From Rhodospirillaceae bacterium (lineage in GTDB: Bacteria > Pseudomonadota > Alphaproteobacteria > UBA8366 > Aestuariispiraceae), in NCBI GenBank assembly GCA_002709955.1, contig PAQY01000005.1, forward strand, positions 62,001 through 126,000: 64,000 nucleotides of DNA, read 5' to 3'. Of the stretch, positions 1 to 64,000 are shown piece after piece (within the stretch, counting starts at the first letter, position 1; the number at the start of each line of letters is the position of its first letter). The position numbers and the translations under genes were made by a program. The notes beneath the pieces are model-generated. The model searched no databases. It saw only the letters and a list, made by a program, of their open reading frames with translations, and was not told where the DNA came from.

Positions 1-270
1 GTCGCGCTGATGGGAACGGAAAACCTGACCCTGACCTTCACCGATGATGCGATTGATGCGCTGGCGAAGCTGGCGGCGGAGATCAATGCCTCCGTCGAGA
101 ATATCGGGGCCCGTCGCCTGCACACCGTGCTGGAAAAACTGTTGGAAGAGATCAGCTTCACAGCCTCCGACAGGCCAGATGGCGAGGAAGTCACCATCGA
201 TGCCGCCTATGTGAACCAGCATGTCGGCGACCTGGCCAAAGACACCGACCTGAGCAAGTTTATCCTGTAG
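1..270 (+). CDS. hslU: HslU, ATPase subunit of HslUV protease (C-terminal part)
   Basis: The window opens inside this gene; 89 residues and the stop are visible. HslU is the AAA+ unfoldase that feeds proteins to the HslV peptidase in the cytoplasm. The visible part is the C-terminal small domain: the stretch [20 protein letters not shown] is the sensor-2 region of HslU, and the protein ends in DLSKFIL, the conserved tail that inserts into HslV and activates it. The frame is open back to base 1 with no start, so the 5' end lies outside the window. hslV would be expected upstream. The next gene is convergent. Confidence 0.95.
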
Positions 271-294
271 ACCGGCCTGGTTCGCGGGGTGGGA

Positions 295-1050
295 TTAGCG
301 CGCCTTCTGATAGGCCTGGAATGCGGTCAACAGTTTCGGAATGTTTGGATTAAGTTCATCCCATTCCGTTGAGACCGCGCGATCTTGTTCCAGGGTATAG
401 CGGCGGAAATCATCACACCAATGATGGTCCATGTTGTTGCGCAAGGCGATGGCCTCATCGGTCGTTTTGTCATAGTCTAAGGCCTGTTTTGCGTGTTCTT
501 CGACCAGGTAAGCTTCGCATTCTGCATCCAGCTCGGTCATGCCCTCCAGCCGCCCCTGCATATCCTGATAAGCATGCCCGGCCAGTTCATGGGCAATGGT
601 GCTGGCCAGGTGATTGGCGTCCCATTGAATGCCCGCACGGCCAAATAGAATGACAAATGTCCGCTTACCCGCCGCCGGGTCATAATAGTCCGCGAAATAG
701 GTCGCCAGGGAGACGGTGGCCAGAACGTCCCTGGGATGGCGGGCATCATAATAGATTTCGATATCGCCTTTCTTTTGCAGCGCCGCGATCCGGTCGCGCG
801 CCATGGGCACCTTCTTGACGACCGTTTCAACCGCCAGAACCATCCGTTCCATCGCCACATCCGCAGGCGTTGTCGGAATTCCGTCAATCCTGTCCGTCTC
901 GGGAATGAAAGAGATGAAATGAATGCCCCCAACCGTGCGGGACAGCGCCTGATCGGCAAACGCACCTGAAACACTGATGAAACAAAATGAAAGCGCCCCC
1001 AGGAAGGCGGCGGCGCAATCTCTCCAAAGGGGATGGTTCATAGATTTCAT
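295..1050 (-). CDS. Secreted protein with HExxxH metal-binding motif
   Basis: I do not recognise the family. With the start at 1050 the product is 251 aa and begins with a clear signal peptide (hydrophobic AAAFLGALSFCFISVSG, cleavage after AFA), so it is probably periplasmic. Near residue 154 it carries HELAGH, an HExxxH spacing like that of dipeptidyl peptidase III, followed about 18-25 residues later by acidic residues (TELDAECEAY) that could give a third zinc ligand. A zinc peptidase role is inference. The frame stays open to 1167, but that would include the terminator stem of the upstream gene, so the internal ATG is preferred. It is convergent with hslU and downstream of aceA on the same strand. 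Confidence 0.6.
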   Translation of the reverse strand: MKSMNHPLWRDCAAAFLGALSFCFISVSGAFADQALSRTVGGIHFISFIPETDRIDGIPTTPADVAMERMVLAVETVVKKVPMARDRIAALQKKGDIEIYYDARHPRDVLATVSLATYFADYYDPAAGKRTFVILFGRAGIQWDANHLASTIAHELAGHAYQDMQGRLEGMTELDAECEAYLVEEHAKQALDYDKTTDEAIALRNNMDHHWCDDFRRYTLEQDRAVSTEWDELNPNIPKLLTAFQAYQKAR

Positions 1051-1119
1051 AAAATACAATCTAGGATGATTGTTATGCCCTGCAAAGATAAACTTACTGG
1101 CAAAAGACGATGCGGCAGA

Positions 1120-1157
1120 AAGAACCGCCCGCTGGATTGCTCCAACGGGCGGTTCTT
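1120..1157 (-). terminator. Terminator of isocitrate lyase gene
   Basis: A perfect 12-bp inverted repeat (arms 1120-1131 and 1146-1157, AAGAACCGCCCG and its complement) lies about 50 bases after the aceA stop. Read on the minus strand it ends in TTCTTTCTG, a short T-rich tail. It fits a Rho-independent terminator for aceA. Confidence 0.75.
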
Positions 1158-1206
1158 GTGACCTCAAAATCCTACCCTAAACTGGACCGCCTCTTGATGG
1201 GCGTTC

Positions 1207-2529
1207 TCAGTGAAACTGTGCCGTTTCGGTCGATTCGGCCATGGCGGTGGTGGAGCTTTCACCGACCGCTGTGGTGCTGTTGACCGCATCGAAATAGCTG
1301 ACCCCGACTTCATGCTGATGGCGGGTGGCAGAGAAGCCATGGGCTTCTGCGGCGAATTCCGCCTGTTGCAGTTCGGAATAGCCCGCCATGCCGCGATCCT
1401 TATAGGCCCTGGCCAGTTCAAACGTGGCATAATTGACGCTGTGGAAGCCAGCCAGGGTGATGAACTGGAACTTGTAACCAAGCGCGCCCAATTCCTTTTG
1501 GAAGCTTTCCATTTCCGCCTTGCTGAGATGCATTGCCCAGTTGAAGGAGGGCGAGCAGTTATAGGCCAGCATCTGATTGGGGAATTCTGCATGGATCGCA
1601 TCGGCGAATTGCTTTGCCTGTTCGATGCTGGGGGTGGAGGTTTCCATCCATAGCAGATCCGCATAGGGCGCGAAGGCCAAGCCACGGGCGATGCACATAT
1701 CCATGCCACCGGTGATGCGATAGAACCCTTCCGCCGTCCGCTCCCCGGTCAGGAAGGGCTGATCCCGTTCGTCCACATCCGTGGTGATCAGGCGGGCGGC
1801 TTCCGCATCGGTGCGCGCCATGATGATGGTGGGAACGCCCATGACGTCGGCTGCCAGGCGGGCAGAAGAGAGGTTGCGCACAGCCTGTTGCGTCGGCAGC
1901 AGAACCTTGCCGCCCAGATGGCCGCATTTCTTTTCTGATGACAGCTGGTCTTCGAAGTGAACACCAGCGGCACCCGCCTTGATCATTGCCTTCATCAATT
2001 CAAACACGTTCAAGGGGCCGCCAAAGCCGGCTTCCGCATCGGCCACGATTGGGGCGAACCAATCGATATTCGTGGTCTTTTCCCCGGACAGGCGTTCCAT
2101 GGTCTGGATTTGGTCCTGACGCATGAAGGCATTGTTGATCCGCTCCACCACCTGAGGGACGGAGGAAACCGGATACAGCGACTGGTCCGGATACATCTGG
2201 CCCGCATTATTGGCGTCTGCTGCAACCTGCCAGCCCGACAGATAGATCGCCTGCAGACCCGCGCGCACATGTTGTGTTGCCTGACAGCCGGTGAATGCCC
2301 CCAACGTGTTCACATAAGGCTCTTCATTGATCAGCTTCCACAGTTTTTGCGCACCCAATTCCGCCAAAGTATTGCGGATCTGGATGGAGCCGCGCAGCCT
2401 GGCCACATCATGCTTAGAATAATCGCGGCGGGTCGTCGCCCAACGGTTCGGGGCATAATCCGGTGCGTCCCAGTGGTCACCGCCACCATCACCCCAATTG
2501 TAATTGTCATTCGGTCCCAAGCTATCCAT
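1207..2529 (-). CDS. aceA: Isocitrate lyase
   Basis: Isocitrate lyase splits isocitrate into glyoxylate and succinate, the first step of the glyoxylate shunt used for growth on acetate or fatty acids. The active-site signature KKCGH is present inside [14 protein letters not shown], and the TIM-barrel segments [15 protein letters not shown] and [12 protein letters not shown] are typical. I start it at the ATG at 2529 (440 aa), which has AGGA 8 bases upstream; a longer frame to 2556 would need a TTG start. It is divergent from a ScfR/RamB-like regulator, with repeated TTGTAAA boxes in between, so control by that regulator is likely. A terminator hairpin follows. Confidence 0.96.
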
Positions 2530-2601
2530 CGGTTCAATCCTTCTGCGTTGCGTCAAACCCGGTCGCGGGTCAGGTTGGGTAAGGGCACCTTCTGAAAAGT
2601 T

Positions 2602-2756
2602 CTTTACAAGACTTTGTAAAGCGCCATGTGTTTCCTCTGAGACCTTGGATACAGTCGAATGATGCGGTGCACAATGGTAACCAACATAACATATTGTAAA
2701 GATTTATAGTAAATGCTTTACTGTTGGTTAATCTTGTAAATATCAGGAATTTACAA
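2602..2756. promoter_or_regulatory. Cluster of TTGTAAA/CTTTACAA operator boxes between aceA and its regulator
   Basis: Three inverted arrangements of one box are seen. CTTTACAA (2602-2609) and TTGTAAAG (2614-2621) are perfect 8-bp arms around GACT. TTGTAAA (2734-2740) and TTTACAA (2750-2756) are perfect 7-bp arms 9 bases apart and overlap the regulator's start codon. AGTAAA (2708-2713) and TTTACT (2717-2722) form a related smaller pair. A lone TTGTAAAG lies at 2694-2701. RamB and PccR proteins bind TTTGCAAA-like repeats, so these are likely operators for the adjacent regulator on both aceA and itself. Confidence 0.65.
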
Positions 2757-4318
2757 TGGCGAACACCCATCCGAAACCCGGTTCTAAGGCCAGCGCGAAA
2801 CCCACCTCTCGCGATGCCATGAAGGTTGGTCCAAAGATCCGTCGTTTGCGGCGAGAGCAATCTCTCAGCCAGGCGGCCCTGGCTGATATTCTGGGCGTCA
2901 GCGCCAGCTATCTGAATTTGATTGAACACAACCGACGCAAGGTGACCGTCCCGCTGTTGATGAAACTGTCGGACTATTTCGATATTCCGGTCGATCAACT
3001 GGCGGAAGAGGAGGAAGGGCGCCTGTACAGCGATGTGATGGAGGCCCTGAGCGACCCGCTGTTTGATGATTATGACATTCGCAACACCGACGTGCGTGAT
3101 CTGGTGGAGGTCAGCCCGGAATCCGCCCGGGCGCTGTTGCGGGTTTGTGATGCCTATCAGACGACCCTGACCGATGCGCGCAGCCTCGCCGCCTCTGCCA
3201 GCGATGATCCCGACGGGCGCATGTCCCTGGGCGGCCTGTTGGGGGGGATTGGGGCCAGCACGCTATCGGCGTCTGACATCGTGTCTGACTTTATTCAGGC
3301 CAACAGCAATTACTTCCAGGATCTGGAGGATGAGGCCGACCGCGTCAGGCGGGAAATTGGCATTGTGGGCGGGTCCGCCCGATCCCTGAACACGTTGGTC
3401 GATTATCTGCGCCAGGCCCATGACGTGCGCGTTAATTTCATTGAGCCCCCCGCCGATCCCAAGGCCAGCCCCCCCATCACACGGCGATTTCACCCGCAAC
3501 AGAAACTGCTGGAAGTCAATCAACGGCTCAGCGGGGCCAGTCGCGCCTTTCAGATGTCCCACCAGATCGCCTTGCTGTCTGCCGGATCGGTGATCGACAT
3601 GCTGTTGATGGAGGCTGGTTTAAAAGAGGGCCCGCCCAGAACCCTGGGGCGGATTGCCCTGGCCAATTATCTGGCCGCCGCCCTGTTGCTGCCCTATGAG
3701 GCGTTTCTGGGTAGTGCGCGCGACTGTCGCTATGACATTGAATTGTTGCAGCACCGCTGGCGGGCCGGGTTTGAACAGATCTGTCATCGCCTGACCACCC
3801 TGAACAAGCCGACCGACCGCGGTATCCCCTTGCATATGCTGCGGGTCGATCTGGCGGGGAATATCTCCAAACGCTTCACCCTGTCCGGCCTGCCCATTCC
3901 ACGCCATGGCGGGGCCTGCAGCCGATGGAACATCTATTCCGCCTTTCTGAATCCGGGCCAGATCCAGGCCCAAGTCTCCAGCCTGCCCGACGGTACCTCC
4001 TATTTCTGTATCGCGCGCACGATCATAAAGGGGGGCATCGGCTTTGGCGCACAACGCAATGTCCTGTCCATCGGCATGGGCTGTGATGTGCGCTATGCCA
4101 AAGATATCGTCTATGCGGATGCCCTGGACCTGACCCATACGGACCGGTTCTCCGGGATCGGCGTGGCCTGCCGCATCTGTGAGCGGATGGATTGCACCCA
4201 GCGGGCCTTCCCGCCGGTGCATCTGCGCTATGACATCGAAGAAAATGTCCGTGGCCCCAGCCCCTATACCGCCCCCGGCTGGCCCCACCACCACGAACGC
4301 CCCGGCGGCACGCGGTAG
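2756..4318 (+). CDS. Short-chain fatty acyl/acetate metabolism regulator (ScfR/RamB/PccR-like XRE family)
   Basis: A 520-aa transcription factor. Residues about 25-80 form an XRE-type helix-turn-helix (IRRLRREQSLSQAALADILG, then SASYLNLIEHNRRKVT). The long C-terminal part resembles the IrrE/DUF2083 region of RamB, ScfR and PccR proteins, including the Cys-containing end (GVACRICERMDCTQRAFPP). Members of this family sense short-chain acyl-CoA or related acetate and propionate signals. It is divergent from aceA, and TTGTAAA inverted repeats fill the gap and overlap its own ATG, so autoregulation together with aceA control is a sound inference. The start at 2756 has AGGA 7 bases upstream. Confidence 0.85.
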   Translation: MANTHPKPGSKASAKPTSRDAMKVGPKIRRLRREQSLSQAALADILGVSASYLNLIEHNRRKVTVPLLMKLSDYFDIPVDQLAEEEEGRLYSDVMEALSDPLFDDYDIRNTDVRDLVEVSPESARALLRVCDAYQTTLTDARSLAASASDDPDGRMSLGGLLGGIGASTLSASDIVSDFIQANSNYFQDLEDEADRVRREIGIVGGSARSLNTLVDYLRQAHDVRVNFIEPPADPKASPPITRRFHPQQKLLEVNQRLSGASRAFQMSHQIALLSAGSVIDMLLMEAGLKEGPPRTLGRIALANYLAAALLLPYEAFLGSARDCRYDIELLQHRWRAGFEQICHRLTTLNKPTDRGIPLHMLRVDLAGNISKRFTLSGLPIPRHGGACSRWNIYSAFLNPGQIQAQVSSLPDGTSYFCIARTIIKGGIGFGAQRNVLSIGMGCDVRYAKDIVYADALDLTHTDRFSGIGVACRICERMDCTQRAFPPVHLRYDIEENVRGPSPYTAPGWPHHHERPGGTR

Positions 4319-4334
4319 GTGATCAACAAGAAAA

Positions 4335-4362
4335 CGCCCGGACCTGTTTCCCGGTCCGGGCG
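4335..4362 (-). terminator. Terminator of pnp
   Basis: Perfect 10-bp arms (CGCCCGGACC, 4335-4344, and its complement 4353-4362) with an 8-base loop. On the minus strand the stem is followed by TTTTCTTG, giving a good intrinsic terminator 36 bases after the pnp stop. It could also stop plus-strand reading from the convergent regulator, though the tail on that side is poorer. Confidence 0.85.
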
Positions 4363-4398
4363 CATTTCATTCAAGCGCATTCTAAGGTCGATTAGGCC

Positions 4399-6585
4399 TT
4401 AGTCGCGACGGGGACGACGGGGGCGGTTGTTGCCGCCGCCATTGTCTTCACGCGGGGCCCGTTCAGGCTTTTCCAGCGTGTCTTCGATGTCGGCACCGGT
4501 TTCCTGATCAGCGCTGCGCATTGACAGGCGGACCTTGCCGCGCTCGTCCATGCCCAGGCATTTGACCCAGACTTCGTCGCCTTCATTGGCAACATCGGTG
4601 ACCTGTGCGGTGCGACCGGCCTGCAATTCGGAAATATGCACCAGACCATCACGGCCCGGCATAAAGTTCACGAATGCCCCGAAATCCATGACCTTCACGA
4701 CCTTGCCGCGATAGACCTTACCGGGTTCCGGTTCCGCCACGATGCCTTTGATCCAATCAACGGCGCGCTGACCGGCTTCGTTGTCGATGGAGGCAACCTT
4801 GATCGTCCCATCGTCGTCGATATCGACTTTCGCCCCGGTGGTTTCGCAAATTTCGCGAATAACCTTACCGCCGGTCCCGATCACTTCACGGATCTTGTCC
4901 TTATTGATCTGGAAGGTCACGATGCGCGGTGCATTTTGCGACACGCCGTCACGACCATTGGTGATCGCCTTGGCCATTTCGCCCAGAATATGGATACGAC
5001 CCTGTTTGGCCTGGGCCAAAGCGGTCTTCATGATTTCCTCAGTGATAGAGGTGATCTTGATATCCATCTGCAGCGAGGTGATGCCATCGGCAGTCCCGGC
5101 AACTTTAAAGTCCATATCGCCCAGGTGATCTTCGTCACCCAGAATATCGGAAAGAACGGCGACGCCGTCATCTTCCTTGATCAAGCCCATGGCGATACCC
5201 GCGCAAGGCTTGGGCAGCGGCACACCGGCATCCATCAGGGACATGGACGTTCCGCAAACGGTTGCCATGGAAGAGGACCCGTTGGATTCGGTGATTTCCG
5301 AGACCACACGCACGGTGTAGGGGAAATCTTCCTTCGACGGCATCAGCGGGTTCAGTGCGCGCCAGGCCAGCTTACCATGACCGATTTCACGACGACCCGG
5401 AGGGCCCATGCGACCGGCTTCCCCAACCGAATAGGGAGGGAAGTTGTAATGCAGCATGAAGTTCTGGCGGTATTCACCTTCCAGCGCGTCAATGATCTGT
5501 TCATCCTGACCGGTACCCAGAGTGGTCACGACCAAGGCCTGGGTTTCACCACGGGTGAACAGGGCGGAGCCATGGGCCTGGGGCAATACACCGACTTCAC
5601 AGACGATCGGGCGAACCTGATCGGTCTTGCGGCCATCGATGCGTTCGCCGGTTTTCAGGATATTGCCGCGAACGACATCCTTTTCCAGGTCCTTGAACAG
5701 CTTTCCAGCCAGGGCAACATCCAGGCCTTCTTCTTCCAGGGTTGCCATCGCAGCCTTCTTGGCATTGCCAACGGCTTCGACGCGGTCCTGTTTCTTGGTG
5801 ATGGCATAGGCTGCGCGCAGCGGCTCCATCGCCAATTCCCGCAGACGGGCATCGACAGAGGCAACATTCGGATCGGCTTCCGGCAGATCGAAGGGCTCTT
5901 TCGCAGCGGATTCGGCCAGGTCGATGATCAGATCAATCACCGGCTGGAAGCTGCGATGGGCCAGCATTACGGCGTTCAGCATGGTCTTTTCATCCAGCTC
6001 TTCAGCTTCAGATTCGACCATCAGCACGCCTTCCTGGGTCCCGGCGACAACCAGGTCCAGAGTGCTGTCATCTTTGATCTGCGGCATGGTCGGGTTAGCA
6101 ACCAGTTCGCCGTCGATCATGCCGATGCGGATACCCGCAATCGGGCCCATGAATGGCGCGCCAGAAATTGTCAGCGCCGCAGAGGCCCCAACCATGGCGA
6201 CCATATCCGGGTCGTTTTCCATGTCATGGCTCAACACGGTGCAGACAACCTGCACTTCGTTTTTGAAGCCTGGCACGAAAAGCGGGCGGATCGGGCGGTC
6301 GATCAGGCGGGATGTCAGCGTTTCCTTTTCAGAAGGACGTGCTTCCCGTTTGAAGAACCCACCAGGGATCTTGCCCGCAGCATAGGTTTTTTCCTGATAG
6401 TGAACCGACAGCGGGAAAAAGTCCTGACCGGGCTTTTCCGCTTTCGCATAGGTGACAGCACACAGAACGGTGGTTTCGCCATAGGTTGCAAGAACCGCCC
6501 CGTCCGCCTGACGGGCAATGCGCCCGGTTTCCAGGGTCAGGGTGCGACCGCACCATTCCATTGATTTTTTGTGAATTGTAAACAT
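4399..6585 (-). CDS. pnp: Polyribonucleotide nucleotidyltransferase (PNPase)
   Basis: PNPase degrades RNA from the 3' end by phosphorolysis and is part of the degradosome. The 728-aa product has the full layout: a first RNase PH domain (residues about 10-140), an all-alpha linker, a second RNase PH domain with [10 protein letters not shown] and [15 protein letters not shown], a KH domain ([15 protein letters not shown], about residue 560) and an S1 domain ([15 protein letters not shown], about residue 625). A charged, Arg-rich tail ends the protein. It is the last gene of truB-rpsO-pnp and is followed by a strong terminator. A possible ribosome site, AGGAAA, lies about 12 bases before the ATG. 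Confidence 0.98.
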
Positions 6586-6901
6586 GTGGATAAAGTTTCC
6601 TTTTCTATCCGGTCATACGACGATACCGGGCCCTTGCCCGATACCGGTTGTCAGCATTTTCCATGGGGATCGTGTCATCTTGCGGAACCTGGGCGCTCAC
6701 GACGTCTTGGCCCAGATCGGTCTAGCGGGGTGTTGGCTCGACCGCCACATCCCTTCGCTGTCCCGCGTGATCAACGCTCTCCACAGCCAAAGCTGTCGAG
6801 GGGTGGTTTCGTGTCGTATCCGGCTTGGCCAGCCCGGGCGAAACCCCCAATAAGCGAAAAGGCGCGGCCCCGTTTGGGAACCGCGCCTTAGCCAAAATGC
6901 C
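6586..6901. other. 316-bp rpsO-pnp intergenic region
   Basis: No gene is supported here; the open frames across it lack coding character. Next to rpsO is its terminator. At 6621-6647 the 9-mer CGATACCGG occurs twice as a direct repeat around a small hairpin (CGGGC-CCTT-GCCCG). This is the position where many proteobacteria have a pnp promoter and an RNase III-processed leader, so a pnp leader RNA is plausible but not shown. Confidence 0.4.
6859..6889 (-). terminator. Terminator of rpsO
   Basis: Nine-bp arms AAGGCGCGG (6859-6867) and CCGCGCCTT (6881-6889) begin 12 bases beyond the rpsO stop. On the minus strand the hairpin is followed by TTCGCTT after the paired T residues. It probably ends part of the rpsO transcript, with pnp expressed by read-through or from its own promoter. 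Confidence 0.7.
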
Positions 6902-7171
6902 TTAGCGGCGCACGCCGAGCTGACCAATCAGCTCCTTATACGCGCCTTCATTTTTGTTCTTTACATAGTCCAGCAACCGGCGGCGCTTCCCAACCATAAC
7001 CAACAGGCCACGGCGAGAGTGGAAGTCCTTCTTATGGGTCTTCAAATGTTCGGTCAGATTGTTAATCCGTTCCGTCAACACGGCGCACTGCACGGCAGGA
7101 GACCCGGTATCGCCTTCTTTGGCTTGATAGGTCCCGATCAATTCAGCTTTCTTCTCAGGCGTAATCGACAT
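6902..7171 (-). CDS. rpsO: 30S ribosomal protein S15
   Basis: The 89-aa protein has the normal S15 length and conserved elements: [30 protein letters not shown] and the final helix. S15 is a primary binder of 16S rRNA in the small subunit. It lies 45 bases downstream of truB and upstream of pnp, the classic truB-rpsO-pnp order. An AAGGA ribosome site sits about 8 bases before the ATG. A hairpin terminator follows. Confidence 0.98.
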
Positions 7172-7216
7172 TTTTTAGTCCTTTTTTCACGGTATCTGTT
7201 TCGTTAAAGATCCGTT

Positions 7217-8155
7217 TCAGCGGTTCAGCACCCGAACGGGGCGAATTTCGCCTTTCCCGTATCGGACCAGCGCCACGGCGATTCCACCGCACAACGCCAC
7301 AGCCTCATCCCCGTCTTTTAAATCGGCGATGCGGGCCAAATCCACCTTTCGGAAAAGTGATACGGACTGGCCATTCCTCAGCCGCGCCGTTTCCACTTCA
7401 CTCAAGACCATTGCCGGGATACCGTCCAGCGCGGCCTCAATCGCCAGCAAACCATAGGGTTTACCGCCTGATTCGGGGGCGTTATGACCCATCTGGGCCA
7501 GCGCATCAAGCGAAATTGCATCCGCTTCTGTGAAGGGCCCGACCGAAAGCCGCCGCAGCGCGGTCAAACTGCCCACCGTCCCCACAGATCGGGCCAGATC
7601 GCGCCCTAGGGAGCGGATATAGGTGCCCTTGCCACAATCAACTTCTAAAATCACATGATCGGCGTCCGGGCGGGACAGAAACCGGATCGCATCGATGCGC
7701 ACGATGCGCGATTTCATCTCCACATCCTGCCCGGCGCGGGCCAGGTCATAGGCCCGTTCCCCATTGATTTTAATGGCGGAATAGGCAGGCGGTGTTTGCG
7801 ATACATCGCCAATAAAATCAGACAGGGCGGCGTTGATTTCTGCGTCACTGGGTCGGTGATCGCTGGTCGCGACAACGCTGCCTTCGGGGTCCAGGGTTGT
7901 GGTTTCTTCCCCGAAGCGCAAGGTCATGCGATAGGTTTTGCGACCATCCATGACATAGTGAACGGTCTTTGTCGCCTCGCCCAGGGCGATGGGCAATAAA
8001 CCTGTGGCAAACGGATCCAGCGTGCCACCATGACCCGCCTTCTGCGCATTCAGCGCGCGCTTCACGGCAGAGACGACATCGGTCGATCCCATACCGGCCG
8101 GTTTGTCCAGGATAACCCATCCGTCGATGGGCTGGCCCCGCTTTTTCTTCGCCAC
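7217..8155 (-). CDS. truB: tRNA pseudouridine(55) synthase
   Basis: TruB makes pseudouridine 55 in the T-loop of tRNAs. The catalytic motif region is present: HGGTLDPFATGLLPIALGEA, with the catalytic Asp in GTLDP near residue 50. The N-terminal GWVILDKPAGMGS is also typical. The frame is open to 8413, but that would run through the divergent amine oxidase gene. I choose the GTG at 8155 (312 aa, normal TruB length), which has AGGAG 9 bases upstream. It heads the truB-rpsO-pnp set. rbfA, often upstream, is not here. Confidence 0.95.
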   Translation of the reverse strand: MAKKKRGQPIDGWVILDKPAGMGSTDVVSAVKRALNAQKAGHGGTLDPFATGLLPIALGEATKTVHYVMDGRKTYRMTLRFGEETTTLDPEGSVVATSDHRPSDAEINAALSDFIGDVSQTPPAYSAIKINGERAYDLARAGQDVEMKSRIVRIDAIRFLSRPDADHVILEVDCGKGTYIRSLGRDLARSVGTVGSLTALRRLSVGPFTEADAISLDALAQMGHNAPESGGKPYGLLAIEAALDGIPAMVLSEVETARLRNGQSVSLFRKVDLARIADLKDGDEAVALCGGIAVALVRYGKGEIRPVRVLNR

Positions 8156-8291
8156 CGTCTGATACTCCTGTTGCAGACAGGGGTGGTATCGGTTTGGGCA
8201 GGTCAAAGCAATTGAAGTTTCACTTGGAGAAATTTGAAAACTGGGCTTATGTTTTGCAACACATTCAAAAAAATGCAGGGAGCCCCCGATT

Positions 8292-9662
8292 GTGAAGACC
8301 CCCCAGTTTGATCGCCGTAAACTTTTGAAAGCCGCATTGTTCACCTCCGCTGCCTTTCTGGCCAGCCCGATGGGGCGCGCCCGGGCGCAGGCCCTGGCGG
8401 GCAAGACGGTCATCGTCGTCGGGGCCGGTGTTGCGGGCCTGACCGCGGCGAAAACCCTGAAGGATCAAGGCGCGGAGGTCATCGTCCTAGAAGCCAACCC
8501 GCATATTGGCGGGCGGCTGCGCACGGATTGGTCCATGGGGGCCCCTTTTGAAGTCGGTGCCGGCTGGATTCACGGCCCGTCCGACGACAATCCGGCCAAA
8601 CAACTGACCGATGCCGTGGGCGCGCAATATGTCGTGACCGACGACGAAAATCTGGTCGTCTTCAACGAACAGGGCGAAGAAATTTCTGAAGAAGAGCTGG
8701 TCGAGATCAACGAGGCCTGGACCGACATTCTGGATAAAATTGACGAGTCGCTGGAAAGCGGCGACCAACGCAGTGTGCTGCAGGCGATTAACGACGTCGC
8801 CCCCGGCGCGATGAATGAGCCCGGTGTCGCCTGGGCGATGTCCGCCTATACAGAATTTTCCACTGGCGCGCCGATTGAAAACCTCTCTGCCTATTATTTC
8901 AATTCGGACAAGGCCTTCGACCTGCCCGATGTGGCGGTCACGACCGGCTATGACAAATTGCTGGGCCCGCTGGCCGACGGATTGGACATCAAGCTGTCGA
9001 CCATCGTGAAGCAGATCGCCTATGGCGATGATGGCGTGACGGTCAGCACCGATAAGGGCGATTTTGATGGCGATTATGTGGTTTGCAGCCTGCCATTGGG
9101 TGTTTTGAAGGCCAAGACCGTGGCCTTTGATCCGCCCTTACCCGATGACTATCAATCCAATATCGACAATCTGGCTTTCGGGACCGTCACCAAGCTGGCG
9201 CTGAAATTCACGGAGCCCTTCTGGGATATTGAGACACAGTATTTCGGCATCATGACATCAGAAAAGGGCCGATGGAATTACTGGCTGAACTATCGCACGT
9301 TCAGCAATGAAAACATTCTGTTGGGCTTGAGCGTTGGTGCCTATGCCCCCGTTGCCGACAGGATGAGCGATGCCGAACAGATTGCCGATGGCATGGACGT
9401 TTTGCGCTCTGTCTGGGGCGATGCGGTCACAGAACCGGTTCAGGTTCTGTCCACCCATTGGGCCACAGACCCGCATTTCTTAGGGGCCTATGCCTATATC
9501 CGCCCGGGCGGTCGCGCCAGCCAATGCGATGATCTGGCCAATCCCATCGAAGACCGCCTGTTCCTGTGTGGAGAACACACGATTTTCGACTATAAGGGCA
9601 CCATTCACGGGGCCTATATGACCGGCCTGATCGCCGCCGAACATGTCATGGACGCGGTTTAG
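8292..9662 (+). CDS. Tat-exported FAD-dependent amine oxidase (flavin monoamine oxidase family)
   Basis: A 456-aa flavoprotein starting at a GTG with AGGGAG about 9 bases upstream. The N-terminus has a twin-arginine-type signal (FDRRKLLKA then a hydrophobic stretch and GRARAQA). The FAD motif TVIVVGAGVAGLTAAKTL follows, with the family signature GGRLRT and EVGAGWIHG. The C-terminal FAD-contact region LFLCGEHT...GTIHGAYMTGL fits polyamine or monoamine oxidases. It would oxidise an amine in the periplasm with release of an aldehyde, ammonia and peroxide; the substrate cannot be read from sequence. It is divergent from truB and convergent with the ectoine operon, with no clear partner genes. Confidence 0.88.
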   Translation: MKTPQFDRRKLLKAALFTSAAFLASPMGRARAQALAGKTVIVVGAGVAGLTAAKTLKDQGAEVIVLEANPHIGGRLRTDWSMGAPFEVGAGWIHGPSDDNPAKQLTDAVGAQYVVTDDENLVVFNEQGEEISEEELVEINEAWTDILDKIDESLESGDQRSVLQAINDVAPGAMNEPGVAWAMSAYTEFSTGAPIENLSAYYFNSDKAFDLPDVAVTTGYDKLLGPLADGLDIKLSTIVKQIAYGDDGVTVSTDKGDFDGDYVVCSLPLGVLKAKTVAFDPPLPDDYQSNIDNLAFGTVTKLALKFTEPFWDIETQYFGIMTSEKGRWNYWLNYRTFSNENILLGLSVGAYAPVADRMSDAEQIADGMDVLRSVWGDAVTEPVQVLSTHWATDPHFLGAYAYIRPGGRASQCDDLANPIEDRLFLCGEHTIFDYKGTIHGAYMTGLIAAEHVMDAV

Positions 9663-9694
9663 GGTTAGAGCATCATGTGCAAGCGGATGATAGT

Positions 9695-11197
9695 CTAGGC
9701 GACTTTCAGGTCTTTCATTGGCTTTTCGGCCTGTTCCACCAGGGCGGCATGCAGGGTTTGGATCGTGGCGTCATAATCGGCCTGATCAACGATCACCTGC
9801 AGGTCGACCTTGCGCATCAGATCGTTGAAGCCCAAAGGCTCCACGCCTGCATCGCTCAACGCCATCAAGGCGCGGGCGGCAAGGCCTGGGACGCGCAGAT
9901 CACGACCAATGGCGGTGATGACAGACACTGTGCGCGATGTGATGCGCGCGGTTGGAAATTCCGCGGCCAGATCCCGTTCCACCCGGCGCACCAGTTTGGG
10001 GCTGCCCTGCAAGAAATGCGTGATCGTGTTGGCGTTGGATGATTTCGCGACAATATAGACCCGGTGCCGCTTCAGGCTGTTCAGGATCGCGGCATCATAG
10101 CCTTTGACCCCCACCATATCGGGTTCATAGAATTCAAAAGCATATACCGTCTTCAGACCCGCGACGATTTCAACGCCCGGTTCCGCAGGCTCCTGCGAAT
10201 CCTGAATCAGCGCACCAGGCTGGTCCGGCTCAAAGGTGTTCTTCACCCGCAACGGAATACCGTTCTGGCGCAGCCCCTTGGCCGCGCTGGGATGGATCGC
10301 CTCCATGCCGATATTCGACAATTGGTCGGCAACATCGTAATTGGTTTCGCGGATCGGGCGCACCTTGTCTTCACCGACTAGTTTTGGGTCCGCAGAAGAC
10401 AGATGAAATTCCTTATGGATGATCGCTTCCGCCGCCTTCGTGCGGACGGCAATGCGCGACATCGTGACTTCGGTATAGCCGCGGTCATAGCTTTTCACCA
10501 ATTCCGCATCGCACCGACAATACCCGGTCGCGATGGGCAATTCCCGCGACAGGTCGATCGTGTCAAACACCTCATCAATGGCCGCATCAAAACTGGGCAG
10601 GTCTTGTACACGCCACCCGGTCAGATCGGCAAATCGCGCTGCAACCCCTTTTTCCCGCAACAGCAGGGCGGTATTATGGGCCGAATGCGCTTCCCCCAGA
10701 GAGGCCAGCATTTCGCGGACCGTGTCCAGGTGATCTTCCAGACGAAAATGGCCCGATGCGCAGAGGCGCTGTAGATCAATCAAGCTGTCGCGCACGCCAT
10801 CGACACGCTCTTTTACAAACGCATCGGCGGTGCGGCGTGCCGCGCCATTGCCAAAGATTTCCTCATTGATATCCAGCATCAGGGTGCGCGCTGCGCCCAG
10901 GGAATCCCCCCAGGCCCAGTCGCTGCCACTATCGGCATACAAGGCATAGACACCGGATTCGCCGGTCTTTTTATGCTCCAGCAAGGCATCCGTAATCCCG
11001 GCATAGGCGGAGACAACGAAAATCCGGTTATACAGATCTTCGCCCGTCCGATTGCCGATCAGGACATTGTTCACCATCGCATCGGTTTGCCGAATGGATG
11101 TCCCCCCCAGCTTTTCGACAGTATGCCGCCCTGGCTGGGTGTCCTGTTGAACAGACTTGGTGCCAGATTTTGTGCTGGACTTGCCCTTGGCCATCAT
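9695..11197 (-). CDS. Aspartate kinase, ectoine-operon type (Ask_Ect)
   Basis: A 500-aa aspartokinase that phosphorylates aspartate, supplying aspartate semialdehyde for ectoine synthesis. The kinase N-terminal motif appears as VEKLGGTSI near residue 29. The C-terminal part has paired ACT-like regulatory segments (VYIVAKSSNANTITHFLQ; RTVSVITAIGRDL). The specialised Ask_Ect isoform is known from ectoine operons and is thought to escape ordinary lysine/threonine feedback. It is the last gene of ectA-ectB-ectC-ask, three bases after ectC. Two adjacent ATGs (11197, 11194) are possible starts; AGGAGG lies about 11 bases upstream. Confidence 0.93.
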   Translation of the reverse strand: MMAKGKSSTKSGTKSVQQDTQPGRHTVEKLGGTSIRQTDAMVNNVLIGNRTGEDLYNRIFVVSAYAGITDALLEHKKTGESGVYALYADSGSDWAWGDSLGAARTLMLDINEEIFGNGAARRTADAFVKERVDGVRDSLIDLQRLCASGHFRLEDHLDTVREMLASLGEAHSAHNTALLLREKGVAARFADLTGWRVQDLPSFDAAIDEVFDTIDLSRELPIATGYCRCDAELVKSYDRGYTEVTMSRIAVRTKAAEAIIHKEFHLSSADPKLVGEDKVRPIRETNYDVADQLSNIGMEAIHPSAAKGLRQNGIPLRVKNTFEPDQPGALIQDSQEPAEPGVEIVAGLKTVYAFEFYEPDMVGVKGYDAAILNSLKRHRVYIVAKSSNANTITHFLQGSPKLVRRVERDLAAEFPTARITSRTVSVITAIGRDLRVPGLAARALMALSDAGVEPLGFNDLMRKVDLQVIVDQADYDATIQTLHAALVEQAEKPMKDLKVA

Positions 11198-11200
11198 TGG

Positions 11201-11599
11201 TTAAGCAGCCTCCTCGTCCGGGGCCGCATAAGAGCCATCGGCGCGGTGCACTTCCTGACCGGTTACCGGCGGATTGAAACAGCAGGCCAGAACCATGGCT
11301 TCCGTGCCACCGCGCAGAACATGGCGGTCGTGCTTATCCAGTGCATACATCACACCGGGTGTGATTTCATGCACCTGACCGGTCGCCAGATCTTCAATCG
11401 ATCCATTGCCAGAGATGCAATAGACGGATTCAAAGTGGTTCTTGTATTCAAATGTGTGCTCGGTATTCGCCCCAATCGTCGTGATGTGGAAGCTGAACCC
11501 CATATTGTCGTCGGCCAGCAACAGGCGAACACTTTGCCAGCTTTCCGCGGAAACGCGGCGCTCTGTTTTCTCGGCATCCTGTAATTTGCGAACAATCAT
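11201..11599 (-). CDS. ectC: L-ectoine synthase
   Basis: EctC closes the ring of N-gamma-acetyl-diaminobutyrate to give ectoine, a compatible solute against salt stress. The 132-aa protein is a cupin of normal length, with conserved segments GFSFHITTI, the metal-site stretch [15 protein letters not shown] and the [10 protein letters not shown] region. It lies between ectB (43-base gap) and ask (3-base gap), so it is co-transcribed. No ectD (ectoine hydroxylase) is present in the window. Confidence 0.97.
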
Positions 11600-11642
11600 A
11601 TCTGTCTCCTATTCATTAAATCCGGTGCGTGCGGCGGCGCGT

Positions 11643-12917
11643 TCAGGCGGCCTGCACGCTGTCTTGTTGCATCACACTGTCAGCGGCTTTGGCAAGGATC
11701 GCCAGGCCTGCCTCAAACTGTTCCATCGGAATGGTCAGCGGGGCAAGAACCTTCACCACTTCATCATGGCCACCAGATGTTTCGATGATCAGACCATCCT
11801 GATAGCAATGCTTGCAGATCGCTGCCGCCGTATCGCCATTCCCGACATTGATGCCCCGGAACATGCCGCGCCCACGCAGGGTCCAGCCATGCTGGTCTGC
11901 AATGGCCTTCAGGCGTTTATGCAGAACATCGCCCTTCGCCTTAATGTCCGTCGCGAAGGCATCGTCCTTCCAGAATTTTTCGAGCGCGATGCGGGCGGTG
12001 ACAAAGGCGTGGTTGTTGCCCCGGAAGGTCCCGTTGTGCTCTGCCGGGCCCCAGATATCATGATCCGGCTTCATCAGAACCATCGCAAAGGGCAGGCCCA
12101 TCCCCGACAGGGATTTCGCCATCGTGATGATATCAGGCTGGATGCCCATCTCTTCAAAGGAAAAGAACGTGCCTGTCCGACCGCAACCGGCCTGAATGTC
12201 ATCGACAATCAACAATGCGCCATGCTGCTGTGCCAATGTCGCGATGGAGCGCATCCAGTCAGCGGAGGCAGCGTTCAAACCGCCTTCCCCCTGGACCGTT
12301 TCCACCAGAATGGCCGCGGGTGCATCAACGCCACTGGACGGATCTTCCAGCATTTTGGCCAGGATCTGGGTGGTATCCATATCATCACCCAAATAGCCAT
12401 CATAGGGTATCCGGGTAACACCATCCAAAGGCGCACCATTGCCGCCCCGGTGATAGCCATTGCCAGTCGCGGCCAGCGCGCCTGCCGTCACACCATGGAA
12501 GCCATTGGTGAAGGATATGATATTCGTGCGACCGGTGACCTTGCGGGCCAGCTTGATCGCGGCCTCTACCGCATTCGCGCCGGTCGGGCCGGTGAATTGC
12601 AGGCGATAGTCCATATCGCGTGGCTTCAGGATGATATCCCGGAACGCTTCCAAGAAATCACGCTTGGCATTGGTGTACATGTCCAGACCATGGGTGACCC
12701 CATTGGATTTGATATAGTCAATCAAGGCGGCCTGCATGTCCGGGTCGTTATGACCGTAATTCAGGGACGAGCAACCGGCCAGAAAGTCTGTGTAATCCAC
12801 ACCATCCTGTGTTGTCAGCGTCGCATTCCGGGCACCGCCAAACACCACAGGAAAGGAGCGACAATAGCTGCGGACTTCGGATTCAACAGTTTCAAAGGCG
12901 GTAAGCGGGGAAGTCAT
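11643..12917 (-). CDS. ectB: Diaminobutyrate-2-oxoglutarate transaminase
   Basis: EctB transaminates aspartate semialdehyde to L-2,4-diaminobutyrate with PLP. The class-III aminotransferase features are clear: SFTNGFHGVTAGALAATGN, the Asp of LIVDDIQAGCGRTG and the PLP lysine in ITMAKSLSGMGLP. The frame extends upstream to 12977, but the ATG at 12917 (424 aa) has GGAGAAGAG just before it and gives the family N-terminus MTSPLTAFETVESEVRSYCR. It sits 87 bases after ectA in the ectoine operon. Confidence 0.97.
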   Translation of the reverse strand: MTSPLTAFETVESEVRSYCRSFPVVFGGARNATLTTQDGVDYTDFLAGCSSLNYGHNDPDMQAALIDYIKSNGVTHGLDMYTNAKRDFLEAFRDIILKPRDMDYRLQFTGPTGANAVEAAIKLARKVTGRTNIISFTNGFHGVTAGALAATGNGYHRGGNGAPLDGVTRIPYDGYLGDDMDTTQILAKMLEDPSSGVDAPAAILVETVQGEGGLNAASADWMRSIATLAQQHGALLIVDDIQAGCGRTGTFFSFEEMGIQPDIITMAKSLSGMGLPFAMVLMKPDHDIWGPAEHNGTFRGNNHAFVTARIALEKFWKDDAFATDIKAKGDVLHKRLKAIADQHGWTLRGRGMFRGINVGNGDTAAAICKHCYQDGLIIETSGGHDEVVKVLAPLTIPMEQFEAGLAILAKAADSVMQQDSVQAA

Positions 12918-13004
12918 TCTCTTCTCCGATTCAAGTTGTTTCATTTTTGCGAATTGGTGCGGGCGCAACTGCGCCAACCAGGGATCGGCCTGTGACAGCG
13001 CTGC

Positions 13005-13586
13005 TTAGGCGACCTGCTTCAGGCGCCGATGCCGGATCGGACCGATCTGCACCAAATGTTCAGTCTTTGCCTCACCATCGAAATGCAGTTCTTCTTCAAA
13101 ATGCGCATCCCGGTCCATCTCGGCGTCATAGGCTGCCGCAATAGAGGTGAACAATGCCCAGGAGGCCTTGTTCGAGGCGGTGATTGTGCTGTGCAGGAAT
13201 CGCACATCGCGATTCTGCGGCTGGCCCAGAACCCACAGGATCAACCGTTTGGCAACGCCTTGACCGCGTGCCTTGGGGTGAACCGCGACCTGCCAGACAA
13301 ACAATGTGTCTGGATCTGATGGCGGGCGATAGCCTGATACCCAACCGACAATCTCGCCATCCATTTCCGCCAACCCGCAGGTTTCGGAAAAATGCGAGCA
13401 TTGCAGCAGATTGCAATACATGGAGTTATCGTCCAGCGCGTTGATATCCTGGATCAAGCGCCAGACTTCCGACCCGTCTTCAACTTCGGGGGCCCGAAAG
13501 GTGATTTCAGGCTTGTTGTGATCTGGTCCGGCAGAGCCTTTGCCCAAATCTGATACACTGTCGCCCAAAATTCCGTCGCGGGGCAT
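13005..13586 (-). CDS. ectA: L-2,4-diaminobutyrate acetyltransferase
   Basis: EctA is a GNAT-fold enzyme that acetylates diaminobutyrate from acetyl-CoA, the second step of ectoine synthesis. The acetyl-CoA-binding stretch FVWQVAVHPKARGQGVAKRL is typical and the family segment DDNSMYCNLLQCSHF is present. The 193-aa length is slightly above average because of an N-terminal extension. AGGAGG lies 6 bases before the ATG. It is the first gene of the operon, preceded by an AT-rich region with a candidate promoter, and is divergent from ectR. Confidence 0.97.
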   Translation of the reverse strand: MPRDGILGDSVSDLGKGSAGPDHNKPEITFRAPEVEDGSEVWRLIQDINALDDNSMYCNLLQCSHFSETCGLAEMDGEIVGWVSGYRPPSDPDTLFVWQVAVHPKARGQGVAKRLILWVLGQPQNRDVRFLHSTITASNKASWALFTSIAAAYDAEMDRDAHFEEELHFDGEAKTEHLVQIGPIRHRRLKQVA

Positions 13587-13631
13587 TATATCCTCCTGTC
13601 GTGGGTAGAATTTAATTCAGACTGTAAAGTA

Positions 13632-13660
13632 ATTATATTTCAGGAACGATCAAGCGTTAA
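13632..13660 (-). promoter_or_regulatory. Candidate promoter of the ectABC-ask operon
   Basis: On the minus strand a perfect -10 box TATAAT (13637-13632) is preceded by TTAACG (13660-13655) at 17 bp, a 4/6 match to the -35 consensus. Transcription would start about 38 bases before ectA. The region 13600-13800 is clearly AT-richer than the genes around it, as expected for an osmotically controlled promoter. EctR regulators bind near the -10 region in known systems; no exact match to a published operator was recognised. Confidence 0.45.
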
Positions 13661-13855
13661 TTTATGAAAAAATTATTATTAACAACAATTTAACACTGAT
13701 AATAAAACATTCCTGAGGCGCATGATCGTTAGATTTCAGCGGATTTTTAAGGATCTTTTCCGTAAAATCATTCGTTCATGGAACTAAATAGATTTTGCCA
13801 AACGACCTGATTTTGTGGACTTTTCCCTAGGTGGTTAATGCTTCTGAGGGGACTT

Positions 13856-14332
13856 ATGCTGACACAACGCGCCAATCATGCCGTCACCGTCTTGCGCCAG
13901 ATTTTGCAGGCAACGGAAAACTATGCCCGGGCGGTGACCCGGCAGACCGGTCTGACGACATCCCAATTGCTGGTATTGCAGATATTGGATGATTTCGGGG
14001 CCAGCTCTGCAGGCAGCGTGTCCACGCGCATGGGCATTTCTCAGGCCACCATGACCAGCCTGATCCATAAATTGGAGGCCAAGCGGATGATCCTGCGGGA
14101 ACGCGGCGACACCGACCGCCGCCAGGTCTGGCTGTCTATTTCCGACATTGGGCGCGCCACCCTGTCACACGCCCCGGAAGGATTGCAGGCAAAATTCGGC
14201 GAACGCTTTGCCGCGCTGGAAGACTGGGAACAATCCCTGCTGATCGCAGGCCTGGAACGCACCGCGTCCCTGCTGGATGCAGAAGGCCTGGAAGCAACGC
14301 CGGTCCTGGATGTCGGCCGGGTGGAGGGTTAG
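13856..14332 (+). CDS. ectR: MarR-family regulator of ectoine synthesis (EctR-like)
   Basis: A 158-aa MarR-type repressor. The winged-helix DNA-binding part covers roughly residues 35-100 (TTSQLLVLQILDDFG, SVSTRMGISQATMTSLIHKL and the wing ERGDTDRRQVWLSI). EctR proteins repress ect operons under low salt. Its position divergent from ectA, across a 270-bp AT-rich region, matches ectR in other bacteria. Two starts are possible: ATG 13856 (GAGGGG 4 bases upstream) or ATG 13838 (AGGTGG 3 bases upstream, six residues longer). Confidence 0.85.
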   Translation: MLTQRANHAVTVLRQILQATENYARAVTRQTGLTTSQLLVLQILDDFGASSAGSVSTRMGISQATMTSLIHKLEAKRMILRERGDTDRRQVWLSISDIGRATLSHAPEGLQAKFGERFAALEDWEQSLLIAGLERTASLLDAEGLEATPVLDVGRVEG

Positions 14333-14369
14333 CGGCATAGACTAGCACTGCATGCTAGCGCCAAAAAAA

Positions 14370-15311
14370 TTATAACCTTGCCTCGATCGCATCCCAGATC
14401 AGGCCGGACAGGTTGCTGCCGTCATAGCGGTCGATTTCCTGGATGCCGGTGGGCGATGTGACGTTGATTTCGGTCAGCTTGTTGCCGATCACGTCGATAC
14501 CAACGAAAATCAACCCGCGTTCTTTCAGCATCGGGCCGATTGCCTCACAGATCTTGTGTTCTTCTGGCGTTATCCCGGATTTATCAGGACGCCCGCCAAC
14601 ATGCATATTGGACCGGGCTTCCCCCGCTGCCGGGACGCGATTGATCGCCCCCACGGCGACGCCATCAACCAGGATGATCCGCTTATCCCCCTGGCGGACT
14701 TCGGGCATATAGCGCTGTACCATCACCGGCTCGCGGCTGGATGCTTCAAACATTTCCATCAGAGAGGCCATGTTTGAATCATCGGGTTTCAGGTGGAAAA
14801 CCCCGGCCCCGCCATTGCCAAATAACGGCTTGATGATGATATCCCCATACTCCTTTCGGAACGCCTTGATCTCGTCCCGGTCGCGGGTGATCAGGGTTTC
14901 GGGCATCAGATCCGGGAAATGCGTCACCAACAGCTTTTCCGGGGCATTGCGGACATGGGCCGGGTCATTGACCACCAATGTATCAGGGTGCACCTGTTCC
15001 AGGATATGCGTCGCGGTGATATAGCCCATATCAAACGGAGGGTCCTGACGCATCAGGATCACATCTACATCCGTGCGCAAATCCAGGTGGCGGATTTCCC
15101 CCAGCGTGAAGTGATTGCCCCGCTCCCGGCGCAGCGTCATAGGATGGCCCATCGCGCTGATCCGTCCCTGACGATAGGTCAAAGCCTGGGGCAGATAGTG
15201 AAACAGGCTGTAGCCCCGCGCCTGAGCCTCAAGCCCCAGGGCGAAAGACGAATCCCCATTGATATTGATCGACTGAATCGGATCCATCTGGATCGCCACG
15301 CGCAGGCTCAT
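14370..15311 (-). CDS. gshB: Glutathione synthetase
   Basis: GshB adds glycine to gamma-glutamylcysteine, the last step in glutathione synthesis. The 313-aa ATP-grasp enzyme shows [14 protein letters not shown], the glycine-rich loop [11 protein letters not shown] and the C-terminal [16 protein letters not shown] with metal and substrate residues. It starts 36 bases after the SirB1-like gene on the same strand. A small perfect 6-bp inverted repeat at 14342-14358 lies just past its stop but has no T-tail. Confidence 0.96.
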
Positions 15312-15347
15312 GATTTCATCCTTAAAGACAAAGGGGTCAACGACCCG

Positions 15348-16241
15348 CTAATGTAGGGAACTCCGCAATTCATCCACCAGGGTCGCGACTTCTCCTCTGG
15401 GGCTGTCGCGGGTTTCTTTCTGAAGATAGGTTTCCAGGGCGGCAATTGCCGTGCGCACCTTGCCGATATGGGCATTCATCAAGCCGGATTCCCGCCATAG
15501 GGTTGGCCGGTCCGGGGCCAGCAGCAACATGGATTCGACGATATGGGCTGCCTCTTCAACCCGTTGATCCTTAATCAGGCGCAGCTTGATATTATTCTGT
15601 AACCGCAACAGGACATCGCGATCAGACACGGGCTCGTAGTGGCGCGCCTGTAATTCCGCATCATTGCCCGCCGTTGCTTTCAACAGGGCCCGCAAGGCAG
15701 GCGCATCCAGCGGCACACCCCCATGGAAGGGATCGACGATGATCCGCTCCCCCTCAACCTCAAAGCGCAATAGAAAGTGTCCTGGAAAATCTAGGCCGTG
15801 CATGTCCCAGCCCTTGGACCGCGCCAGATGCATCATTAAAATGCCCAGGGCGACCGGCAATCCGCGGCGGCGATCCATCACGCGGATGATATTGGCATTC
15901 TGTAAATCATCATAAGTGTCCGTATCACCGCTATAGCCATGCAAACCAAACAGGACGTGATTGATCGCCACCAGCCGCAAGGCCGCATCGGGGGAGTCCG
16001 CCTCTGCCTTTGCCATCGCGTCGGCCAGGTCCCGTTCCATGGTGGACAAATGGTCGCGATAAAAGGCCAATCGGTCGGTTGGCGAATCAAGGGCAGCCAG
16101 CGCCAGCGCGCCCTCTGCGATATCAAAGGGCGCATCGCCTTGACGCGCCAGCGCCTGCAACACCTCTTCCGCCCAGGCTTCACTGCTGGCGGGAACATCC
16201 GCGCGTGTCGGGGGCGGTTCTCTTGAAGGGGTCTTACTCAT
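15348..16241 (-). CDS. SirB1-family transglutaminase-like protein with TPR region
   Basis: A 297-aa protein of the SirB1 family. The transglutaminase-like core lies at about residues 85-185: NHVLFGLHGYSGD, RRGLPVALGILMMHLARSKG and GLDFPGHFLLRFE. The order of conserved residues matches the family, but the catalytic Cys position is not obvious, and most SirB1 proteins have no proven activity. The C-terminal third is helical and TPR-like. Its ATG overlaps the stop of the upstream BON lipoprotein by four bases, so the two are translationally coupled; gshB follows. Confidence 0.8.
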   Translation of the reverse strand: MSKTPSREPPPTRADVPASSEAWAEEVLQALARQGDAPFDIAEGALALAALDSPTDRLAFYRDHLSTMERDLADAMAKAEADSPDAALRLVAINHVLFGLHGYSGDTDTYDDLQNANIIRVMDRRRGLPVALGILMMHLARSKGWDMHGLDFPGHFLLRFEVEGERIIVDPFHGGVPLDAPALRALLKATAGNDAELQARHYEPVSDRDVLLRLQNNIKLRLIKDQRVEEAAHIVESMLLLAPDRPTLWRESGLMNAHIGKVRTAIAALETYLQKETRDSPRGEVATLVDELRSSLH

Positions 16242-16882
16242 TCTGCGGCTTTCTGGGCTTTCATTTCCTGCAACTGTTCCAAAACGGCCTGACGTTCCGG
16301 AGAATCCTTCAACTGAACATAAGATACAACCCGCCGGACCCGCTCAACATTCCGGGCATGCGCCAAGACACGGTCCAATTCCGCCTGATTCTGGGCAATC
16401 CCGATCAGAAACAACGTGCCGTTTGTCGAGTCGGAAATATAGTTCAGCCCCTTGATCTGCTTGTCCAGGGTCAGGTCCAGATCCATCGCCTTTTCAATCT
16501 TCAGGTCGAACCCTGAATTGATGAAGCCGACATCATTGCCGATCAGGATTTCATTGATGACTTCAACCACACCATCGGACTTCCAGGCTGTTTCCACCGC
16601 CTTGACCCGATCATCGGCATTGGGAACGATCCCGGTCAACAGGATACGCCCTTCGACGACAGAAACGTCGATGCGCTGAAAGGTTTCAAAATCAATATCA
16701 ATCAATGCCTTCTGAATCGAAACTTCCATCGACTTATCATCCAGCGTTTGCTGGAATCCGCGCTCCTGAAGCGCGGCTGTTCCGACCACCGCACCCGCCG
16801 TCGTGGCGACGCCCAGGGGAGAGCAGGCCGGAGCCAACAAAAGACCAAATAACAGGATGATCGAAAGGGCGGACTGGCGCAT
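16238..16882 (-). CDS. BON-domain lipoprotein (YraP/DolP-like)
   Basis: A 214-aa lipoprotein: the signal LSIILLFGLLLAPAC gives a lipobox with Cys20. Two BON domains follow (about residues 50-115 and 125-195), each with a beta strand plus V..V..G.V..I pattern such as VEGRILLTGIVPNADDRVKA. E. coli YraP (DolP) has this architecture and keeps the outer membrane intact. The next genes are yraN and an LpoA-like lipoprotein, the same trio as the E. coli yraM-yraN-yraP region, which supports the call. Confidence 0.85.
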   Translation of the reverse strand: MRQSALSIILLFGLLLAPACSPLGVATTAGAVVGTAALQERGFQQTLDDKSMEVSIQKALIDIDFETFQRIDVSVVEGRILLTGIVPNADDRVKAVETAWKSDGVVEVINEILIGNDVGFINSGFDLKIEKAMDLDLTLDKQIKGLNYISDSTNGTLFLIGIAQNQAELDRVLAHARNVERVRRVVSYVQLKDSPERQAVLEQLQEMKAQKAAE

Positions 16883-17030
16883 GGGTTCCTCGATTCATTT
16901 CATACTGGGCAGGGCATATCGGCGATGGGCCGGATCCTGCACTAGGGCGTCACCTCCCCAAAGGTAGGATGCGTCGCCCGTCGCCGCAATGGGGTCTGGT
17001 GCAAGCCGGGTCATCAAATGCCACCCGCCC

Positions 17031-17417
17031 CTATAGCCGCCAGGCGTCCATGACATGCACGGGACGGCGGCCCGGGGCGACCGCGATCAGATCAAACCGC
17101 AGGGATATAGTGGGATCGTGTTGTCGGTTGGCGCACCACCAGGCGGCAGCCCGTTCGATTCGTCGCCGCTGTCGGGTTCCCAGGGCGTCCAGTGCCGCGT
17201 CCCTTGTATTGCGGGCTTTGACTTCCACAAAGCAGATCACCTTGCCCCGGCGGGCGATCAGGTCCAATTCACCAACCGGTGTTTTCAACCGGCGGTCCAG
17301 AATCTGATACCCTTTCAGGCGCAACCACAGCACGGCCAATGCCTCTGCCCGTCGCCCGCCTGCTTCCGCTTCCTGCCGTGCCTGCTGATCGCCGCCGCGA
17401 CGCCGCCAAAGCCTCAT
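17031..17417 (-). CDS. yraN: YraN family (UPF0102) endonuclease-like protein
   Basis: A 128-aa protein with the UPF0102 pattern: GRRAEALAVLWLRLKGYQIL, then PVGELDLIARRGKVICFVEVKAR, which has the E-D-E/K spacing of a restriction-endonuclease-like fold. The DNA role is unproven for most members. The N-terminus is Arg-rich. It lies between yraP-like and LpoA-like genes, divergent from the latter, as in many proteobacteria. Confidence 0.9.
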   Translation of the reverse strand: MRLWRRRGGDQQARQEAEAGGRRAEALAVLWLRLKGYQILDRRLKTPVGELDLIARRGKVICFVEVKARNTRDAALDALGTRQRRRIERAAAWWCANRQHDPTISLRFDLIAVAPGRRPVHVMDAWRL

Positions 17418-17648
17418 CTGTTGTGCCCACCGCTTCGCTTGTCGAAAAAATGCCGTATTCCCGCCTTAGACTTAACCAATGCTTGCAGTACGATACTTTT
17501 ACAAATGCACCATTCAATGAAATCGGACTCGTTTTTGAGGCCGGGTTTGATTAAATACCATAATGCGAGAAGATCAAATAACCCTATCAAATACTTGGGT
17601 TCCCTGGTGCCACAGGATATAACAGGCGCAACATTGGAGAAGTTCCCC

Positions 17649-19190
17649 ATGGTCAGCCATTCTGCCCCGTCGCCTATGTCCCAACTGCCTGCGCGCCTGA
17701 TCCCGTCGGTTCTGCGCCCCTGTCGCGGCGGTATGCTCACCCTCCTAGCGCTCTCAACCAGCTTGATCCTCAGCGCCTGCGGTGTCGGTGGGGGCTCCTC
17801 GGTCTGGGGCGAGGCGCCAAGCGGCCCTGGTCTGGGCACATCTCAGACACCCACGGCGCAATCGGCAACCAGAGGCGACGCCCCAGAAGGCACGCCAGGC
17901 GCGGATAATGCCCTGACCGGCATGGGCGGCAGCACGCTGGCGCTGGGGGATTCCGGCTATCTGACCCCCCCACCCAATGCCGTGCGGCAAATTGAGGGAA
18001 TCCCTGTCGCCATTCTTGTGCCGTTAAGCGGCAGATTGGCCGGGCCTGGCAAGGCCTTGCTGGAAGGCGCGCAAATGGCGTTGTTTGATGTTGGAAACCC
18101 TGAATTCCGGTTGATGCCTTTTGATACGATGGGCACGGCGCTGGGCGCGGAACAGGCCGCCCGATCCGCGATTAACAAAGGCGCGCGTCTGATTGTCGGT
18201 CCACTTCTGGCCGACTCCGTAACCGCCGTTAGACCCATTGCAGAGGCAGCCAATATCAAGGTTGTCGCCTTTTCCAACTCCAGCCGCGTCGCGGGTGGTC
18301 CTATATTTCTGGCCGGCTTCACGCCCGAAGAGCAGGTTGATGCCATCGTCGCCCACGCCATGGCGGAGGGACGGCGTCGATTTGCCGTCCTTGCACCCTC
18401 CAATGACTATGGGAATGTCTCTGTCGATGCGCTGCGGGCCTCGGTAGAGCGGCGGGGTGGGGAATTCAGCCGTGTTGGGTTCTACAATCCAGACGCCCTG
18501 GATTTCAGCGAACAGATCCAAAGTCTGTCGGATTACAAAAGCCGGGTTCAGGCGCTGAAGCAACAACGCGCAGAATTATCCGCACAAGGCGATCAGGCCT
18601 CGAAACAAGCGCTGAAACGGATGGAGGTTCTGGATACCTGGGGCGATCCGCCTTTTGATGCGCTTTTACTGCCAGTCTTGGACCCGCAAACATTGCAAAT
18701 TCTATCGGCCCAATTGGCCTATTATGACGTCGATCAGCCAACAGTCCGCCTGTTGGGGTTACAGCGCTGGGACAGTTTCCCGAACCTGGCTTCGGAACCC
18801 GGCCTGATCGGCAGCCAGTTTCCCGCCGCCCGTTCTGCCTATCGCGACCAGTTTGAAGCCCGCTTTGCCCAACTGTTCGGCCATGGCGCGTCTGATCTGT
18901 CGGCGCTGTCCTATGACGTGACCGCGGTCGCTGCCGCCCTGGCCAGACCCAGCGCATCCGGTCCCAAATACGATGTGGCCACCCTGACCGATCCCCAGGG
19001 CTTCATTGGGGCGGAAGGCCTGTTCCGCTTTCAGGAAAATGGCATTGCCCAGCGCGGCTTTGCCATCATGGAAGTACAGTCGTCCGGCGTGCGCATGATT
19101 CAGGAAGCCCCCCGCAGCTTCGACCAGCCCGTCACGACCTATCCCCCCCAACCCACAGAGGGAACAACCCCCGCCCAACCCACGTCATAA
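17649..19190 (+). CDS. Penicillin-binding protein activator (LpoA/YraM-like) lipoprotein
   Basis: A 513-aa outer-membrane-type lipoprotein. The start at 17649 has GGAGA 8 bases upstream; the longer open frame to 17055 overlaps yraN and is not used. The lipobox LILSAC gives Cys44, preceded by an unusually long N-terminal region. After a low-complexity Gly/Pro linker, residues about 110-470 form a periplasmic-binding-protein-like fold (VAILVPLSGRLAGPGKALLEGAQMA; VGPLLADSVTAVRPIAEAAN), as in the C-terminal domain of LpoA. LpoA stimulates PBP1A peptidoglycan synthesis; the N-terminal TPR domain of LpoA is absent, as is common in alphaproteobacteria. Confidence 0.82.
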   Translation: MVSHSAPSPMSQLPARLIPSVLRPCRGGMLTLLALSTSLILSACGVGGGSSVWGEAPSGPGLGTSQTPTAQSATRGDAPEGTPGADNALTGMGGSTLALGDSGYLTPPPNAVRQIEGIPVAILVPLSGRLAGPGKALLEGAQMALFDVGNPEFRLMPFDTMGTALGAEQAARSAINKGARLIVGPLLADSVTAVRPIAEAANIKVVAFSNSSRVAGGPIFLAGFTPEEQVDAIVAHAMAEGRRRFAVLAPSNDYGNVSVDALRASVERRGGEFSRVGFYNPDALDFSEQIQSLSDYKSRVQALKQQRAELSAQGDQASKQALKRMEVLDTWGDPPFDALLLPVLDPQTLQILSAQLAYYDVDQPTVRLLGLQRWDSFPNLASEPGLIGSQFPAARSAYRDQFEARFAQLFGHGASDLSALSYDVTAVAAALARPSASGPKYDVATLTDPQGFIGAEGLFRFQENGIAQRGFAIMEVQSSGVRMIQEAPRSFDQPVTTYPPQPTEGTTPAQPTS

Positions 19191-19262
19191 AAGGCGGCAC
19201 CAGAATTTTTAAGCACATTGTGGCTGGAAATCCCCGATAGAACCATCTATAAGCCCCCTCAC

Positions 19263-19339
19263 GCGCCCGTAGCTCAGATGGATAGAGTGCTGCCCTCCGA
19301 AGGCAGAGGTCACAGGTTCGAATCCTGTCGGGCGCACCA
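19263..19339 (+). tRNA. tRNA-Arg (anticodon CCG)
   Basis: A complete 77-base cloverleaf: acceptor stem GCGCCCG pairs with CGGGCGC (19329-19335), D-arm AGCTCAGATGGATAGAGT, anticodon stem CTGCC/GGCAG around loop CTCCGAA, and T-arm CAGGTTCGAATCCTG. The anticodon CCG reads CGG arginine codons. The CCA end is encoded, followed by a TTTTTT run that can end transcription. It marks the boundary of a block of different gene content. Confidence 0.97.
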
Positions 19340-19463
19340 GTTTTTTCAATTAATTATAGCTTTGCCTTTTTAGATATTTGATTTTTTGGGACACTGTCGC
19401 TGTTTGAACCACGGCAGGACAGCGCCCAGGGTGACGATTAAACAGCCGTCCCCCATCCTGCGG

Positions 19464-20243
19464 TCATGTTTTCGCCTGAATTTGCCGACGTGCTTCGTTA
19501 GCGATCGGATGCAGGAAGTCGGCGGTGTCGAGGCCACCGACAAGGCTGTAGCCCATGCCGTTGTCAGCCCAGGCATAGCCAACGACGTCGCCTTCGCGGT
19601 GTTCGGCCATGGGGGCATTCTGGTCGTGTCGCATCATCGGCTGCATCATAATGGCGATGCGCGCTCCCTTCGCATCATCGTACATAAGCAGGCCCGCTGG
19701 CCCATTCTGGGTGGCAACGACACGCCCGCCCATGAACCGGTAGCCGGCCCCAGACAGGTCCGGCAATGATATTGGCCGCAAGAGGCGCTTTTCGACCCAG
19801 CGCACCAGCGCGTCGCTGTCGGCCGCCGCGATTTCGACAGGACGGCCCCCATCCGGACCAAAGACCGCATAGGCATAGGACGCCTCCTGAGCGAGCGCGT
19901 TAATGCCAATGGGGTGGTCACTTTCCATTCCACGAAGCATCCACCCGCTGCCACCTCCCACCAACAGGAAGAGGCAAGCGACTGCCGCTACCTGCCAACC
20001 AGACCGGCTGGACCGGCGGCGAGACGCCACCATGTGGCCCAGATTGAGGTTCAGCGGCACCGGCTCTGCCGCAATGGGCGCCAGCGCCTCACGGAGCGCA
20101 TCGCGTTGCGCGCCGAACCGCGCATACCGCTCGGCTATCTCGGGATTGCGTTCAAGATAGGCTTCCACCTCCTTGCGGCGGTCGTCGGCCAAGGCCCCGT
20201 CCACAAATGCGTGAAGATCGTCCTCAGAGATTGGACGGCTCAT
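19464..20243 (-). CDS. Transmembrane anti-sigma factor
   Basis: A 259-aa anti-sigma factor whose ATG overlaps the end of the upstream ECF sigma gene by four bases. Residues 1-60 form the helical sigma-binding region (ISEDDLHAFVDGALADDRR). It lacks the CxxC zinc ligands of classic ZAS domains. One membrane helix lies at about 84-104 (VAAVACLFLLVGGGSGWML), followed by a 150-residue periplasmic part rich in Met and His near its end (MMQPMMRHDQNAPMAEH), which could sense a metal or oxidant; that is inference. The adjacent sigma factor is its likely target. Confidence 0.85.
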   Translation of the reverse strand: MSRPISEDDLHAFVDGALADDRRKEVEAYLERNPEIAERYARFGAQRDALREALAPIAAEPVPLNLNLGHMVASRRRSSRSGWQVAAVACLFLLVGGGSGWMLRGMESDHPIGINALAQEASYAYAVFGPDGGRPVEIAAADSDALVRWVEKRLLRPISLPDLSGAGYRFMGGRVVATQNGPAGLLMYDDAKGARIAIMMQPMMRHDQNAPMAEHREGDVVGYAWADNGMGYSLVGGLDTADFLHPIANEARRQIQAKT

Positions 20244-20770
20244 TTGACCCTCCTAAGTACAGTTCCTGTCTTTGCCAATCGGCCCGGCCCCTCTTCCAGC
20301 ACCTGCGCCAGCCGATGGCGGGCCCGTGAAAGCCGGGACATTACCGTTCCTATCGGAATGTCGAGCACCGACGCTGTCTCAACATAGGAAAGCTCCTCGA
20401 CTGATACGAGCAGCAACACACTACGCTGGTCTTCGGGTAGCTGAGAAAGCGCGTCGACGACCGCCCGATGATGCAGCCGATCCTCTTGTGCGGGCGCGGT
20501 GGCAAACGCCGCCTGATCTGCGTCATCGACGGTAACGTGAACGCCGCGACGGGCCTTCTGCTTCAGCCGGTTCATCGCAAGATTATGCAGAATGGTAAAG
20601 ACCCACGTTCGCGCGTCACCATCAATTCGGCGCTGATGCCAACGGCTGATTACACGTTCGAGGCAATCCTGCACCAGATCGTCGGCAGCGCTCTGATCGC
20701 GCAACAGACTGCGCGCATAACGCCTCAGCGAGGGGATCAGCGGTTCAACATGGGCCATCATATCATGCAC
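20240..20770 (-). CDS. ECF-type RNA polymerase sigma factor
   Basis: A 176-aa group-4 sigma factor. Region 2 is at residues 10-75 (SAADDLVQDCLERV; TWVFTILHNLAMNRL) and region 4 at about 110-165 (LPEDQRSVLLLVSVEELSYVETA then IPIGTVMSRLSRARHRL). The GTG start at 20770 has a GGGGG stretch 6 bases upstream; ATG codons at 20761 and 20758 are alternatives. Its gene is coupled to the anti-sigma factor and sits 24 bases after the YVTN gene, suggesting one operon that it may control itself. Confidence 0.92.
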   Translation of the reverse strand: MHDMMAHVEPLIPSLRRYARSLLRDQSAADDLVQDCLERVISRWHQRRIDGDARTWVFTILHNLAMNRLKQKARRGVHVTVDDADQAAFATAPAQEDRLHHRAVVDALSQLPEDQRSVLLLVSVEELSYVETASVLDIPIGTVMSRLSRARHRLAQVLEEGPGRLAKTGTVLRRVK

Positions 20771-20794
20771 GATTTTCCCCCGATTGCGTCGGCG

Positions 20795-22258
20795 TTACGA
20801 CGCGCGCGATTGTATCTGAACAGGCGGGCCATAGTCGGTCGTGGTACCAGGCACGATCACAAGGAACCGTGACCGATCACCCGTTGCATCGCGCACGACC
20901 TGCCGGATCGGCCCCACCGCATTCACGACAGCAGAGCCGGTTGGGCTTGTCATGAAGCGCGCCAGGGGTTCAATCTCGCCACTGCCATCCGGTTGCGCTG
21001 CGAGTGCCAGGACATAAGGTTTGCGCGGTTCCAGCCCTGCGACAGCCGCCTGCAGCACCTGTGTCAGGCCCTGGTCGAAGAGCGATACGCTGGTCGAGAG
21101 CGATCCCGGCGATGAACCAACCGTGTCCAGCGTAAGGTGAACGGCTTGCGCCGCGAGGCCCAGAGGCATCAGCCCGGCAGTTCCATCGCCTGCAGGCACC
21201 GCATTGGGCACATAGACGACCGCCTGGGGCGCCTGGCCCACGGGGATTTCCGCAATCACGCGATGGTTTGTCGTGTCAATTGCGGCGATCACATCCGCAT
21301 TCTCCAGACCGACATAAATGCGGCTGCCATCGCCCGAAGGCCAGAGACCATGGGGCAGCTTACCGACGGGGATCTCCGCCGTTTGCTCGAAAGTATCCGT
21401 GCGGAACACCTTGATAACATTAAGCCCCCCGATGGTGACATACGCAAATGTGCCACCTGCCGTGTGCGCAAAATTAACATGGTTGGTCAGCGGCCCGGTG
21501 TCGATTCTATGGATGACATTGAAGGGCGGGTTCGCGTCAAAGATCATGACGCGCCCGATGTCTTTCAGGGTGAGCCAAACCTGCTTTCCGTCCGGACTTG
21601 CTGCGATATTCGGACAGAAGGGGGAGTCCTGTTTGATCCGGCCAACGATCTGGTGATCGGCAAGCCGGATCACCACCGTCTCGGCCGTGAAGGATGAGCA
21701 CACATAGCCAAATTCGCCATTCGGGGAGAAAATCTGCATTCCTGGGCCAGCCGGGACACGAATGCGTTTCGTTTCCGCAAAGGTCGTTGTGTCGATAACA
21801 GAGATATAGTCTTCGCCCCGGATCGTGACCCACACCTCACGGCCATTCGGGGTGAAGAATGCCTCATGCGGCGACCGCCCGACATAGGTGGTGGCCTTCA
21901 CAGTATTGGTGGCCGTGTCGATAAAGGTTATGGAATTGGAGCCGATCGATACGACCGCGAGCGTCTTGCCATCCGGCGCAAAGCCAAGGCCGTGAACCAG
22001 AACCTGACCACGATAGAGCGGGCTGAGGCTGGCCGGCTGCGGATCGCCCAGCCGGATCACGCCAAGCAGGCGATTATTGGCCGGATTGATGACCGATACC
22101 GTATTGGAAAACTGGTCGGCCGCATAAATCCGATCCATTGCACTGATCGGAATATCCGCGGCTGTGGCAAGGCGCGGCGGCTGACCCGCTGCTGCCATCG
22201 TCACTGGTGCGAGTGCAGAGCCCGTCAAAAGAAGAAGGGTAAAGAGAAATCGGTTCAT
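20795..22258 (-). CDS. Exported YVTN-type beta-propeller protein
   Basis: A 487-aa secreted protein. The ATG at 22258, with AGGA 8 bases upstream, gives a signal peptide (FLFTLLLLTGSALAPVTMAAA). Repeated YVTN-like blades follow: YAADQFSNTVSVINPANN, SNSITFIDTATNTVKAT, EDYISVIDTTTFAETKRI and DVIAAIDTTNHRVIAEIPVG, consistent with a seven-blade surface propeller. The last 120 residues are a separate domain of unknown role. Propellers of this type bind ligands or redox partners; no enzyme motif is seen. It is co-directional with the DUF305 gene and the sigma pair. Confidence 0.85.
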   Translation of the reverse strand: MNRFLFTLLLLTGSALAPVTMAAAGQPPRLATAADIPISAMDRIYAADQFSNTVSVINPANNRLLGVIRLGDPQPASLSPLYRGQVLVHGLGFAPDGKTLAVVSIGSNSITFIDTATNTVKATTYVGRSPHEAFFTPNGREVWVTIRGEDYISVIDTTTFAETKRIRVPAGPGMQIFSPNGEFGYVCSSFTAETVVIRLADHQIVGRIKQDSPFCPNIAASPDGKQVWLTLKDIGRVMIFDANPPFNVIHRIDTGPLTNHVNFAHTAGGTFAYVTIGGLNVIKVFRTDTFEQTAEIPVGKLPHGLWPSGDGSRIYVGLENADVIAAIDTTNHRVIAEIPVGQAPQAVVYVPNAVPAGDGTAGLMPLGLAAQAVHLTLDTVGSSPGSLSTSVSLFDQGLTQVLQAAVAGLEPRKPYVLALAAQPDGSGEIEPLARFMTSPTGSAVVNAVGPIRQVVRDATGDRSRFLVIVPGTTTDYGPPVQIQSRAS

Positions 22259-22268
22259 GGTCAGCGTC

Positions 22269-22712
22269 CTAATCTGTTGTTCCGCTGACGGGCGACGCCG
22301 CGGGCATTGCGTGAATTCCGATTGCCAGGCGCATTGCCCGAATCTCGTCTTCCTGGGTGACGATGATTTCCTGTGCCAGACGTCTGACCGCCTCGTTGCG
22401 GCTGGACCGCAGCACAGCACGCGCCATATCAATTGCAACCTGATGATGGGGAATCATCATGGTGACGAAATCTTTATCAATGTCGCCGGTCGGCGCCACA
22501 TGCATGTTCAACATCATGCGCTCCATCGCCTCTTCGTTTTCCACAAGAAAGGCAGTGGCCTCCGATGAGAACTGCTGGCTCGCTGCATCCCCCATCCCGG
22601 CATGATGATGGATATCCTGCGCCGAAGCCGCAATGAACGCGACAGACGCAATGCCTATTGCGAGGACGGCACACGCACCACTTTTGAGCTTCATTTTATC
22701 AACACCCCACAT
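22269..22712 (-). CDS. DUF305 family exported protein
   Basis: A 147-aa exported protein with a DUF305 signature: DKDFVTMMIPHHQVAIDMARAV, then later a Gln/Glu-rich helix (LAQEIIVTQEDEIRAM). Signal peptide residues include AVLAIGIASVAFIAAS. DUF305 proteins are four-helix, ferritin-like and often travel with metal (copper, silver) resistance genes; the His and Met residues fit metal binding. The start at 22712 has GGAG 10 bases upstream; ATG 22694 is an alternative. The frame stays open to 22784. It is the first gene of a likely DUF305-YVTN-sigma-anti-sigma operon. Confidence 0.85.
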   Translation of the reverse strand: MWGVDKMKLKSGACAVLAIGIASVAFIAASAQDIHHHAGMGDAASQQFSSEATAFLVENEEAMERMMLNMHVAPTGDIDKDFVTMMIPHHQVAIDMARAVLRSSRNEAVRRLAQEIIVTQEDEIRAMRLAIGIHAMPAASPVSGTTD

Positions 22713-23038
22713 GTCATCATCACTCCGCGATTGGTCATAATGCAGTAGACATCCACGAAAGGCGTTTATTCCCACAGGCCGCAAATTTTTTTGTCGATCC
22801 GCAAATGTGCAAAATTTATTCCGCCGAAGGGAATAATTGCTGTGCTTGGTTGTCTGCTACAGGTCGCAACATTGAAGGAGTTGACCTGTGATACCGATAT
22901 CAAGCATCGCGACCCTGCCTGCGTTTTCCATATCCATTGACGCAGTGAGCATCGATTCGGTCAAAGCATAGCATCACAGTTATCGACACAACTTTTACTA
23001 TTGTATCTCTTGGTTCCCACTCTCGAAAGGATTCTCCC
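22713..23038. promoter_or_regulatory. 326-bp divergent control region with a TTATTCC palindrome
   Basis: No gene is supported. A perfect inverted repeat, TTATTCC (22816-22822) and GGAATAA (22830-22836) seven bases apart, lies between the DUF305 operon and the hydrolase gene. A third TTATTCC copy lies at 22766-22772. GCAAAT also occurs twice nearby in an AT-rich stretch. This looks like a regulator-binding region; the protein that binds is unknown. Confidence 0.45.
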
Positions 23039-23842
23039 ATGCGTAAACTGCTTCGCAACACCATGCTGGCTTCCGCCGCAATCGCCGTTCTGTCATCTGC
23101 CGCGGCCGCGCAATCGACAGAGAAACTGAAACCGAATACGACCCATGCGCAATCACGCAATGTGGTTCTTGTGCACGGGGCCTTCGCCGATGGATCGGGC
23201 TGGCGGGGTGTCTATGACGACCTGACCGCCCGAGGCTACCGCGTAACCATTGTTCAGAATCCCCTCACCTCCCTGGCTGATGACGTTGCTGCCACCAGAA
23301 GGGCGCTTGATCGGCAGGATGGCCCGGCGGTGCTGGTGGGACATAGCTGGGGTGGAACGGTGATCACCGAAGCCGGTGTGCACCCCAAGGTCAGTGCACT
23401 GGTTTACGTGTCCGCGCTGTCGCCGGATGCCGGACAGACAACCGCGCAACTCTATGACGGCTATACCACACCGCCCGAATTCATCATCGACGTTCACGAA
23501 GACGGATTTGGCTTCATCAAAGCCGAAAACTTCCGCGCAGGGTTCGCCGCCGATGCCACCCTGGAGGATGCTGCCTTTATGCGGGACTCTCAGGTTCCTA
23601 TTAACATGTCAGCCTTCGGAACAGTGCTTGAGAATGCGGCCTGGCGCTCAAAGCCAAGCTGGGCGGTGATCGCCACCGATGACCGCGCCTTCGACCAGCG
23701 CATGCTGCATGACATGGCCGACCGCATCGGCGCGACGGTGACGGAGGTCGCCGCCAGCCATGCGGTCTTCATGACCCAGCCCAAAGTGGTCGCCGACGTG
23801 ATTGACCAAGCAGCCCGTCAGGCCATGGTCGCGACAGACTAA
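23039..23842 (+). CDS. Exported alpha/beta hydrolase
   Basis: A 267-aa alpha/beta-hydrolase with a signal peptide (MLASAAIAVLSSAAAAQ). The oxyanion region is VVLVHGAFADGSGW, the nucleophile elbow is GHSWGG (Ser near residue 104) and the catalytic His is likely in ASHAVFMTQP near the end, with Asp in IATDDRAF. This resembles small esterase-like proteins of the YP_-type salicylate-esterase/MES family; the substrate is unknown. AAGGA lies 7 bases before the ATG. The GMC oxidoreductase starts 100 bases downstream on the same strand. Confidence 0.85.
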   Translation: MRKLLRNTMLASAAIAVLSSAAAAQSTEKLKPNTTHAQSRNVVLVHGAFADGSGWRGVYDDLTARGYRVTIVQNPLTSLADDVAATRRALDRQDGPAVLVGHSWGGTVITEAGVHPKVSALVYVSALSPDAGQTTAQLYDGYTTPPEFIIDVHEDGFGFIKAENFRAGFAADATLEDAAFMRDSQVPINMSAFGTVLENAAWRSKPSWAVIATDDRAFDQRMLHDMADRIGATVTEVAASHAVFMTQPKVVADVIDQAARQAMVATD

Positions 23843-23942
23843 GCACCGCTCCACCAACCATTCTCCAGAGTCCCAAGCGCGGCGGCGGGTTTTACAGCCT
23901 TCCCCGCACTTGCGGAGCTTTGCCCAGTCGAAGGAATTTATC

Positions 23943-25559
23943 ATGACCAATCAAGGTATCGATACCGAACTTGCCGATTTCGAGCGTCGTGCACGTGAGA
24001 ACCAGATACGGCTAAATACTGATCTGAAACGGTCCTATGACTTCATTATCTGCGGCGGCGGTTCATCCGGCTCAGTCATCGCCCGACGCCTTGCTGAAAA
24101 CCCCGACTGTCAGGTGCTCCTCATCGAAGCAGGCGGCAATGACGAAGCCGAAAGCGTTCTCGACCCGGCTCAATGGCCCACCAATCTTGGCAGCGAGCGC
24201 GATTGGGGCTTCCAGGCCCAGCCCAACCCCCATCTGGACGGGCGCGCGCTGTCAATGTCGATGGGCAAGGGCCTTGGTGGCGGATCGAGCGTCAATGTCA
24301 TGGTCTGGGCGCATGGCCACCGCAGCGACTGGGACCACTATGCCGATGAATCTGGTGATTCTGGGTGGGGGGCAGATGCGGTGCAAGCGATCTATCGCCG
24401 GATTGAAAACTGGCAGGGCGCGCCCGATCCACAACATCGTGGCACGGGTGGTCCCGTCTGGGTCCAGCCCGCAGCCGACCCCAGTCCCATCGCCGGCGCG
24501 ATGCTGGACGCAGCGCAGGAACTTGGCATTCCCCGCTTCGAAAGCCCAAACGGCCTGATGATGGCAGGGGAAGGGGGCGCAGCTTATACTGATATGTTGG
24601 TGCGCGACGGACGCCGCCATTCGCTGTATCGCGCCTATCTGCGACCCTGGTCGGATCGCCCCAACCTGACCATAATGACCAATACCCTCGTCCACCGGAT
24701 TCTTTTTGAAGGCCGCCGCGCCTGCAGTGTCGAAATCGAGCGGGCGGGCGACATTCGCTTGATTGGGGCCAGCAGTGAAGTGATCATCTCGACCGGCGCA
24801 ATCAATACGCCCAAGCTGCTGATGCTGTCAGGTCTGGGCGATCGGTCGGAACTTACGCGTCTTGGCTTACCATTGGTCGAGCATATCCCAGGGGTAGGCC
24901 AGAACTTCCAAGATCACGTCGCGTTTTGTTGCACCTGGGAATATCACCGCCCGATTGCTCCGCGCAACAGCGGGAGCGAGGCTAAAATGTATTGGAAATC
25001 GCGTCCCGAACTTGCAGCACCTGATCTGCTGTTGTGTCAGGCGGAATTCCCGGTGCCAAGCGAGCGCACCGGAGCCTTGGGTGTGCCCGAACACGGCTGG
25101 ACGATGTTCGGCGGCCTGGCCCATCCGCAAAGCCGGGGTCGTGTGAGGCTCAATTCCAGCGATCCACATGCTGCCCCTATCGTCGATGCCAACATGTTGT
25201 CCCATCCTGCAGATGTTGAGGCGGCCCTAGCCTGTGTCCAGCTTTGCCGGGAACTGGGCGCTGCTGCCGCGTTCAAGCCTTTTATCAAGCGAGAGGCGAT
25301 CCCCGGTGAAGGCAACCCGATCGACTATCGCTTTGTCCGTGATGCTGCAGTGACCTATTGGCATCAGAGCGGTACAGCGCGCATGGGTCGCGACGATAAG
25401 GCGGTGGTCGATTCCACGCTGAAGGTGCGCGGGGTCGAAGGGCTGAGAGTGGCCGACGGGTCCATCTTCCCCACTGTCCCGACCGGCAATATCCAGGCAC
25501 CATGCGCCATCGTGGGCGAACGGGCGGCACAGTTTATCCGTGATATGTATCATATCTGA
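23943..25559 (+). CDS. GMC-family FAD oxidoreductase
   Basis: A 538-aa glucose-methanol-choline oxidoreductase, related to choline or alcohol dehydrogenases. The FAD site is DFIICGGGSSGSVIARRLAE at about residue 32. Also present are the GMC signatures GKGLGGGSSVNVMVWAHG and STGAINTPKLLMLSGLGD. The C-terminal active-site segment has YWHQSGTARMG, then VADGSIFPTVPTGNIQAPC with His and Asn. The ATG at 23943 has AAGGA 7 bases upstream; the longer frame overlaps the hydrolase. The first 20 residues are charged and not a signal. The substrate is unknown. Confidence 0.9.
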   Translation: MTNQGIDTELADFERRARENQIRLNTDLKRSYDFIICGGGSSGSVIARRLAENPDCQVLLIEAGGNDEAESVLDPAQWPTNLGSERDWGFQAQPNPHLDGRALSMSMGKGLGGGSSVNVMVWAHGHRSDWDHYADESGDSGWGADAVQAIYRRIENWQGAPDPQHRGTGGPVWVQPAADPSPIAGAMLDAAQELGIPRFESPNGLMMAGEGGAAYTDMLVRDGRRHSLYRAYLRPWSDRPNLTIMTNTLVHRILFEGRRACSVEIERAGDIRLIGASSEVIISTGAINTPKLLMLSGLGDRSELTRLGLPLVEHIPGVGQNFQDHVAFCCTWEYHRPIAPRNSGSEAKMYWKSRPELAAPDLLLCQAEFPVPSERTGALGVPEHGWTMFGGLAHPQSRGRVRLNSSDPHAAPIVDANMLSHPADVEAALACVQLCRELGAAAAFKPFIKREAIPGEGNPIDYRFVRDAAVTYWHQSGTARMGRDDKAVVDSTLKVRGVEGLRVADGSIFPTVPTGNIQAPCAIVGERAAQFIRDMYHI

Positions 25560-25611
25560 TTTCAGCGGGCTAAGAGACTCCCACTATACGTCGCATAGTT
25601 CGAAGGCTGCT

Positions 25612-25639
25612 CTCCGGTGGTTCCAACTCTCCACCGGAG
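25612..25639. other. Perfect 9-bp hairpin downstream of the GMC gene
   Basis: CTCCGGTGG (25612-25620) and its complement (25631-25639) enclose a 10-base loop. No T-run follows on either strand, so a simple terminator is not shown. It may stabilise the mRNA 3' end of the GMC gene or be a relic at the junction of the block with the htpG region. Confidence 0.35.
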
Positions 25640-25705
25640 GGCGTCTTGAGTGACCACGATGGTCCCCCAATCAACCGGAGTATTGTGTTTTCCTCATCCA
25701 ATAAA

Positions 25706-25742
25706 AAAAGGGTCCCAGCACGGCGTGTGTTGGGACCCTTTT
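25706..25742. terminator. Bidirectional terminator between the GMC gene and htpG
   Basis: A 12-bp perfect stem (AAAAGGGTCCCA, 25706-25717, and its complement 25731-25742). On the minus strand the T-run is extended by further A residues on the plus strand at 25703-25709, giving a strong htpG terminator. On the plus strand the stem ends in TTTT and GATTT follows, which can stop transcripts from the GMC gene. Confidence 0.85.
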
Positions 25743-25765
25743 GATTTCACGTTTCAAGGCCGCGA

Positions 25766-27703
25766 TCAGCTATAGGCCTTGGCCATCAGATCGGCCAGGT
25801 GTTTGGCGAACGCGCTGGGGTCGGGCAGGGCCTCGCCTTCCAGCAGGCGCGCCTGATCCAATAGCATGGAGGGGGCCGCGCCAAGGTCGCCTTTGCCATC
25901 GGTACCGGCTTTGCCCGCCAGTGCCTTGATCAGGGGGTGTTTCGGGTTGATCTCCAGAATGCGCTGGGCTTCCGCTTCCAGGCGGTTATGCTGTTTCAGC
26001 AAGCGTTCCAGATGCATATCCATGGCGTTTTCATCGGCCACCAGACAGACCGCACTGTTGGTCAGGCGATCGGTGCTGCGGATATCCTTGACCGCGTCCC
26101 CCAAGGCCAGTTTCAGGGCGATCACCAGACCATCGACGGTGCTGTCCAGCTGTTCCGCCTCGTCCTCATCCTTGGCTTCCTCAGCCTTGATTTTAGACAG
26201 GTCAGCCCCGCCCCGGGTGACGGACTTAAAGGTCTTACCATCAAATTCACCCACCGAGGGAATCCAGAATTCATCCACCGGATCGGACATCATCAGAACC
26301 TCAACGCCCTTAGCGTCGAAACCTTCCAATTGCGGGCTTTTCTTCAAGACAGCCTTGTCTTCGCCCGAAATATAGTAAATCGAGTCCTGACCTTCCTTCA
26401 TATCGGCGACATAGTCGGCCAGTGAAATCATGCCGTCCCGCTTGGTTGAGTGGAAACGACAGAGTTTCAGCAGGGAGTCCTTATCAGACGTGCCCTCATA
26501 CAGGCCTTCCTTCATCACCAGGCCAAATTTCTCCCAGAAACTGACATAGCCGGTCGGATCGGATTCAGCTTTTTTTGCCAATTCAGACAGGACCCGTTTG
26601 ACCACACCGGCACGGATCTTACTGACGACCGGATTGTTTTGCAGCATTTCGCGCGACACGTTCAGCGGCAGATCCTCGCTGTCGATCACGCCGCGCAGGA
26701 ACCGCAGCCAGGACGGCAGAAGGTCATCGCATTCCTCGCTGATGAAAACCCGCTTCACATAAAGTTTCAGCTTGGACATGCGGTCCGGATGGAACAGATC
26801 GAACGGGCGTTCTGTTGGAATGAAAATCAGGCCCGCATATTCAATCACGCCTTCCGCCTTGAAATGCAGCGTCATCCAGGGCTCGTCAAAGCCATGTGAT
26901 ACGTGACGATAGAATTCCGTGTATTGCTGGTCTTCGATTTCTGATTTCGGCCGCGTCCACAGGGCGGATGCTTCATTCAGCCGATCCGGCTCTTCTTCGC
27001 TCTTGGCCGGATCAATGAATTCAATCGGGAAGGGGATATGATCGGAATAGGTCTTCACCACCCGCTGTAAGGTCGATTTTTCCAGATATTCCTGGGCGTC
27101 GTCCTTCAGCGATAGGGTGATCGACGTGCCATGCGGCGCGGCATCGGCAGGTTCAATCGTAAAGCCAGTGCGCCCGTCAGAGGTCCAGCGCCAGGTTTCG
27201 TCCGATCCGGCGCGACGCGACAGAACAGAAATCTGGGTGGAGACCATATAGCCGGAATAGAAACCAACGCCGAACTGCCCGATCAGGCTGACATCTTTTT
27301 TCTTATCCCCGGTCAAATTATCAACGAAGGCGGCCGTGCCGGACCGGGCAATCGTCCCCAGATTGTCGATCAGATCATCGCGCGTCATGCCGATACCATT
27401 ATCGGTGATGGTCAATGTCTTGGCGTCCGGGTCGGCCTGTAATGTGATGCGAAAGCCGCTGTCGCCATCCATCAATCCAGGCGTTTCAATCGCCAGATAG
27501 CGCAGCTTGTCACACGCATCCGCTGCGTTGGAGATCAATTCACGCAGGAAGATTTCACGCTCCGAATACAGGGCATTGGCAACGATATCGAGCAATCGCC
27601 CGACTTCTGCCTGAAACCCCATTGTTTCTGCGCCCCCTTTTTGAGGCTCATTTTCTTCTGGGCCACCAGAATTGGCGTTGTCGCCTTTGGTCTTTGTCGC
27701 CAT
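25766..27703 (-). CDS. htpG: Chaperone HtpG (bacterial Hsp90)
   Basis: The 645-aa ATP-dependent chaperone. The GHKL ATPase domain has ISNAADACDKLRYLA, the DNGIGM motif (TDNGIGMTRDDLI) and IGQFGVGFYSGYMV. The middle domain contains LYVKRVFISEECDDLLPSWLRF and the conserved GVIDSEDLPLNVSREMLQ. The dimerisation domain ends the protein. Length is normal. It is divergent from an MBL hydrolase and ends in a strong terminator. Confidence 0.98.
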   Translation of the reverse strand: MATKTKGDNANSGGPEENEPQKGGAETMGFQAEVGRLLDIVANALYSEREIFLRELISNAADACDKLRYLAIETPGLMDGDSGFRITLQADPDAKTLTITDNGIGMTRDDLIDNLGTIARSGTAAFVDNLTGDKKKDVSLIGQFGVGFYSGYMVSTQISVLSRRAGSDETWRWTSDGRTGFTIEPADAAPHGTSITLSLKDDAQEYLEKSTLQRVVKTYSDHIPFPIEFIDPAKSEEEPDRLNEASALWTRPKSEIEDQQYTEFYRHVSHGFDEPWMTLHFKAEGVIEYAGLIFIPTERPFDLFHPDRMSKLKLYVKRVFISEECDDLLPSWLRFLRGVIDSEDLPLNVSREMLQNNPVVSKIRAGVVKRVLSELAKKAESDPTGYVSFWEKFGLVMKEGLYEGTSDKDSLLKLCRFHSTKRDGMISLADYVADMKEGQDSIYYISGEDKAVLKKSPQLEGFDAKGVEVLMMSDPVDEFWIPSVGEFDGKTFKSVTRGGADLSKIKAEEAKDEDEAEQLDSTVDGLVIALKLALGDAVKDIRSTDRLTNSAVCLVADENAMDMHLERLLKQHNRLEAEAQRILEINPKHPLIKALAGKAGTDGKGDLGAAPSMLLDQARLLEGEALPDPSAFAKHLADLMAKAYS

Positions 27704-27809
27704 GGCTTATGTCCCTTTTTAAAATTCTGTGTTGGATTTAGTGGTGTGGATATAGTTTCTTACCCCCGATCACACAAGAGCACCCCTTTTTCTGAAACAG
27801 GCCGTTGCA

Positions 27810-28718
27810 ATGACCCGTCCGATTTTTGACCGCACATTTGATCCCCATTATGGCGAGGCAGTGGCCCTGTCGCCGCTGATCCGGCGGGTCGTCGCCCCCA
27901 ATGCCAGCGCGTTTACCTTCTATGGCACCGGCACCTATATCATCGGCATGGGTCAGGATGTCGCCGTGATTGATCCGGGACCCCTGCGCGATGATCACTA
28001 TCAGGCGCTGTTGACCGCCTTGGCAGGGGATACGGTCACGGCGATCCTGATCACCCATACCCATATGGATCACTCCCCCTTGGCAGCGCGGCTTAAGGCA
28101 CAGACAGGCGCGCCCACCTATGGCTTTGGGGCCCATGGCGGGGGCGAGGCGGTGCAGGTGGAAGAAGGGGCGGATCGCGATTTCACCCCCGATATCATCC
28201 TAAAGGATGGCGAGCGGGTTTCTGGCAAGGGTTGGACTGTCCAGGCCGTTCACACGCCCGGCCATACGTCCAACCATCTGTGTTTCGCATTGCAGGAAGA
28301 ATCCGCCCTGTTCAGCGGCGACCACGTCATGGGCTGGTCCACCAGCGTGATATCCCCGCCTGATGGGGATATGGCGGCCTATATGGAATCCCTACGCAAA
28401 CTGTTGGGACGCGGCGAAGACCTGTATTACCCCACCCATGGCAATCCCATCCAGAATGCCAGACAGCATGTGAAAGATTTCATCGCCCATCGTCAGGATC
28501 GGGAAGCACAGATCCTGGCCTGCCTGAATAGCGGCCTGCAGAGGATTGGTGACATGGTCCCGGCCATGTATCGCGATGTGCCGGAAAAGCTGCACGCGGC
28601 GGCGGCGCGGTCTGTCCTGGCGCATCTGCTGCATATGGCGGCAGACGGGCGTATCACTTGCAGTGACCCAAATCCCACCTTAGGGTCCCGTTTCTTCCCG
28701 GCACAGTCCCCTTCATAA
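27810..28718 (+). CDS. MBL-fold metallo-hydrolase (LACTB2-like)
   Basis: A 302-aa metallo-beta-lactamase-fold hydrolase. The metal motif HTHMDHS is near residue 79, the third-ligand region VHTPGHTSNHLCF near 148 and the Asp region FSGDHVMGW near 172. The C-terminal helical extension (residues about 210-290) matches the LACTB2 type, whose human member is an RNase; a bacterial substrate is not known. It sits 9 bases before panC and may be in the same transcript, without an obvious pathway link. Confidence 0.85.
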   Translation: MTRPIFDRTFDPHYGEAVALSPLIRRVVAPNASAFTFYGTGTYIIGMGQDVAVIDPGPLRDDHYQALLTALAGDTVTAILITHTHMDHSPLAARLKAQTGAPTYGFGAHGGGEAVQVEEGADRDFTPDIILKDGERVSGKGWTVQAVHTPGHTSNHLCFALQEESALFSGDHVMGWSTSVISPPDGDMAAYMESLRKLLGRGEDLYYPTHGNPIQNARQHVKDFIAHRQDREAQILACLNSGLQRIGDMVPAMYRDVPEKLHAAAARSVLAHLLHMAADGRITCSDPNPTLGSRFFPAQSPS

Positions 28719-28727
28719 GGCCCAATA

Positions 28728-29582
28728 ATGCAAATCTGTGAAACAAAGCACGCGATCCGCGCCCATGTCGCAGGGCTGCGCAACAAGGGCCATCGCATTG
28801 GCCTGGTGCCGACAATGGGCTATCTGCATGAGGGACATCTGCAATTGGTGCGGCGGGCGGCGGCGCAGTCCGATCATGTCGTGGTGACGATTTTCGTCAA
28901 TCCCTTGCAGTTTGGTCGCAATGAGGATTTAGACAGCTATCCCCGCGATGCAGAGCGGGATTTCGCCCTGTTGCGATCCGAAGGTGTCTCGGCAGTATTC
29001 TGCCCAAGCCCTGAAGAGATGTATGCAGAAGCGGCAGATACCCATGTCGATGTGCCCAGCCTGTCTGGCATATTGCAGGGGCTACAGCGCCCCGGAAATT
29101 TTCGCGGCGTCGCAACCGTGGTGACGAAATTGTTTAACATCGTTCAGGCGGATATCGCTGTCTTTGGTGAAAAGGACTATCAGCAACTGACCGTTATTCG
29201 CCGCATGGTCGCCGATTTGGACATGCCCATAGAGATCATCGCCCACCCGACCGTGCGGGAGGCTGACGGGCTGGCCATGTCGTCCCGCAATGTGCATTTA
29301 ACTGCAGAAGAGCGCGCCATCGCGCCCATCATCAACAAGGCCCTGGACAAGGCCCAGGCCATTGCGCGCGATACTGCGGACATACAGACCATCCTTGACG
29401 GCCTGTATGCCACCCTGCGGGAAGAGCCGCTTTTACAAATCAGAACCGTTGATATCGTGGATGCCCAGACGCTGGAGCCCCTCCATAGCCTGACACAGCC
29501 AGCCGTCATTCTGGTCACGGCGGAACTGGGGTCGGTCCTGTTGCTGGATCAACGCGTCATTACACCAAGACAGGGGGGCTGA
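28728..29582 (+). CDS. panC: Pantothenate synthetase
   Basis: PanC joins pantoate and beta-alanine using ATP to make pantothenate, the CoA precursor. The 284-aa product has the signatures [24 protein letters not shown]-type segment [24 protein letters not shown] and MSSRNVHL. It precedes panB; the panC stop and panB start overlap in TGATG, so translation is coupled. Confidence 0.97.
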
Positions 29583-30391
29583 TGAGCCGTCACACCCGCA
29601 TAAAGCGCCGCACCGCACCGACGATCACCGCGATGAAGGGGGGCGTGCCCATCGTGTCCCTGACGGCCTATAGCGCCTGTATGGCGTCCCTGGTTGATCC
29701 CCATGTGGATTTCATCCTGGTGGGCGACAGTCTGGGCATGGTCGCCCATGGGATGGACTCCACGACACCGGTTTCGCTGGACCTGATGATCGCCCATGGT
29801 CGCGCCGTTGTTGCGGGAACATCCCAGGCGCTGATCATCGTGGATATGCCTTTTGGCAGTTATGAGGAAAGCCCGGAATCCGCCTTTCGCAATGCCGCCC
29901 GAATCCTGAAGGAAACCGGCTGCGGTGCTGTGAAACTGGAAGGCGGCGCACGCTGTGCAGAAACGATCCGCTTTCTGGTAGAACGCGGCATTCCGGTCAT
30001 GGGTCATATCGGCCTGACGCCGCAATCGACCCATGTCATGGGCGGTTTCAAAACACAGGGGCGGGACCGCGATAGCTGGCCCGACCATCAGGCCGATGCT
30101 CAGGCCGTTGCCCAGGCAGGGGCCTTCGCCGTCGTTCTGGAGGGAATGGTCGAGGAACTGGCCGCAAAGCTGACACAGGAAATTGCCATCCCCACCATCG
30201 GCATTGGGGCGTCGCCTGCCTGTGACGGGCAAATTCTGGTTCTGGAGGATATGTTGGGCATAACCCAGAATCCCCCAAAATTCGTGAAGGTCTTTGCAGA
30301 TATCGGCTCACAGATCGACACCGCCGTTGAACGCTATGCCCAATCCGTGAAAGACAGGAGTTTTCCGACACAGGATCAGACCTATCGCTGA
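29582..30391 (+). CDS. panB: 3-methyl-2-oxobutanoate hydroxymethyltransferase
   Basis: PanB transfers a hydroxymethyl group from methylene-tetrahydrofolate to ketoisovalerate, giving ketopantoate. The 269-aa TIM-barrel has [37 protein letters not shown] and [19 protein letters not shown]. Coupled to panC by a one-base stop-start overlap. panE/ilvC and panD are not adjacent. Confidence 0.97.
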
Positions 30392-30460
30392 GGCGAAAGC
30401 ATGCCATACTGAATAGGCACAATTGCCTGTTTCAAAAAGTATTTCTAATAAGGAAACGCC

Positions 30461-31060
30461 ATGTCCGCCCCAAAGACCCTGTTGGCCATGTCCGGCGCTG
30501 ATCTGACGCCGGCTGCCTTGTCCGGTTCCACCCTGTTGTTGATTGATTGCCAGGAAGAATACCGCAGCGGGTTTCTGCCACTGCCCGGCATCGATGCGGC
30601 CCTGACAGAATGCAAAACACTCCTTGAGCGCGCCCGTGGCCTGCAACGCCCCATCGTGCATGTGCGCCATGTTGGAAAGCCTGGCGGGGCCTTTGACATT
30701 ACCGGCACAGGCGGACAGATCCTGACAGAGGTCGCGCCCCAGGATGGTGAACCAGTCGTCGATAAGGGGCTGCCCAACAGCTTTGCCAAGACCCGTTTAC
30801 ACGACGTCCTGACAGCGCAGGGGGCGACATCGCTGATCATTGTCGGCTTCATGACCCATATGTGCGTCAGTTCCACCGCCCGGGTCGCCCTGGATCTGGG
30901 ATATCGCACCACCGTGGTGGACCAGGCCTGTGCCACGCGGGACCTGCCCAAGCCGGGTGGGGGCACCCTGTCTGCCGCAGACCTGCATATCGCGGCCCTC
31001 ACCGGCCTGTCAGACCGGTTTTCCATCATCGCGCCGGATGCGGCCTCGATTACAGACTGA
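30461..31060 (+). CDS. Isochorismatase-family cysteine hydrolase
   Basis: A 199-aa hydrolase of the isochorismatase/nicotinamidase superfamily. The catalytic triad can be placed: Asp in LLLIDCQEEY (residue about 28), a Lys in DKGLPNSFAKT (about 106) and Cys in GFMTHMCVSSTARVALD (about 133). The substrate is unknown; a small amide is likely. AAGGAAA lies 6 bases before the ATG. It follows panB by 69 bases and ends 3 bases from the convergent pheT stop. Confidence 0.88.
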   Translation: MSAPKTLLAMSGADLTPAALSGSTLLLIDCQEEYRSGFLPLPGIDAALTECKTLLERARGLQRPIVHVRHVGKPGGAFDITGTGGQILTEVAPQDGEPVVDKGLPNSFAKTRLHDVLTAQGATSLIIVGFMTHMCVSSTARVALDLGYRTTVVDQACATRDLPKPGGGTLSAADLHIAALTGLSDRFSIIAPDAASITD

Positions 31061-31063
31061 TCC

Positions 31064-33472
31064 CTATCCGCGCAACACGCCGCCGGTAGCCTTATGAACG
31101 CTGGTGACAACCTTATCCGCCAGGGCATCCAGGTCCTTGTCGGTCAGGGTCGCATCAACCGGCTGTAGCGTCACGGCCAGGGCGATGGATTTCTTGCCCG
31201 CCATATCGGCCCCCTGATAGACGTCGAACACCGATACATCGGTGATCAGCGCCTTATCCGCCCCAAGCACAGCCCGCACCACCTTCTCGGCAGAGACATT
31301 AGCATCGACCAGGAAGGCGAAGTCACGACCAACCGGTTGCAGTGGGGAGGCCTTCAGCAAGGGTCGCGTCTTGCCACCGCCCTTCTTTGCCTTGGGCTGG
31401 GGGATGACATCCATGAAAATTTCAAATGCCGCAACACGACCGCGCAGATCATAGTCTTTGGCGATGGCCGGATGAATCTCCCCAAACCGCGCCAGCAGCA
31501 TCGGGCCCAGACGCAAGGTGCCGAAACGGCCTGGATGATACCAGTCAGGGGCCACATCGTCGCCGACCTGCAAGCGGTCAATGGGCGCGCCACAGGCTTC
31601 CAGAACGGCCATGACATCCGCCTTCGCGTCAAAGACATCAGGGCTGCGGCTGGTTTCCATCCAATGACGCGGGATCTGTTTGCCCGCCCGGATGCCCGTC
31701 GCCACCATATCCTGATCTTTCGGGCCACGCCCCCGGAAGACCGGGCCGACTTCAAACAAGGCCAGGTCGGCATAGCCGCGCCCGGTATTGCGCTGTGCCG
31801 CGGCCAGCAGATTGGGCAGGATCGACGGGCGCATCGCGTCCAGATCGGCGCTGATCGGATTGGCCAGGGCCAGGACCTGCGGATCGCCACCAAAGGTCAC
31901 GGCATCAGCCTTCGCCAGGAAGGACCAGGTCACGGCCTCAAACATGCCACGCTGGGCCAATTGCTTTTTGGCAAAGGCGACACGGCGCTGACCCAGGGTC
32001 AGGATCGGTTGCGACAGGGCGGTTTCCCGGTCCAGAGAGACCGCCGGGATGGCATCAAAGCCCCTCACCCGCAGCACTTCTTCGATAAGGCATTGTTCGT
32101 GTTCGACATCATTGCGCCAGGTTGGCGTTATCGCCGTAATGACATCGCCATCGCGCGTTGTCTCAAAGCCCAGACGATCCAGGATCGCCTGACACTCTTC
32201 CGCCGGAACCGCCAGACCGCCAAAGCTTTCCAGGCGATCGGTGCGCAGGGTCAAGGTCTTGCGATTATCAGGAATGTCGCCCGCCGTGGTCAGGCGCGAA
32301 ACCTCCCCACCGCACAATTTCTGTACCAGGCGTGCGGTCACTTCAGGACCCCAGACAAGGCCTTGCGTATCCAGGCCCCGCTCAAACCGATAGCGGGCAT
32401 CGGAATCGATGTTCAGGCGCCGCCCGGTTTCTGCCACCCGGATCGGGTCGAACAGGGCAACCTCCAGAAAAACCTCGGTCGTGTCATCGGTACAGCCGGA
32501 CAGTTCACCCCCCATGACGCCGCCAATCCCCTGAGGGCCTGCCGCATCGCCAATCACCGGCATGCCGTCTTCCAGGGTATAGGTCTTCTCATCCAGCGCC
32601 AGAATGGTTTCCCCCGCCTTGGCCCGGCGCATGGTCAGGGTATCGCCCTGAACTTTAGCCGCATCAAAGACATGCAGGGGCCGCCCCAGATCGAAGCTGA
32701 CATAATTGGTGATATCGACCAGCGCGGAAATCGGGCGCAGGCCGATGGCAATCAACCGCCGCTGCATCCAGGCCGGAGAGGGGCCATTCTTGACGCCCCT
32801 GAAATGCCGCCCGGCGACATAGGGAACATCACTACCGATATCCGACGACCGTGCCCATTGGATGGGGGAGTCATAGGTGCCTTCGACCGGGGACAGATCC
32901 AGAGGCTTCAATGTCCCCAGACCCTTTGCCGCCAAATCGCGCGCAACACCGCGCACGCCCAGACAATCACCACGATCCGGCGTGATCGCAATATCAATCA
33001 CCGGATCATTCAGACCGCGATATTCCGCAAAGGACATGCCGATTGGCGCGTCTTCGGGCAGGTCGATAATGCCATCATGGTCATCACTCAGGCCCATTTC
33101 CCGCTCGGAACACAGCATGCCATTGGATTCTTCGCCCCGGATCACGCCAGGCTTCAAATCCACACCGGTGCCCGGAATATGGCTGCCCGCGGGCGCAAAA
33201 ACGCCCTTCATCCCGGTTCGCGCATTGGGCGCGCCACAGACAACCTGAACCACGTCGCCAGTGCCCGTTTCCACCATGCAGACGCGCAGTCGATCCGCAT
33301 TGGGATGCTGTTTCGCTTCACGCACATAGGCAATGGTAAACGGCCCCAGCTTCGCAGCCGGATCATCAACCCCTTCAAGCTCCAGACCCAAAGAGGTCAG
33401 CGCATCGGTGATCTCCGTCAACGACGCATCGGTTTCAAGATGATCTTTCAACCAGGATAATGTGAATTTCAT
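31064..33472 (-). CDS. pheT: Phenylalanine-tRNA ligase beta subunit
   Basis: The 802-aa beta subunit of PheRS, which charges tRNA-Phe and edits Tyr-tRNA-Phe. The N-terminal EMAP-like tRNA-binding domain (residues about 40-150; [19 protein letters not shown]), B3/B4 editing region, B5 and the catalytic-like core are in order, and the C-terminal FDX-ACB anticodon-binding domain has [18 protein letters not shown]. Its ATG overlaps the pheS stop by four bases. Confidence 0.98.
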
Positions 33473-34554
33473 GGTGTCAGCCCCCGTACCAAACTCGCCG
33501 CTTCTAATGGCACGAAGCCGTAATGTTTCAGCCAGCGCAAATCGGCGTCGAAGAAGGTGCGCAAATCGGGAATGCCGTATTTCAGCATCGCGATGCGCTC
33601 AATCCCCATGCCGAAGGCGAAGCCCTGATATTCGTCGGGATCGATGCCCGACATCGCCAGAACCTTGGGGTTCACCATGCCGCAGCCAAGGATTTCCAAC
33701 CAACCCTCACCAGGGCCGATGGTCAATTCACCGCCCTTGCGGGAACAGCCGATATCGACCTCCGCCGAGGGTTCGGTGAAAGGGAAATAGCTGGGGCGGA
33801 ATTGCAGTGGGATATCGTCGATTTCGAAATAGGCAGAGCAGAAATCCTGCAACACGCCCTTCAGATGACCGAAATGGGTCTTTTTGTCGATCACCAGACC
33901 TTCGACCTGATGGAACATCGGCGTATGGGTCATATCACTGTCAGAGCGATAGGTGCGGCCTGGCGCGATGATGCGGATCGGCGGCTTCTGGCTTTCCATC
34001 GTGCGCACCTGAACGGGCGAAGTATGGGTGCGCAGCACCGTGGTCATATCCACGCCGCCCTGATCATCGGCCATATAGAAGGTATCGTGCATCTGCCGCG
34101 CGGGGTGTTCAGCGGGCATATTCAATGCCGTGAAGTTATAATAATCGCTTTCGATATCCGGCCCTTCGGCGACGGCAAAGCCCATTTCGCCAAAGATCGC
34201 GATAATCTCGTCCAGGGTCTGGCTGATCGGGTGCAGGCGGCCCATGGTTTCCGGGCGCGCAGGCAGGGAAACATCAACCTGATCATCGACCAGTTTTGCG
34301 TTCAGCGCGTCGCGTTCCAGACCGAATTTGCGGGCCTCAATGGCGGTCGCGATGGTTTCCTTCAGCACATTCAGTGCCTGACCGGCGGCCTTGCGGGCCT
34401 CAGGGTCCAGGGCACCCAACCCTTTCATCTGTTCGGTGATGCGGCCCTTTTTTCCCAGCGCCTCAACCCGAACATCATCCAGTTCTTTCAGATCTGACGC
34501 CGCCTCGATGCGCGTTAAAAGCGCGGCTTTCAGATCGTCTGCATCGCCTGTCAT
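33469..34554 (-). CDS. pheS: Phenylalanine-tRNA ligase alpha subunit
   Basis: The catalytic subunit of PheRS, 361 aa from the ATG at 34554. An N-terminal coiled coil (about 1-90) is followed by the class-II aminoacylation core with motif 2 ([20 protein letters not shown]), the segment [19 protein letters not shown] and motif 3 ([18 protein letters not shown]). AGGTGG lies about 8 bases upstream. It lies behind rplT with a terminator-type hairpin between. Confidence 0.98.
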
Positions 34555-34580
34555 TCGTCCAACCACCTTAAATAAGAAAA

Positions 34581-34629
34581 CGCCGGCTCTCCATAGGACC
34601 TTGCAGCACAAGGGGTAGGAGAGCCGGCG
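34581..34629 (-). terminator. Terminator or attenuator between rplT and pheS
   Basis: A perfect 12-bp stem (CGCCGGCTCTCC, 34581-34592, and its complement 34618-34629). On the minus strand it is followed by TTTTCTTATTT and then the pheS ribosome site, so pheST would be expressed by read-through, attenuation or a promoter inside this short gap. A second small hairpin, CCCTGA-GAGA-TCAGGG (34670-34655), lies just upstream. No leader peptide with Phe codons was found. Confidence 0.75.
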
Positions 34630-34686
34630 CTTTACAACTTCATCCGCCAGATTTCCCTGATCTCTCAGGGTTTAGGCGTCGCCGAC

Positions 34687-35058
34687 TCACTTTGCGGCAA
34701 GAGCCTCTTGGGCCCGCCCGACCAGCGCCTTGAAGGCCTCTGGGTCGTGCACCGCGATATCGGCCAGAACCTTACGGTCCAGTTCGATATCCGCCTTGTT
34801 CAGGCCATCGATAAATCGGGCATAGGTCATCAGCTGGTCGCTGGCATCGCGCACGGCGGCGTTGATGCGCTGGATCCACAGCTTGCGGAATTCCCGCTTG
34901 CGGACGCGCCGGTCGCGATAGGCGTACTGGCCGGCCTTCTCCACCGCCTGAACGGCTGTGCGGAAGGTGTTTTTGCGCCGACCGCGGAAACCGTCCGCAG
35001 CCTTAATAACTTTTCTGTGTTTTGCGTGGGTTGTTACACCCCGTTTTACGCGTGCCAT
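34687..35058 (-). CDS. rplT: 50S ribosomal protein L20
   Basis: The 123-aa rRNA-binding protein L20, needed for early 50S assembly. The conserved N-terminus ([35 protein letters not shown]) and [20 protein letters not shown] are present. It follows rpmI by 49 bases. In E. coli L20 represses its own operon; no such RNA element is evident here. Confidence 0.98.
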
Positions 35059-35107
35059 GAGTGTGGCTCCTCGAAATCTAGTGTCTTACGATGTGAAACA
35101 GGGATGC

Positions 35108-35308
35108 TTACTGACCGCGAAGCCAGTTGCGCTTTACCACGGTGGCATCAGAGGCGCACATGATCTGGCCCCCCCGGTTCTGCCGCTTCATCTGCGTAGG
35201 ACGGTTCGAGGTATTGTGGCGCAGGCAGGCGCTGTAGAAACGCACTTTGCCGGTGCCGGTGATTTTGAACCGCTTTTTGGCGGAACTCTTCGACTTAATC
35301 TTGGGCAT
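35108..35308 (-). CDS. rpmI: 50S ribosomal protein L35
   Basis: The 66-aa L35: MPKIKSKSSAKKRFKITGTGK is the typical N-terminus. The C-terminal half (NRPTQMKRQNRGG...) differs from the most common form but keeps basic character. It is paired with rplT. infC, the usual upstream neighbour, is not found; an HAD phosphatase gene lies there instead. Confidence 0.95.
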   Translation of the reverse strand: MPKIKSKSSAKKRFKITGTGKVRFYSACLRHNTSNRPTQMKRQNRGGQIMCASDATVVKRNWLRGQ

Positions 35309-35499
35309 TTTTAAACTCCATCTGTGGGCGGATGATCCGGTAAAGAATCAGGGCCGCTTCTTCGTAAGGCGGCCGGGCATACCCATTGGGCCCGGAACGC
35401 GCCGCTTTTGCGCCCCAATCATACAATTGAGGACGCGGGCTTATAGACCCGCAAGCCAGTGCTGGCAAGGCCCCGAAGCAAGAAAGACGACGAAAAGTG

Positions 35500-36207
35500 T
35501 CAGGCCCGCTCCAGGGCGGTCACCAACTGGGTCAGCCAGACCGTCAGATCCTCCGTCTGATGATGCACAAAGCCATCCGATGCCCCATCCCCGGACCAGG
35601 CATGATCGGTTTTCACCCAAACCGTCCGCATGCCCAGTTCCGCCGGGACCTTGAGATTTTTCGCCATATCTTCGACCATCACAGCGCGGGTAGGGGTCAC
35701 ATCATGCGCAGTCACCATCTGATGATAGGGGGCCGCACTGGGCTTGGGCACAAAATTCGCCGCAGCAATATCAAAAATGCCATCAAAATGGGACGCAATG
35801 CCCAGACGATCCAATACGGCCTCTGCATGGGCGACCGTGCCATTGGTGAAGATCAGCTTGCGCCCCGGCAGCCGGCCCAGTGCCTGATTCAGGTCAGTAT
35901 TGGCGGGGACCGGGGAATAATCAATGTCATGCACAAAAGTTAAAAAAGCGTGGGGATCGACGCTGTGATTGTCCATCAAGCCGCGCAAGGTTGTTCCATG
36001 TTGCCGAAAATAATCCTTTTGCAGCAGTCGCGCCTCTTCATAGGAGATCGACAACAGGTCCGAGATAAACCCGCCCATCCGTAAATCGACCTGATGAAAC
36101 AGGTTGCATGTGGCCGGATACAGGGTGTTGTCCAGGTCAAAAACCCAGTCCTTTGCCCCACGGATGCCGGGATCGTCCCAGGCTGTCATTACAGGTCTAT
36201 CGCTCAT
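35500..36207 (-). CDS. HAD-superfamily pyrimidine 5'-nucleotidase-like phosphatase
   Basis: A 235-aa HAD hydrolase with all four motifs: DLDNTLY (nucleophile Asp, residue about 24), the Thr-containing IFTNGT (about 118), a Lys in VPKPSAAPY (about 152) and the acidic VMVEDMAKNL (about 176). The DxDNTLY variant and the CNLFHQVD segment match the Ssm1/Phm8 pyrimidine 5'-nucleotidase group, which dephosphorylates nucleotides. It is divergent from a diguanylate cyclase. Confidence 0.87.
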   Translation of the reverse strand: MSDRPVMTAWDDPGIRGAKDWVFDLDNTLYPATCNLFHQVDLRMGGFISDLLSISYEEARLLQKDYFRQHGTTLRGLMDNHSVDPHAFLTFVHDIDYSPVPANTDLNQALGRLPGRKLIFTNGTVAHAEAVLDRLGIASHFDGIFDIAAANFVPKPSAAPYHQMVTAHDVTPTRAVMVEDMAKNLKVPAELGMRTVWVKTDHAWSGDGASDGFVHHQTEDLTVWLTQLVTALERA

Positions 36208-36372
36208 ATCGGCAAGATGGCGCAGGTGGGCAAATTCAGCAATGGCTTTTACCGGCCAGACTTATTCACTCTTTATTCACAAAGCGGCGATACCCTGATA
36301 TCACTGTAGTCTGCATGGCGTTTTCGGGGGGATATGGTTTTCCCGGCGGCGTGCACGCTGAAGGCAGGAAGA

Positions 36373-38064
36373 ATGACCAGCGTGGCATCCAATACCAAGA
36401 CGGACCCAGGTTTTTTGACTGATGCATTCGACAGTTACGCAAGCCCAGTACTGCGATTGGACAATAATGCCCATGTCACGGGCCTGAATGCTGCTGGAAT
36501 AGACCTTGCCGCAAGCCTGAATGGTGAACCGGGCATTCCCCTGATGCCAGCAATGGTGCAATTGGCCGTCAAGGCGCGCAGCGAAGGGCGTGCCCAGACG
36601 CGCCTATTCACCCTGCCTGGCTCTGGACAGCAGATTGAGTTCCTGATGCTGCCCCAATCTGATGGCAGCCAGGTGATGATCGGGCGTGACGCGACTTTGG
36701 AGTCCAATATCCGAATGGCCCTGACGGAGTCGCGAACCCGGTTTAAAGATCTGGTGGATGTTGCCGCGGATTTCGCATGGGAAACCGATGAGAACGGCCT
36801 GTTCAGCTATATATCGGCCCGGGGGGCGTTGGGTTATCAACCAGAGGAATTGCTGGGCCAGTCCCCTGAATCCCTGTTGATCGCGCCGGAAACCGCCCCT
36901 GTCCCGCTGCCGTTTCATGCCGATCGCACCCTGCGCAATGTTGAATTATGGGTCCGCACGCAAAAGGGGGACGCTGCCTGCATTCTGATTTCTGCCATCC
37001 CGATCCCAAGCGCCGATGACCAGCCTGCCGGTGCCCGTGGCATTGCCATTGATGTATCTGAAGAACGCCATCGCCAAAGCGAACTGGCCCGGTTGAAAAT
37101 CCGCGAACGTCTGGTTGCCTATATCGTTGACGCCTTACGCAACGAAGTATCGCCCGATGACATGCTGCATGCCGCCGCGACAGCACTGGGGCGATCCACA
37201 TCTGCTGAATCCTGCATTGTTCAGGTTCGGGAACAGAATGGACCCACCCTGGAATTTGTCGCCTATGGCGCAGCCCCGGACCCGGATATGGTCAATCACG
37301 CCTTGGATCATATCCAGCGGGACAAGGGTCTGGTTTCTGATCACATCAACAGATATCACTATTTGGGAATTTCTACAGGATATGGCGGCGTCAAAAATGG
37401 GTCGATCCTGTTGTGGCGGTCGGATGCGTCAACGGGCTGGGATGAGGATGAACGCGCCCTGTTGAAAGCTGTCGAGCCGCAATTCGGAATCGTTTTTCGG
37501 CAGATCACAGATCAACATGAGCTGGAGCGGCTGTCGCGCACCGACGAATTAACGGGCCTGGGCAATCGCCGTGCCTTTATCGAAGATTTGAAACGCGAAA
37601 TGCAACGCTATGAGCGCAATGGCGTTGGCGGTGCGTTGCTGTATATGGATTTGGATAATTTCAAACCCATCAATGATGATTTTGGCCACGAAAAAGGCGA
37701 TGAAGCCCTGACGCAGATTGGTCAGATCATCACCAGCAGCACCCGACCCTATGATCTGGTCTGTCGCCTTGGCGGGGACGAGTTTGCCGCCTGGCTGGAA
37801 GGGGCTGATGAAAAAATCGCCAAATCCCGGGCCGACACCTTTCTGGAAAAGCTGGACGCATGGCGCCGGGAAAATCTGGGCGAGTCGAACCAGTTTGGCA
37901 TGTCCATCGGTATCGCCCTGTTTGCGGCAGGGCAGAATGAAAGCGTTGACGGGTTGATCGCCCGCGCGGATGCAGCAATGTATAGTGCAAAGAAGAACGG
38001 AAAGAACGGGATCGTCTTTGCGGCGGCTTCGGATCAAGGCAACAAGACCGATGGATCACAGTAA
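36373..38064 (+). CDS. Diguanylate cyclase with PAS and GAF-like sensor regions
   Basis: A 563-aa c-di-GMP synthase. A PAS domain spans about 115-230 (RFKDLVDVAADFAWETDENG), a GAF-like sensor region about 245-375 and the GGDEF domain about 385-550. The active site is intact (GGDEF, residues 467-471) and the inhibitory I-site RPYD (458-461) is in the right place, five residues before it, so product feedback is expected. No membrane helix is seen, so it is cytoplasmic. The start at 36373 has AAGG 8 bases upstream; 36334 is an alternative. Its stop overlaps the DUF2336 gene by 14 bases. Confidence 0.9.
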   Translation: MTSVASNTKTDPGFLTDAFDSYASPVLRLDNNAHVTGLNAAGIDLAASLNGEPGIPLMPAMVQLAVKARSEGRAQTRLFTLPGSGQQIEFLMLPQSDGSQVMIGRDATLESNIRMALTESRTRFKDLVDVAADFAWETDENGLFSYISARGALGYQPEELLGQSPESLLIAPETAPVPLPFHADRTLRNVELWVRTQKGDAACILISAIPIPSADDQPAGARGIAIDVSEERHRQSELARLKIRERLVAYIVDALRNEVSPDDMLHAAATALGRSTSAESCIVQVREQNGPTLEFVAYGAAPDPDMVNHALDHIQRDKGLVSDHINRYHYLGISTGYGGVKNGSILLWRSDASTGWDEDERALLKAVEPQFGIVFRQITDQHELERLSRTDELTGLGNRRAFIEDLKREMQRYERNGVGGALLYMDLDNFKPINDDFGHEKGDEALTQIGQIITSSTRPYDLVCRLGGDEFAAWLEGADEKIAKSRADTFLEKLDAWRRENLGESNQFGMSIGIALFAAGQNESVDGLIARADAAMYSAKKNGKNGIVFAAASDQGNKTDGSQ

Positions 38065-39343
38065 AAACCTGTCAGACCGCCTCCCGGATCGTGGCGCCCA
38101 GAGCCAGGATCAAGCCCTTTTGAATGCGTATGAAGATCAGAAGGCCCGCGCACGAAGCCCCAATGCCGATATTCGGATCGCCCTGGCTGGTGCGTCAGAC
38201 ACACTGCCGGAAATCCTGTATTTTCTGGCCGAAGATTCCGTGGCCGAGGTTCGGCGCTGTGTCGCCCTGAACGAAAACGCGCCGCGTCAGGCCGATCTGT
38301 TGCTGACCCAGGATCACGATGCGTCGATCCGTCAGGAATTGGCTGCAAAGATCGCCCGACTGACGCCGGAATTGACCGATGATCGGCGCTCCACATTATA
38401 CAAATTAACCGTTCAGGCGCTGGAAATTCTGGCAGAAGATCAATTGGTAAGGGTTCGTGAAATCCTGTCCCATGCGCTGAAAGACGTCGCCAAGGCTCCG
38501 CCCAATGTCATTATGACGCTGGCGCGGGACCAGGCGCTGACGGTCTGCAGTCCCATTCTGGAATTTTCGCCGGTCCTGTCAGATTCAGATTTACTGGAAA
38601 TCATCCAATCCAATCCGGTCCAGGGGGCGATGAACGCCATCAGCAGGCGGCGGGCCCTGAGGGAAAGCGTGTCGGATGCGATTGCCAAAACGGGCGACGA
38701 AGCGGCCATTACAGAGCTGTTGATCAATGACAGCGCGCAGATCCGCGAAGATACACTGGACCTTATCATCGACCGGGCCCCGCAACGCAAATCCTGGCAT
38801 GAACCCCTGGCCATGCGCCCAAAACTGTCGCCCCGCGCGGTTCAGCGTATCTCCAGCTTTGTTGCCATGAATATGTTGGACCGGATGCAGAAGCGTCTGG
38901 ATTTGGATGATGACGTAATGGTCGCCATGGCCGAGGCCGTGGAACGCCGTTTGGCAGAAGATACGCAGACGAAATTGCAGGAGCCTGAATGGGCAAATTC
39001 CGACAAATTAGACGAAACGATTGCCCATATGTACAAAGTTGGAACCCTGACAGGCAAAGCCTTGGAAAGAGCCCTGGCCCAGGGGGAAAAGCGGTTTGTG
39101 GTGAAGGGCCTGGCCCTGTTGAGTGGCCTGGCCGCTGAGACGGTTCAGAACATCATCACCAACCGCAGCGCCAAGGCGGTGATTGCGCTGACCTGGAAAG
39201 CGGGGCTGAAACCCCATTTTGCCTCTCAATTACAATCACAACTGGTCGGGCTCAGCCCAAACGATATGATCCGGATCACCGACGATCGCTGGCCCCTGTC
39301 TGACAGCGACATGCAATGGCAGATCGATTTCTACAGCAGTTGA
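38051..39343 (+). CDS. DUF2336 family protein
   Basis: A 430-aa protein of the DUF2336 family, found mostly in alphaproteobacteria and of unknown function. It is made of helical repeat-like units (PEILYFLAEDSVAEVRRCVALNENAP; DHDASIRQELAAKIARL) resembling HEAT repeats, with no membrane segment or signal. The ATG at 38051 lies within the end of the diguanylate cyclase gene, so the two are translationally coupled; a shared c-di-GMP task is inferred from this only. Confidence 0.85.
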   Translation: MDHSKNLSDRLPDRGAQSQDQALLNAYEDQKARARSPNADIRIALAGASDTLPEILYFLAEDSVAEVRRCVALNENAPRQADLLLTQDHDASIRQELAAKIARLTPELTDDRRSTLYKLTVQALEILAEDQLVRVREILSHALKDVAKAPPNVIMTLARDQALTVCSPILEFSPVLSDSDLLEIIQSNPVQGAMNAISRRRALRESVSDAIAKTGDEAAITELLINDSAQIREDTLDLIIDRAPQRKSWHEPLAMRPKLSPRAVQRISSFVAMNMLDRMQKRLDLDDDVMVAMAEAVERRLAEDTQTKLQEPEWANSDKLDETIAHMYKVGTLTGKALERALAQGEKRFVVKGLALLSGLAAETVQNIITNRSAKAVIALTWKAGLKPHFASQLQSQLVGLSPNDMIRITDDRWPLSDSDMQWQIDFYSS

Positions 39344-39381
39344 GTCCCAAGCCACCTGACAGAGGCGCTATGCAGGCCTTG

Positions 39382-39423
39382 TCTGTTAGCGCACCACACT
39401 ATTTCTGTTAACGCACCACACTA
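39382..39423. repeat. 20-bp direct repeat at the end of the ABC protein gene
   Basis: TCTGTTAGCGCACCACACTA (39382-39401) is followed, two bases on, by the same sequence with one change (39404-39423). The second copy includes the stop codon of the minus-strand ABC gene. It may be a recent tandem duplication; no function is seen. Confidence 0.8.
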
Positions 39424-42400
39424 ATCGCCATTGCGGACCAGTTGATTGCGGGCGCGATTCAATTCGCTGGTGGTCAGGATCAGGCGCCGCCCAAGATCAC
39501 GGGTCATTTCAAACGCGAAATGCGAATCCTGGCGCGCCATTTCTGAGAATACCTCTCGATTGAGGCGCAGGGCGGTGGTCCTTTCGCGGGCCCGTACCGT
39601 GGCTGTCCGTTTCGAATCGCATAACAGGGCCAGTTCCCCCACCAGCTTGTTGGGGCCCAGTTCGAACAGAACCTGTTCATTGCCATCGGATTCGATCACG
39701 ACCTCTGCCGCTCCCTTCAAGATAACAAAGGCGTCTTCACCATCCTCCCCCTGGCGCATCAGAACTTCACCGGGGTTATAGGTCAGCCGTTCGCTGGTAA
39801 AGGCCAGGAATTTCAGCTTTGTCGCATCCAGATTGGAAAATAGCGGCAATTCCCTCAGGCTGCGCGCCTCCGAATTCAACGCATCATCGCCATTGCCTGT
39901 GGTCGCCTGACGATCCTGCTCCAGCGGCACCGCAGCGCCGCGTTTGGTATCGGATATCTCGGAAATCCGGCCGGATTTCAGTTCAAACCGACGATCATAG
40001 GCAATGCCTTCCTGCTCCCCCGTGCCAATCCAGATCTGGGTGGTTCCGGCCATCCGTTCCGACAGATTGACCGCAATGCGCGTGCGCTGCGCCGGGTCAA
40101 TGTTACTTAACCCATCGGCCAGGATCATAATATCGGGATTCTTCAGGATGGAGCGCACAAGGTTCAACTTCTGACGCTGGGCAGATGACAAACGCCCGCC
40201 CCCAATGCCGACCTGAAAATTCAAGGCGGTTCGCAGAATGGCTCTTTCAATGCCAAGGTCCCGCGACACTTCCCGCACCACGCCTGAGACTTTCTCAAGC
40301 GCATCGGCCCGGCCATGAACGATGCGGCCAAACAGGATGTTATCCAGAACACTGAGCCCCTGGTTGATCGTGTCATCGCGATAGGGTTCAACACCCCCGC
40401 CTGGCTCAAAGACTTCCGGATGCGATTTCCGCAGGTCATGGCGCATCGCCAGAAGGCGCTTTTGCATTGCCTCGTCGATCAGGCCCAGGCGATGCCGCTG
40501 CAGGGTCAGTTTGAACGGCAGACCCAGCACGATGTGGCGTTCTTCCGCATCCAGTTCAGTCCCCGCGGCGCGTTGTTCCGACTTGCGGGCGATCAGCTTT
40601 AGTTCCGGTAACAGGTCTTCACTGACAAAACTGTACTGATCAAAGAACGGATGGCCCGGTGGTAGGTCTTTGAAAAGGTCCACAATCAAAACCGCACAGC
40701 GCAATCCGATTTCATAGAAATCATCGACCAGGTTATGCTTGGTCATCAAGGCGCGGATGATCGGATTGGTCGCCCAGTTTTCATATTGCCATTCATCGGT
40801 CTGCGGCTTTCCAAATATGATGTTACCCGCGACGGAGGCATAGGTGTTAAAGCGATCAATATCATAGGGCTGGACCAGATCATCCATGCCGCGCGTATCC
40901 AGCAATGCGCGAATCTTACCCCGCGCCTGGATCATTTTTTCTGCCAGTTCCGGCTCTGCCTTAGGGTCAATTGTCATACGCAGACCCAGGGCGTAAAAAT
41001 CATCCTCTAATTCCACAACATTCAGCAGGTCTGCCGTATGACCCATCAAATCGACCCGTGTGGCGACACCGGCGGATGGATAATCGACCCAATCAGACGC
41101 GTGGCTGTAAGGGCTGTTGCCGGACGCAATCGCTTCGATGATTTCCGACGATCGATCCTTTTCAGTCTTCTTGCTATCCAGCTCTGCCTGGGGTGGCAGC
41201 CGGTTCAGGCCGACCAATAGATTCTCCGCAATTGATCCGGCAAAGAAAGACGCCTCGCCCGAGACATAGCCAATCCGTGCGCCCGCTGCCGCCTGATGCA
41301 GGGTGGACACACTGTGACCCCCCAAGACCAGACTGCCACTGGTTGGCAACAGAATCCGACCCAGCAATTGCGCCAGAACATCCTTGGCCGTGCCGCTGGC
41401 CGTGGTGATGGAAACGGTCTGCGCCGCCTCGATGGAAAAGCTGGCATTGTCGATAACCCGCATGCCGTCTTCATCGGCCCAGGTCACGCCGGTCGCCTGA
41501 ACCGTGCCCACCAGCTTCGGCAGATCCTGGGGCGGGTTGGCGACCAGCGCCTCGTCCAGCATACCGTCTGGTTCAAACTGACCGATCAACTGTTCATATT
41601 TGATGTTGGAATCCGCAAGCCGCTGATACCAATTCAACAATTCTTTCCAGGGGGCGGCCAATTCTTTATAGGCCGCCAATGCCGCGACCAGCGCGCCTAA
41701 TGACAATTCCCCATACAGAACAAGATAGCCGCCAATGCCATAGAACAGAAACGGCGTCATCTGATTGATGAAATTGTTCACGAATTTCATGAAGAATTTG
41801 CGTTGGAAAATCTCCAACCGAACCCAGAATATCTGACCCAGGCGACGCGAAATATCCGACAGGACAAAGCCTGTATTGTTGTGCACCCGGACATCCTGGA
41901 CGCCGATCACAACCTCGCCGACGCGGTTGGACAGGCTTCGGACATGCCGCACCCGCTCTTTCCCCAACTGATTAATTTTACGCTGCATTTTCGGGATAAT
42001 ATAGCCTTGCAGCGGCACCAGGGCGGTGGCCGCAATCCCCATCATCGGATCCTGCACGAACAGGAACAGAATCACTGTCAGGAACATGCCGCCCTGATAG
42101 ACCGGCAGAACAATTGCATCGCCAAAAAAGCCGCCCAGGGGTTCGACTTCTGCGGTCACCATCGTCACAACCTCCCCCGCGGAGGTTTTCTGGAATTGAG
42201 GTATGGGGAAGCGCAATGTGCGCTCAATCAATATATAGCGCAGGCGGCGCAACAACCGTTCGGCCATGACGCCGGCGAATGTATTGATCCGCATCTTGAA
42301 CATGCCGTTGATGCAAACCAGCATCAGAAACAAACCGCACAGCAGGAACAGATACGGCAATCGTTCCATCGTGAAGCCGAACATATCCGTCAGGTTATAC

Positions 42401-42609
42401 CCGAAAACCACCACATCGACGATTTCATTGGGCACCGGTACACTGGTATCGGTCGCTGTGGAGGGGTCCTTGATCGCCCTATTGATGATCGTTTTGGGCA
42501 GATCGAACGAGAAATAAAGAAACGGAAAGGAAATCAGTGTCAGGACAAGCGCCATGATCTGTTCACGTTTAGAAAACGCCCAGACGAATCCATACATCGT
42601 TTTGTACAT
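39421..42609 (-). CDS. Degenerate ABC exporter fused to a cyclic-nucleotide-binding domain
   Basis: A 1062-aa protein. Residues about 15-345 are an ABC exporter-type membrane domain (helices near 19-37, 85-101, 165-185, 284-304). The nucleotide-binding domain is odd: the Walker A position reads TASGTAKDVL (403-412), Walker B reads DIMILADGLSNID with the catalytic Glu replaced by Gly (832-833), and the H-loop His is missing (IWIGTGEQ). The signature is LSSAQRQ (807-813). About 390 residues separate Walker A and signature, with three copies of the N(I/L)(I/L)xG segment (463, 596, 757). A cNMP-binding domain with GELALLCDSKRTATV ends it (915-1050). ATP hydrolysis looks lost; transport is doubtful. 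Between 42610 and 42827 nothing else is seen. Confidence 0.82.
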   Translation of the reverse strand: MYKTMYGFVWAFSKREQIMALVLTLISFPFLYFSFDLPKTIINRAIKDPSTATDTSVPVPNEIVDVVVFGYNLTDMFGFTMERLPYLFLLCGLFLMLVCINGMFKMRINTFAGVMAERLLRRLRYILIERTLRFPIPQFQKTSAGEVVTMVTAEVEPLGGFFGDAIVLPVYQGGMFLTVILFLFVQDPMMGIAATALVPLQGYIIPKMQRKINQLGKERVRHVRSLSNRVGEVVIGVQDVRVHNNTGFVLSDISRRLGQIFWVRLEIFQRKFFMKFVNNFINQMTPFLFYGIGGYLVLYGELSLGALVAALAAYKELAAPWKELLNWYQRLADSNIKYEQLIGQFEPDGMLDEALVANPPQDLPKLVGTVQATGVTWADEDGMRVIDNASFSIEAAQTVSITTASGTAKDVLAQLLGRILLPTSGSLVLGGHSVSTLHQAAAGARIGYVSGEASFFAGSIAENLLVGLNRLPPQAELDSKKTEKDRSSEIIEAIASGNSPYSHASDWVDYPSAGVATRVDLMGHTADLLNVVELEDDFYALGLRMTIDPKAEPELAEKMIQARGKIRALLDTRGMDDLVQPYDIDRFNTYASVAGNIIFGKPQTDEWQYENWATNPIIRALMTKHNLVDDFYEIGLRCAVLIVDLFKDLPPGHPFFDQYSFVSEDLLPELKLIARKSEQRAAGTELDAEERHIVLGLPFKLTLQRHRLGLIDEAMQKRLLAMRHDLRKSHPEVFEPGGGVEPYRDDTINQGLSVLDNILFGRIVHGRADALEKVSGVVREVSRDLGIERAILRTALNFQVGIGGGRLSSAQRQKLNLVRSILKNPDIMILADGLSNIDPAQRTRIAVNLSERMAGTTQIWIGTGEQEGIAYDRRFELKSGRISEISDTKRGAAVPLEQDRQATTGNGDDALNSEARSLRELPLFSNLDATKLKFLAFTSERLTYNPGEVLMRQGEDGEDAFVILKGAAEVVIESDGNEQVLFELGPNKLVGELALLCDSKRTATVRARERTTALRLNREVFSEMARQDSHFAFEMTRDLGRRLILTTSELNRARNQLVRNGD

Positions 42610-42827
42610 TAAATCCCTGCCCCCCTAGGCATTGGCGACACCAGAAATTTCATTTCATCCCCATCGCCCCCGCTATTGCGCCGCTAGTCCGACACCGAGT
42701 CAAGCCCGATAAGAACATCCCCGCCATCGTGGAAAGACCCGATACACAACCCAAGACAACAGTGTGCCAGTTTATATGCAGATTCCACTATAGCATCATG
42801 CGGTCGCATGAGCTCAGACAGGATATT

Positions 42828-43598
42828 CTATGTAGCGAATTGTTCCTTCAGGATCCGCTCTTCTAAATTATGTTCCGGATCAAACAGGATAATTGCGGCC
42901 ATGCTGGAATCTTCCACAATCTCCACATGACGGACATTGCGCACTTCTGTTGAATCCGCGACGGCGCTGACAGGGCGCTTGGCAGTTTCACGGGCGTGAA
43001 ATTCAACGGCGGCTGATTTTGGCAGCAAGGCACCCCGCCAACGGCGCGGGCGAAAAGCGCTGATCGGGGTCAATGCCAACAGGCCTGCCCCAAGCGGCAC
43101 AATCGGTCCATGCGCCGACAGGTTATAGGCGGTGCTGCCAGCGGGCGTAGATAACAGAACCCCATCACAGACCAACCCGTTCAGCCGCGCCACACCGTCA
43201 ACGCGAATATCGATCTTTGCGGCCTGTCTGGTTTCACGAAACAAGGACACTTCGTTAATGGCCAATGCTTCTTCAACACCCCCATCCACGCGCGTGACCC
43301 GCATCCGCAGGGGATGCAGCGTCAATCGACCCGCAGCGGCGATCCGCTCATACAGTTTTTCAGGGCTGTATTCATTCATCAGAAAGCCCACAGTACCCCT
43401 GTTCATGCCATAGATGGGCTTACCGATCCCGATGTAATGGCGCAGCGTGTGCAGCATAAAGCCATCGCCACCCAAAGCGACAATCACATCCGCTTCTTCC
43501 GGCGTTGTAATATTGGGATATAATGCACGCAATTCGCTCAGCGCTTGCAACGCCCGCGTGGCATCTGATGACACAAAAGCGAGCTTTTGGTCCGCCAT
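42828..43598 (-). CDS. nadK: NAD kinase
   Basis: NadK phosphorylates NAD to NADP. The 256-aa product has the GGDG motif ([15 protein letters not shown], residue about 42) and the second signature [34 protein letters not shown] is also typical. The ATG at 43598 has AGGAG 7 bases upstream, so the longer frame to 43733 is not used. It is divergent from the secreted protein gene. Confidence 0.96.
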
Positions 43599-43716
43599 AA
43601 GTCGTCTCCTGCGCCGAGGATAGGAACGGAATAGATAAATCTGATGGCGGCGCGCTTGCCATAGACCCTGCTTGGCGCACACACTAGCGCAATCACTTAG
43701 ACAGGGGAAAGCACCT

Positions 43717-44226
43717 ATGTATCGTCGCGCCACTTACGGTTCATTGATTTTCACATTGGCGCTGTTGTGGATGCTGCCATCGCTTCAGTCAGCGCAGGCC
43801 GATGACAGGGACCATCAGGGCTATTATTACCCAACGCCCCAAACAGAGGAACGCTATAAGCCCCGCGTCAATGCCGTGGCAGAGGCGGATCGCCGCACCC
43901 GCATCGCGTTCACAACCGGCCTGACGGCCCAGATGCTGGCGTCGCCCAGCCCGCCGCGCTTCGCGATTTTTGCAAAAGGGGACGACGCGGAAAAGCTGAT
44001 CATCGTCAGCATCACGGATGGCGCGTATAATACGCTGTATCGTTTGCGGGCGCTGTTGGCGATGTTGACCGCCTATGCCCGCAGCAGCCCGGCCTTCAAC
44101 GGATTTCCCAATCCAGAGAATTTGACCTTTCTGGATATGGTCTATCTGATTGGCTTCACGGAAATCACGGTTTCGGATGGTCGGGATATCGCCCATCGCA
44201 TCTATCTGGATCCAAACGCACAATGA
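43717..44226 (+). CDS. Secreted protein of unknown function upstream of fdhD
   Basis: I do not recognise the family. The 169-aa product starts with a signal peptide ([22 protein letters not shown]) and should be periplasmic. The mature part is about 140 residues, with a hydrophobic core segment [19 protein letters not shown] and no Cys or enzyme motif. Position before the NTF2-like gene, fdhD, a diguanylate cyclase and mobA suggests a link to molybdoenzymes, but this is context only. GGGGAAAG lies 6 bases before the ATG. Confidence 0.7.
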
Positions 44227-44236
44227 CCGAAAACGA

Positions 44237-44665
44237 ATGAAGAACGATACCGCCACAGCCAGGGAAGACGCTGAAATCCTGTTCGCCAATGAACGGTTTT
44301 ATGCTGCCTTTGCCGGCGGAGATGAACCAGCAATGGCCGCGCTGTGGGCAGAAGACGGCGCGGTCTGCTGCCTGCATCCGGGGTGGGAGCCCCTGCAAAG
44401 CCGCCGTGAAATTATGGCCAGCTGGTCCGCCATCCTGCAATCGCCACCGCCGGTTACCTGTGTCGCGCCATCGGTTCTGTCCCTGGGGCCGGACGCTGCT
44501 GCTGTGATCTGTTGGGAACAGATTGGCGATAATTTTCTGATCGCAACCAATCTGTATCGCTGGGAAAGAGCCGCCTGGCGCATCGTTCATCATCAGGCCG
44601 GGCCGGTGAATGGGCGACCGCCGGAAGCCCTGATCGCCGCAGCCCGTTCCCAAACCGCAAACTGA
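44237..44665 (+). CDS. NTF2/SnoaL-like protein
   Basis: A 142-aa protein with a cone-shaped NTF2-like (DUF4440/SnoaL-like) pattern: FYAAFAGGDEPAMAALWAEDGAVCCLHPGW, then RREIMASW and the ending YRWERAAWRIVHHQAGP. Such folds bind or turn over small molecules; no function can be given. It begins 10 bases after the secreted protein gene and ends 18 bases before fdhD, so it is probably in that operon. The ribosome site is weak. Confidence 0.8.
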   Translation: MKNDTATAREDAEILFANERFYAAFAGGDEPAMAALWAEDGAVCCLHPGWEPLQSRREIMASWSAILQSPPPVTCVAPSVLSLGPDAAAVICWEQIGDNFLIATNLYRWERAAWRIVHHQAGPVNGRPPEALIAAARSQTAN

Positions 44666-44683
44666 CTGATATCAAAGGCCACG

Positions 44684-45565
44684 ATGACTGATTATATTCT
44701 GGGTCCAAATCCAACCAACCCGCTTCTGACGCAACAGGTCGAAGGGTGGGATCAGAACGGGGATCCCGTCACCACCGCCGTTGTTGTGGAGCGCCCCCTG
44801 ACCTTGTTCCTGAACGGTCAGGAAATCGTCACCAATATGACGATTGGCGATTATCCAGCCTATCTGGCGGTAGGATATCTGCTGAATCAGAACATGCTGC
44901 GCGCCGATGATAAAATCACCGCGATTGAGTATGACGAAGATCTGGAAACCGTTGTGGTCCGCACGGAGCGGGAAACCAATTACGAAGAAAAGCTGAAGAA
45001 GAAGGTTCGGACATCCGGTTGCGCCCAGGGCACGGTGTTTGGCGATCTGATGGAAAAGATCGAAGACAGCCAATTGCCGGACGGTCAGGTGCTAAAGACA
45101 TCCTGGATGCAAAGCCTGACGAAAAAGATCAACACGACCGACAGCCTGTATCTGCAGGCCGGCGCGATCCATGGCTGTGTGCTGTGCCAGGAAGATCGCC
45201 CGCTTGTTTATATGGAAGATGTCGGACGCCACAACGCGGTGGACAAGATTGCGGGCTATATGTTCCTGGAAGGGCTGACACCAGAAGACAAAATTTTTTA
45301 CACGACCGGGCGCCTGACGTCTGAGATGGTTATAAAGACGGTACAGATGGGAATCCCGATCCTGATTTCCCGGTCCGGTTTTACCGCCTGGGGGGTTGAA
45401 TTGGCGCGTCAGACCAACCTGACCCTGATCGGTCGGGCCCGGGGCAAACGCTTCACCGCCCTGTCGGGACAGCAACGCATCGTCTATGACGCCGACGCCT
45501 TAGAGGCCGAAGACGAACCAAAAACCGCTGGTCGAAAAGGGGGGGATCGATCCGATGCCGCCTGA
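44684..45565 (+). CDS. fdhD: Formate dehydrogenase accessory sulfurtransferase
   Basis: FdhD moves sulfur from IscS to the molybdenum cofactor of formate dehydrogenases, which are inactive without it. The 293-aa product has the conserved Cys loop as TSGCAQG (one Cys here, where E. coli has CxxC) and GAIHGCVLC, GRHNAVDKIAGYM and FYTTGRLTSEMV. Its stop overlaps the start of the diguanylate cyclase by 11 bases. The formate dehydrogenase itself is not in the window. Confidence 0.95.
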   Translation: MTDYILGPNPTNPLLTQQVEGWDQNGDPVTTAVVVERPLTLFLNGQEIVTNMTIGDYPAYLAVGYLLNQNMLRADDKITAIEYDEDLETVVVRTERETNYEEKLKKKVRTSGCAQGTVFGDLMEKIEDSQLPDGQVLKTSWMQSLTKKINTTDSLYLQAGAIHGCVLCQEDRPLVYMEDVGRHNAVDKIAGYMFLEGLTPEDKIFYTTGRLTSEMVIKTVQMGIPILISRSGFTAWGVELARQTNLTLIGRARGKRFTALSGQQRIVYDADALEAEDEPKTAGRKGGDRSDAA

Positions 45566-46472
45566 TGTTCCCGCGACCGATATTGCGGCCTTAAGGCCCA
45601 TGGATATTCTGCGCGCCATTGATGCCGCCATTGAAGAGCATGGGAATTGGCTGACCCGCTGGCATCGGGCGCTGGTCTGCGGATTGCCCCCTGACAGAGA
45701 TGTCATTGCGGAAAATTCAGCAGATCTGACCGCCTTTGGGCATTGGCATGATCAGCATCGCCGCGCGCCCCTGTTGGCCCAGATGGCGTTTCAGGATTTA
45801 TGGCAGGATTACACGGCCTTGCACGACGCGGCGCGATCTGTTGCGCGCCTGGCGACAACACGACCGGTATCGGCCCGGGACTATGATGGCGTGGTGGCGA
45901 AATCCGACGCCTTTTTGACCAGGGCACGCCGTATTCGCGATGCGTTTCGCAAGGCTGTGTCGGACCTGGACCCCCTGACAGGCCTGAGCAATCGCACCAC
46001 CATGAATGCCGAACTGGCCGCAGAATATGAACGCGCGATCCGCACCGATACACCATGCTGCATCGCGCTTGCCGATATCGACCATTTCAAGAAGGTAAAC
46101 GACACCTATGGCCATGGTATTGGGGATCAGGTCCTTGCCGCCACTGCCGGACGGTTTCTGTCGCAATTGCGGCCCTATGATCTGATTTATCGCTATGGGG
46201 GGGAAGAATTCCTGCTGTGCCTGCCCAATGCGGACCCGAAAACCGCAGCAGGCGTGTTAGAGCGCCTGCGCATGGCCCTGTTCGAACGCGCGATCCCCTT
46301 GGAAGGCAACACGGATCTGTCGGTTTCCGCCTCCTTTGGGTTTGCCCAGATTAATGGATCAGCCCCCTTAAAGGAAATCATCACCCAGGCCGATCAGGCG
46401 CTGTATCAGGCAAAACAGGCCGGTCGCAACTGTGTCATCGGTTTCACCAAGGATGCGACCCATGACGCATAG
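45555..46472 (+). CDS. Diguanylate cyclase with CZB-like N-terminus (DgcZ-like)
   Basis: A 305-aa cytoplasmic diguanylate cyclase. The GGDEF domain (about 138-300) is complete, with GGEEF at 215-219 and I-site RPYD at 206-209. The N-terminal helical region looks like the zinc-binding CZB domain of E. coli DgcZ: EEHGNWL (His29) and TAFGHW (59-64) align with DgcZ HYQWL and CQFGRW, but the zinc-ligand Cys is Thr59 here, while one later His (His90) is kept. Zinc control may therefore be altered or lost. It overlaps fdhD (11 bases) and mobA (11 bases), so all three are coupled. Confidence 0.88.
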   Translation: MPPDVPATDIAALRPMDILRAIDAAIEEHGNWLTRWHRALVCGLPPDRDVIAENSADLTAFGHWHDQHRRAPLLAQMAFQDLWQDYTALHDAARSVARLATTRPVSARDYDGVVAKSDAFLTRARRIRDAFRKAVSDLDPLTGLSNRTTMNAELAAEYERAIRTDTPCCIALADIDHFKKVNDTYGHGIGDQVLAATAGRFLSQLRPYDLIYRYGGEEFLLCLPNADPKTAAGVLERLRMALFERAIPLEGNTDLSVSASFGFAQINGSAPLKEIITQADQALYQAKQAGRNCVIGFTKDATHDA

Positions 46473-47073
46473 AACCGCTGGATTGCTGTTGGCAGGCGGG
46501 TTGGCGCGCCGCATGGGCGGGGGCGACAAGGGCATGAAGCTGCTGGTGGGGAAAACCATCCTGCAGCACATCCTGGACCGCGTGAAGGATCAGGTGGAGG
46601 TTCTGGCGCTGAACGCCAATGGCGACCCATCACGCTTTTCAGATTATGGTCTGATGGTGTTGCCCGATGTCATTGAGGGCCATCCAGGCCCCTTGGCCGG
46701 GGTTCTGACGGGTCTGGAATGGGCGAAACAGTCCCTGCCAGATTGTGATTATGTCGCCACCTTTCCCACCGATGCGCCCTTCCTGCCAACAGATCTGGTC
46801 GACCGTCTGTATGCCGCAATGAAGAAGGAAGGGGCAGATATGGCCTGCGCCCGGTCCAATGGGCGGGACCATCCTGTGGTCGGCCTGTGGCCGGTTCGCC
46901 TGGCCGGTGACCTGCGTCAGGCCATGATCGACGACGACATCCGAAAGGTCGACCGCTGGACCGCGCGGCATAAATTAACCGTTGTCGACTTTCCCAGCGA
47001 TCCAATTGATCCGTTCTTTAACGCCAACCATCCAGACGACCTGGCCGAAGCAGAAGCGCTGCTGGCACGTTAA
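46462..47073 (+). CDS. mobA: Molybdenum cofactor guanylyltransferase
   Basis: MobA attaches GMP to molybdopterin, making the MGD cofactor for enzymes such as formate dehydrogenase. The 203-aa product has the GTP-binding N-terminus GLLLAGGLARRMGGGDKGM and the metal-site segment FPTDAPFLPTDLV. The ATG at 46462 has AAGGA 8 bases upstream and overlaps the preceding cyclase. It is convergent with cobM, 8 bases apart. Confidence 0.94.
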   Translation: MTHRTAGLLLAGGLARRMGGGDKGMKLLVGKTILQHILDRVKDQVEVLALNANGDPSRFSDYGLMVLPDVIEGHPGPLAGVLTGLEWAKQSLPDCDYVATFPTDAPFLPTDLVDRLYAAMKKEGADMACARSNGRDHPVVGLWPVRLAGDLRQAMIDDDIRKVDRWTARHKLTVVDFPSDPIDPFFNANHPDDLAEAEALLAR

Positions 47074-47081
47074 AACCTGAC

Positions 47082-47834
47082 TTATGGACGCAAAACATGG
47101 GTATGGGTGGCGTCATAAAGCTTGCTGTCGTCAAACCCTTCCGGATTGAGGACGCGCCCGACCAGAATCAAGGCGGTGCGGGTGATGCCGGATGCTTTCA
47201 CCTTGGGCCGGATGTCCCCCAATGTGCCTTCGATAAAGGCCTGATCGGGCCAGCCGACGCGATACGCGATCACGACCGGACAGTCCGCGCCATAATGGGG
47301 CGTTAATTCCCGCACGACCTTCGCCAGATTGTTGATCGACAGATGGATCGCCAGCGTCGCACCACTGCGCCCCAGCGTGTCCAAATCTTCGCCCTGTGGC
47401 ATGCCAGACGCCCGCACCGCCGTTCGGGTGATGATCACCGTCTGGCCAACACCGGCCAGGGTCAGTTCCCGTTTTAACGCCGCCGCTGCCGCGGCATAGG
47501 CCGACACGCCCGGTGTCACATCATAGTCAATGCCCAGCGCATCCAGACGCCGCATCTGTTCCGCCGTTGCGCCATAAATGGACGGATCGCCAGAATGCAC
47601 CCGCGCAACATTCAGCCCCCTGGCATGGGCATCCTGAATCTCTGCAATAATTTCTTCCAGATTGAGCGGGGCGGTATCAATCACCCGCGCCCCGGCTGGT
47701 GCCTCTGCCACAACTTCCGCCGGCACCAGAGATCCCGCATACAGGCAAACCGGGCAGGATTGAATCAGCTTCAATCCCCGCACCGTAATCAAATCCGGCG
47801 CGCCGGGTCCTGCTCCAATAAAATGAACTGTCAT
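47082..47834 (-). CDS. cobM: Precorrin-4/cobalt-precorrin-4 C11-methyltransferase
   Basis: CobM/CbiF adds a methyl group at C11 in the corrin ring pathway. The 250-aa SAM-dependent enzyme has GAGPGAPDLITVRG, ARVHSGDPSIYGA and VTPGVSAYAAAAAALKRELT. It is the last cob gene of the operon and is cut off from cobJ by the GxxExxY cassette, 27 bases upstream of the start. Confidence 0.96.
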   Translation of the reverse strand: MTVHFIGAGPGAPDLITVRGLKLIQSCPVCLYAGSLVPAEVVAEAPAGARVIDTAPLNLEEIIAEIQDAHARGLNVARVHSGDPSIYGATAEQMRRLDALGIDYDVTPGVSAYAAAAAALKRELTLAGVGQTVIITRTAVRASGMPQGEDLDTLGRSGATLAIHLSINNLAKVVRELTPHYGADCPVVIAYRVGWPDQAFIEGTLGDIRPKVKASGITRTALILVGRVLNPEGFDDSKLYDATHTHVLRP

Positions 47835-47861
47835 ATAAAATTACCTTTTCGAATAGTTTGG

Positions 47862-47896
47862 AACCGCAAAGGGCGCGGAGGAGGCGCAAAGGACGC
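47862..47896. repeat. Left arm of 35-bp inverted repeat
   Basis: Reverse complement of 48307-48341 with no mismatch. Begins AACCGCAAAGGGCGCGG and ends CGCAAAGGACGC. The identity stops abruptly at both ends. Confidence 0.95.
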
Positions 47897-47905
47897 GAAG
47901 TAAAG

Positions 47906-48292
47906 TTAGCGATCGTCCAGCCCATTTACGAATCGCTGAATTCCGTTCTTGATCCTGGATGTATTAAAGTTAATCAAAAACCCCAGCCGATAGGGTCCTA
48001 GCTTCAAATAGCTCAAGACTTGGGCCCGATGAACATCGGTGATTGTCTCAACCGATTTTAACTCAACAACAACCAACTCATTGACAAGCATATCCAATCG
48101 GTACCCACGCTCCATAACCAGCCCTTTGTATGTCAGCGGAAGAGCCTTTTGGGTTTCAACAAACAGGCCACGTTCGGATAACTCATAGGCCAAACAAGTT
48201 TCATACGCTCCTTCAAGCAGTCCAGGCCCTAGTGCCCGATGCACCGACAGCGCTGAATCTATAATCTGCTTTCCAATCTGATTCTCATCCAT
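47906..48292 (-). CDS. GxxExxY family protein
   Basis: A 128-aa protein with the family motif GPGLLEGAYETCL (G-x-x-E-x-x-Y, residue about 24), then DMLVNELVVVELKSVETI, a D-E-K arrangement like a PD-(D/E)XK nuclease fold, and QVLSYLKLGPYRLGFLINFN. The function is unknown; family members often occur between short CGCAAAGG-type repeats, as here. The ATG at 48292 has AAGGA 8 bases upstream. It is the only gene of the cassette and has the same direction as the cob operon. Confidence 0.9.
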   Translation of the reverse strand: MDENQIGKQIIDSALSVHRALGPGLLEGAYETCLAYELSERGLFVETQKALPLTYKGLVMERGYRLDMLVNELVVVELKSVETITDVHRAQVLSYLKLGPYRLGFLINFNTSRIKNGIQRFVNGLDDR

Positions 48293-48306
48293 AATCAATT
48301 TCCTTG

Positions 48307-48341
48307 GCGTCCTTTGCGCCTCCTCCGCGCCCTTTGCGGTT
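48307..48341. repeat. Right arm of 35-bp inverted repeat
   Basis: Reverse complement of 47862-47896. It ends eight bases before the stop codon of the cobJ fusion gene, so the cassette just misses that gene. Confidence 0.95.
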
Positions 48342-48348
48342 AAAGTTT

Positions 48349-50160
48349 CTATAACCGCTTATCTGCATAGCCGCGCGGGGTGAAGGCGCGGGGTGTGCCG
48401 GCATGGTCGAAGGCCCGCGTTGTGGAACTTCCGATCACCACCAGGGTGAACATATCCACCACGGACGGGTCGAAATCCTGCAAGGTTGTGACCGTCACGC
48501 TTTCTTCCGGGCGGCCCAATTGGCGACACAGGGCGACCGGCGTTGTTGGTGGACGTTGCGTCAGAAAGACTTCACGCGCTTCTGGCAGTAATGTGCGGCG
48601 GCGCTTGCTTTGGGGATTATAGAAGGCGGTGACAAAATCCCCCTGGGCGGCAGCGGCCAGACGTTGGCGGATCGCTGCAACCGGCGTCAGCAGATCTGAC
48701 AGGCTGATCAGGCAGAAATCATGCCCCATCGGGGCCCCCAGGCGCGCAGCGGCCAGTTGAAAGGCGGAAATACCGGGCACAACCTCAACATCCACACCCA
48801 TAAGGTTGCGATCTTGCGTTTCTGCCAGAAGCTCGAAAACTAGGGTTGCCAAGGCATAGATACCCGGATCACCAGAGCAGACCAGGGAAACCGTCTGTCC
48901 TTGTGCCGCCAGAGCCAGAGCCTTTGCCGCCCGGGCCTCTTCTGCACCCAGATCGGACTCATAGACCGGTTTGTCCCCGATCAGATCAGCGGCGAGATCC
49001 AGATACAGCCGATACCCCACCACCGCATCTGACGCCAGAATGGCCCGCGCCGCTGCCCCGGTGCGATAGGCCGCATCCCCAGGTCCAACCCCCACGACGA
49101 AGAGCCGCCCCGGCGCGCGCCCCGCACTGATATCCACAGACGCACCCTGTGCCCGCGCAATGGCGCAGGTATAGGGGCCGCTGCGGCGCTTTTCCGTGAC
49201 AAATCGCGCCGTGCGGCCTGCCAGGGCCAGCGCGGATGCCTCAGCCACGCCATGACAGCCGATTTCCTGAAAAACCACATCAGACGGATTGGGTAGATGG
49301 GGTGTCAGGGCTTCCAATTCCGCAGCCGTGAACAGGCGAATGGGTCGATCCAGAGCCTGAGAAACTGCCTTCAGCGCCGCCTCATCCCCCTTTAAATCCA
49401 CCGTGCCGATGGCGGCGATGGCAGACGGGTCCAGCCCGGTATCAGCCAAAACAGACTGCACGAAGTCCACCAGACCGTCTGCCGGGGCGTGGCGTTCACA
49501 GCCAATACCAATGGCCAGGCTGGGGGGCGTCAAAACCACCTGACCCGTGGCGGGTTCCACCTGTCGATCCGTGATCAGGACCTGCGGCACCTCGCCCGGC
49601 CCCACCGCCTGAAACACTTCCTTGGGTGGCCAGCTTGGATCACCGCATTCCGGGCGCAGGGTTATCGTTTCCCCGGCCAACAGCCGTGCCGTCACAGATT
49701 TCACGGCCTGCGGGGTTTTCAGGGTCCAGCCTGCGGGTGGATCATCCAGCGCGAATCCCAGTGTGCGGTCCCCGGCGGTCGTGATGGCGGCTGTCCCGCC
49801 CAATCCGTCAGCCAGCCGGGTTGCCAGAGAATTTGCCCCGCGATGGCCCCCCAACAAAGGCACCACCATGGTTCCGTCTTCCGACACGGACAGAACCGGC
49901 GCATCCTGCCACTTATCCGCGGCCAGGGGGGCCAGCGCCCGAATCAAGATCCCCGCCGCACACAGGCCGATCACCGTCCAGCCCTGGGCATATAATTCCC
50001 GCAGGCAGGCCAGCGTATCGTCAAAAACATGATCCGCACCGGTCACGCGGTCCGCCTTGCCGTAAATAACAGCACTGGGCAGGATTTCACGGGCGCGCAA
50101 GGCGGTTTCTGCGCCGCGCTGGGTCAGCGCGACCAGGGCAATGGGGGCCTGATGGGTCAT
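48349..50160 (-). CDS. cobJ: CbiG-CobJ fusion: cobalt-precorrin-5A hydrolase/precorrin-3B C17-methyltransferase
   Basis: A 603-aa fusion. Residues 1-340 are CbiG-like (GWTVIGLCAAGILIRALAP; VPLLGGHRGANSLATRLAD; SLAIGIGCERHAPADGL), which opens the lactone ring of cobalt-precorrin-5A. Residues about 345-600 are CobJ, the C17 methyltransferase (LFVVGVGPGDAAYRTGAA; VCSGDPGIYALATLV; FYNPQSKRR). Fusions of these two are known. It overlaps cobI by four bases. The stop lies 7 bases from the right repeat of the GxxExxY cassette. Confidence 0.93.
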   Translation of the reverse strand: MTHQAPIALVALTQRGAETALRAREILPSAVIYGKADRVTGADHVFDDTLACLRELYAQGWTVIGLCAAGILIRALAPLAADKWQDAPVLSVSEDGTMVVPLLGGHRGANSLATRLADGLGGTAAITTAGDRTLGFALDDPPAGWTLKTPQAVKSVTARLLAGETITLRPECGDPSWPPKEVFQAVGPGEVPQVLITDRQVEPATGQVVLTPPSLAIGIGCERHAPADGLVDFVQSVLADTGLDPSAIAAIGTVDLKGDEAALKAVSQALDRPIRLFTAAELEALTPHLPNPSDVVFQEIGCHGVAEASALALAGRTARFVTEKRRSGPYTCAIARAQGASVDISAGRAPGRLFVVGVGPGDAAYRTGAAARAILASDAVVGYRLYLDLAADLIGDKPVYESDLGAEEARAAKALALAAQGQTVSLVCSGDPGIYALATLVFELLAETQDRNLMGVDVEVVPGISAFQLAAARLGAPMGHDFCLISLSDLLTPVAAIRQRLAAAAQGDFVTAFYNPQSKRRRTLLPEAREVFLTQRPPTTPVALCRQLGRPEESVTVTTLQDFDPSVVDMFTLVVIGSSTTRAFDHAGTPRAFTPRGYADKRL

Positions 50161-50900
50161 TCCGCCGCCTCACCCATTCCCGTGATCCAGGCATCCCGCC
50201 GCCGATGCACCAGCACCATGGAGAAATAGGGGGCTGTTTCATGGGGATAGTCCGACAGGGCACAGACGGTCTGGCGATCCCCCATCGTGGCGTGACCGAT
50301 ATAGCGGGCCTGATCCATCAATCCCGTGGCCTCCAAGGCCCGGCGCAGTTTTGGCAAATGCCGCCCGATCTTGATGATCGCAGCCGCGTCGATTTCCTCC
50401 AAACGCTTGATCAGGACATCTTCGTCCAGGGGGGCGGGCAGGATGGTCAGAACATCATTGCGCGCCGCCAGCGGTGCCCCGGTCGCCGCTGCTGTCGCCA
50501 TCAGGGAGGAAACGCCGGGCACAACTTCCACCGGGAACCGATCAGACAGACGCCCGAACAGATACATAAAGGACCCATAGAAAAAGGGATCCCCCTCGCA
50601 CAGCACGGCAACATCCCGGCCAGCTTTCAGATGATCTGCGATGGTCAGGGCAGCATCGTCATAGACCTGTTGTGCTGGAAAGCGTTTCACATCCATCGGC
50701 ATGCGAATGGCGATTTCGATATGATGGCCGTCCAGATGCGGGGCCGCGATGCTCCGCGCGAGAGACTCCCCCTCCAGCGGTGCAGGCCAGGCCAGAACCG
50801 GAACGGATGTCAAAATCCGCAGTGCTTTCAGTGTGATCAGTTCCGGATCACCGGGCCCAACGCCCAATCCGTATAACGTGCCAAAAACCGGATCAGTCAT
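50157..50900 (-). CDS. cobI: Precorrin-2 C20-methyltransferase
   Basis: CobI/CbiL methylates C20 of (cobalt-)precorrin-2. The 247-aa product has LYGLGVGPGDPELITLKAL, VLCEGDPFFYGSFMYLFGRL and VVPGVSSLMATAAATGAPL. The start overlaps the cobL stop and the stop overlaps the cobJ start by four bases each, so translation is coupled through the operon. Confidence 0.96.
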   Translation of the reverse strand: MTDPVFGTLYGLGVGPGDPELITLKALRILTSVPVLAWPAPLEGESLARSIAAPHLDGHHIEIAIRMPMDVKRFPAQQVYDDAALTIADHLKAGRDVAVLCEGDPFFYGSFMYLFGRLSDRFPVEVVPGVSSLMATAAATGAPLAARNDVLTILPAPLDEDVLIKRLEEIDAAAIIKIGRHLPKLRRALEATGLMDQARYIGHATMGDRQTVCALSDYPHETAPYFSMVLVHRRRDAWITGMGEAAE

Positions 50901-52117
50901 ACAGGTTTCCTAATCGAATATTGCGTCACAGGCATCAGGGGACGCCAGCCATGATAGGGCCCGACAGGCTCCAGCCGAGACACAGCGATGCGGGCCAGAT
51001 CGCCGCCCCAATCTGCAAACAGGCCAGCCAGGCGGGTCTCGCTTTCCATCGTCACCGCATTGGCGACCAGCATGCCGCCGGGGGCCAACCGTTCCCACGC
51101 GATTTCCGCCATTCCCGGCTTGGAAACACCGCCGCCCAGAAAGATTGCATCCGGCGCGCCCTTGATCTCGCCATAGGCTTCCGGCGCAGGGCCTTCGATC
51201 AGATCCAAATGGGGCGTACCCAGGCTGGCGGCATTGCGGGCGATCAGGCGACAGCGGGTCTTGTCCCGCTCTATCGCAACCGCCCTGCCTCCGGCGCGCA
51301 TCCATTCAATGGCAACCGATCCGCACCCGGCACCGACATCCCAAAGCATCGCCCCCCGACGCGGCATCAGCTTCGCCAGGGTGGCGGCGCGAATCTCTCG
51401 CTTGGTCATCTGACCATCGTGGTGAAAGGCCTCGTCGGGCAATCCTGGTGTCTTCGATAATATGGTCGCGCTGGGTTCCGGCTGAAGCAGCACCGCGATA
51501 GTATTCAGGTCCGCCCCGGCGGGGATATCCCAACCCCGCGCCACACCTTCGATCGCCCGCTGTTTCGGGCCGCCCAGATGTTCCAGGACCACGACTGTAC
51601 TGGCCCCATAGCCTTCCGCTGTCAGCAGGCCAGCCACCTGGGCCGGGGTATCAGCATTTTCCGACAGAATGAACAGCCGCGCGCCGGGCTCCAAATGGGC
51701 GGAAAGCAGACTCAAGGGGCGGCCATGCAGGGTCAGGCGTGTCACGTCTTCCAGCGGCCAGCCCAGATGGGCGGCGGCCAGGGAAAATGCGCCGGGCGCG
51801 GGCAAAACCGTCAAGGCATCACGCCCGAAGGCCCGCCCCAGGGTGACCCCGATGCCATAGCTCATGGGATCGCCGGTTGCCAGGACACAGACGGCCCGAC
51901 CCCTGCGGGCGGCCAGGTCCGCGACGGTATCGCTCAGCGGTGTACGCCAGGTCAGCCGCTCCGCCTTATGGGCAGCGGGGATCATGGCGAGGTGCCGATC
52001 GCCCCCGACCAGAACCTCAGCCCCCTCAATCAGGGTGCGGCCAGCCGGGGCAACCGCATCCAGGCCATCCTCCCCAATCCCTATAATGGATAACCATGCA
52101 GCGGATTTTGCGGTCAT
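50897..52117 (-). CDS. cobL: Precorrin-6Y C5,15-methyltransferase (decarboxylating), CbiE-CbiT fusion
   Basis: A 406-aa two-domain enzyme. The CbiE part (residues 1-200) has the tetrapyrrole methylase fold (SIIGIGEDGLDAVAP; VLATGDPMSYGIGV; VLPAPGAFSLAAAHLGWP). The CbiT part (about 225-405) is a Rossmann methyltransferase that also removes the C12 acetate (MLWDVGAGCGSVAIEWMRAG). Coupled to cobH by a one-base overlap (TAATG) and to cobI by four bases. Confidence 0.96.
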   Translation of the reverse strand: MTAKSAAWLSIIGIGEDGLDAVAPAGRTLIEGAEVLVGGDRHLAMIPAAHKAERLTWRTPLSDTVADLAARRGRAVCVLATGDPMSYGIGVTLGRAFGRDALTVLPAPGAFSLAAAHLGWPLEDVTRLTLHGRPLSLLSAHLEPGARLFILSENADTPAQVAGLLTAEGYGASTVVVLEHLGGPKQRAIEGVARGWDIPAGADLNTIAVLLQPEPSATILSKTPGLPDEAFHHDGQMTKREIRAATLAKLMPRRGAMLWDVGAGCGSVAIEWMRAGGRAVAIERDKTRCRLIARNAASLGTPHLDLIEGPAPEAYGEIKGAPDAIFLGGGVSKPGMAEIAWERLAPGGMLVANAVTMESETRLAGLFADWGGDLARIAVSRLEPVGPYHGWRPLMPVTQYSIRKPV

Positions 52118-52755
52118 TATGTGTCCAGGCTCCCGGTCAAGGCGTTGACGGCTGCGGCGGCGAGGGCGCTGCCTCCTTCCCGCCCGGTCAGGGCGATATA
52201 GGGAAGGCCCGACTCGATCAAGGCCTGTTTCGATTCAGCCGCCCCGACAAAGCCGACCGGAAAGCCCAGGATCAAGGCCGGTTTCGGGAAGCCGTCATGG
52301 ATACGCTCCAGCAAATGAAACAGGGCGGTGGGCGCATTGCCGATTGCAACGACAGCCCCCGCCAACCAAGGCTGCCACAGATCAACAGCCGCGGCAGACC
52401 GCGTTGTCCCCAACCGCTGGGCCAGGGGGGCGACGGCCCCTAATCCCAAGGTGCACATTACCTCGTTGTGCATGGGCAGGCGGCTGCGGATGATGCCTTT
52501 CGACACCATTTCAACATCGCACAGGACGGGCTTTCCCGCCGCCAGGGCCTGGCGACCCATGTCGACGGCACCGGCACTGGCCCGCAAGCCTGACACGATA
52601 TCCGGTCGCCCACAGGTGTGGATCAAGCGGATGGCAACATCCTGCAGATCATCAGGCACCGCAGACAGATCCGACGCCTCCCGGATCAAGCGTGCGCTTT
52701 CCCGATAGATTTCCGCCGGGTCCTTGATATAGCGATAGGGGGGAGAGGCCGTCAC
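52117..52755 (-). CDS. cobH: Precorrin-8X methylmutase
   Basis: CobH/CbiC moves a methyl group from C11 to C12. The 212-aa product has YIKDPAEIYRESARLIREA, IHTCGRPDIVSGLRAS and GFVGAAESKQALIESGLPYIAL. A GTG at 52755 has a GGGG stretch 8 bases upstream; a TTG at 52773 overlapping the cbiX stop by four bases is the alternative and would add six residues. Confidence 0.93.
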   Translation of the reverse strand: MTASPPYRYIKDPAEIYRESARLIREASDLSAVPDDLQDVAIRLIHTCGRPDIVSGLRASAGAVDMGRQALAAGKPVLCDVEMVSKGIIRSRLPMHNEVMCTLGLGAVAPLAQRLGTTRSAAAVDLWQPWLAGAVVAIGNAPTALFHLLERIHDGFPKPALILGFPVGFVGAAESKQALIESGLPYIALTGREGGSALAAAAVNALTGSLDT

Positions 52756-52769
52756 GATGCCGATCCCCG

Positions 52770-54014
52770 TCAATCCGGCTTCGGCAATGTCACACCTTCC
52801 GTCATGCTGCGCGGACCATGCGGATGATCCGCCTGAGGATAGGGATGGTGGTGGTGATCGTGCCCATGATCATGCCCGTGCCCGTGAGAATGACCATGTC
52901 CGTGGTCATGGTCATGGTCATGCCCATGGTCATGACTGTGGCCGTGCTGGTGGTCGTGCCCATGGTCATGAGAATGGTCGTGGTCATGCGGGTGTCCATG
53001 GTCATGATTGTGCTCATGGTCATGCCCGTGCCCATGATCGTGGCTGTGCCCATGATCTTCCGCGGGACCGGTGCCGATGCCTTCGACATGATGGTGATGG
53101 CTTTCCTGCGGCAGGCCAACCTCGTCTTCGAAGCCCAGAACCTGATTGCGGTATTTGCACATCTGACAGTTCATGTTGTTCGCGCCCTCAACAATCTCCA
53201 TCAGGCGCTCTGCAAAGGTTTCCATGACCATCGGATGATCATTCAGATAACCGGCCTTCACGAATTCCAGCTCCGGGTGCCGGGCGGCGACCTGGTCTGT
53301 GTAATCATAGATGCGTTTGATCAGAATGCCGGTGAACAGGAAATAGGGGAACACGACGATCCGCTTGTATCCCATACGGGCGCAATGCTCCAGGGCGGGC
53401 TCTACCAGCGGGAAGGTCACACCGGAATACCCGACTTCCATCCAGCCAAAGCCCATGCCCTCCCACAGCATCCGTGCCACTTTGGCGACATTGGAGTTGG
53501 CATCGGGATCAGACGCGCCACGTCCGATGACGCATAACAGGGTTTCATGCCGGGAAATGGCGGGATCCAGCGGGGCCAGGGCCTCTTCGATGCGCCCGGC
53601 AGCCGCCTTCAGCATTTTCAGATCCACCGCCAGTTCGCGACCATATTTGATCGACAGGCCGGGATTTTGTGCCTGATAGGTGTTCAGGACGGACGGGATG
53701 TCATTTTTCGCATGGCCGGCGGCAAACAGCATGCCCGGCACGGCCAGCACGCGGGTCACGCCCTGCTCTTGCAGCTTATCCAGACCAGTGCGGATGATCG
53801 GTGTCGCGAATTCCAGAAAGCCATATTCGACCGGCAGATGCGGAAAGCGGGCCTTCATGGCCTGGGCGATCTGCTCAAATTCCGACACGGCACCAACGTC
53901 GCGGCTGCCATGGCCACAGATCATGATGCCGACCTTGTCGTCGTCAATATGGGTAGGAATCGAAAATTGGGTATCGACGGTCGCTGAGAGCGCCGCGGCT
54001 GTATTATTGGACAT
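52770..54014 (-). CDS. cbiX: Sirohydrochlorin cobaltochelatase CbiX, with MxCxxC motif and His-rich tail
   Basis: A 414-aa long-type CbiX, which inserts cobalt into sirohydrochlorin at the start of the cobalt-early corrin pathway. Two chelatase halves are seen: IMICGHGSRDVGAVSEFEQI near residue 32 and LLCVIGRGASDPDAN near 160. MNCQMC (281-286) matches the Fe-S motif of long CbiX. Residues about 318-400 are almost only His, Asp and Gly, a likely cobalt or nickel store. The ATG at 54014 has a GGGGG site; the open frame reaches 54107. It is the first gene of the operon, which lacks cbiD, cbiJ/cobK, cbiA, cbiB and cobNST in this window. Confidence 0.93.
   Translation of the reverse strand: MSNNTAAALSATVDTQFSIPTHIDDDKVGIMICGHGSRDVGAVSEFEQIAQAMKARFPHLPVEYGFLEFATPIIRTGLDKLQEQGVTRVLAVPGMLFAAGHAKNDIPSVLNTYQAQNPGLSIKYGRELAVDLKMLKAAAGRIEEALAPLDPAISRHETLLCVIGRGASDPDANSNVAKVARMLWEGMGFGWMEVGYSGVTFPLVEPALEHCARMGYKRIVVFPYFLFTGILIKRIYDYTDQVAARHPELEFVKAGYLNDHPMVMETFAERLMEIVEGANNMNCQMCKYRNQVLGFEDEVGLPQESHHHHVEGIGTGPAEDHGHSHDHGHGHDHEHNHDHGHPHDHDHSHDHGHDHQHGHSHDHGHDHDHDHGHGHSHGHGHDHGHDHHHHPYPQADHPHGPRSMTEGVTLPKPD
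52814..53057. repeat. Low-complexity CATGGTCATG-type DNA encoding the CbiX His-rich tail
   Basis: About 240 bases built from short variants of CATGGTCATG/CATGGCC units, corresponding to His-Asp-Gly-rich codons on the minus strand. Spacing is irregular, so it is not a CRISPR array. Such DNA can change length by slippage while staying in frame. Confidence 0.75.
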
Positions 54015-54080
54015 ATTTGCCCCCGTCCTGGCTTGGGTTCTTATTAAGGCTCCACGCATCCGACCCAAATTTGCCCCCGT
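54015..54080. repeat. Two copies of ATTTGCCCCCGT upstream of cbiX
   Basis: The 12-mer occurs at 54015-54026 (touching the cbiX ATG) and at 54069-54080, in the same orientation. It lies in the leader of the cobalamin operon. The first copy supplies the ribosome site of cbiX. The purpose of the second is unknown; it may be a duplication or an alternative start region. Confidence 0.6.
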
Positions 54081-54182
54081 GTCGGTGGGGTGCTCATGGA
54101 CTGACACCTAACAGACCCAACACGCCCCGTCAGCCGAAAAACCGTCCGGCTTTAAAAGGTTTGCGACAGGGCCGGATTTACA

Positions 54183-54737
54183 TCACCCCCTCGGCGCGTG
54201 CTTGTTTAAGATGCGCTGTAGGGTGCGGCGGTGCATTTTCAGGCGGCGCGCGGTTTCGGAGACGTTTCGGTTGCATTGTTCAAACACCCGCTGGATATGT
54301 TCCCAGCGCACGCGGTCGGCTGACATCGGGTCTTCCGGTGGTGGCGGCAGGGGGCGGTCGTGTTCCAACAGGGCGGCGATGATCTGGTCCGCATCGGCGG
54401 GCTTGGCCAGGTAATCGATCGCGCCCTTTTTCACCGCCGTCACGGCACTGGCGATATTGCCATAGCCGGTCAGCATGACGATGCGGATATCATGGCGGGC
54501 ATCGCGCAGGGCCTCCACCACATCCAGGCCGTTGCCGTCTTCCAAGCGCATGTCGATCACGGCATAGGCAGGGGGGCGATTGGCTGCGACATCCAGGCCT
54601 TCCGCGACCCCGGCGGCGCTGCGCACCTCGAACCCGCGTTGTTCCATGGCCCGCGCCAGCCTGTTTCTCAACGGGGCATCATCATCGACGATTAACAGGG
54701 TGCGGTCCCGGATATGGGCGGGCAACATGTCAGACAT
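54183..54737 (-). CDS. regA: Redox response regulator RegA/PrrA/ActR type
   Basis: A 184-aa response regulator. The receiver domain (about 12-125) has LLIVDDDAPL, the phospho-acceptor Asp62 in VIDMRLEDG and the Lys in DYLAKPAD. After a Pro linker (PLPPPPED) the Fis-type helix-turn-helix ends the protein (NVSETARRLKMHRRTLQRIL), almost unchanged in RegA homologues. RegA controls photosynthesis, respiration or nitrogen genes by redox state. It follows regB on the same strand, 40 bases downstream. Confidence 0.95.
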   Translation of the reverse strand: MSDMLPAHIRDRTLLIVDDDAPLRNRLARAMEQRGFEVRSAAGVAEGLDVAANRPPAYAVIDMRLEDGNGLDVVEALRDARHDIRIVMLTGYGNIASAVTAVKKGAIDYLAKPADADQIIAALLEHDRPLPPPPEDPMSADRVRWEHIQRVFEQCNRNVSETARRLKMHRRTLQRILNKHAPRG

Positions 54738-54777
54738 TGTCTTCTGTTCCTAACCTGATGTGTCTCTTATCAGCAAA

Positions 54778-56130
54778 CTATAGTGCGTCGCCCTGGACTT
54801 CCAACACCCTGCGCGGCCAGCGGATCAGGATCTCCGCACCCTTGCGATTGCGAAACACGGTTTCCGCCCCGATGCGTTCCAACAGGGTTGTGGCGATAAA
54901 TACCCCTAAACCCATATGGCCATTCTGACCAGCCCGGGTCGACAGATACGGTTCCCCCAACGTCTGTAACACGGCATTGGAAAATCCAGGCCCGTCGTCA
55001 TGAATGGAAATCCAGACATCATTTTTGGTCCAATACAGGCGCACCGTAACGGCGCTGCGGGCGAACTGTCCGGCATTGGATATGAAATTGCCCAGGCCAT
55101 GCAGGAATTCCGGCGTGCGCGGCACCAACGGTTCCGCCCCGTCACAGGATTCATCGATCTGAACATCCAGGGTGATCCTGTCTGGCACATGTTCATCGCT
55201 GGCAATCTCAACCAGATTTGACAGGGGCAGAATTTCAAACGGATCCCCGGTCGCCGCGCCTGGACGCGAAGACAGGCCAACCAATATATCCCGGCATCGA
55301 TCCGACTGGCTCTTCAACAGGGCGACATCTTCATATAAGGGACTGTTCGGCGGGACCGTGCGCATCAATTCCTGGGACACCACCGCGATTGTCGCCAGGG
55401 GGGAACCCAATTCATGCGCCGCCGCCGCGGCCAGCGTGCCCAGGGCGGACAATTCCCGCTCCCGCGCCAGGGCATCGTCAGATTCGGACAGGGCATCGGT
55501 CAAGCGCCTGGATTCTTCCGATGCGGTCCACACAAAGGTCGCGATAAAAACCAGCGACATGGTGATCGCGGTCCATATCCCCAGGCGATAGACAAAGGGC
55601 AGTGCGACGCCCAAAGGGGTCTCCCACGGCAGGGGCAGATGCACAAAGGACAGCACTGTTGCGGCCCCCACCGCCAGGGCGGTCAGCGCCAGGGTCGCGC
55701 GCCGGGACAAAATCGTTGCAGAAACCGTGACCGGGGCCAGCAACAACAGGGCAAACGGGTTTTGCAATCCACCCGTGAAACCAATCAGGCTGGCCAATTG
55801 CAAAAGATCAAACCCCAGAACCAGCGATGCGCGCCTTTGGCTCAATCGTCGGGGGCGCGACGCCATCAAGACCAGATTTGATATCGCCAGCGCCGTGGTC
55901 GCCAACAGACAGGGCAACAGGGCAAAGGGAAATTCAAACGCGATGGAGACAATAATGACCGTCAATAACTGACCGGCTACCGCGATCCACCGCAGCATGA
56001 CCAGGGTCGACAGGCTTAACCCGATGGGTCGTGCCTCTGCAACACGGGCCTGGTGCAGTGCGCGCTTGACCCGAAACCACCCCGTGGGTCGGGAAAAGTC
56101 ACGGGTCGATGAATTGTGATTCTGATCCAT
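54778..56130 (-). CDS. regB: Redox sensor histidine kinase RegB/PrrB/ActS type
   Basis: A 450-aa membrane kinase. Six membrane helices lie in residues about 40-205, with the ubiquinone-binding signature GGLQNPF at 120-126. The H-box His is 239 in AAAAHELGSPL, and Cys279 in SDRCRDIL matches the redox-active Cys of RegB. The ATPase domain has NFISNAGQFA, DDGPGF and GLGVFIATTLLERIG. It senses quinone and redox state and phosphorylates RegA. The senC gene that separates the pair in Rhodobacter is absent. The 119 bases between this gene and the next hold only a weak GGGAT/ATCCC hairpin. Confidence 0.95.
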   Translation of the reverse strand: MDQNHNSSTRDFSRPTGWFRVKRALHQARVAEARPIGLSLSTLVMLRWIAVAGQLLTVIIVSIAFEFPFALLPCLLATTALAISNLVLMASRPRRLSQRRASLVLGFDLLQLASLIGFTGGLQNPFALLLLAPVTVSATILSRRATLALTALAVGAATVLSFVHLPLPWETPLGVALPFVYRLGIWTAITMSLVFIATFVWTASEESRRLTDALSESDDALARERELSALGTLAAAAAHELGSPLATIAVVSQELMRTVPPNSPLYEDVALLKSQSDRCRDILVGLSSRPGAATGDPFEILPLSNLVEIASDEHVPDRITLDVQIDESCDGAEPLVPRTPEFLHGLGNFISNAGQFARSAVTVRLYWTKNDVWISIHDDGPGFSNAVLQTLGEPYLSTRAGQNGHMGLGVFIATTLLERIGAETVFRNRKGAEILIRWPRRVLEVQGDAL

Positions 56131-56249
56131 TGTAGACGCCTTGGGGCAACCAGGCCGTGCCGTGCAGGACCCATTGGGGGTTCACGCCAAAGCTTAGGCA
56201 GTCATCCCCGTCGCGTCACCCTAAAATGACCGGCAGGGGATAATCATCC

Positions 56250-57410
56250 CTATTGAAAATCCTGCCCATTGATCGCAATGATGAAGTCATAGAAGGGCTC
56301 TAATTCCGTCGCCCGCAGCGCACGCGGCTTTTTGTCGCTGACATCGGCCCAGGCATTGGCGGTATGCGCCAGAACACCCAATGCCAGACCAACCGTCAGA
56401 AAATTCTTTGGGGCTTCCCGCAGGAACTGCTGAAACGGCCTGGGGTCGTCCTTTTCTATCAGCTCATCAAAGGCCAGATTGTAATTCTTGATGATGCTCA
56501 TCACCGTGGAATGCGTGGTTCGGATCAGGCTGCGCGACTGGTCCCGCCGAAATTTAAACCGATCCATAGCGGAATCCGTCATCGTCTCCCGGTCTTTGGG
56601 CATCGAATCCGATGACCCCAGCCACCGAAAGAAATCGTATAGCAGGGGCTTATAGCGTTCATACTGAAATTCATAGTAATTGATCCCCTTCCAGGCAAAG
56701 AGGAATTGTTTGGTTTGCGATTCATCCAACCGGAAGCTGCGGATCAGGCCGCGCGACCCATCCGTTTCCTCGCCCTGCCAGATCGCATCAACCACCGCGC
56801 CGGTCATCAAGCGCTGACCTTCGTCATCCTTATCGTGGTTTTCACCAAGATAGGCCTGATAGACATCCATATTATTGGCAGAATTGGCTTTCGCCACCAG
56901 CACACTGATCTTGTCCAACACGGGGCGGCGGATCAGCATCCAGTCCTTTTCCGTGATTTCAAAATAGCTGGGCGAAATACTGCGCTCAACCTCAACTTCC
57001 CGACGCTGCGATAACAGCAGGAACGGATCAAAGGTCGGAACTTTGGTCAGGATTTCCAGGACCCGCTGATCATGGGCAGACAGGGAATCCGCTGATTTTA
57101 TCGCACCACGCTTGGCCAGAACCTTAACAATGCGATCCGGGTCCGCCAGGGTCGATTCGCCGCCCTGATCGACTTCCAGGTCGTTATATGGGAAATAAAC
57201 GCGGGTTGAGACGAAAACCTCATCCTCGTGATCATTCTGTGTGACTTCTTTGAAAAATATGCCCAGATTCAACGTGGAAAGATCAAACATCTTCCCCGGC
57301 GGCGGCTCATCAGGCGCACTGCCTTCCTTTAGTCCCAGATAGACTGCCCTTGCGTCAAAACACAAGAACCGCCCCGACCGAAGGAGCGTTTTCAATGCGC
57401 GGCGGTTCAT
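56250..57410 (-). CDS. Conserved-looking protein of unknown function
   Basis: I do not recognise this 386-aa protein. It has no signal peptide, no clear membrane helix and no Cys-rich motif. Aromatic and charged segments dominate (FLFAWKGINYYEFQYERYKPLLYDFF), and it is likely cytoplasmic. Codon use resembles the neighbours, so it looks native. It is divergent from the PilZ gene and upstream of regB on the same strand; no function is proposed. Confidence 0.7.
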   Translation of the reverse strand: MNRRALKTLLRSGRFLCFDARAVYLGLKEGSAPDEPPPGKMFDLSTLNLGIFFKEVTQNDHEDEVFVSTRVYFPYNDLEVDQGGESTLADPDRIVKVLAKRGAIKSADSLSAHDQRVLEILTKVPTFDPFLLLSQRREVEVERSISPSYFEITEKDWMLIRRPVLDKISVLVAKANSANNMDVYQAYLGENHDKDDEGQRLMTGAVVDAIWQGEETDGSRGLIRSFRLDESQTKQFLFAWKGINYYEFQYERYKPLLYDFFRWLGSSDSMPKDRETMTDSAMDRFKFRRDQSRSLIRTTHSTVMSIIKNYNLAFDELIEKDDPRPFQQFLREAPKNFLTVGLALGVLAHTANAWADVSDKKPRALRATELEPFYDFIIAINGQDFQ

Positions 57411-57522
57411 CCTGCCGAAAGCCTCTCACAACCGTCGCCAAAAGGCGATCCCCATCCAAACCAATGATGTATCAGGGTTTCCCCAAAGCACAATAGGCGA
57501 CTATACTAGGGAGAGATTTAGG

Positions 57523-57924
57523 ATGGATACAAGACCAAGCAATCGGCAATCGTCCATCATGGTTAATATTCTGACAGAGGCCGTTTACCGGATGCGACAT
57601 ACCGAAGCACGATCAGAAGCACGATATCCTTTTCGCGCAGGGTTCATTGAAATTGAAGACCGACCCTTGCCGCTGGATGATCTGAGCGCCAATGGCCTGG
57701 GTTTCCAGGCGGAAGATCCCAGTGTTTTTGAGACCGGGCAGGAGATCAATGGATTTCTGGTCTTACAACAAGTGGAAGAACAGTATGAGATACCGGTGAA
57801 GCTGACCGTCCGCCGGGTTGTCGACGGTCGTATCGGGTGTTCGATGGTATTCCTTTTTCCCAACCATATTGATACGATCAAGGGCTTTATATCGAAACTG
57901 GAACAATCACAGCCAAAGGAATAG
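57523..57924 (+). CDS. PilZ domain protein
   Basis: A 133-aa protein with a PilZ domain over residues about 26-125. The c-di-GMP-binding motifs are intact: RSEAR (RxxxR, residues 30-34 approx.) and DLSANGLGF (D-x-S-x-x-G, about 54). It would bind c-di-GMP in the cytoplasm; its partner is unknown. It lies 7 bases before the nitrile hydratase-like genes, so it may be in their transcript. Two diguanylate cyclases are encoded elsewhere in the window. Confidence 0.85.
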   Translation: MDTRPSNRQSSIMVNILTEAVYRMRHTEARSEARYPFRAGFIEIEDRPLPLDDLSANGLGFQAEDPSVFETGQEINGFLVLQQVEEQYEIPVKLTVRRVVDGRIGCSMVFLFPNHIDTIKGFISKLEQSQPKE

Positions 57925-57931
57925 AGGCATC

Positions 57932-58267
57932 GTGATAGAGCGAAGATACCATGATATGGGCGGCCTGGATGCAGGCCCTGTTGCCCGCACGGAACACACG
58001 TTCGAACCCTGGGAAAATAAAACAGACGCCATCGTGCGCCTGTTGTCCAACCCCAAGAGCGGCCCCCTGATGCGCATCGATGAATTGCGCCGGGGCATCG
58101 AAGATATGGGGCCCGGTATTTATGACGAACTGACCTATTATGAACGCTGGATCGCATCGGTCGCCAATGTGCTGATCGAAAAAGGCGTGATCCATGTGGA
58201 CGAGCTGGGCCGCAAGCTGGAAGAAGTCAAAGCCCGCCACACCCCCGCCTCTTCGCCGGAGCATTAA
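57932..58267 (+). CDS. Nitrile hydratase/thiocyanate hydrolase beta-type subunit, N-terminal half
   Basis: A 111-aa protein equal to the N-terminal half of nitrile hydratase beta: MGGLDAGPVARTEH, PWENKTDAIVRLLS, RIDELRRGIEDMGPGIYDEL and YYERWIASVANVLIEKGVI. In thiocyanate hydrolase and toyocamycin nitrile hydratase this half is a separate subunit, as here. The start is a GTG at 57932 with an AGAGG site; ATG 57956 is an alternative. The next two genes complete the enzyme. Confidence 0.88.
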   Translation: MIERRYHDMGGLDAGPVARTEHTFEPWENKTDAIVRLLSNPKSGPLMRIDELRRGIEDMGPGIYDELTYYERWIASVANVLIEKGVIHVDELGRKLEEVKARHTPASSPEH

Positions 58268-58270
58268 GCC

Positions 58271-58552
58271 ATGCGATTTTCTGTCGGTGACGAAGTGCGG
58301 GTGCGCTGGGCCACACCCCCCGGTCACGTCCGCACCCCCTATTATTGCCGCGGCCTGTCTGGCCGGATTGAGCGGATTTGCGGGCAGTTCCACAATCCGG
58401 AAGAACTGGCCTATGGCCGGACCGGCGACACGGTTGTGACGCTGTATCGTGTCCGCTTTCAGCAAAAAACCCTGTGGCCCGACTATACCGGCCCTGAAAA
58501 AGACACTGTCGATATCGAAGTCTTTGAACACTGGCTGGAGACAGCGCAATGA
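58271..58552 (+). CDS. Nitrile hydratase/thiocyanate hydrolase subunit, C-terminal half of beta
   Basis: A 93-aa protein matching the SH3-like C-terminal half of nitrile hydratase beta: FSVGDEVRVRWATPPGHVRTPYYCRG, then GRIERICGQFHNPEELAYG and YRVRF. The Arg in YYCRG is the residue that contacts the active-site cysteine ligands in known structures. It lies 3 bases after the N-half gene and overlaps the metal subunit by four bases. Confidence 0.88.
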   Translation: MRFSVGDEVRVRWATPPGHVRTPYYCRGLSGRIERICGQFHNPEELAYGRTGDTVVTLYRVRFQQKTLWPDYTGPEKDTVDIEVFEHWLETAQ

Positions 58553-59211
58553 GCCACGATCACCCCCACCATCATGATCATGATCATGATCACGACCATC
58601 CGGACCCCCATGCGCCGCGCAAGGATCTGGAAGACACACCCCCGACCTATCATCAAGCACTGGCCGATGCAGTGGCGGAACTGTTGATCGAAAAAGGGGT
58701 CTTCACCGGGGGCGATCTGCGCAACACGATTGAATATATGCAGGGGCGCACGCCGGAATTGGGGGCGAAGATCACTGCCAGGGCCTGGGTGGATCCAGCT
58801 TTTAAGGCAAAGCTGTTGACCAATGCGAAAGAGGCCGCCGCCGAAATCGGCATCGATACCGGTCCAGCCCCCCTATTGGTGATGGAGAATACGCCAGACG
58901 TCCATAACGTCATCGTCTGCACCCTGTGCAGCTGTTATCCGGTCTTCCTGTTGGGGAAATCGCCCGATTGGTATAAAAGCCGGGAATATCGCAGCCGGGT
59001 GGTCCGCGACCCCCGCACCGTCCTGTCCGAATTCGGCACCGACATCGCGCCCCAGCGTGAGGTGCGGGTACATGATTCCACGGCAGATATGCGCTATATG
59101 ATCCTGCCCATGCGCCCGGAAGGAACCGACGGGATGGATGAAACGCAATTGGCGCAACTGGTGACCCGCGACAGCCTGATCGGCGTCATTGAAGTCAGTG
59201 CGCCCGCCTGA
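58549..59211 (+). CDS. Cobalt-type nitrile hydratase/thiocyanate hydrolase metal-binding subunit
   Basis: A 220-aa alpha-type subunit holding the non-corrin metal. The claw motif is VCTLCSC (Cys124, Cys127, Cys129); Thr between the first two cysteines marks the cobalt type, and the first and last cysteines usually become oxidised ligands. Residues about 25-220 match the family (YHQALADAVAELLIEKGVF; RTVLSEFGTDIA; RYMILPMRPEGTDG). The N-terminus has an added His/Asp-rich stretch (residues 4-21), a likely metal scoop, absent from standard alpha subunits. The substrate could be thiocyanate or a nitrile. It ends in a palindrome. Confidence 0.9.
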   Translation: MSHDHPHHHDHDHDHDHPDPHAPRKDLEDTPPTYHQALADAVAELLIEKGVFTGGDLRNTIEYMQGRTPELGAKITARAWVDPAFKAKLLTNAKEAAAEIGIDTGPAPLLVMENTPDVHNVIVCTLCSCYPVFLLGKSPDWYKSREYRSRVVRDPRTVLSEFGTDIAPQREVRVHDSTADMRYMILPMRPEGTDGMDETQLAQLVTRDSLIGVIEVSAPA

Positions 59212-59222
59212 GTCAGGCGGGC
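59202..59222. terminator. Palindrome at the end of the hydrolase operon
   Basis: GCCCGCCTGA (59202-59211), one base, then its complement (59213-59222). It spans the stop codon and faces the convergent azlD end. No T-run is present on either side, so termination is possible but unproved. Confidence 0.45.
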
Positions 59223-59229
59223 CTGACGC

Positions 59230-59565
59230 TCAAAACAGATTTCCCGCCTGCCAATGGGCGCCCAGCAGACACAGGCTGACGCCCAGAATCATGCAAAAAA
59301 TTGTGCGCCCGGTCCACAGATACAGGCTGAAGGTCACCACAACGGCAAAGATATCCGTCGGCGTACCGCGCATGGCCGCAGGCGCGACAATCGCCGCCAG
59401 GGCGCAACCGGGCAGGGCGTTGACGATCCGCTGTGTCCGGGGGCCAGTCCGCAGAAAATGCGCGCCCAAAACGCCCGCCGCCCGCATAATCAAAACCAAT
59501 CCGGCCGCCATGAATATGGTCAGATAGGCCAGCCAGGCTGCCGGTTGTGCAATATCAGTGGTCAT
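59230..59565 (-). CDS. AzlD-family branched-chain amino acid exporter small subunit
   Basis: A 111-aa membrane protein with about four helices (WLAYLTIFMAAGLVLIMRAAG; ALPGCALAAIVAPAAM; IFAVVVTFSLYLWTG). AzlD partners AzlC to export branched-chain amino acids and analogues. The ATG at 59565 overlaps the azlC stop by 11 bases. Confidence 0.88.
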   Translation of the reverse strand: MTTDIAQPAAWLAYLTIFMAAGLVLIMRAAGVLGAHFLRTGPRTQRIVNALPGCALAAIVAPAAMRGTPTDIFAVVVTFSLYLWTGRTIFCMILGVSLCLLGAHWQAGNLF

Positions 59566-60280
59566 CCCGTGCCATTTCCACGGCCAGGGCCGTAATGCCC
59601 CCCGCTGCGACTGCGACCAAGATTGCCGGTCCTGTCGCCAGAACCCCATCCAGCGCGATCCCGACAAGTGCTGCCACGACCAGGGGCGGGCGGGGCGCAT
59701 CTACGCCGCGCACCACCATGCCCACCAGGACCGACAAAAACACAATTCCCGCAAAGGCCAGGCTTTTCGCCGTCACCGGATCAAAAAAACCAGCCAGAAA
59801 CACGCCCACCACCGTGGCCGCCACCCATAATGTATACATCGGGGCGGAGATCCCAAAGAAGTAACCTGCCTTGCTGGATACACTGCGGGCCTGAAGGGTC
59901 AGCACCCAGGCGGCATCATTAATGACAAACACACCGGCTGGCTTGATCCAGGGCGGCATGGACCGGATGGTCGGGGCCAAAGACAGGCCCATCAGGGTCA
60001 GGCGGCTAGTCACCATTGCGACAGAGACCGCCACCGCAAACAACGGCATATCGGGCTGCCACAGGGCCAAGGTCGAAAACTGCGCGGTGCCTGCAAAGAT
60101 AAAGGCACTCATCGAGACGGTCTGGGGCATTGTCAGACCCGCCACCGTCGCAGCAGACCCGAACAACAGGCCAAACAGCATCGCACCAAAGCTCATGCCA
60201 ATGGAATCCCGTGCGCCCGCCATGAAACTGCTCATGGCACCCCCGGGAACCGGGCTGGATATGGGAGAACTGGTTGTCAT
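59555..60280 (-). CDS. AzlC-family branched-chain amino acid exporter large subunit
   Basis: A 241-aa integral membrane protein of the AzlC (YgaZ-like) type, with FGAMLFGLLFGSAATVAGL, SMSAFIFAGTAQFSTLALWQ and further helices near 170-235. It exports amino acids such as valine or leucine with AzlD. The N-terminal Ser/Pro stretch is unremarkable. It lies 103 bases downstream of the sodium channel gene on the same strand. Confidence 0.92.
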   Translation of the reverse strand: MTTSSPISSPVPGGAMSSFMAGARDSIGMSFGAMLFGLLFGSAATVAGLTMPQTVSMSAFIFAGTAQFSTLALWQPDMPLFAVAVSVAMVTSRLTLMGLSLAPTIRSMPPWIKPAGVFVINDAAWVLTLQARSVSSKAGYFFGISAPMYTLWVAATVVGVFLAGFFDPVTAKSLAFAGIVFLSVLVGMVVRGVDAPRPPLVVAALVGIALDGVLATGPAILVAVAAGGITALAVEMARDDH

Positions 60281-60383
60281 AGCGGGCTCTTACCGCGTTT
60301 CCCGCGATTCGGAAAGGGGGTGCACAGCACAACAACTGAGAGAGACAGGAACATCTGACCAAACCTGACGCCTGCGCCCAAAT

Positions 60384-61163
60384 TCACTGCCGTAAGGCCC
60401 GAACCTCCGCGCGCAGGGCCTTCAATTCCGCCATGATATCCTGATTGTTGGGGTGATAGGCATCCTCCCCATCGCTTTCCAGCGCCTTATGTTCCTGACT
60501 CATGCTGTCCACGATGATGGCGATAAACAGGTTCAACACCGCAAATGTGGTCAGCAATATAAAGACAACAAAGAACATCCAGGCCTGGGGATAGACCTCC
60601 ATCACCGGGCGCACGATGCCCATGGACCAGCTTTCCAGTGTCATGATCTGGAACAGGGAATAAACCGACTCCCCAATCGTTCCAAACCAATCGGGAAACG
60701 ATCCGCCGAACAGCTTGGTCGCCATGACGGAGGCGATATAGAAGACCAGCGACAACAACATGATGACCGAGCCCATGCCCGGAATGGCCCGCATCAGGGC
60801 CTGCACCACAAGGCGCATCGACGGCACCATGGAGACCAGCCGCAAGGCCCGCAGGATGCGCAGCGCCCGCAGAACCGAAACCCCGTCGCCCGCCGGGACC
60901 AGCGTCACGCCGACAATGACGAAATCAAAGATGTTCCAGGCATTCTTGAAAAAGCGATGGCGATAAACGATCAGCTTCAGGGCGATTTCAATCACAAAAA
61001 TGACCAACGCGATCCGATCCAGCGCCTTCAGCACAGGCCCAACCGCCGCCATCACGGTCTTGGATGTCTCCAGCCCCAGAATGACCGCATTCAGCACGAT
61101 CACCGCCAGAATAAAATTCTGAAACCCCCGCGACTCAACAAGCCGTTGCAAACGCTCAATCAC
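60384..61163 (-). CDS. Voltage-gated sodium channel, NaChBac/NavAb type
   Basis: A 259-aa single-domain ion channel (tetramer). S1-S4 voltage sensor at about 15-115, with gating arginines 99, 102, 105 and 108 (VLRALRILRALRLV) and S1/S2 acidic partners. The pore filter TLESWSM (175-181) is identical to that of NavAb, indicating Na+ selectivity. S6 is at about 197-220 and the C-terminus is a helix (DIMAELKALRAEVRALRQ), likely the tetramer coiled coil. Such channels link to motility and chemotaxis in marine and alkaliphilic bacteria. The start is a GTG. Confidence 0.92.
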   Translation of the reverse strand: MIERLQRLVESRGFQNFILAVIVLNAVILGLETSKTVMAAVGPVLKALDRIALVIFVIEIALKLIVYRHRFFKNAWNIFDFVIVGVTLVPAGDGVSVLRALRILRALRLVSMVPSMRLVVQALMRAIPGMGSVIMLLSLVFYIASVMATKLFGGSFPDWFGTIGESVYSLFQIMTLESWSMGIVRPVMEVYPQAWMFFVVFILLTTFAVLNLFIAIIVDSMSQEHKALESDGEDAYHPNNQDIMAELKALRAEVRALRQ

Positions 61164-61252
61164 GACCTTCTCCCCAAAGCTTCGGTGTAGCCGCTAAGAA
61201 GGGGGCATGGAGGTGAAAAATCAAGCGTTGCAGTGCAATATAGATAGGAATC

Positions 61253-62773
61253 CTACCCCCGCACCTGGACCCGACGGTAGCTGAGCGCCTCGGCGATGTG
61301 CAGACGGCGCAGGGAGGGGGAATTGTCCAAGTCGGCCAGGGTGCGGGCGACGCGCAAGACGCGGTGGTAGCCGCGGGCAGAGAGTTTCAGGCGGTCGGCG
61401 GCGTCAGTCAGGAGTTTTCGGCCCTCCGCATCCGGGGTGGCGATGTCTTCCAGGATTTTGCCATCCGCCATGGCATTGGTGCGGGGGCGCTGGGCTTCCG
61501 GCATGCTGGCAAATCGGGCGGTCTGGATCGCCCTTGCGGCAGCAACGCGGGCGGCGACTTCTTTGGAGCCTTCCGCCGGGGGCGGGCGCGACAGGTCGCT
61601 GGCGCGGACGGCGGGAACATCAATCGACAGGTCAATGCGATCAAACAGGGGGCCGGAGATTTTCGCCTGATAATCCAGCGCACAGCGCGGCGCGCGGCTG
61701 CAGGCCAGGTCGGGATCATCCAGATGCCCGCATCGGCAGGGATTCATCGCCGCGATCAATTGCACCCGGGCGGGATAGGTCACATGGGCGTTGACCCTCG
61801 CCACAACGGCCCGGCCTGTTTCCAGCGGCTGGCGCAGGGATTCCAGCGCGCCGCGCTGAAATTCCGGCAGTTCATCCAGGAACAGAACCCCATTATGGGC
61901 CAGGGAGACTTCGCCCGGCTTGGCCCGTTGTCCGCCCCCCACCAAGGCCGGGGTGGAACTGGAATGGTGGGGATCACGAAACGGTCTGGCATGGGACAGG
62001 CCGCTGTCGATCATCAGCCCCGCGACCGAGTGGATCATGGAGACTTCCAGCGCCTCCGTCGCGGACATCGGCGGCAGGATGCCGGGCAGGCGCGAGGCCA
62101 GCATGCTTTTCCCAGCCCCCGGCGGGCCCATCAGCAACAGGTTGTGACCGCCCGCCGCCGCGATTTCCAGGGCACGTTTGGCGGTTTCCTGGCCCTTGAT
62201 ATCGGCCAGATCCGGTAACTCGCCGGGCGGTGGGGCCAGTTTGGGTGTGGGGACCGCCATCATCTGGCTGCCATTCAGATGATTGATCAGTGCGATCAGA
62301 TCCGGTGCGGCGGCGATTTCCATATCCCCGGCCCAGGCGGCTTCCCCCCCTTGCGCGGCGGGACAGATCAGCGCCTTATCCATGCCAATGGCGGCCATGG
62401 CGGCGGGCAGCACCCCCGCGACCGGCGCGATGCGCCCATCCAGCCCCAATTCGCCCAGTGCCAGATAGCCGTCCAGCGCATCACTGGGGATCGCCTCCAT
62501 CGCGACCAACATGCCAAGTGCGATGGGCAGGTCGAAATGGCTGCCTTCCTTCTGAACATCGGCAGGCGACAGATTGACCGTGATCCGCTTGGGCGGCAGT
62601 GCCAGCCCGATGGCGGCCATCGCACCGCGCACCCTTTCGCGGCTTTCCGCCACCGCCTTGTCGGGCAATCCCACCACGGCAAAGCTGGGCAGGCCCGAGG
62701 TCAGTTGGACCTGGACGTCGATGGGCATGGTATCAATGCCCTGGAACGCGACTGTTGTAACATGTGCAACCAT
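61253..62773 (-). CDS. comM: YifB/ComM family AAA+ ATPase (Mg chelatase-like)
   Basis: A 506-aa protein. The N-terminal Lon-like segment (VQVQLTSGLPSFAVVGLPDKAVAESRERVR) is followed by the AAA+ domain with Walker A MGPPGAGKSML near residue 218, Walker B VLFLDELPEF near 302 and AAMNPCRCG. ComM promotes branch migration when natural transformation DNA is integrated in Vibrio and Haemophilus. It is a single gene with no competence neighbours here, divergent from the GAF gene. Confidence 0.95.
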   Translation of the reverse strand: MVAHVTTVAFQGIDTMPIDVQVQLTSGLPSFAVVGLPDKAVAESRERVRGAMAAIGLALPPKRITVNLSPADVQKEGSHFDLPIALGMLVAMEAIPSDALDGYLALGELGLDGRIAPVAGVLPAAMAAIGMDKALICPAAQGGEAAWAGDMEIAAAPDLIALINHLNGSQMMAVPTPKLAPPPGELPDLADIKGQETAKRALEIAAAGGHNLLLMGPPGAGKSMLASRLPGILPPMSATEALEVSMIHSVAGLMIDSGLSHARPFRDPHHSSSTPALVGGGQRAKPGEVSLAHNGVLFLDELPEFQRGALESLRQPLETGRAVVARVNAHVTYPARVQLIAAMNPCRCGHLDDPDLACSRAPRCALDYQAKISGPLFDRIDLSIDVPAVRASDLSRPPPAEGSKEVAARVAAARAIQTARFASMPEAQRPRTNAMADGKILEDIATPDAEGRKLLTDAADRLKLSARGYHRVLRVARTLADLDNSPSLRRLHIAEALSYRRVQVRG

Positions 62774-62934
62774 AACAGGCTTTATGCCGCAACCAGCAGG
62801 GCCTGTCAGCGGGAATCCTTTGTGACCCCTGGATTTTTATGGACAATGACCGGGGGACTGTTAGGAAATGAGTTTTGAAGGCAGAACCACACACTCCGTC
62901 ACACTGACATCATGAGCAGCAAGGACCGAGGATC

Positions 62935-63444
62935 ATGGACGAAAGCAAACGCCTGGAGACCCTGAGAAACCTGGAAATTCTGGATACGGAACCGACGCCG
63001 GAATTCGATCGGATTACCGGTTTAGCGACGCATATATTCAATGCCCCGGTTGCCTTGATCTCTCTGGTTGACGAGTCGCGCCAATGGTTCAAATCCATGC
63101 AGGGCTTGTCGGGGCAGGAATCACCACGCGAAACATCGTTTTGTGCCCATGCGATTCAAGGCGTGGATGTCATGGAAGTGACCAATGCGCTGGACGACCC
63201 GCGCTTTGCCGATAACCCACTGGTCATTGGGGAACCCTATATCCGATACTATTGCGGCGCGCCCCTTGTGATGCGCAATGGGGCCAGGATCGGCACGTTA
63301 TGTATCATTGACATGCAATCGCGCGACCCGATATCCCATGGCAAACGCCTGTTGTTGAAAGAGCTGACCCTTCAGGCGATACGCGAAATCGAACTGCATG
63401 CCCTGGATATTGATACGGACGAGATCAACCAGATCCTTCCTTAA
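62935..63444 (+). CDS. Stand-alone GAF domain protein
   Basis: A 169-aa protein made of one GAF domain (residues about 20-160), including FDRITGLATHIFNAPVALISLVDESRQW and SPRETSFCAHAI, then YYCGAPLVMRNGARIGTLCIID. This sub-type (GAF with SFCAHA) often senses a small ligand or redox state and is usually fused to kinases or cyclases. Here no output domain is attached. ATG at 62935; the preceding GGACCGAGGATC holds a weak ribosome site. Confidence 0.85.
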   Translation: MDESKRLETLRNLEILDTEPTPEFDRITGLATHIFNAPVALISLVDESRQWFKSMQGLSGQESPRETSFCAHAIQGVDVMEVTNALDDPRFADNPLVIGEPYIRYYCGAPLVMRNGARIGTLCIIDMQSRDPISHGKRLLLKELTLQAIREIELHALDIDTDEINQILP

Positions 63445-64000
63445 ACCGACGGATTTGCGGGGACCGTAACCCGCCGCAAGGTCAGATTGATCCGGCCCGG
63501 CGCGTCTAGCAATGTCGACGTGCCCGGTATCAGGCGGTCGATGCCATGACGCGAGTCCCGCGCCGGCCCAGACAACAGCGCAACATCGCCAGAACTTAAC
63601 CACAGAGAACGAGTGGGGGACCCTTTTGCCGCCGCCCCGATGCGAAACAATGCTGTATCCCCCAGCGAAATAGACAGAACCGGCGCATCACGGGCCGCCT
63701 CATCCTTGTCCTGGTGCAGGCCCATGCGCGCATCCGGCCCGTACCAATTGATCAGACAGGCCTCCGGCGGCGCTGGATATCCGCTTAAATCATCCCATAT
63801 CTTCAAAATAAGGTCCGGTATTGCAGGCCAGGGCGACCCGGTCACGGGATGATGCGCCTGATAGCGATATCCGCCCTGCTGATCTGAAACCCAGCCCAGG
63901 GGTCCCGCATTGCTCATCCGCACGCTGAATGGCTTGCCAGAGCGGGGCAGAGCCGGGGTAAAAAGAGGAGCCGCAATCAGACAGGCGCGTATCTCCATCA
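63441..64000 (-). CDS. alkB: AlkB-type 2-oxoglutarate/Fe(II) dioxygenase (5' end outside window)
   Basis: AlkB removes alkyl groups from damaged bases in DNA and RNA. The visible part has the iron ligands in LHQDKDE (His and Asp) and DSRHGID (distal His), the 2-oxoglutarate Arg in RINLTLR, and NWYGPDARMGLHQD. ATG 63998 lies at the last bases of the window, and E. coli AlkB is longer at the N-terminus, so the true start may be beyond the end. The stop overlaps the GAF gene end by four bases on the opposite strand. Confidence 0.9.
   Translation of the reverse strand, partial: MEIRACLIAAPLFTPALPRSGKPFSVRMSNAGPLGWVSDQQGGYRYQAHHPVTGSPWPAIPDLILKIWDDLSGYPAPPEACLINWYGPDARMGLHQDKDEAARDAPVLSISLGDTALFRIGAAAKGSPTRSLWLSSGDVALLSGPARDSRHGIDRLIPGTSTLLDAPGRINLTLRRVTVPANPSV

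Follow-up and report, generated by a model that had tools for sequence, protein, structure and literature searches.

Background

RAYTs are thought to mobilise REPs, and it is the repeats that move, their enzyme gene rarely doing so. A small ORF inside a long stem is also familiar from the 23S rRNA intervening sequences. As described in the portions of the literature available to us, REPIN-RAYT systems combine an enzyme gene that lies near repeats or is flanked by them, dispersed inverted doublets of these repeats that form hairpins, and co-evolution of the enzyme with its repeats (PMC3116915, PMC3733652, PMC8266576); TnpA-REP belongs to the HuH superfamily in the same portions (PMC8266576). 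CGTC-type REPs, palindromes found mainly in Alphaproteobacteria, are said in the available part of their description to lack a dedicated transposase (PMC3733652).

Here we describe a small repeat-flanked gene in the cobalamin operon of a Rhodospirillaceae bacterium (GenBank assembly GCA_002709955.1, genome G000 below), within a 64,000-nucleotide stretch of contig PAQY01000005.1 (positions 62,001 to 126,000) that is called the window. Literature found under the names GxxExxY and PDDEXK_3 contained, in its accessible portions, nothing on what the protein does, and searches by repeat letters, accession, family names and mixed terms returned nothing linking these repeats with this gene. Our analysis suggests that the cassette and its relatives are tiny mobile DNA elements of a class that is widespread and little described. 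If recognition of its own arms and spread of the repeats are both true, the system would account for a large class of short repeats in bacteria, would bring a nuclease fold into the set of enzymes behind REP-like DNA, and would provide a small protein whose DNA code is readable and testable through four residues.

Results

The cassette lies between two cobalamin genes on the minus strand, a CbiG-CobJ fusion upstream (48349-50160) and cobM downstream (47082-47834), both assigned by NCBIfam. A sequence-only reading of the window had proposed an exact inverted repeat at 47862-47896 and 48307-48341, and these segments are indeed reverse complements at 35/35 bases. In a repeat search the pair reached 43 nt at 95% identity, giving a cobM-side arm at 47862-47904 on the plus strand and its inverted copy, the cobJ-side arm, at 48299-48341 on the minus strand. 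The cobM-side arm, perfect over its outer 35 bases, is composed of tandem units of ~10 nt that read CGCAAAG, CGCGGAG, CGCAAAG, and CGCGAAG. When flanks were scored against each other for inverted matching (+1 per match), the maximum among 1,360 control windows was 13, compared with 35 matches in a row for the cassette, so the inverted repeat is not a product of chance. The enclosed gene (47906-48298, minus strand) runs in the same direction as both host genes and encodes 130 amino acids from a TTG start, with a second candidate start, ATG at 48292, two codons inside it. On the minus strand, an AAGGA seen by eye at 48301-48305, at the inner edge of the cobJ-side arm, is a possible ribosome-binding site for this gene. 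ORFs further upstream of cobJ overlap one another by a few bases. Also in this operon region, an upstream ORF at 52770-54107 of the window has a long histidine-rich tail. As RNA, the cassette region folds with z = -7.5, which is expected of any such inverted repeat.

The single enclosed gene had been read as a GxxExxY protein, an assignment confirmed by matches to PDDEXK_3 of Pfam (PF13366; E 6e-41; 139.8 bits vs a curated cut-off of 22) and to GxxExxY of NCBIfam (TIGR04256; E 6e-42; 142.6 bits vs 35). PDDEXK_3 was the sole match, and no HuH/Y1 transposase was found in the protein. Its proposed nuclease-like D-E-K pattern also holds in alignment A2, where E29, D69, E79, and K81 are invariant across 83 sequences selected to contain no stops (the window protein, 69 from the 75 stop-free loci, and 13 from the class), and Q93 and Y97 are nearly so; one of the 15 sequences in alignment A1 has T at position 81. 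The AlphaFold2 model is confident (mean pLDDT 95). Foldseek placed two chains of SSO0001 (4ic1), which we take to be Cas4, at the top with E 0.01 and 0.017, followed by AddAB at rank 8 and lambda exonuclease at rank 16 with other nucleases between them; none of the matches reached E 0.001, and the best, at E 0.01, is weak. A PDB sequence search with A2 gave a single, unrelated match (E 0.37). The E, D, ExK, and QxxxY pattern presumably places the protein in the QxxxY group with the Cas4, lambda exonuclease, and AddB nucleases, and its best reading, from conserved residues and the predicted fold, is a single-domain PD-(D/E)XK nuclease of this group.

Comparison of the same junction in related genomes revealed an empty site. 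In G001, a relative in the genus, cobJ and cobM overlap at ATGA and the insert is absent; no arm unit is visible there. A GxxExxY search at E 0.1 had no match in G001 and G002, one each in G003 and G004, and one clear and one marginal match in G005. The G004 cassette is identical in kind to that of G000, while G003 and G005 carry a different cassette with other arms at the cobJ-cobM junction; the G003 protein shares 63% identity with the window protein, and the cobJ frame of G003 continues into the arm when the sequence is read. The sequence-only reading had named, as findings that would speak against a mobile cassette, relatives that all carry it at this place with diverged arms, no other copies, and no empty site. 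An empty site and other copies exist, and only the occurrence at the same place with diverged arms holds, in G003 and G005. In an alphaproteobacterium of another family (G159:C64), an armless-looking GxxExxY relative (L120) also appears, by eye, to sit between cobJ and cobM, with D replacing E79 and A replacing K81.

Between G000 and G004 the cassette differs by 2 positions in about 480 bases, plus one N, within a low-divergence tract (47800-48429) that reaches about 60-90 bp into the flanks. The aligned cobJ and cobM flanks differ at ~5% (86/~1,740), and the surrounding aligned 36 kb at 7.0%. Windows of 480 bases with at most 2 differences made up 40/1,750 overlapping windows, in ~3 tracts that include the cassette, and 1/74 non-overlapping windows was as similar as the cassette. 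Nearly identical sequence despite the 7% regional divergence is likewise found at 55721-56221 and 56981-58521 of the window. The G003 and G005 pair has no low-divergence tract, with 21/472 differences in the cassette, 56/750 in cobM, and 69/1,012 on the cobJ side; its gene looks constrained (dN/dS 0.10, from 16 differences).

The pentamer AGTTT, which had been noted two bases beyond each arm, is present on the plus strand at 47855-47859 and 48344-48348. Its suggested role as a target duplication is not supported: AGTTT is missing from the G001 junction and from the G003 and G005 flanks. Among 110 cassettes, with arm ends set by alignment, terminal direct repeats had no fixed length; their mean of 0.50 lies slightly above that of shuffled pairs (0.29, SD 0.08), and they reached at least 4 in 6/110.

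A profile search of genome contigs found at least 586 GxxExxY relatives. The 80 retained for analysis span many phyla, with metagenome-assembled Methanosarcinales and Methanothrix among them, and GxxExxY relatives range from Bacteroidota to archaeal metagenome-assembled genomes. We found that their flanks, like those of class loci, carry inward-facing arms of tandem ~10-nt CRC-NN-AG units. From here on, ten incomplete or weak class loci (L107-L113, L119-L121), L202, L211, and L216 were left unused; enough flank was available for 136/138 loci, and in 94/136 the inverted flank matching exceeded the 99th percentile of 1,360 control windows. Inward units stood on both sides in 77/136 loci vs 2/1,360 control windows, a contrast that is partly fitted because the unit was defined by eye, although the controls were scored with the same definition. 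Units on any side were present in 115/136 loci vs 125/1,360 controls, and absent in 21/136. Further loci (98 of 100 usable) had units on both sides in 34/98 and on any side in 64/98. Some other subfamilies (GHGFLE, GYGFLE) have, by eye, CACNNAT-like arms. Loci L381, L382, L390, L395, and L398, from other GxxExxY subfamilies, apparently have arm units like CACGGATT, CACAGATT, or GGATTACAGG, again by eye.

The gene is codirectional with both neighbours in 79/108 loci vs 255/532 control genes, 30/138 loci being without a usable neighbour. Seven loci (L104, L114, L106, L162, L198, L152, L092) presumably lie between core-operon genes (carA-carB twice, hslV-hslU, trp, leu). Gene copies from one genome are seldom alike, with 2/114 pairs at 80% identity or more, both side by side, and the cassette itself therefore seems not to multiply quickly. 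The gene is not common on phages or plasmids, being found in 0/50,697 phage records, 8/72,556 plasmid records, and one locus of the viral contigs (one peptide pattern).

Copies of the arm occur without the gene. G000 has one PDDEXK_3 gene and 36 matches to a double-unit arm pattern with up to 3 mismatches; once the cassette's own two are set aside, 34 lie elsewhere, and a reversed control pattern gave 0. Further arm copies, which the sequence-only reading had advised looking for, exist in the same genome, and dispersed inverted doublets of the flanking repeat, as in REPIN-RAYT systems, are present. Solo elements read directly are hairpins with three or four units per arm around a short or medium spacer. 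Two of them, L439 (G184) and L440 (G052), are ~160-180 bp long with a second GC-rich palindrome between the arms. At 16 loci of G000, the arm motif stands, by eye, in mosaics with other palindromes; these mosaics (e.g. L036, L041, L042, L061) contain at least three other palindrome types, GTCATCCCGGAC, CATCCTGAGGAGGCGC, and CCCGCCTGCGCGGG. In the gene-less G002, the flanks of 6/12 arm clusters are adjacent or close, those of one more lie 2.2 kb apart, and 5/12 flank pairs were not both found on one contig. Alignment of five of the six close pairs showed that G002 lacks four of these clusters completely or nearly so, and most of the fifth. The description of the locus as a compact cassette is supported.

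We then found that the letters of the arm unit follow those of the protein. Covariation was scored in 149/236 loci, with 80 excluded for fewer than three units and 7 for odd length. Base 2 of the unit (CAC or CGC) tracks residues 124-127: I124 occurs with CAC in 49/50 loci, N126 with CGC in 39/41, and L127 with CGC in 56/62. A tail rule, in which L, F, or M at 127 without I at 124 predicts CGC and anything else CAC, was correct in 143/149 loci (11/12, 62/65, 24/25, and 46/47 in four sets); it was formulated after all 149 had been seen, its columns already ranking top with the first 100. The window protein, with V124-N125-G126-L127, is assigned CGC-type arms by this rule. In a fresh set, made up mostly of other subfamilies that lack CRCNNAG units, 5/26 loci were usable and the rule was right in 4/5.

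When the terminal columns were left out of tree building, the CAC/CGC type changed 25 times on the resulting tree. The best tree gives 25 independent pairs, of which on average 20.3 change in the same direction and 0.0 in the opposite (median p 2e-6); three other associated columns were not significant in this pair test. Well supported branches give 7 independent pairs (3.6 same, 0.0 opposite), too few for significance, so that enzyme-repeat co-evolution of the REPIN-RAYT kind is seen on the best tree with the well supported branches underpowered. A weaker link joins T9 to AG units: among 23 pairs, 9.0 changed in the same direction and 0 in the opposite one (p 0.004). Eight definitions were tried, and this one was the strongest and the sole one under 0.05 in the pair test. 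Applied to single arms, the tail rule holds in 117/124 loci for the upstream arm, which lies ~370 nt away from the codons of the tail, and in 126/131 for the downstream arm, a test that is not fully independent because the two arms agree in CAC/CGC type in 101/106 typable pairs (in middle letters, 79/106). The CAC/CGC type differs in 13/16 same-genome paralogue pairs below 60% identity, and in 1/3 closer pairs. The third gene of G125 had been expected to go with the CACCAAG hairpins and to carry CACCAAG arms, and its downstream arm instead reads CGCGGAG.

Gene and repeats also tend to occur in the same genomes. In the class of G000, 22/385 genomes have the gene, and carriers make up 9/14 repeat-rich genomes vs 13/371 others, with phylogeny ignored. 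G236, with a tandem on one strand, and G399, where the control pattern scored almost as high, are excluded from the rich list, and pattern P2 was entered only for genomes with at least 3 repeats or already listed. Five genomes of the class with 10 to 47 repeats (G131, G223, G237, G264, G341) had no GxxExxY match at E 0.1, so either repeats persist after the gene is gone or a different enzyme mobilises them. A second sample comprised 257 genomes from the phylum of G419, the genome of the Flavobacterium locus L127, and 127/257 carry the gene. At least 3 CAC-type repeats were observed in 51/127 carriers vs 0/130 gene-less genomes; after removal of two arms per gene the contrast is 17/127 vs 0/130, and the reversed control pattern gave 3/127 vs 1/130. 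These genomes, like those of the class sample, are not phylogenetically independent, and the tests again ignore phylogeny.

Discussion

The covariation between protein tail and arm unit points to a nuclease that very probably recognises its own arms specifically, and the form recognised would be DNA rather than RNA. Whether it also mobilises the repeats is a closer call that, from co-occurrence and the empty sites, tips slightly in favour. The earlier proposal that the cassette is moved by its own product is consistent with the covariation and the co-occurrence, and this mover remains a candidate. As an overall explanation we find it rather likely, and best, that the cassette is a gene-bearing member of a family of small repeats, that its GxxExxY protein recognises the tandem units of its own arms, and that the gene-less hairpins, with arms around a short spacer, are non-autonomous relatives that may have spread by the protein or with its help. 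The cassette would have entered a cobJ-cobM junction like the one that overlaps at ATGA in G001, a junction that has hosted two different cassettes within the genus, and the G000/G004 copy was seemingly exchanged recently with short flanks, possibly by homing-like gene conversion or by ordinary recombination. The cassette gene probably depends on transcription of the cob operon, with a putative ribosome-binding site in the arm. More tentatively, at just under an even chance, the family is a kind of mobile DNA found in both bacteria and archaea, with a ~125-residue PD-(D/E)XK nuclease as its sole enzyme. This nuclease would read the iterated ~10-nt units of its terminal inverted repeats through a simple amino-acid code, in which residues 124-127 correspond to the second base and residue 9 to the middle letters, and would spread gene-less hairpins. 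Under this broader proposal, diverged copies in one genome that keep different unit letters would be several systems side by side without crossing.

Other explanations account for part of these observations. The protein could recognise the arms and not move them, as a resident nuclease acting on hairpins or cruciforms, with a HuH/Y1 RAYT or other enzyme spreading the repeats. Repeat-rich genomes without the gene, gene copies that are rarely alike within a genome, and the mosaics of the arm motif at 16 loci of G000, whose palindromes by eye resemble the CGTC REPs in the available part of PMC3733652, all suit this explanation; we nevertheless regard it as rather unlikely, given that none of the 130 gene-less genomes in the Flavobacterium phylum has three or more repeats and that unit letters differ between same-genome paralogues. 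A junction that holds two unlike cassettes in one genus and is empty in one relative, and a G000/G004 cassette that is nearly identical (2/480, with about 60-90 bp of flank) against 7% over 36 kb, could instead indicate a homing-like element, in which junctions lacking the cassette are cut by the nuclease and acquire it during repair, and the arms serve as recognition sites and hairpin ends. This is improbable in our judgement: the 36 kb contain two further low-divergence tracts, which makes ordinary recombination a possible cause of the cassette tract as well, the G003 and G005 cassettes diverge nearly as their flanks do (21/472 vs 56/750), and the empty G001 junction shows no arm unit.

We consider it very unlikely that the element is immobile and its arms act as RNA, a long hairpin that stabilises or processes the operon transcript. 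The strong fold (z -7.5) and the frequent codirectionality with both neighbours would fit such a role, but arm copies occur elsewhere without the gene, and the tail-to-unit link is letter-specific, beyond mere pairing. That the covariation is mere hitchhiking, the gene ends recombining together with the adjacent arm without any contact, seems most unlikely of all. The best residues do sit at both gene ends beside the arms, with a median of 9 nt from stop codon to nearest unit, and the two arms agree in type; the signal is, however, concentrated in residues 124-127 without fading, the tail matches the far and the near arm almost equally often, and T9 fits the far arm too.

Set against known systems, the cassette protein resembles the Cas4, lambda exonuclease, and AddB nuclease group in its Foldseek matches and its E, D, ExK, and QxxxY pattern, and departs from it in that the structural matches are weak and PDB sequences gave nothing useful. 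The 23S rRNA intervening sequences share the small ORF in a stem, whereas the cassette lies between protein genes and not in rRNA. MITEs with an autonomous TIR transposon likewise comprise gene-bearing and gene-less elements with similar terminal inverted repeats, but a TIR transposon encodes a DDE transposase, and the cassette has PDDEXK_3 as its only gene match, no DDE gene, and no clear target duplication. The CGTC-type REPs, as far as the accessible portion of their description goes, differ in sequence from the arms, and the similar-looking palindromes seen by eye in G000 merely neighbour the arm motif.

The comparison with REPIN-RAYT systems, drawn from the same partial sources, is the closest. 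Shared with the cassette are a repeat-flanked enzyme gene, dispersed inverted doublets, and co-evolution of enzyme and repeats, and the cassette family also resembles RAYTs in having a gene that rarely moves alongside mobile repeats (PMC8266576, PMC3116915, in the portions available). TnpA-REP is a HuH enzyme, in contrast to the PD-(D/E)XK gene of the cassette, and the cassette arms are tandem units of ~10 nt. The cassette works like a REPIN-RAYT pair and stands outside that family, because its gene is not a HuH enzyme.
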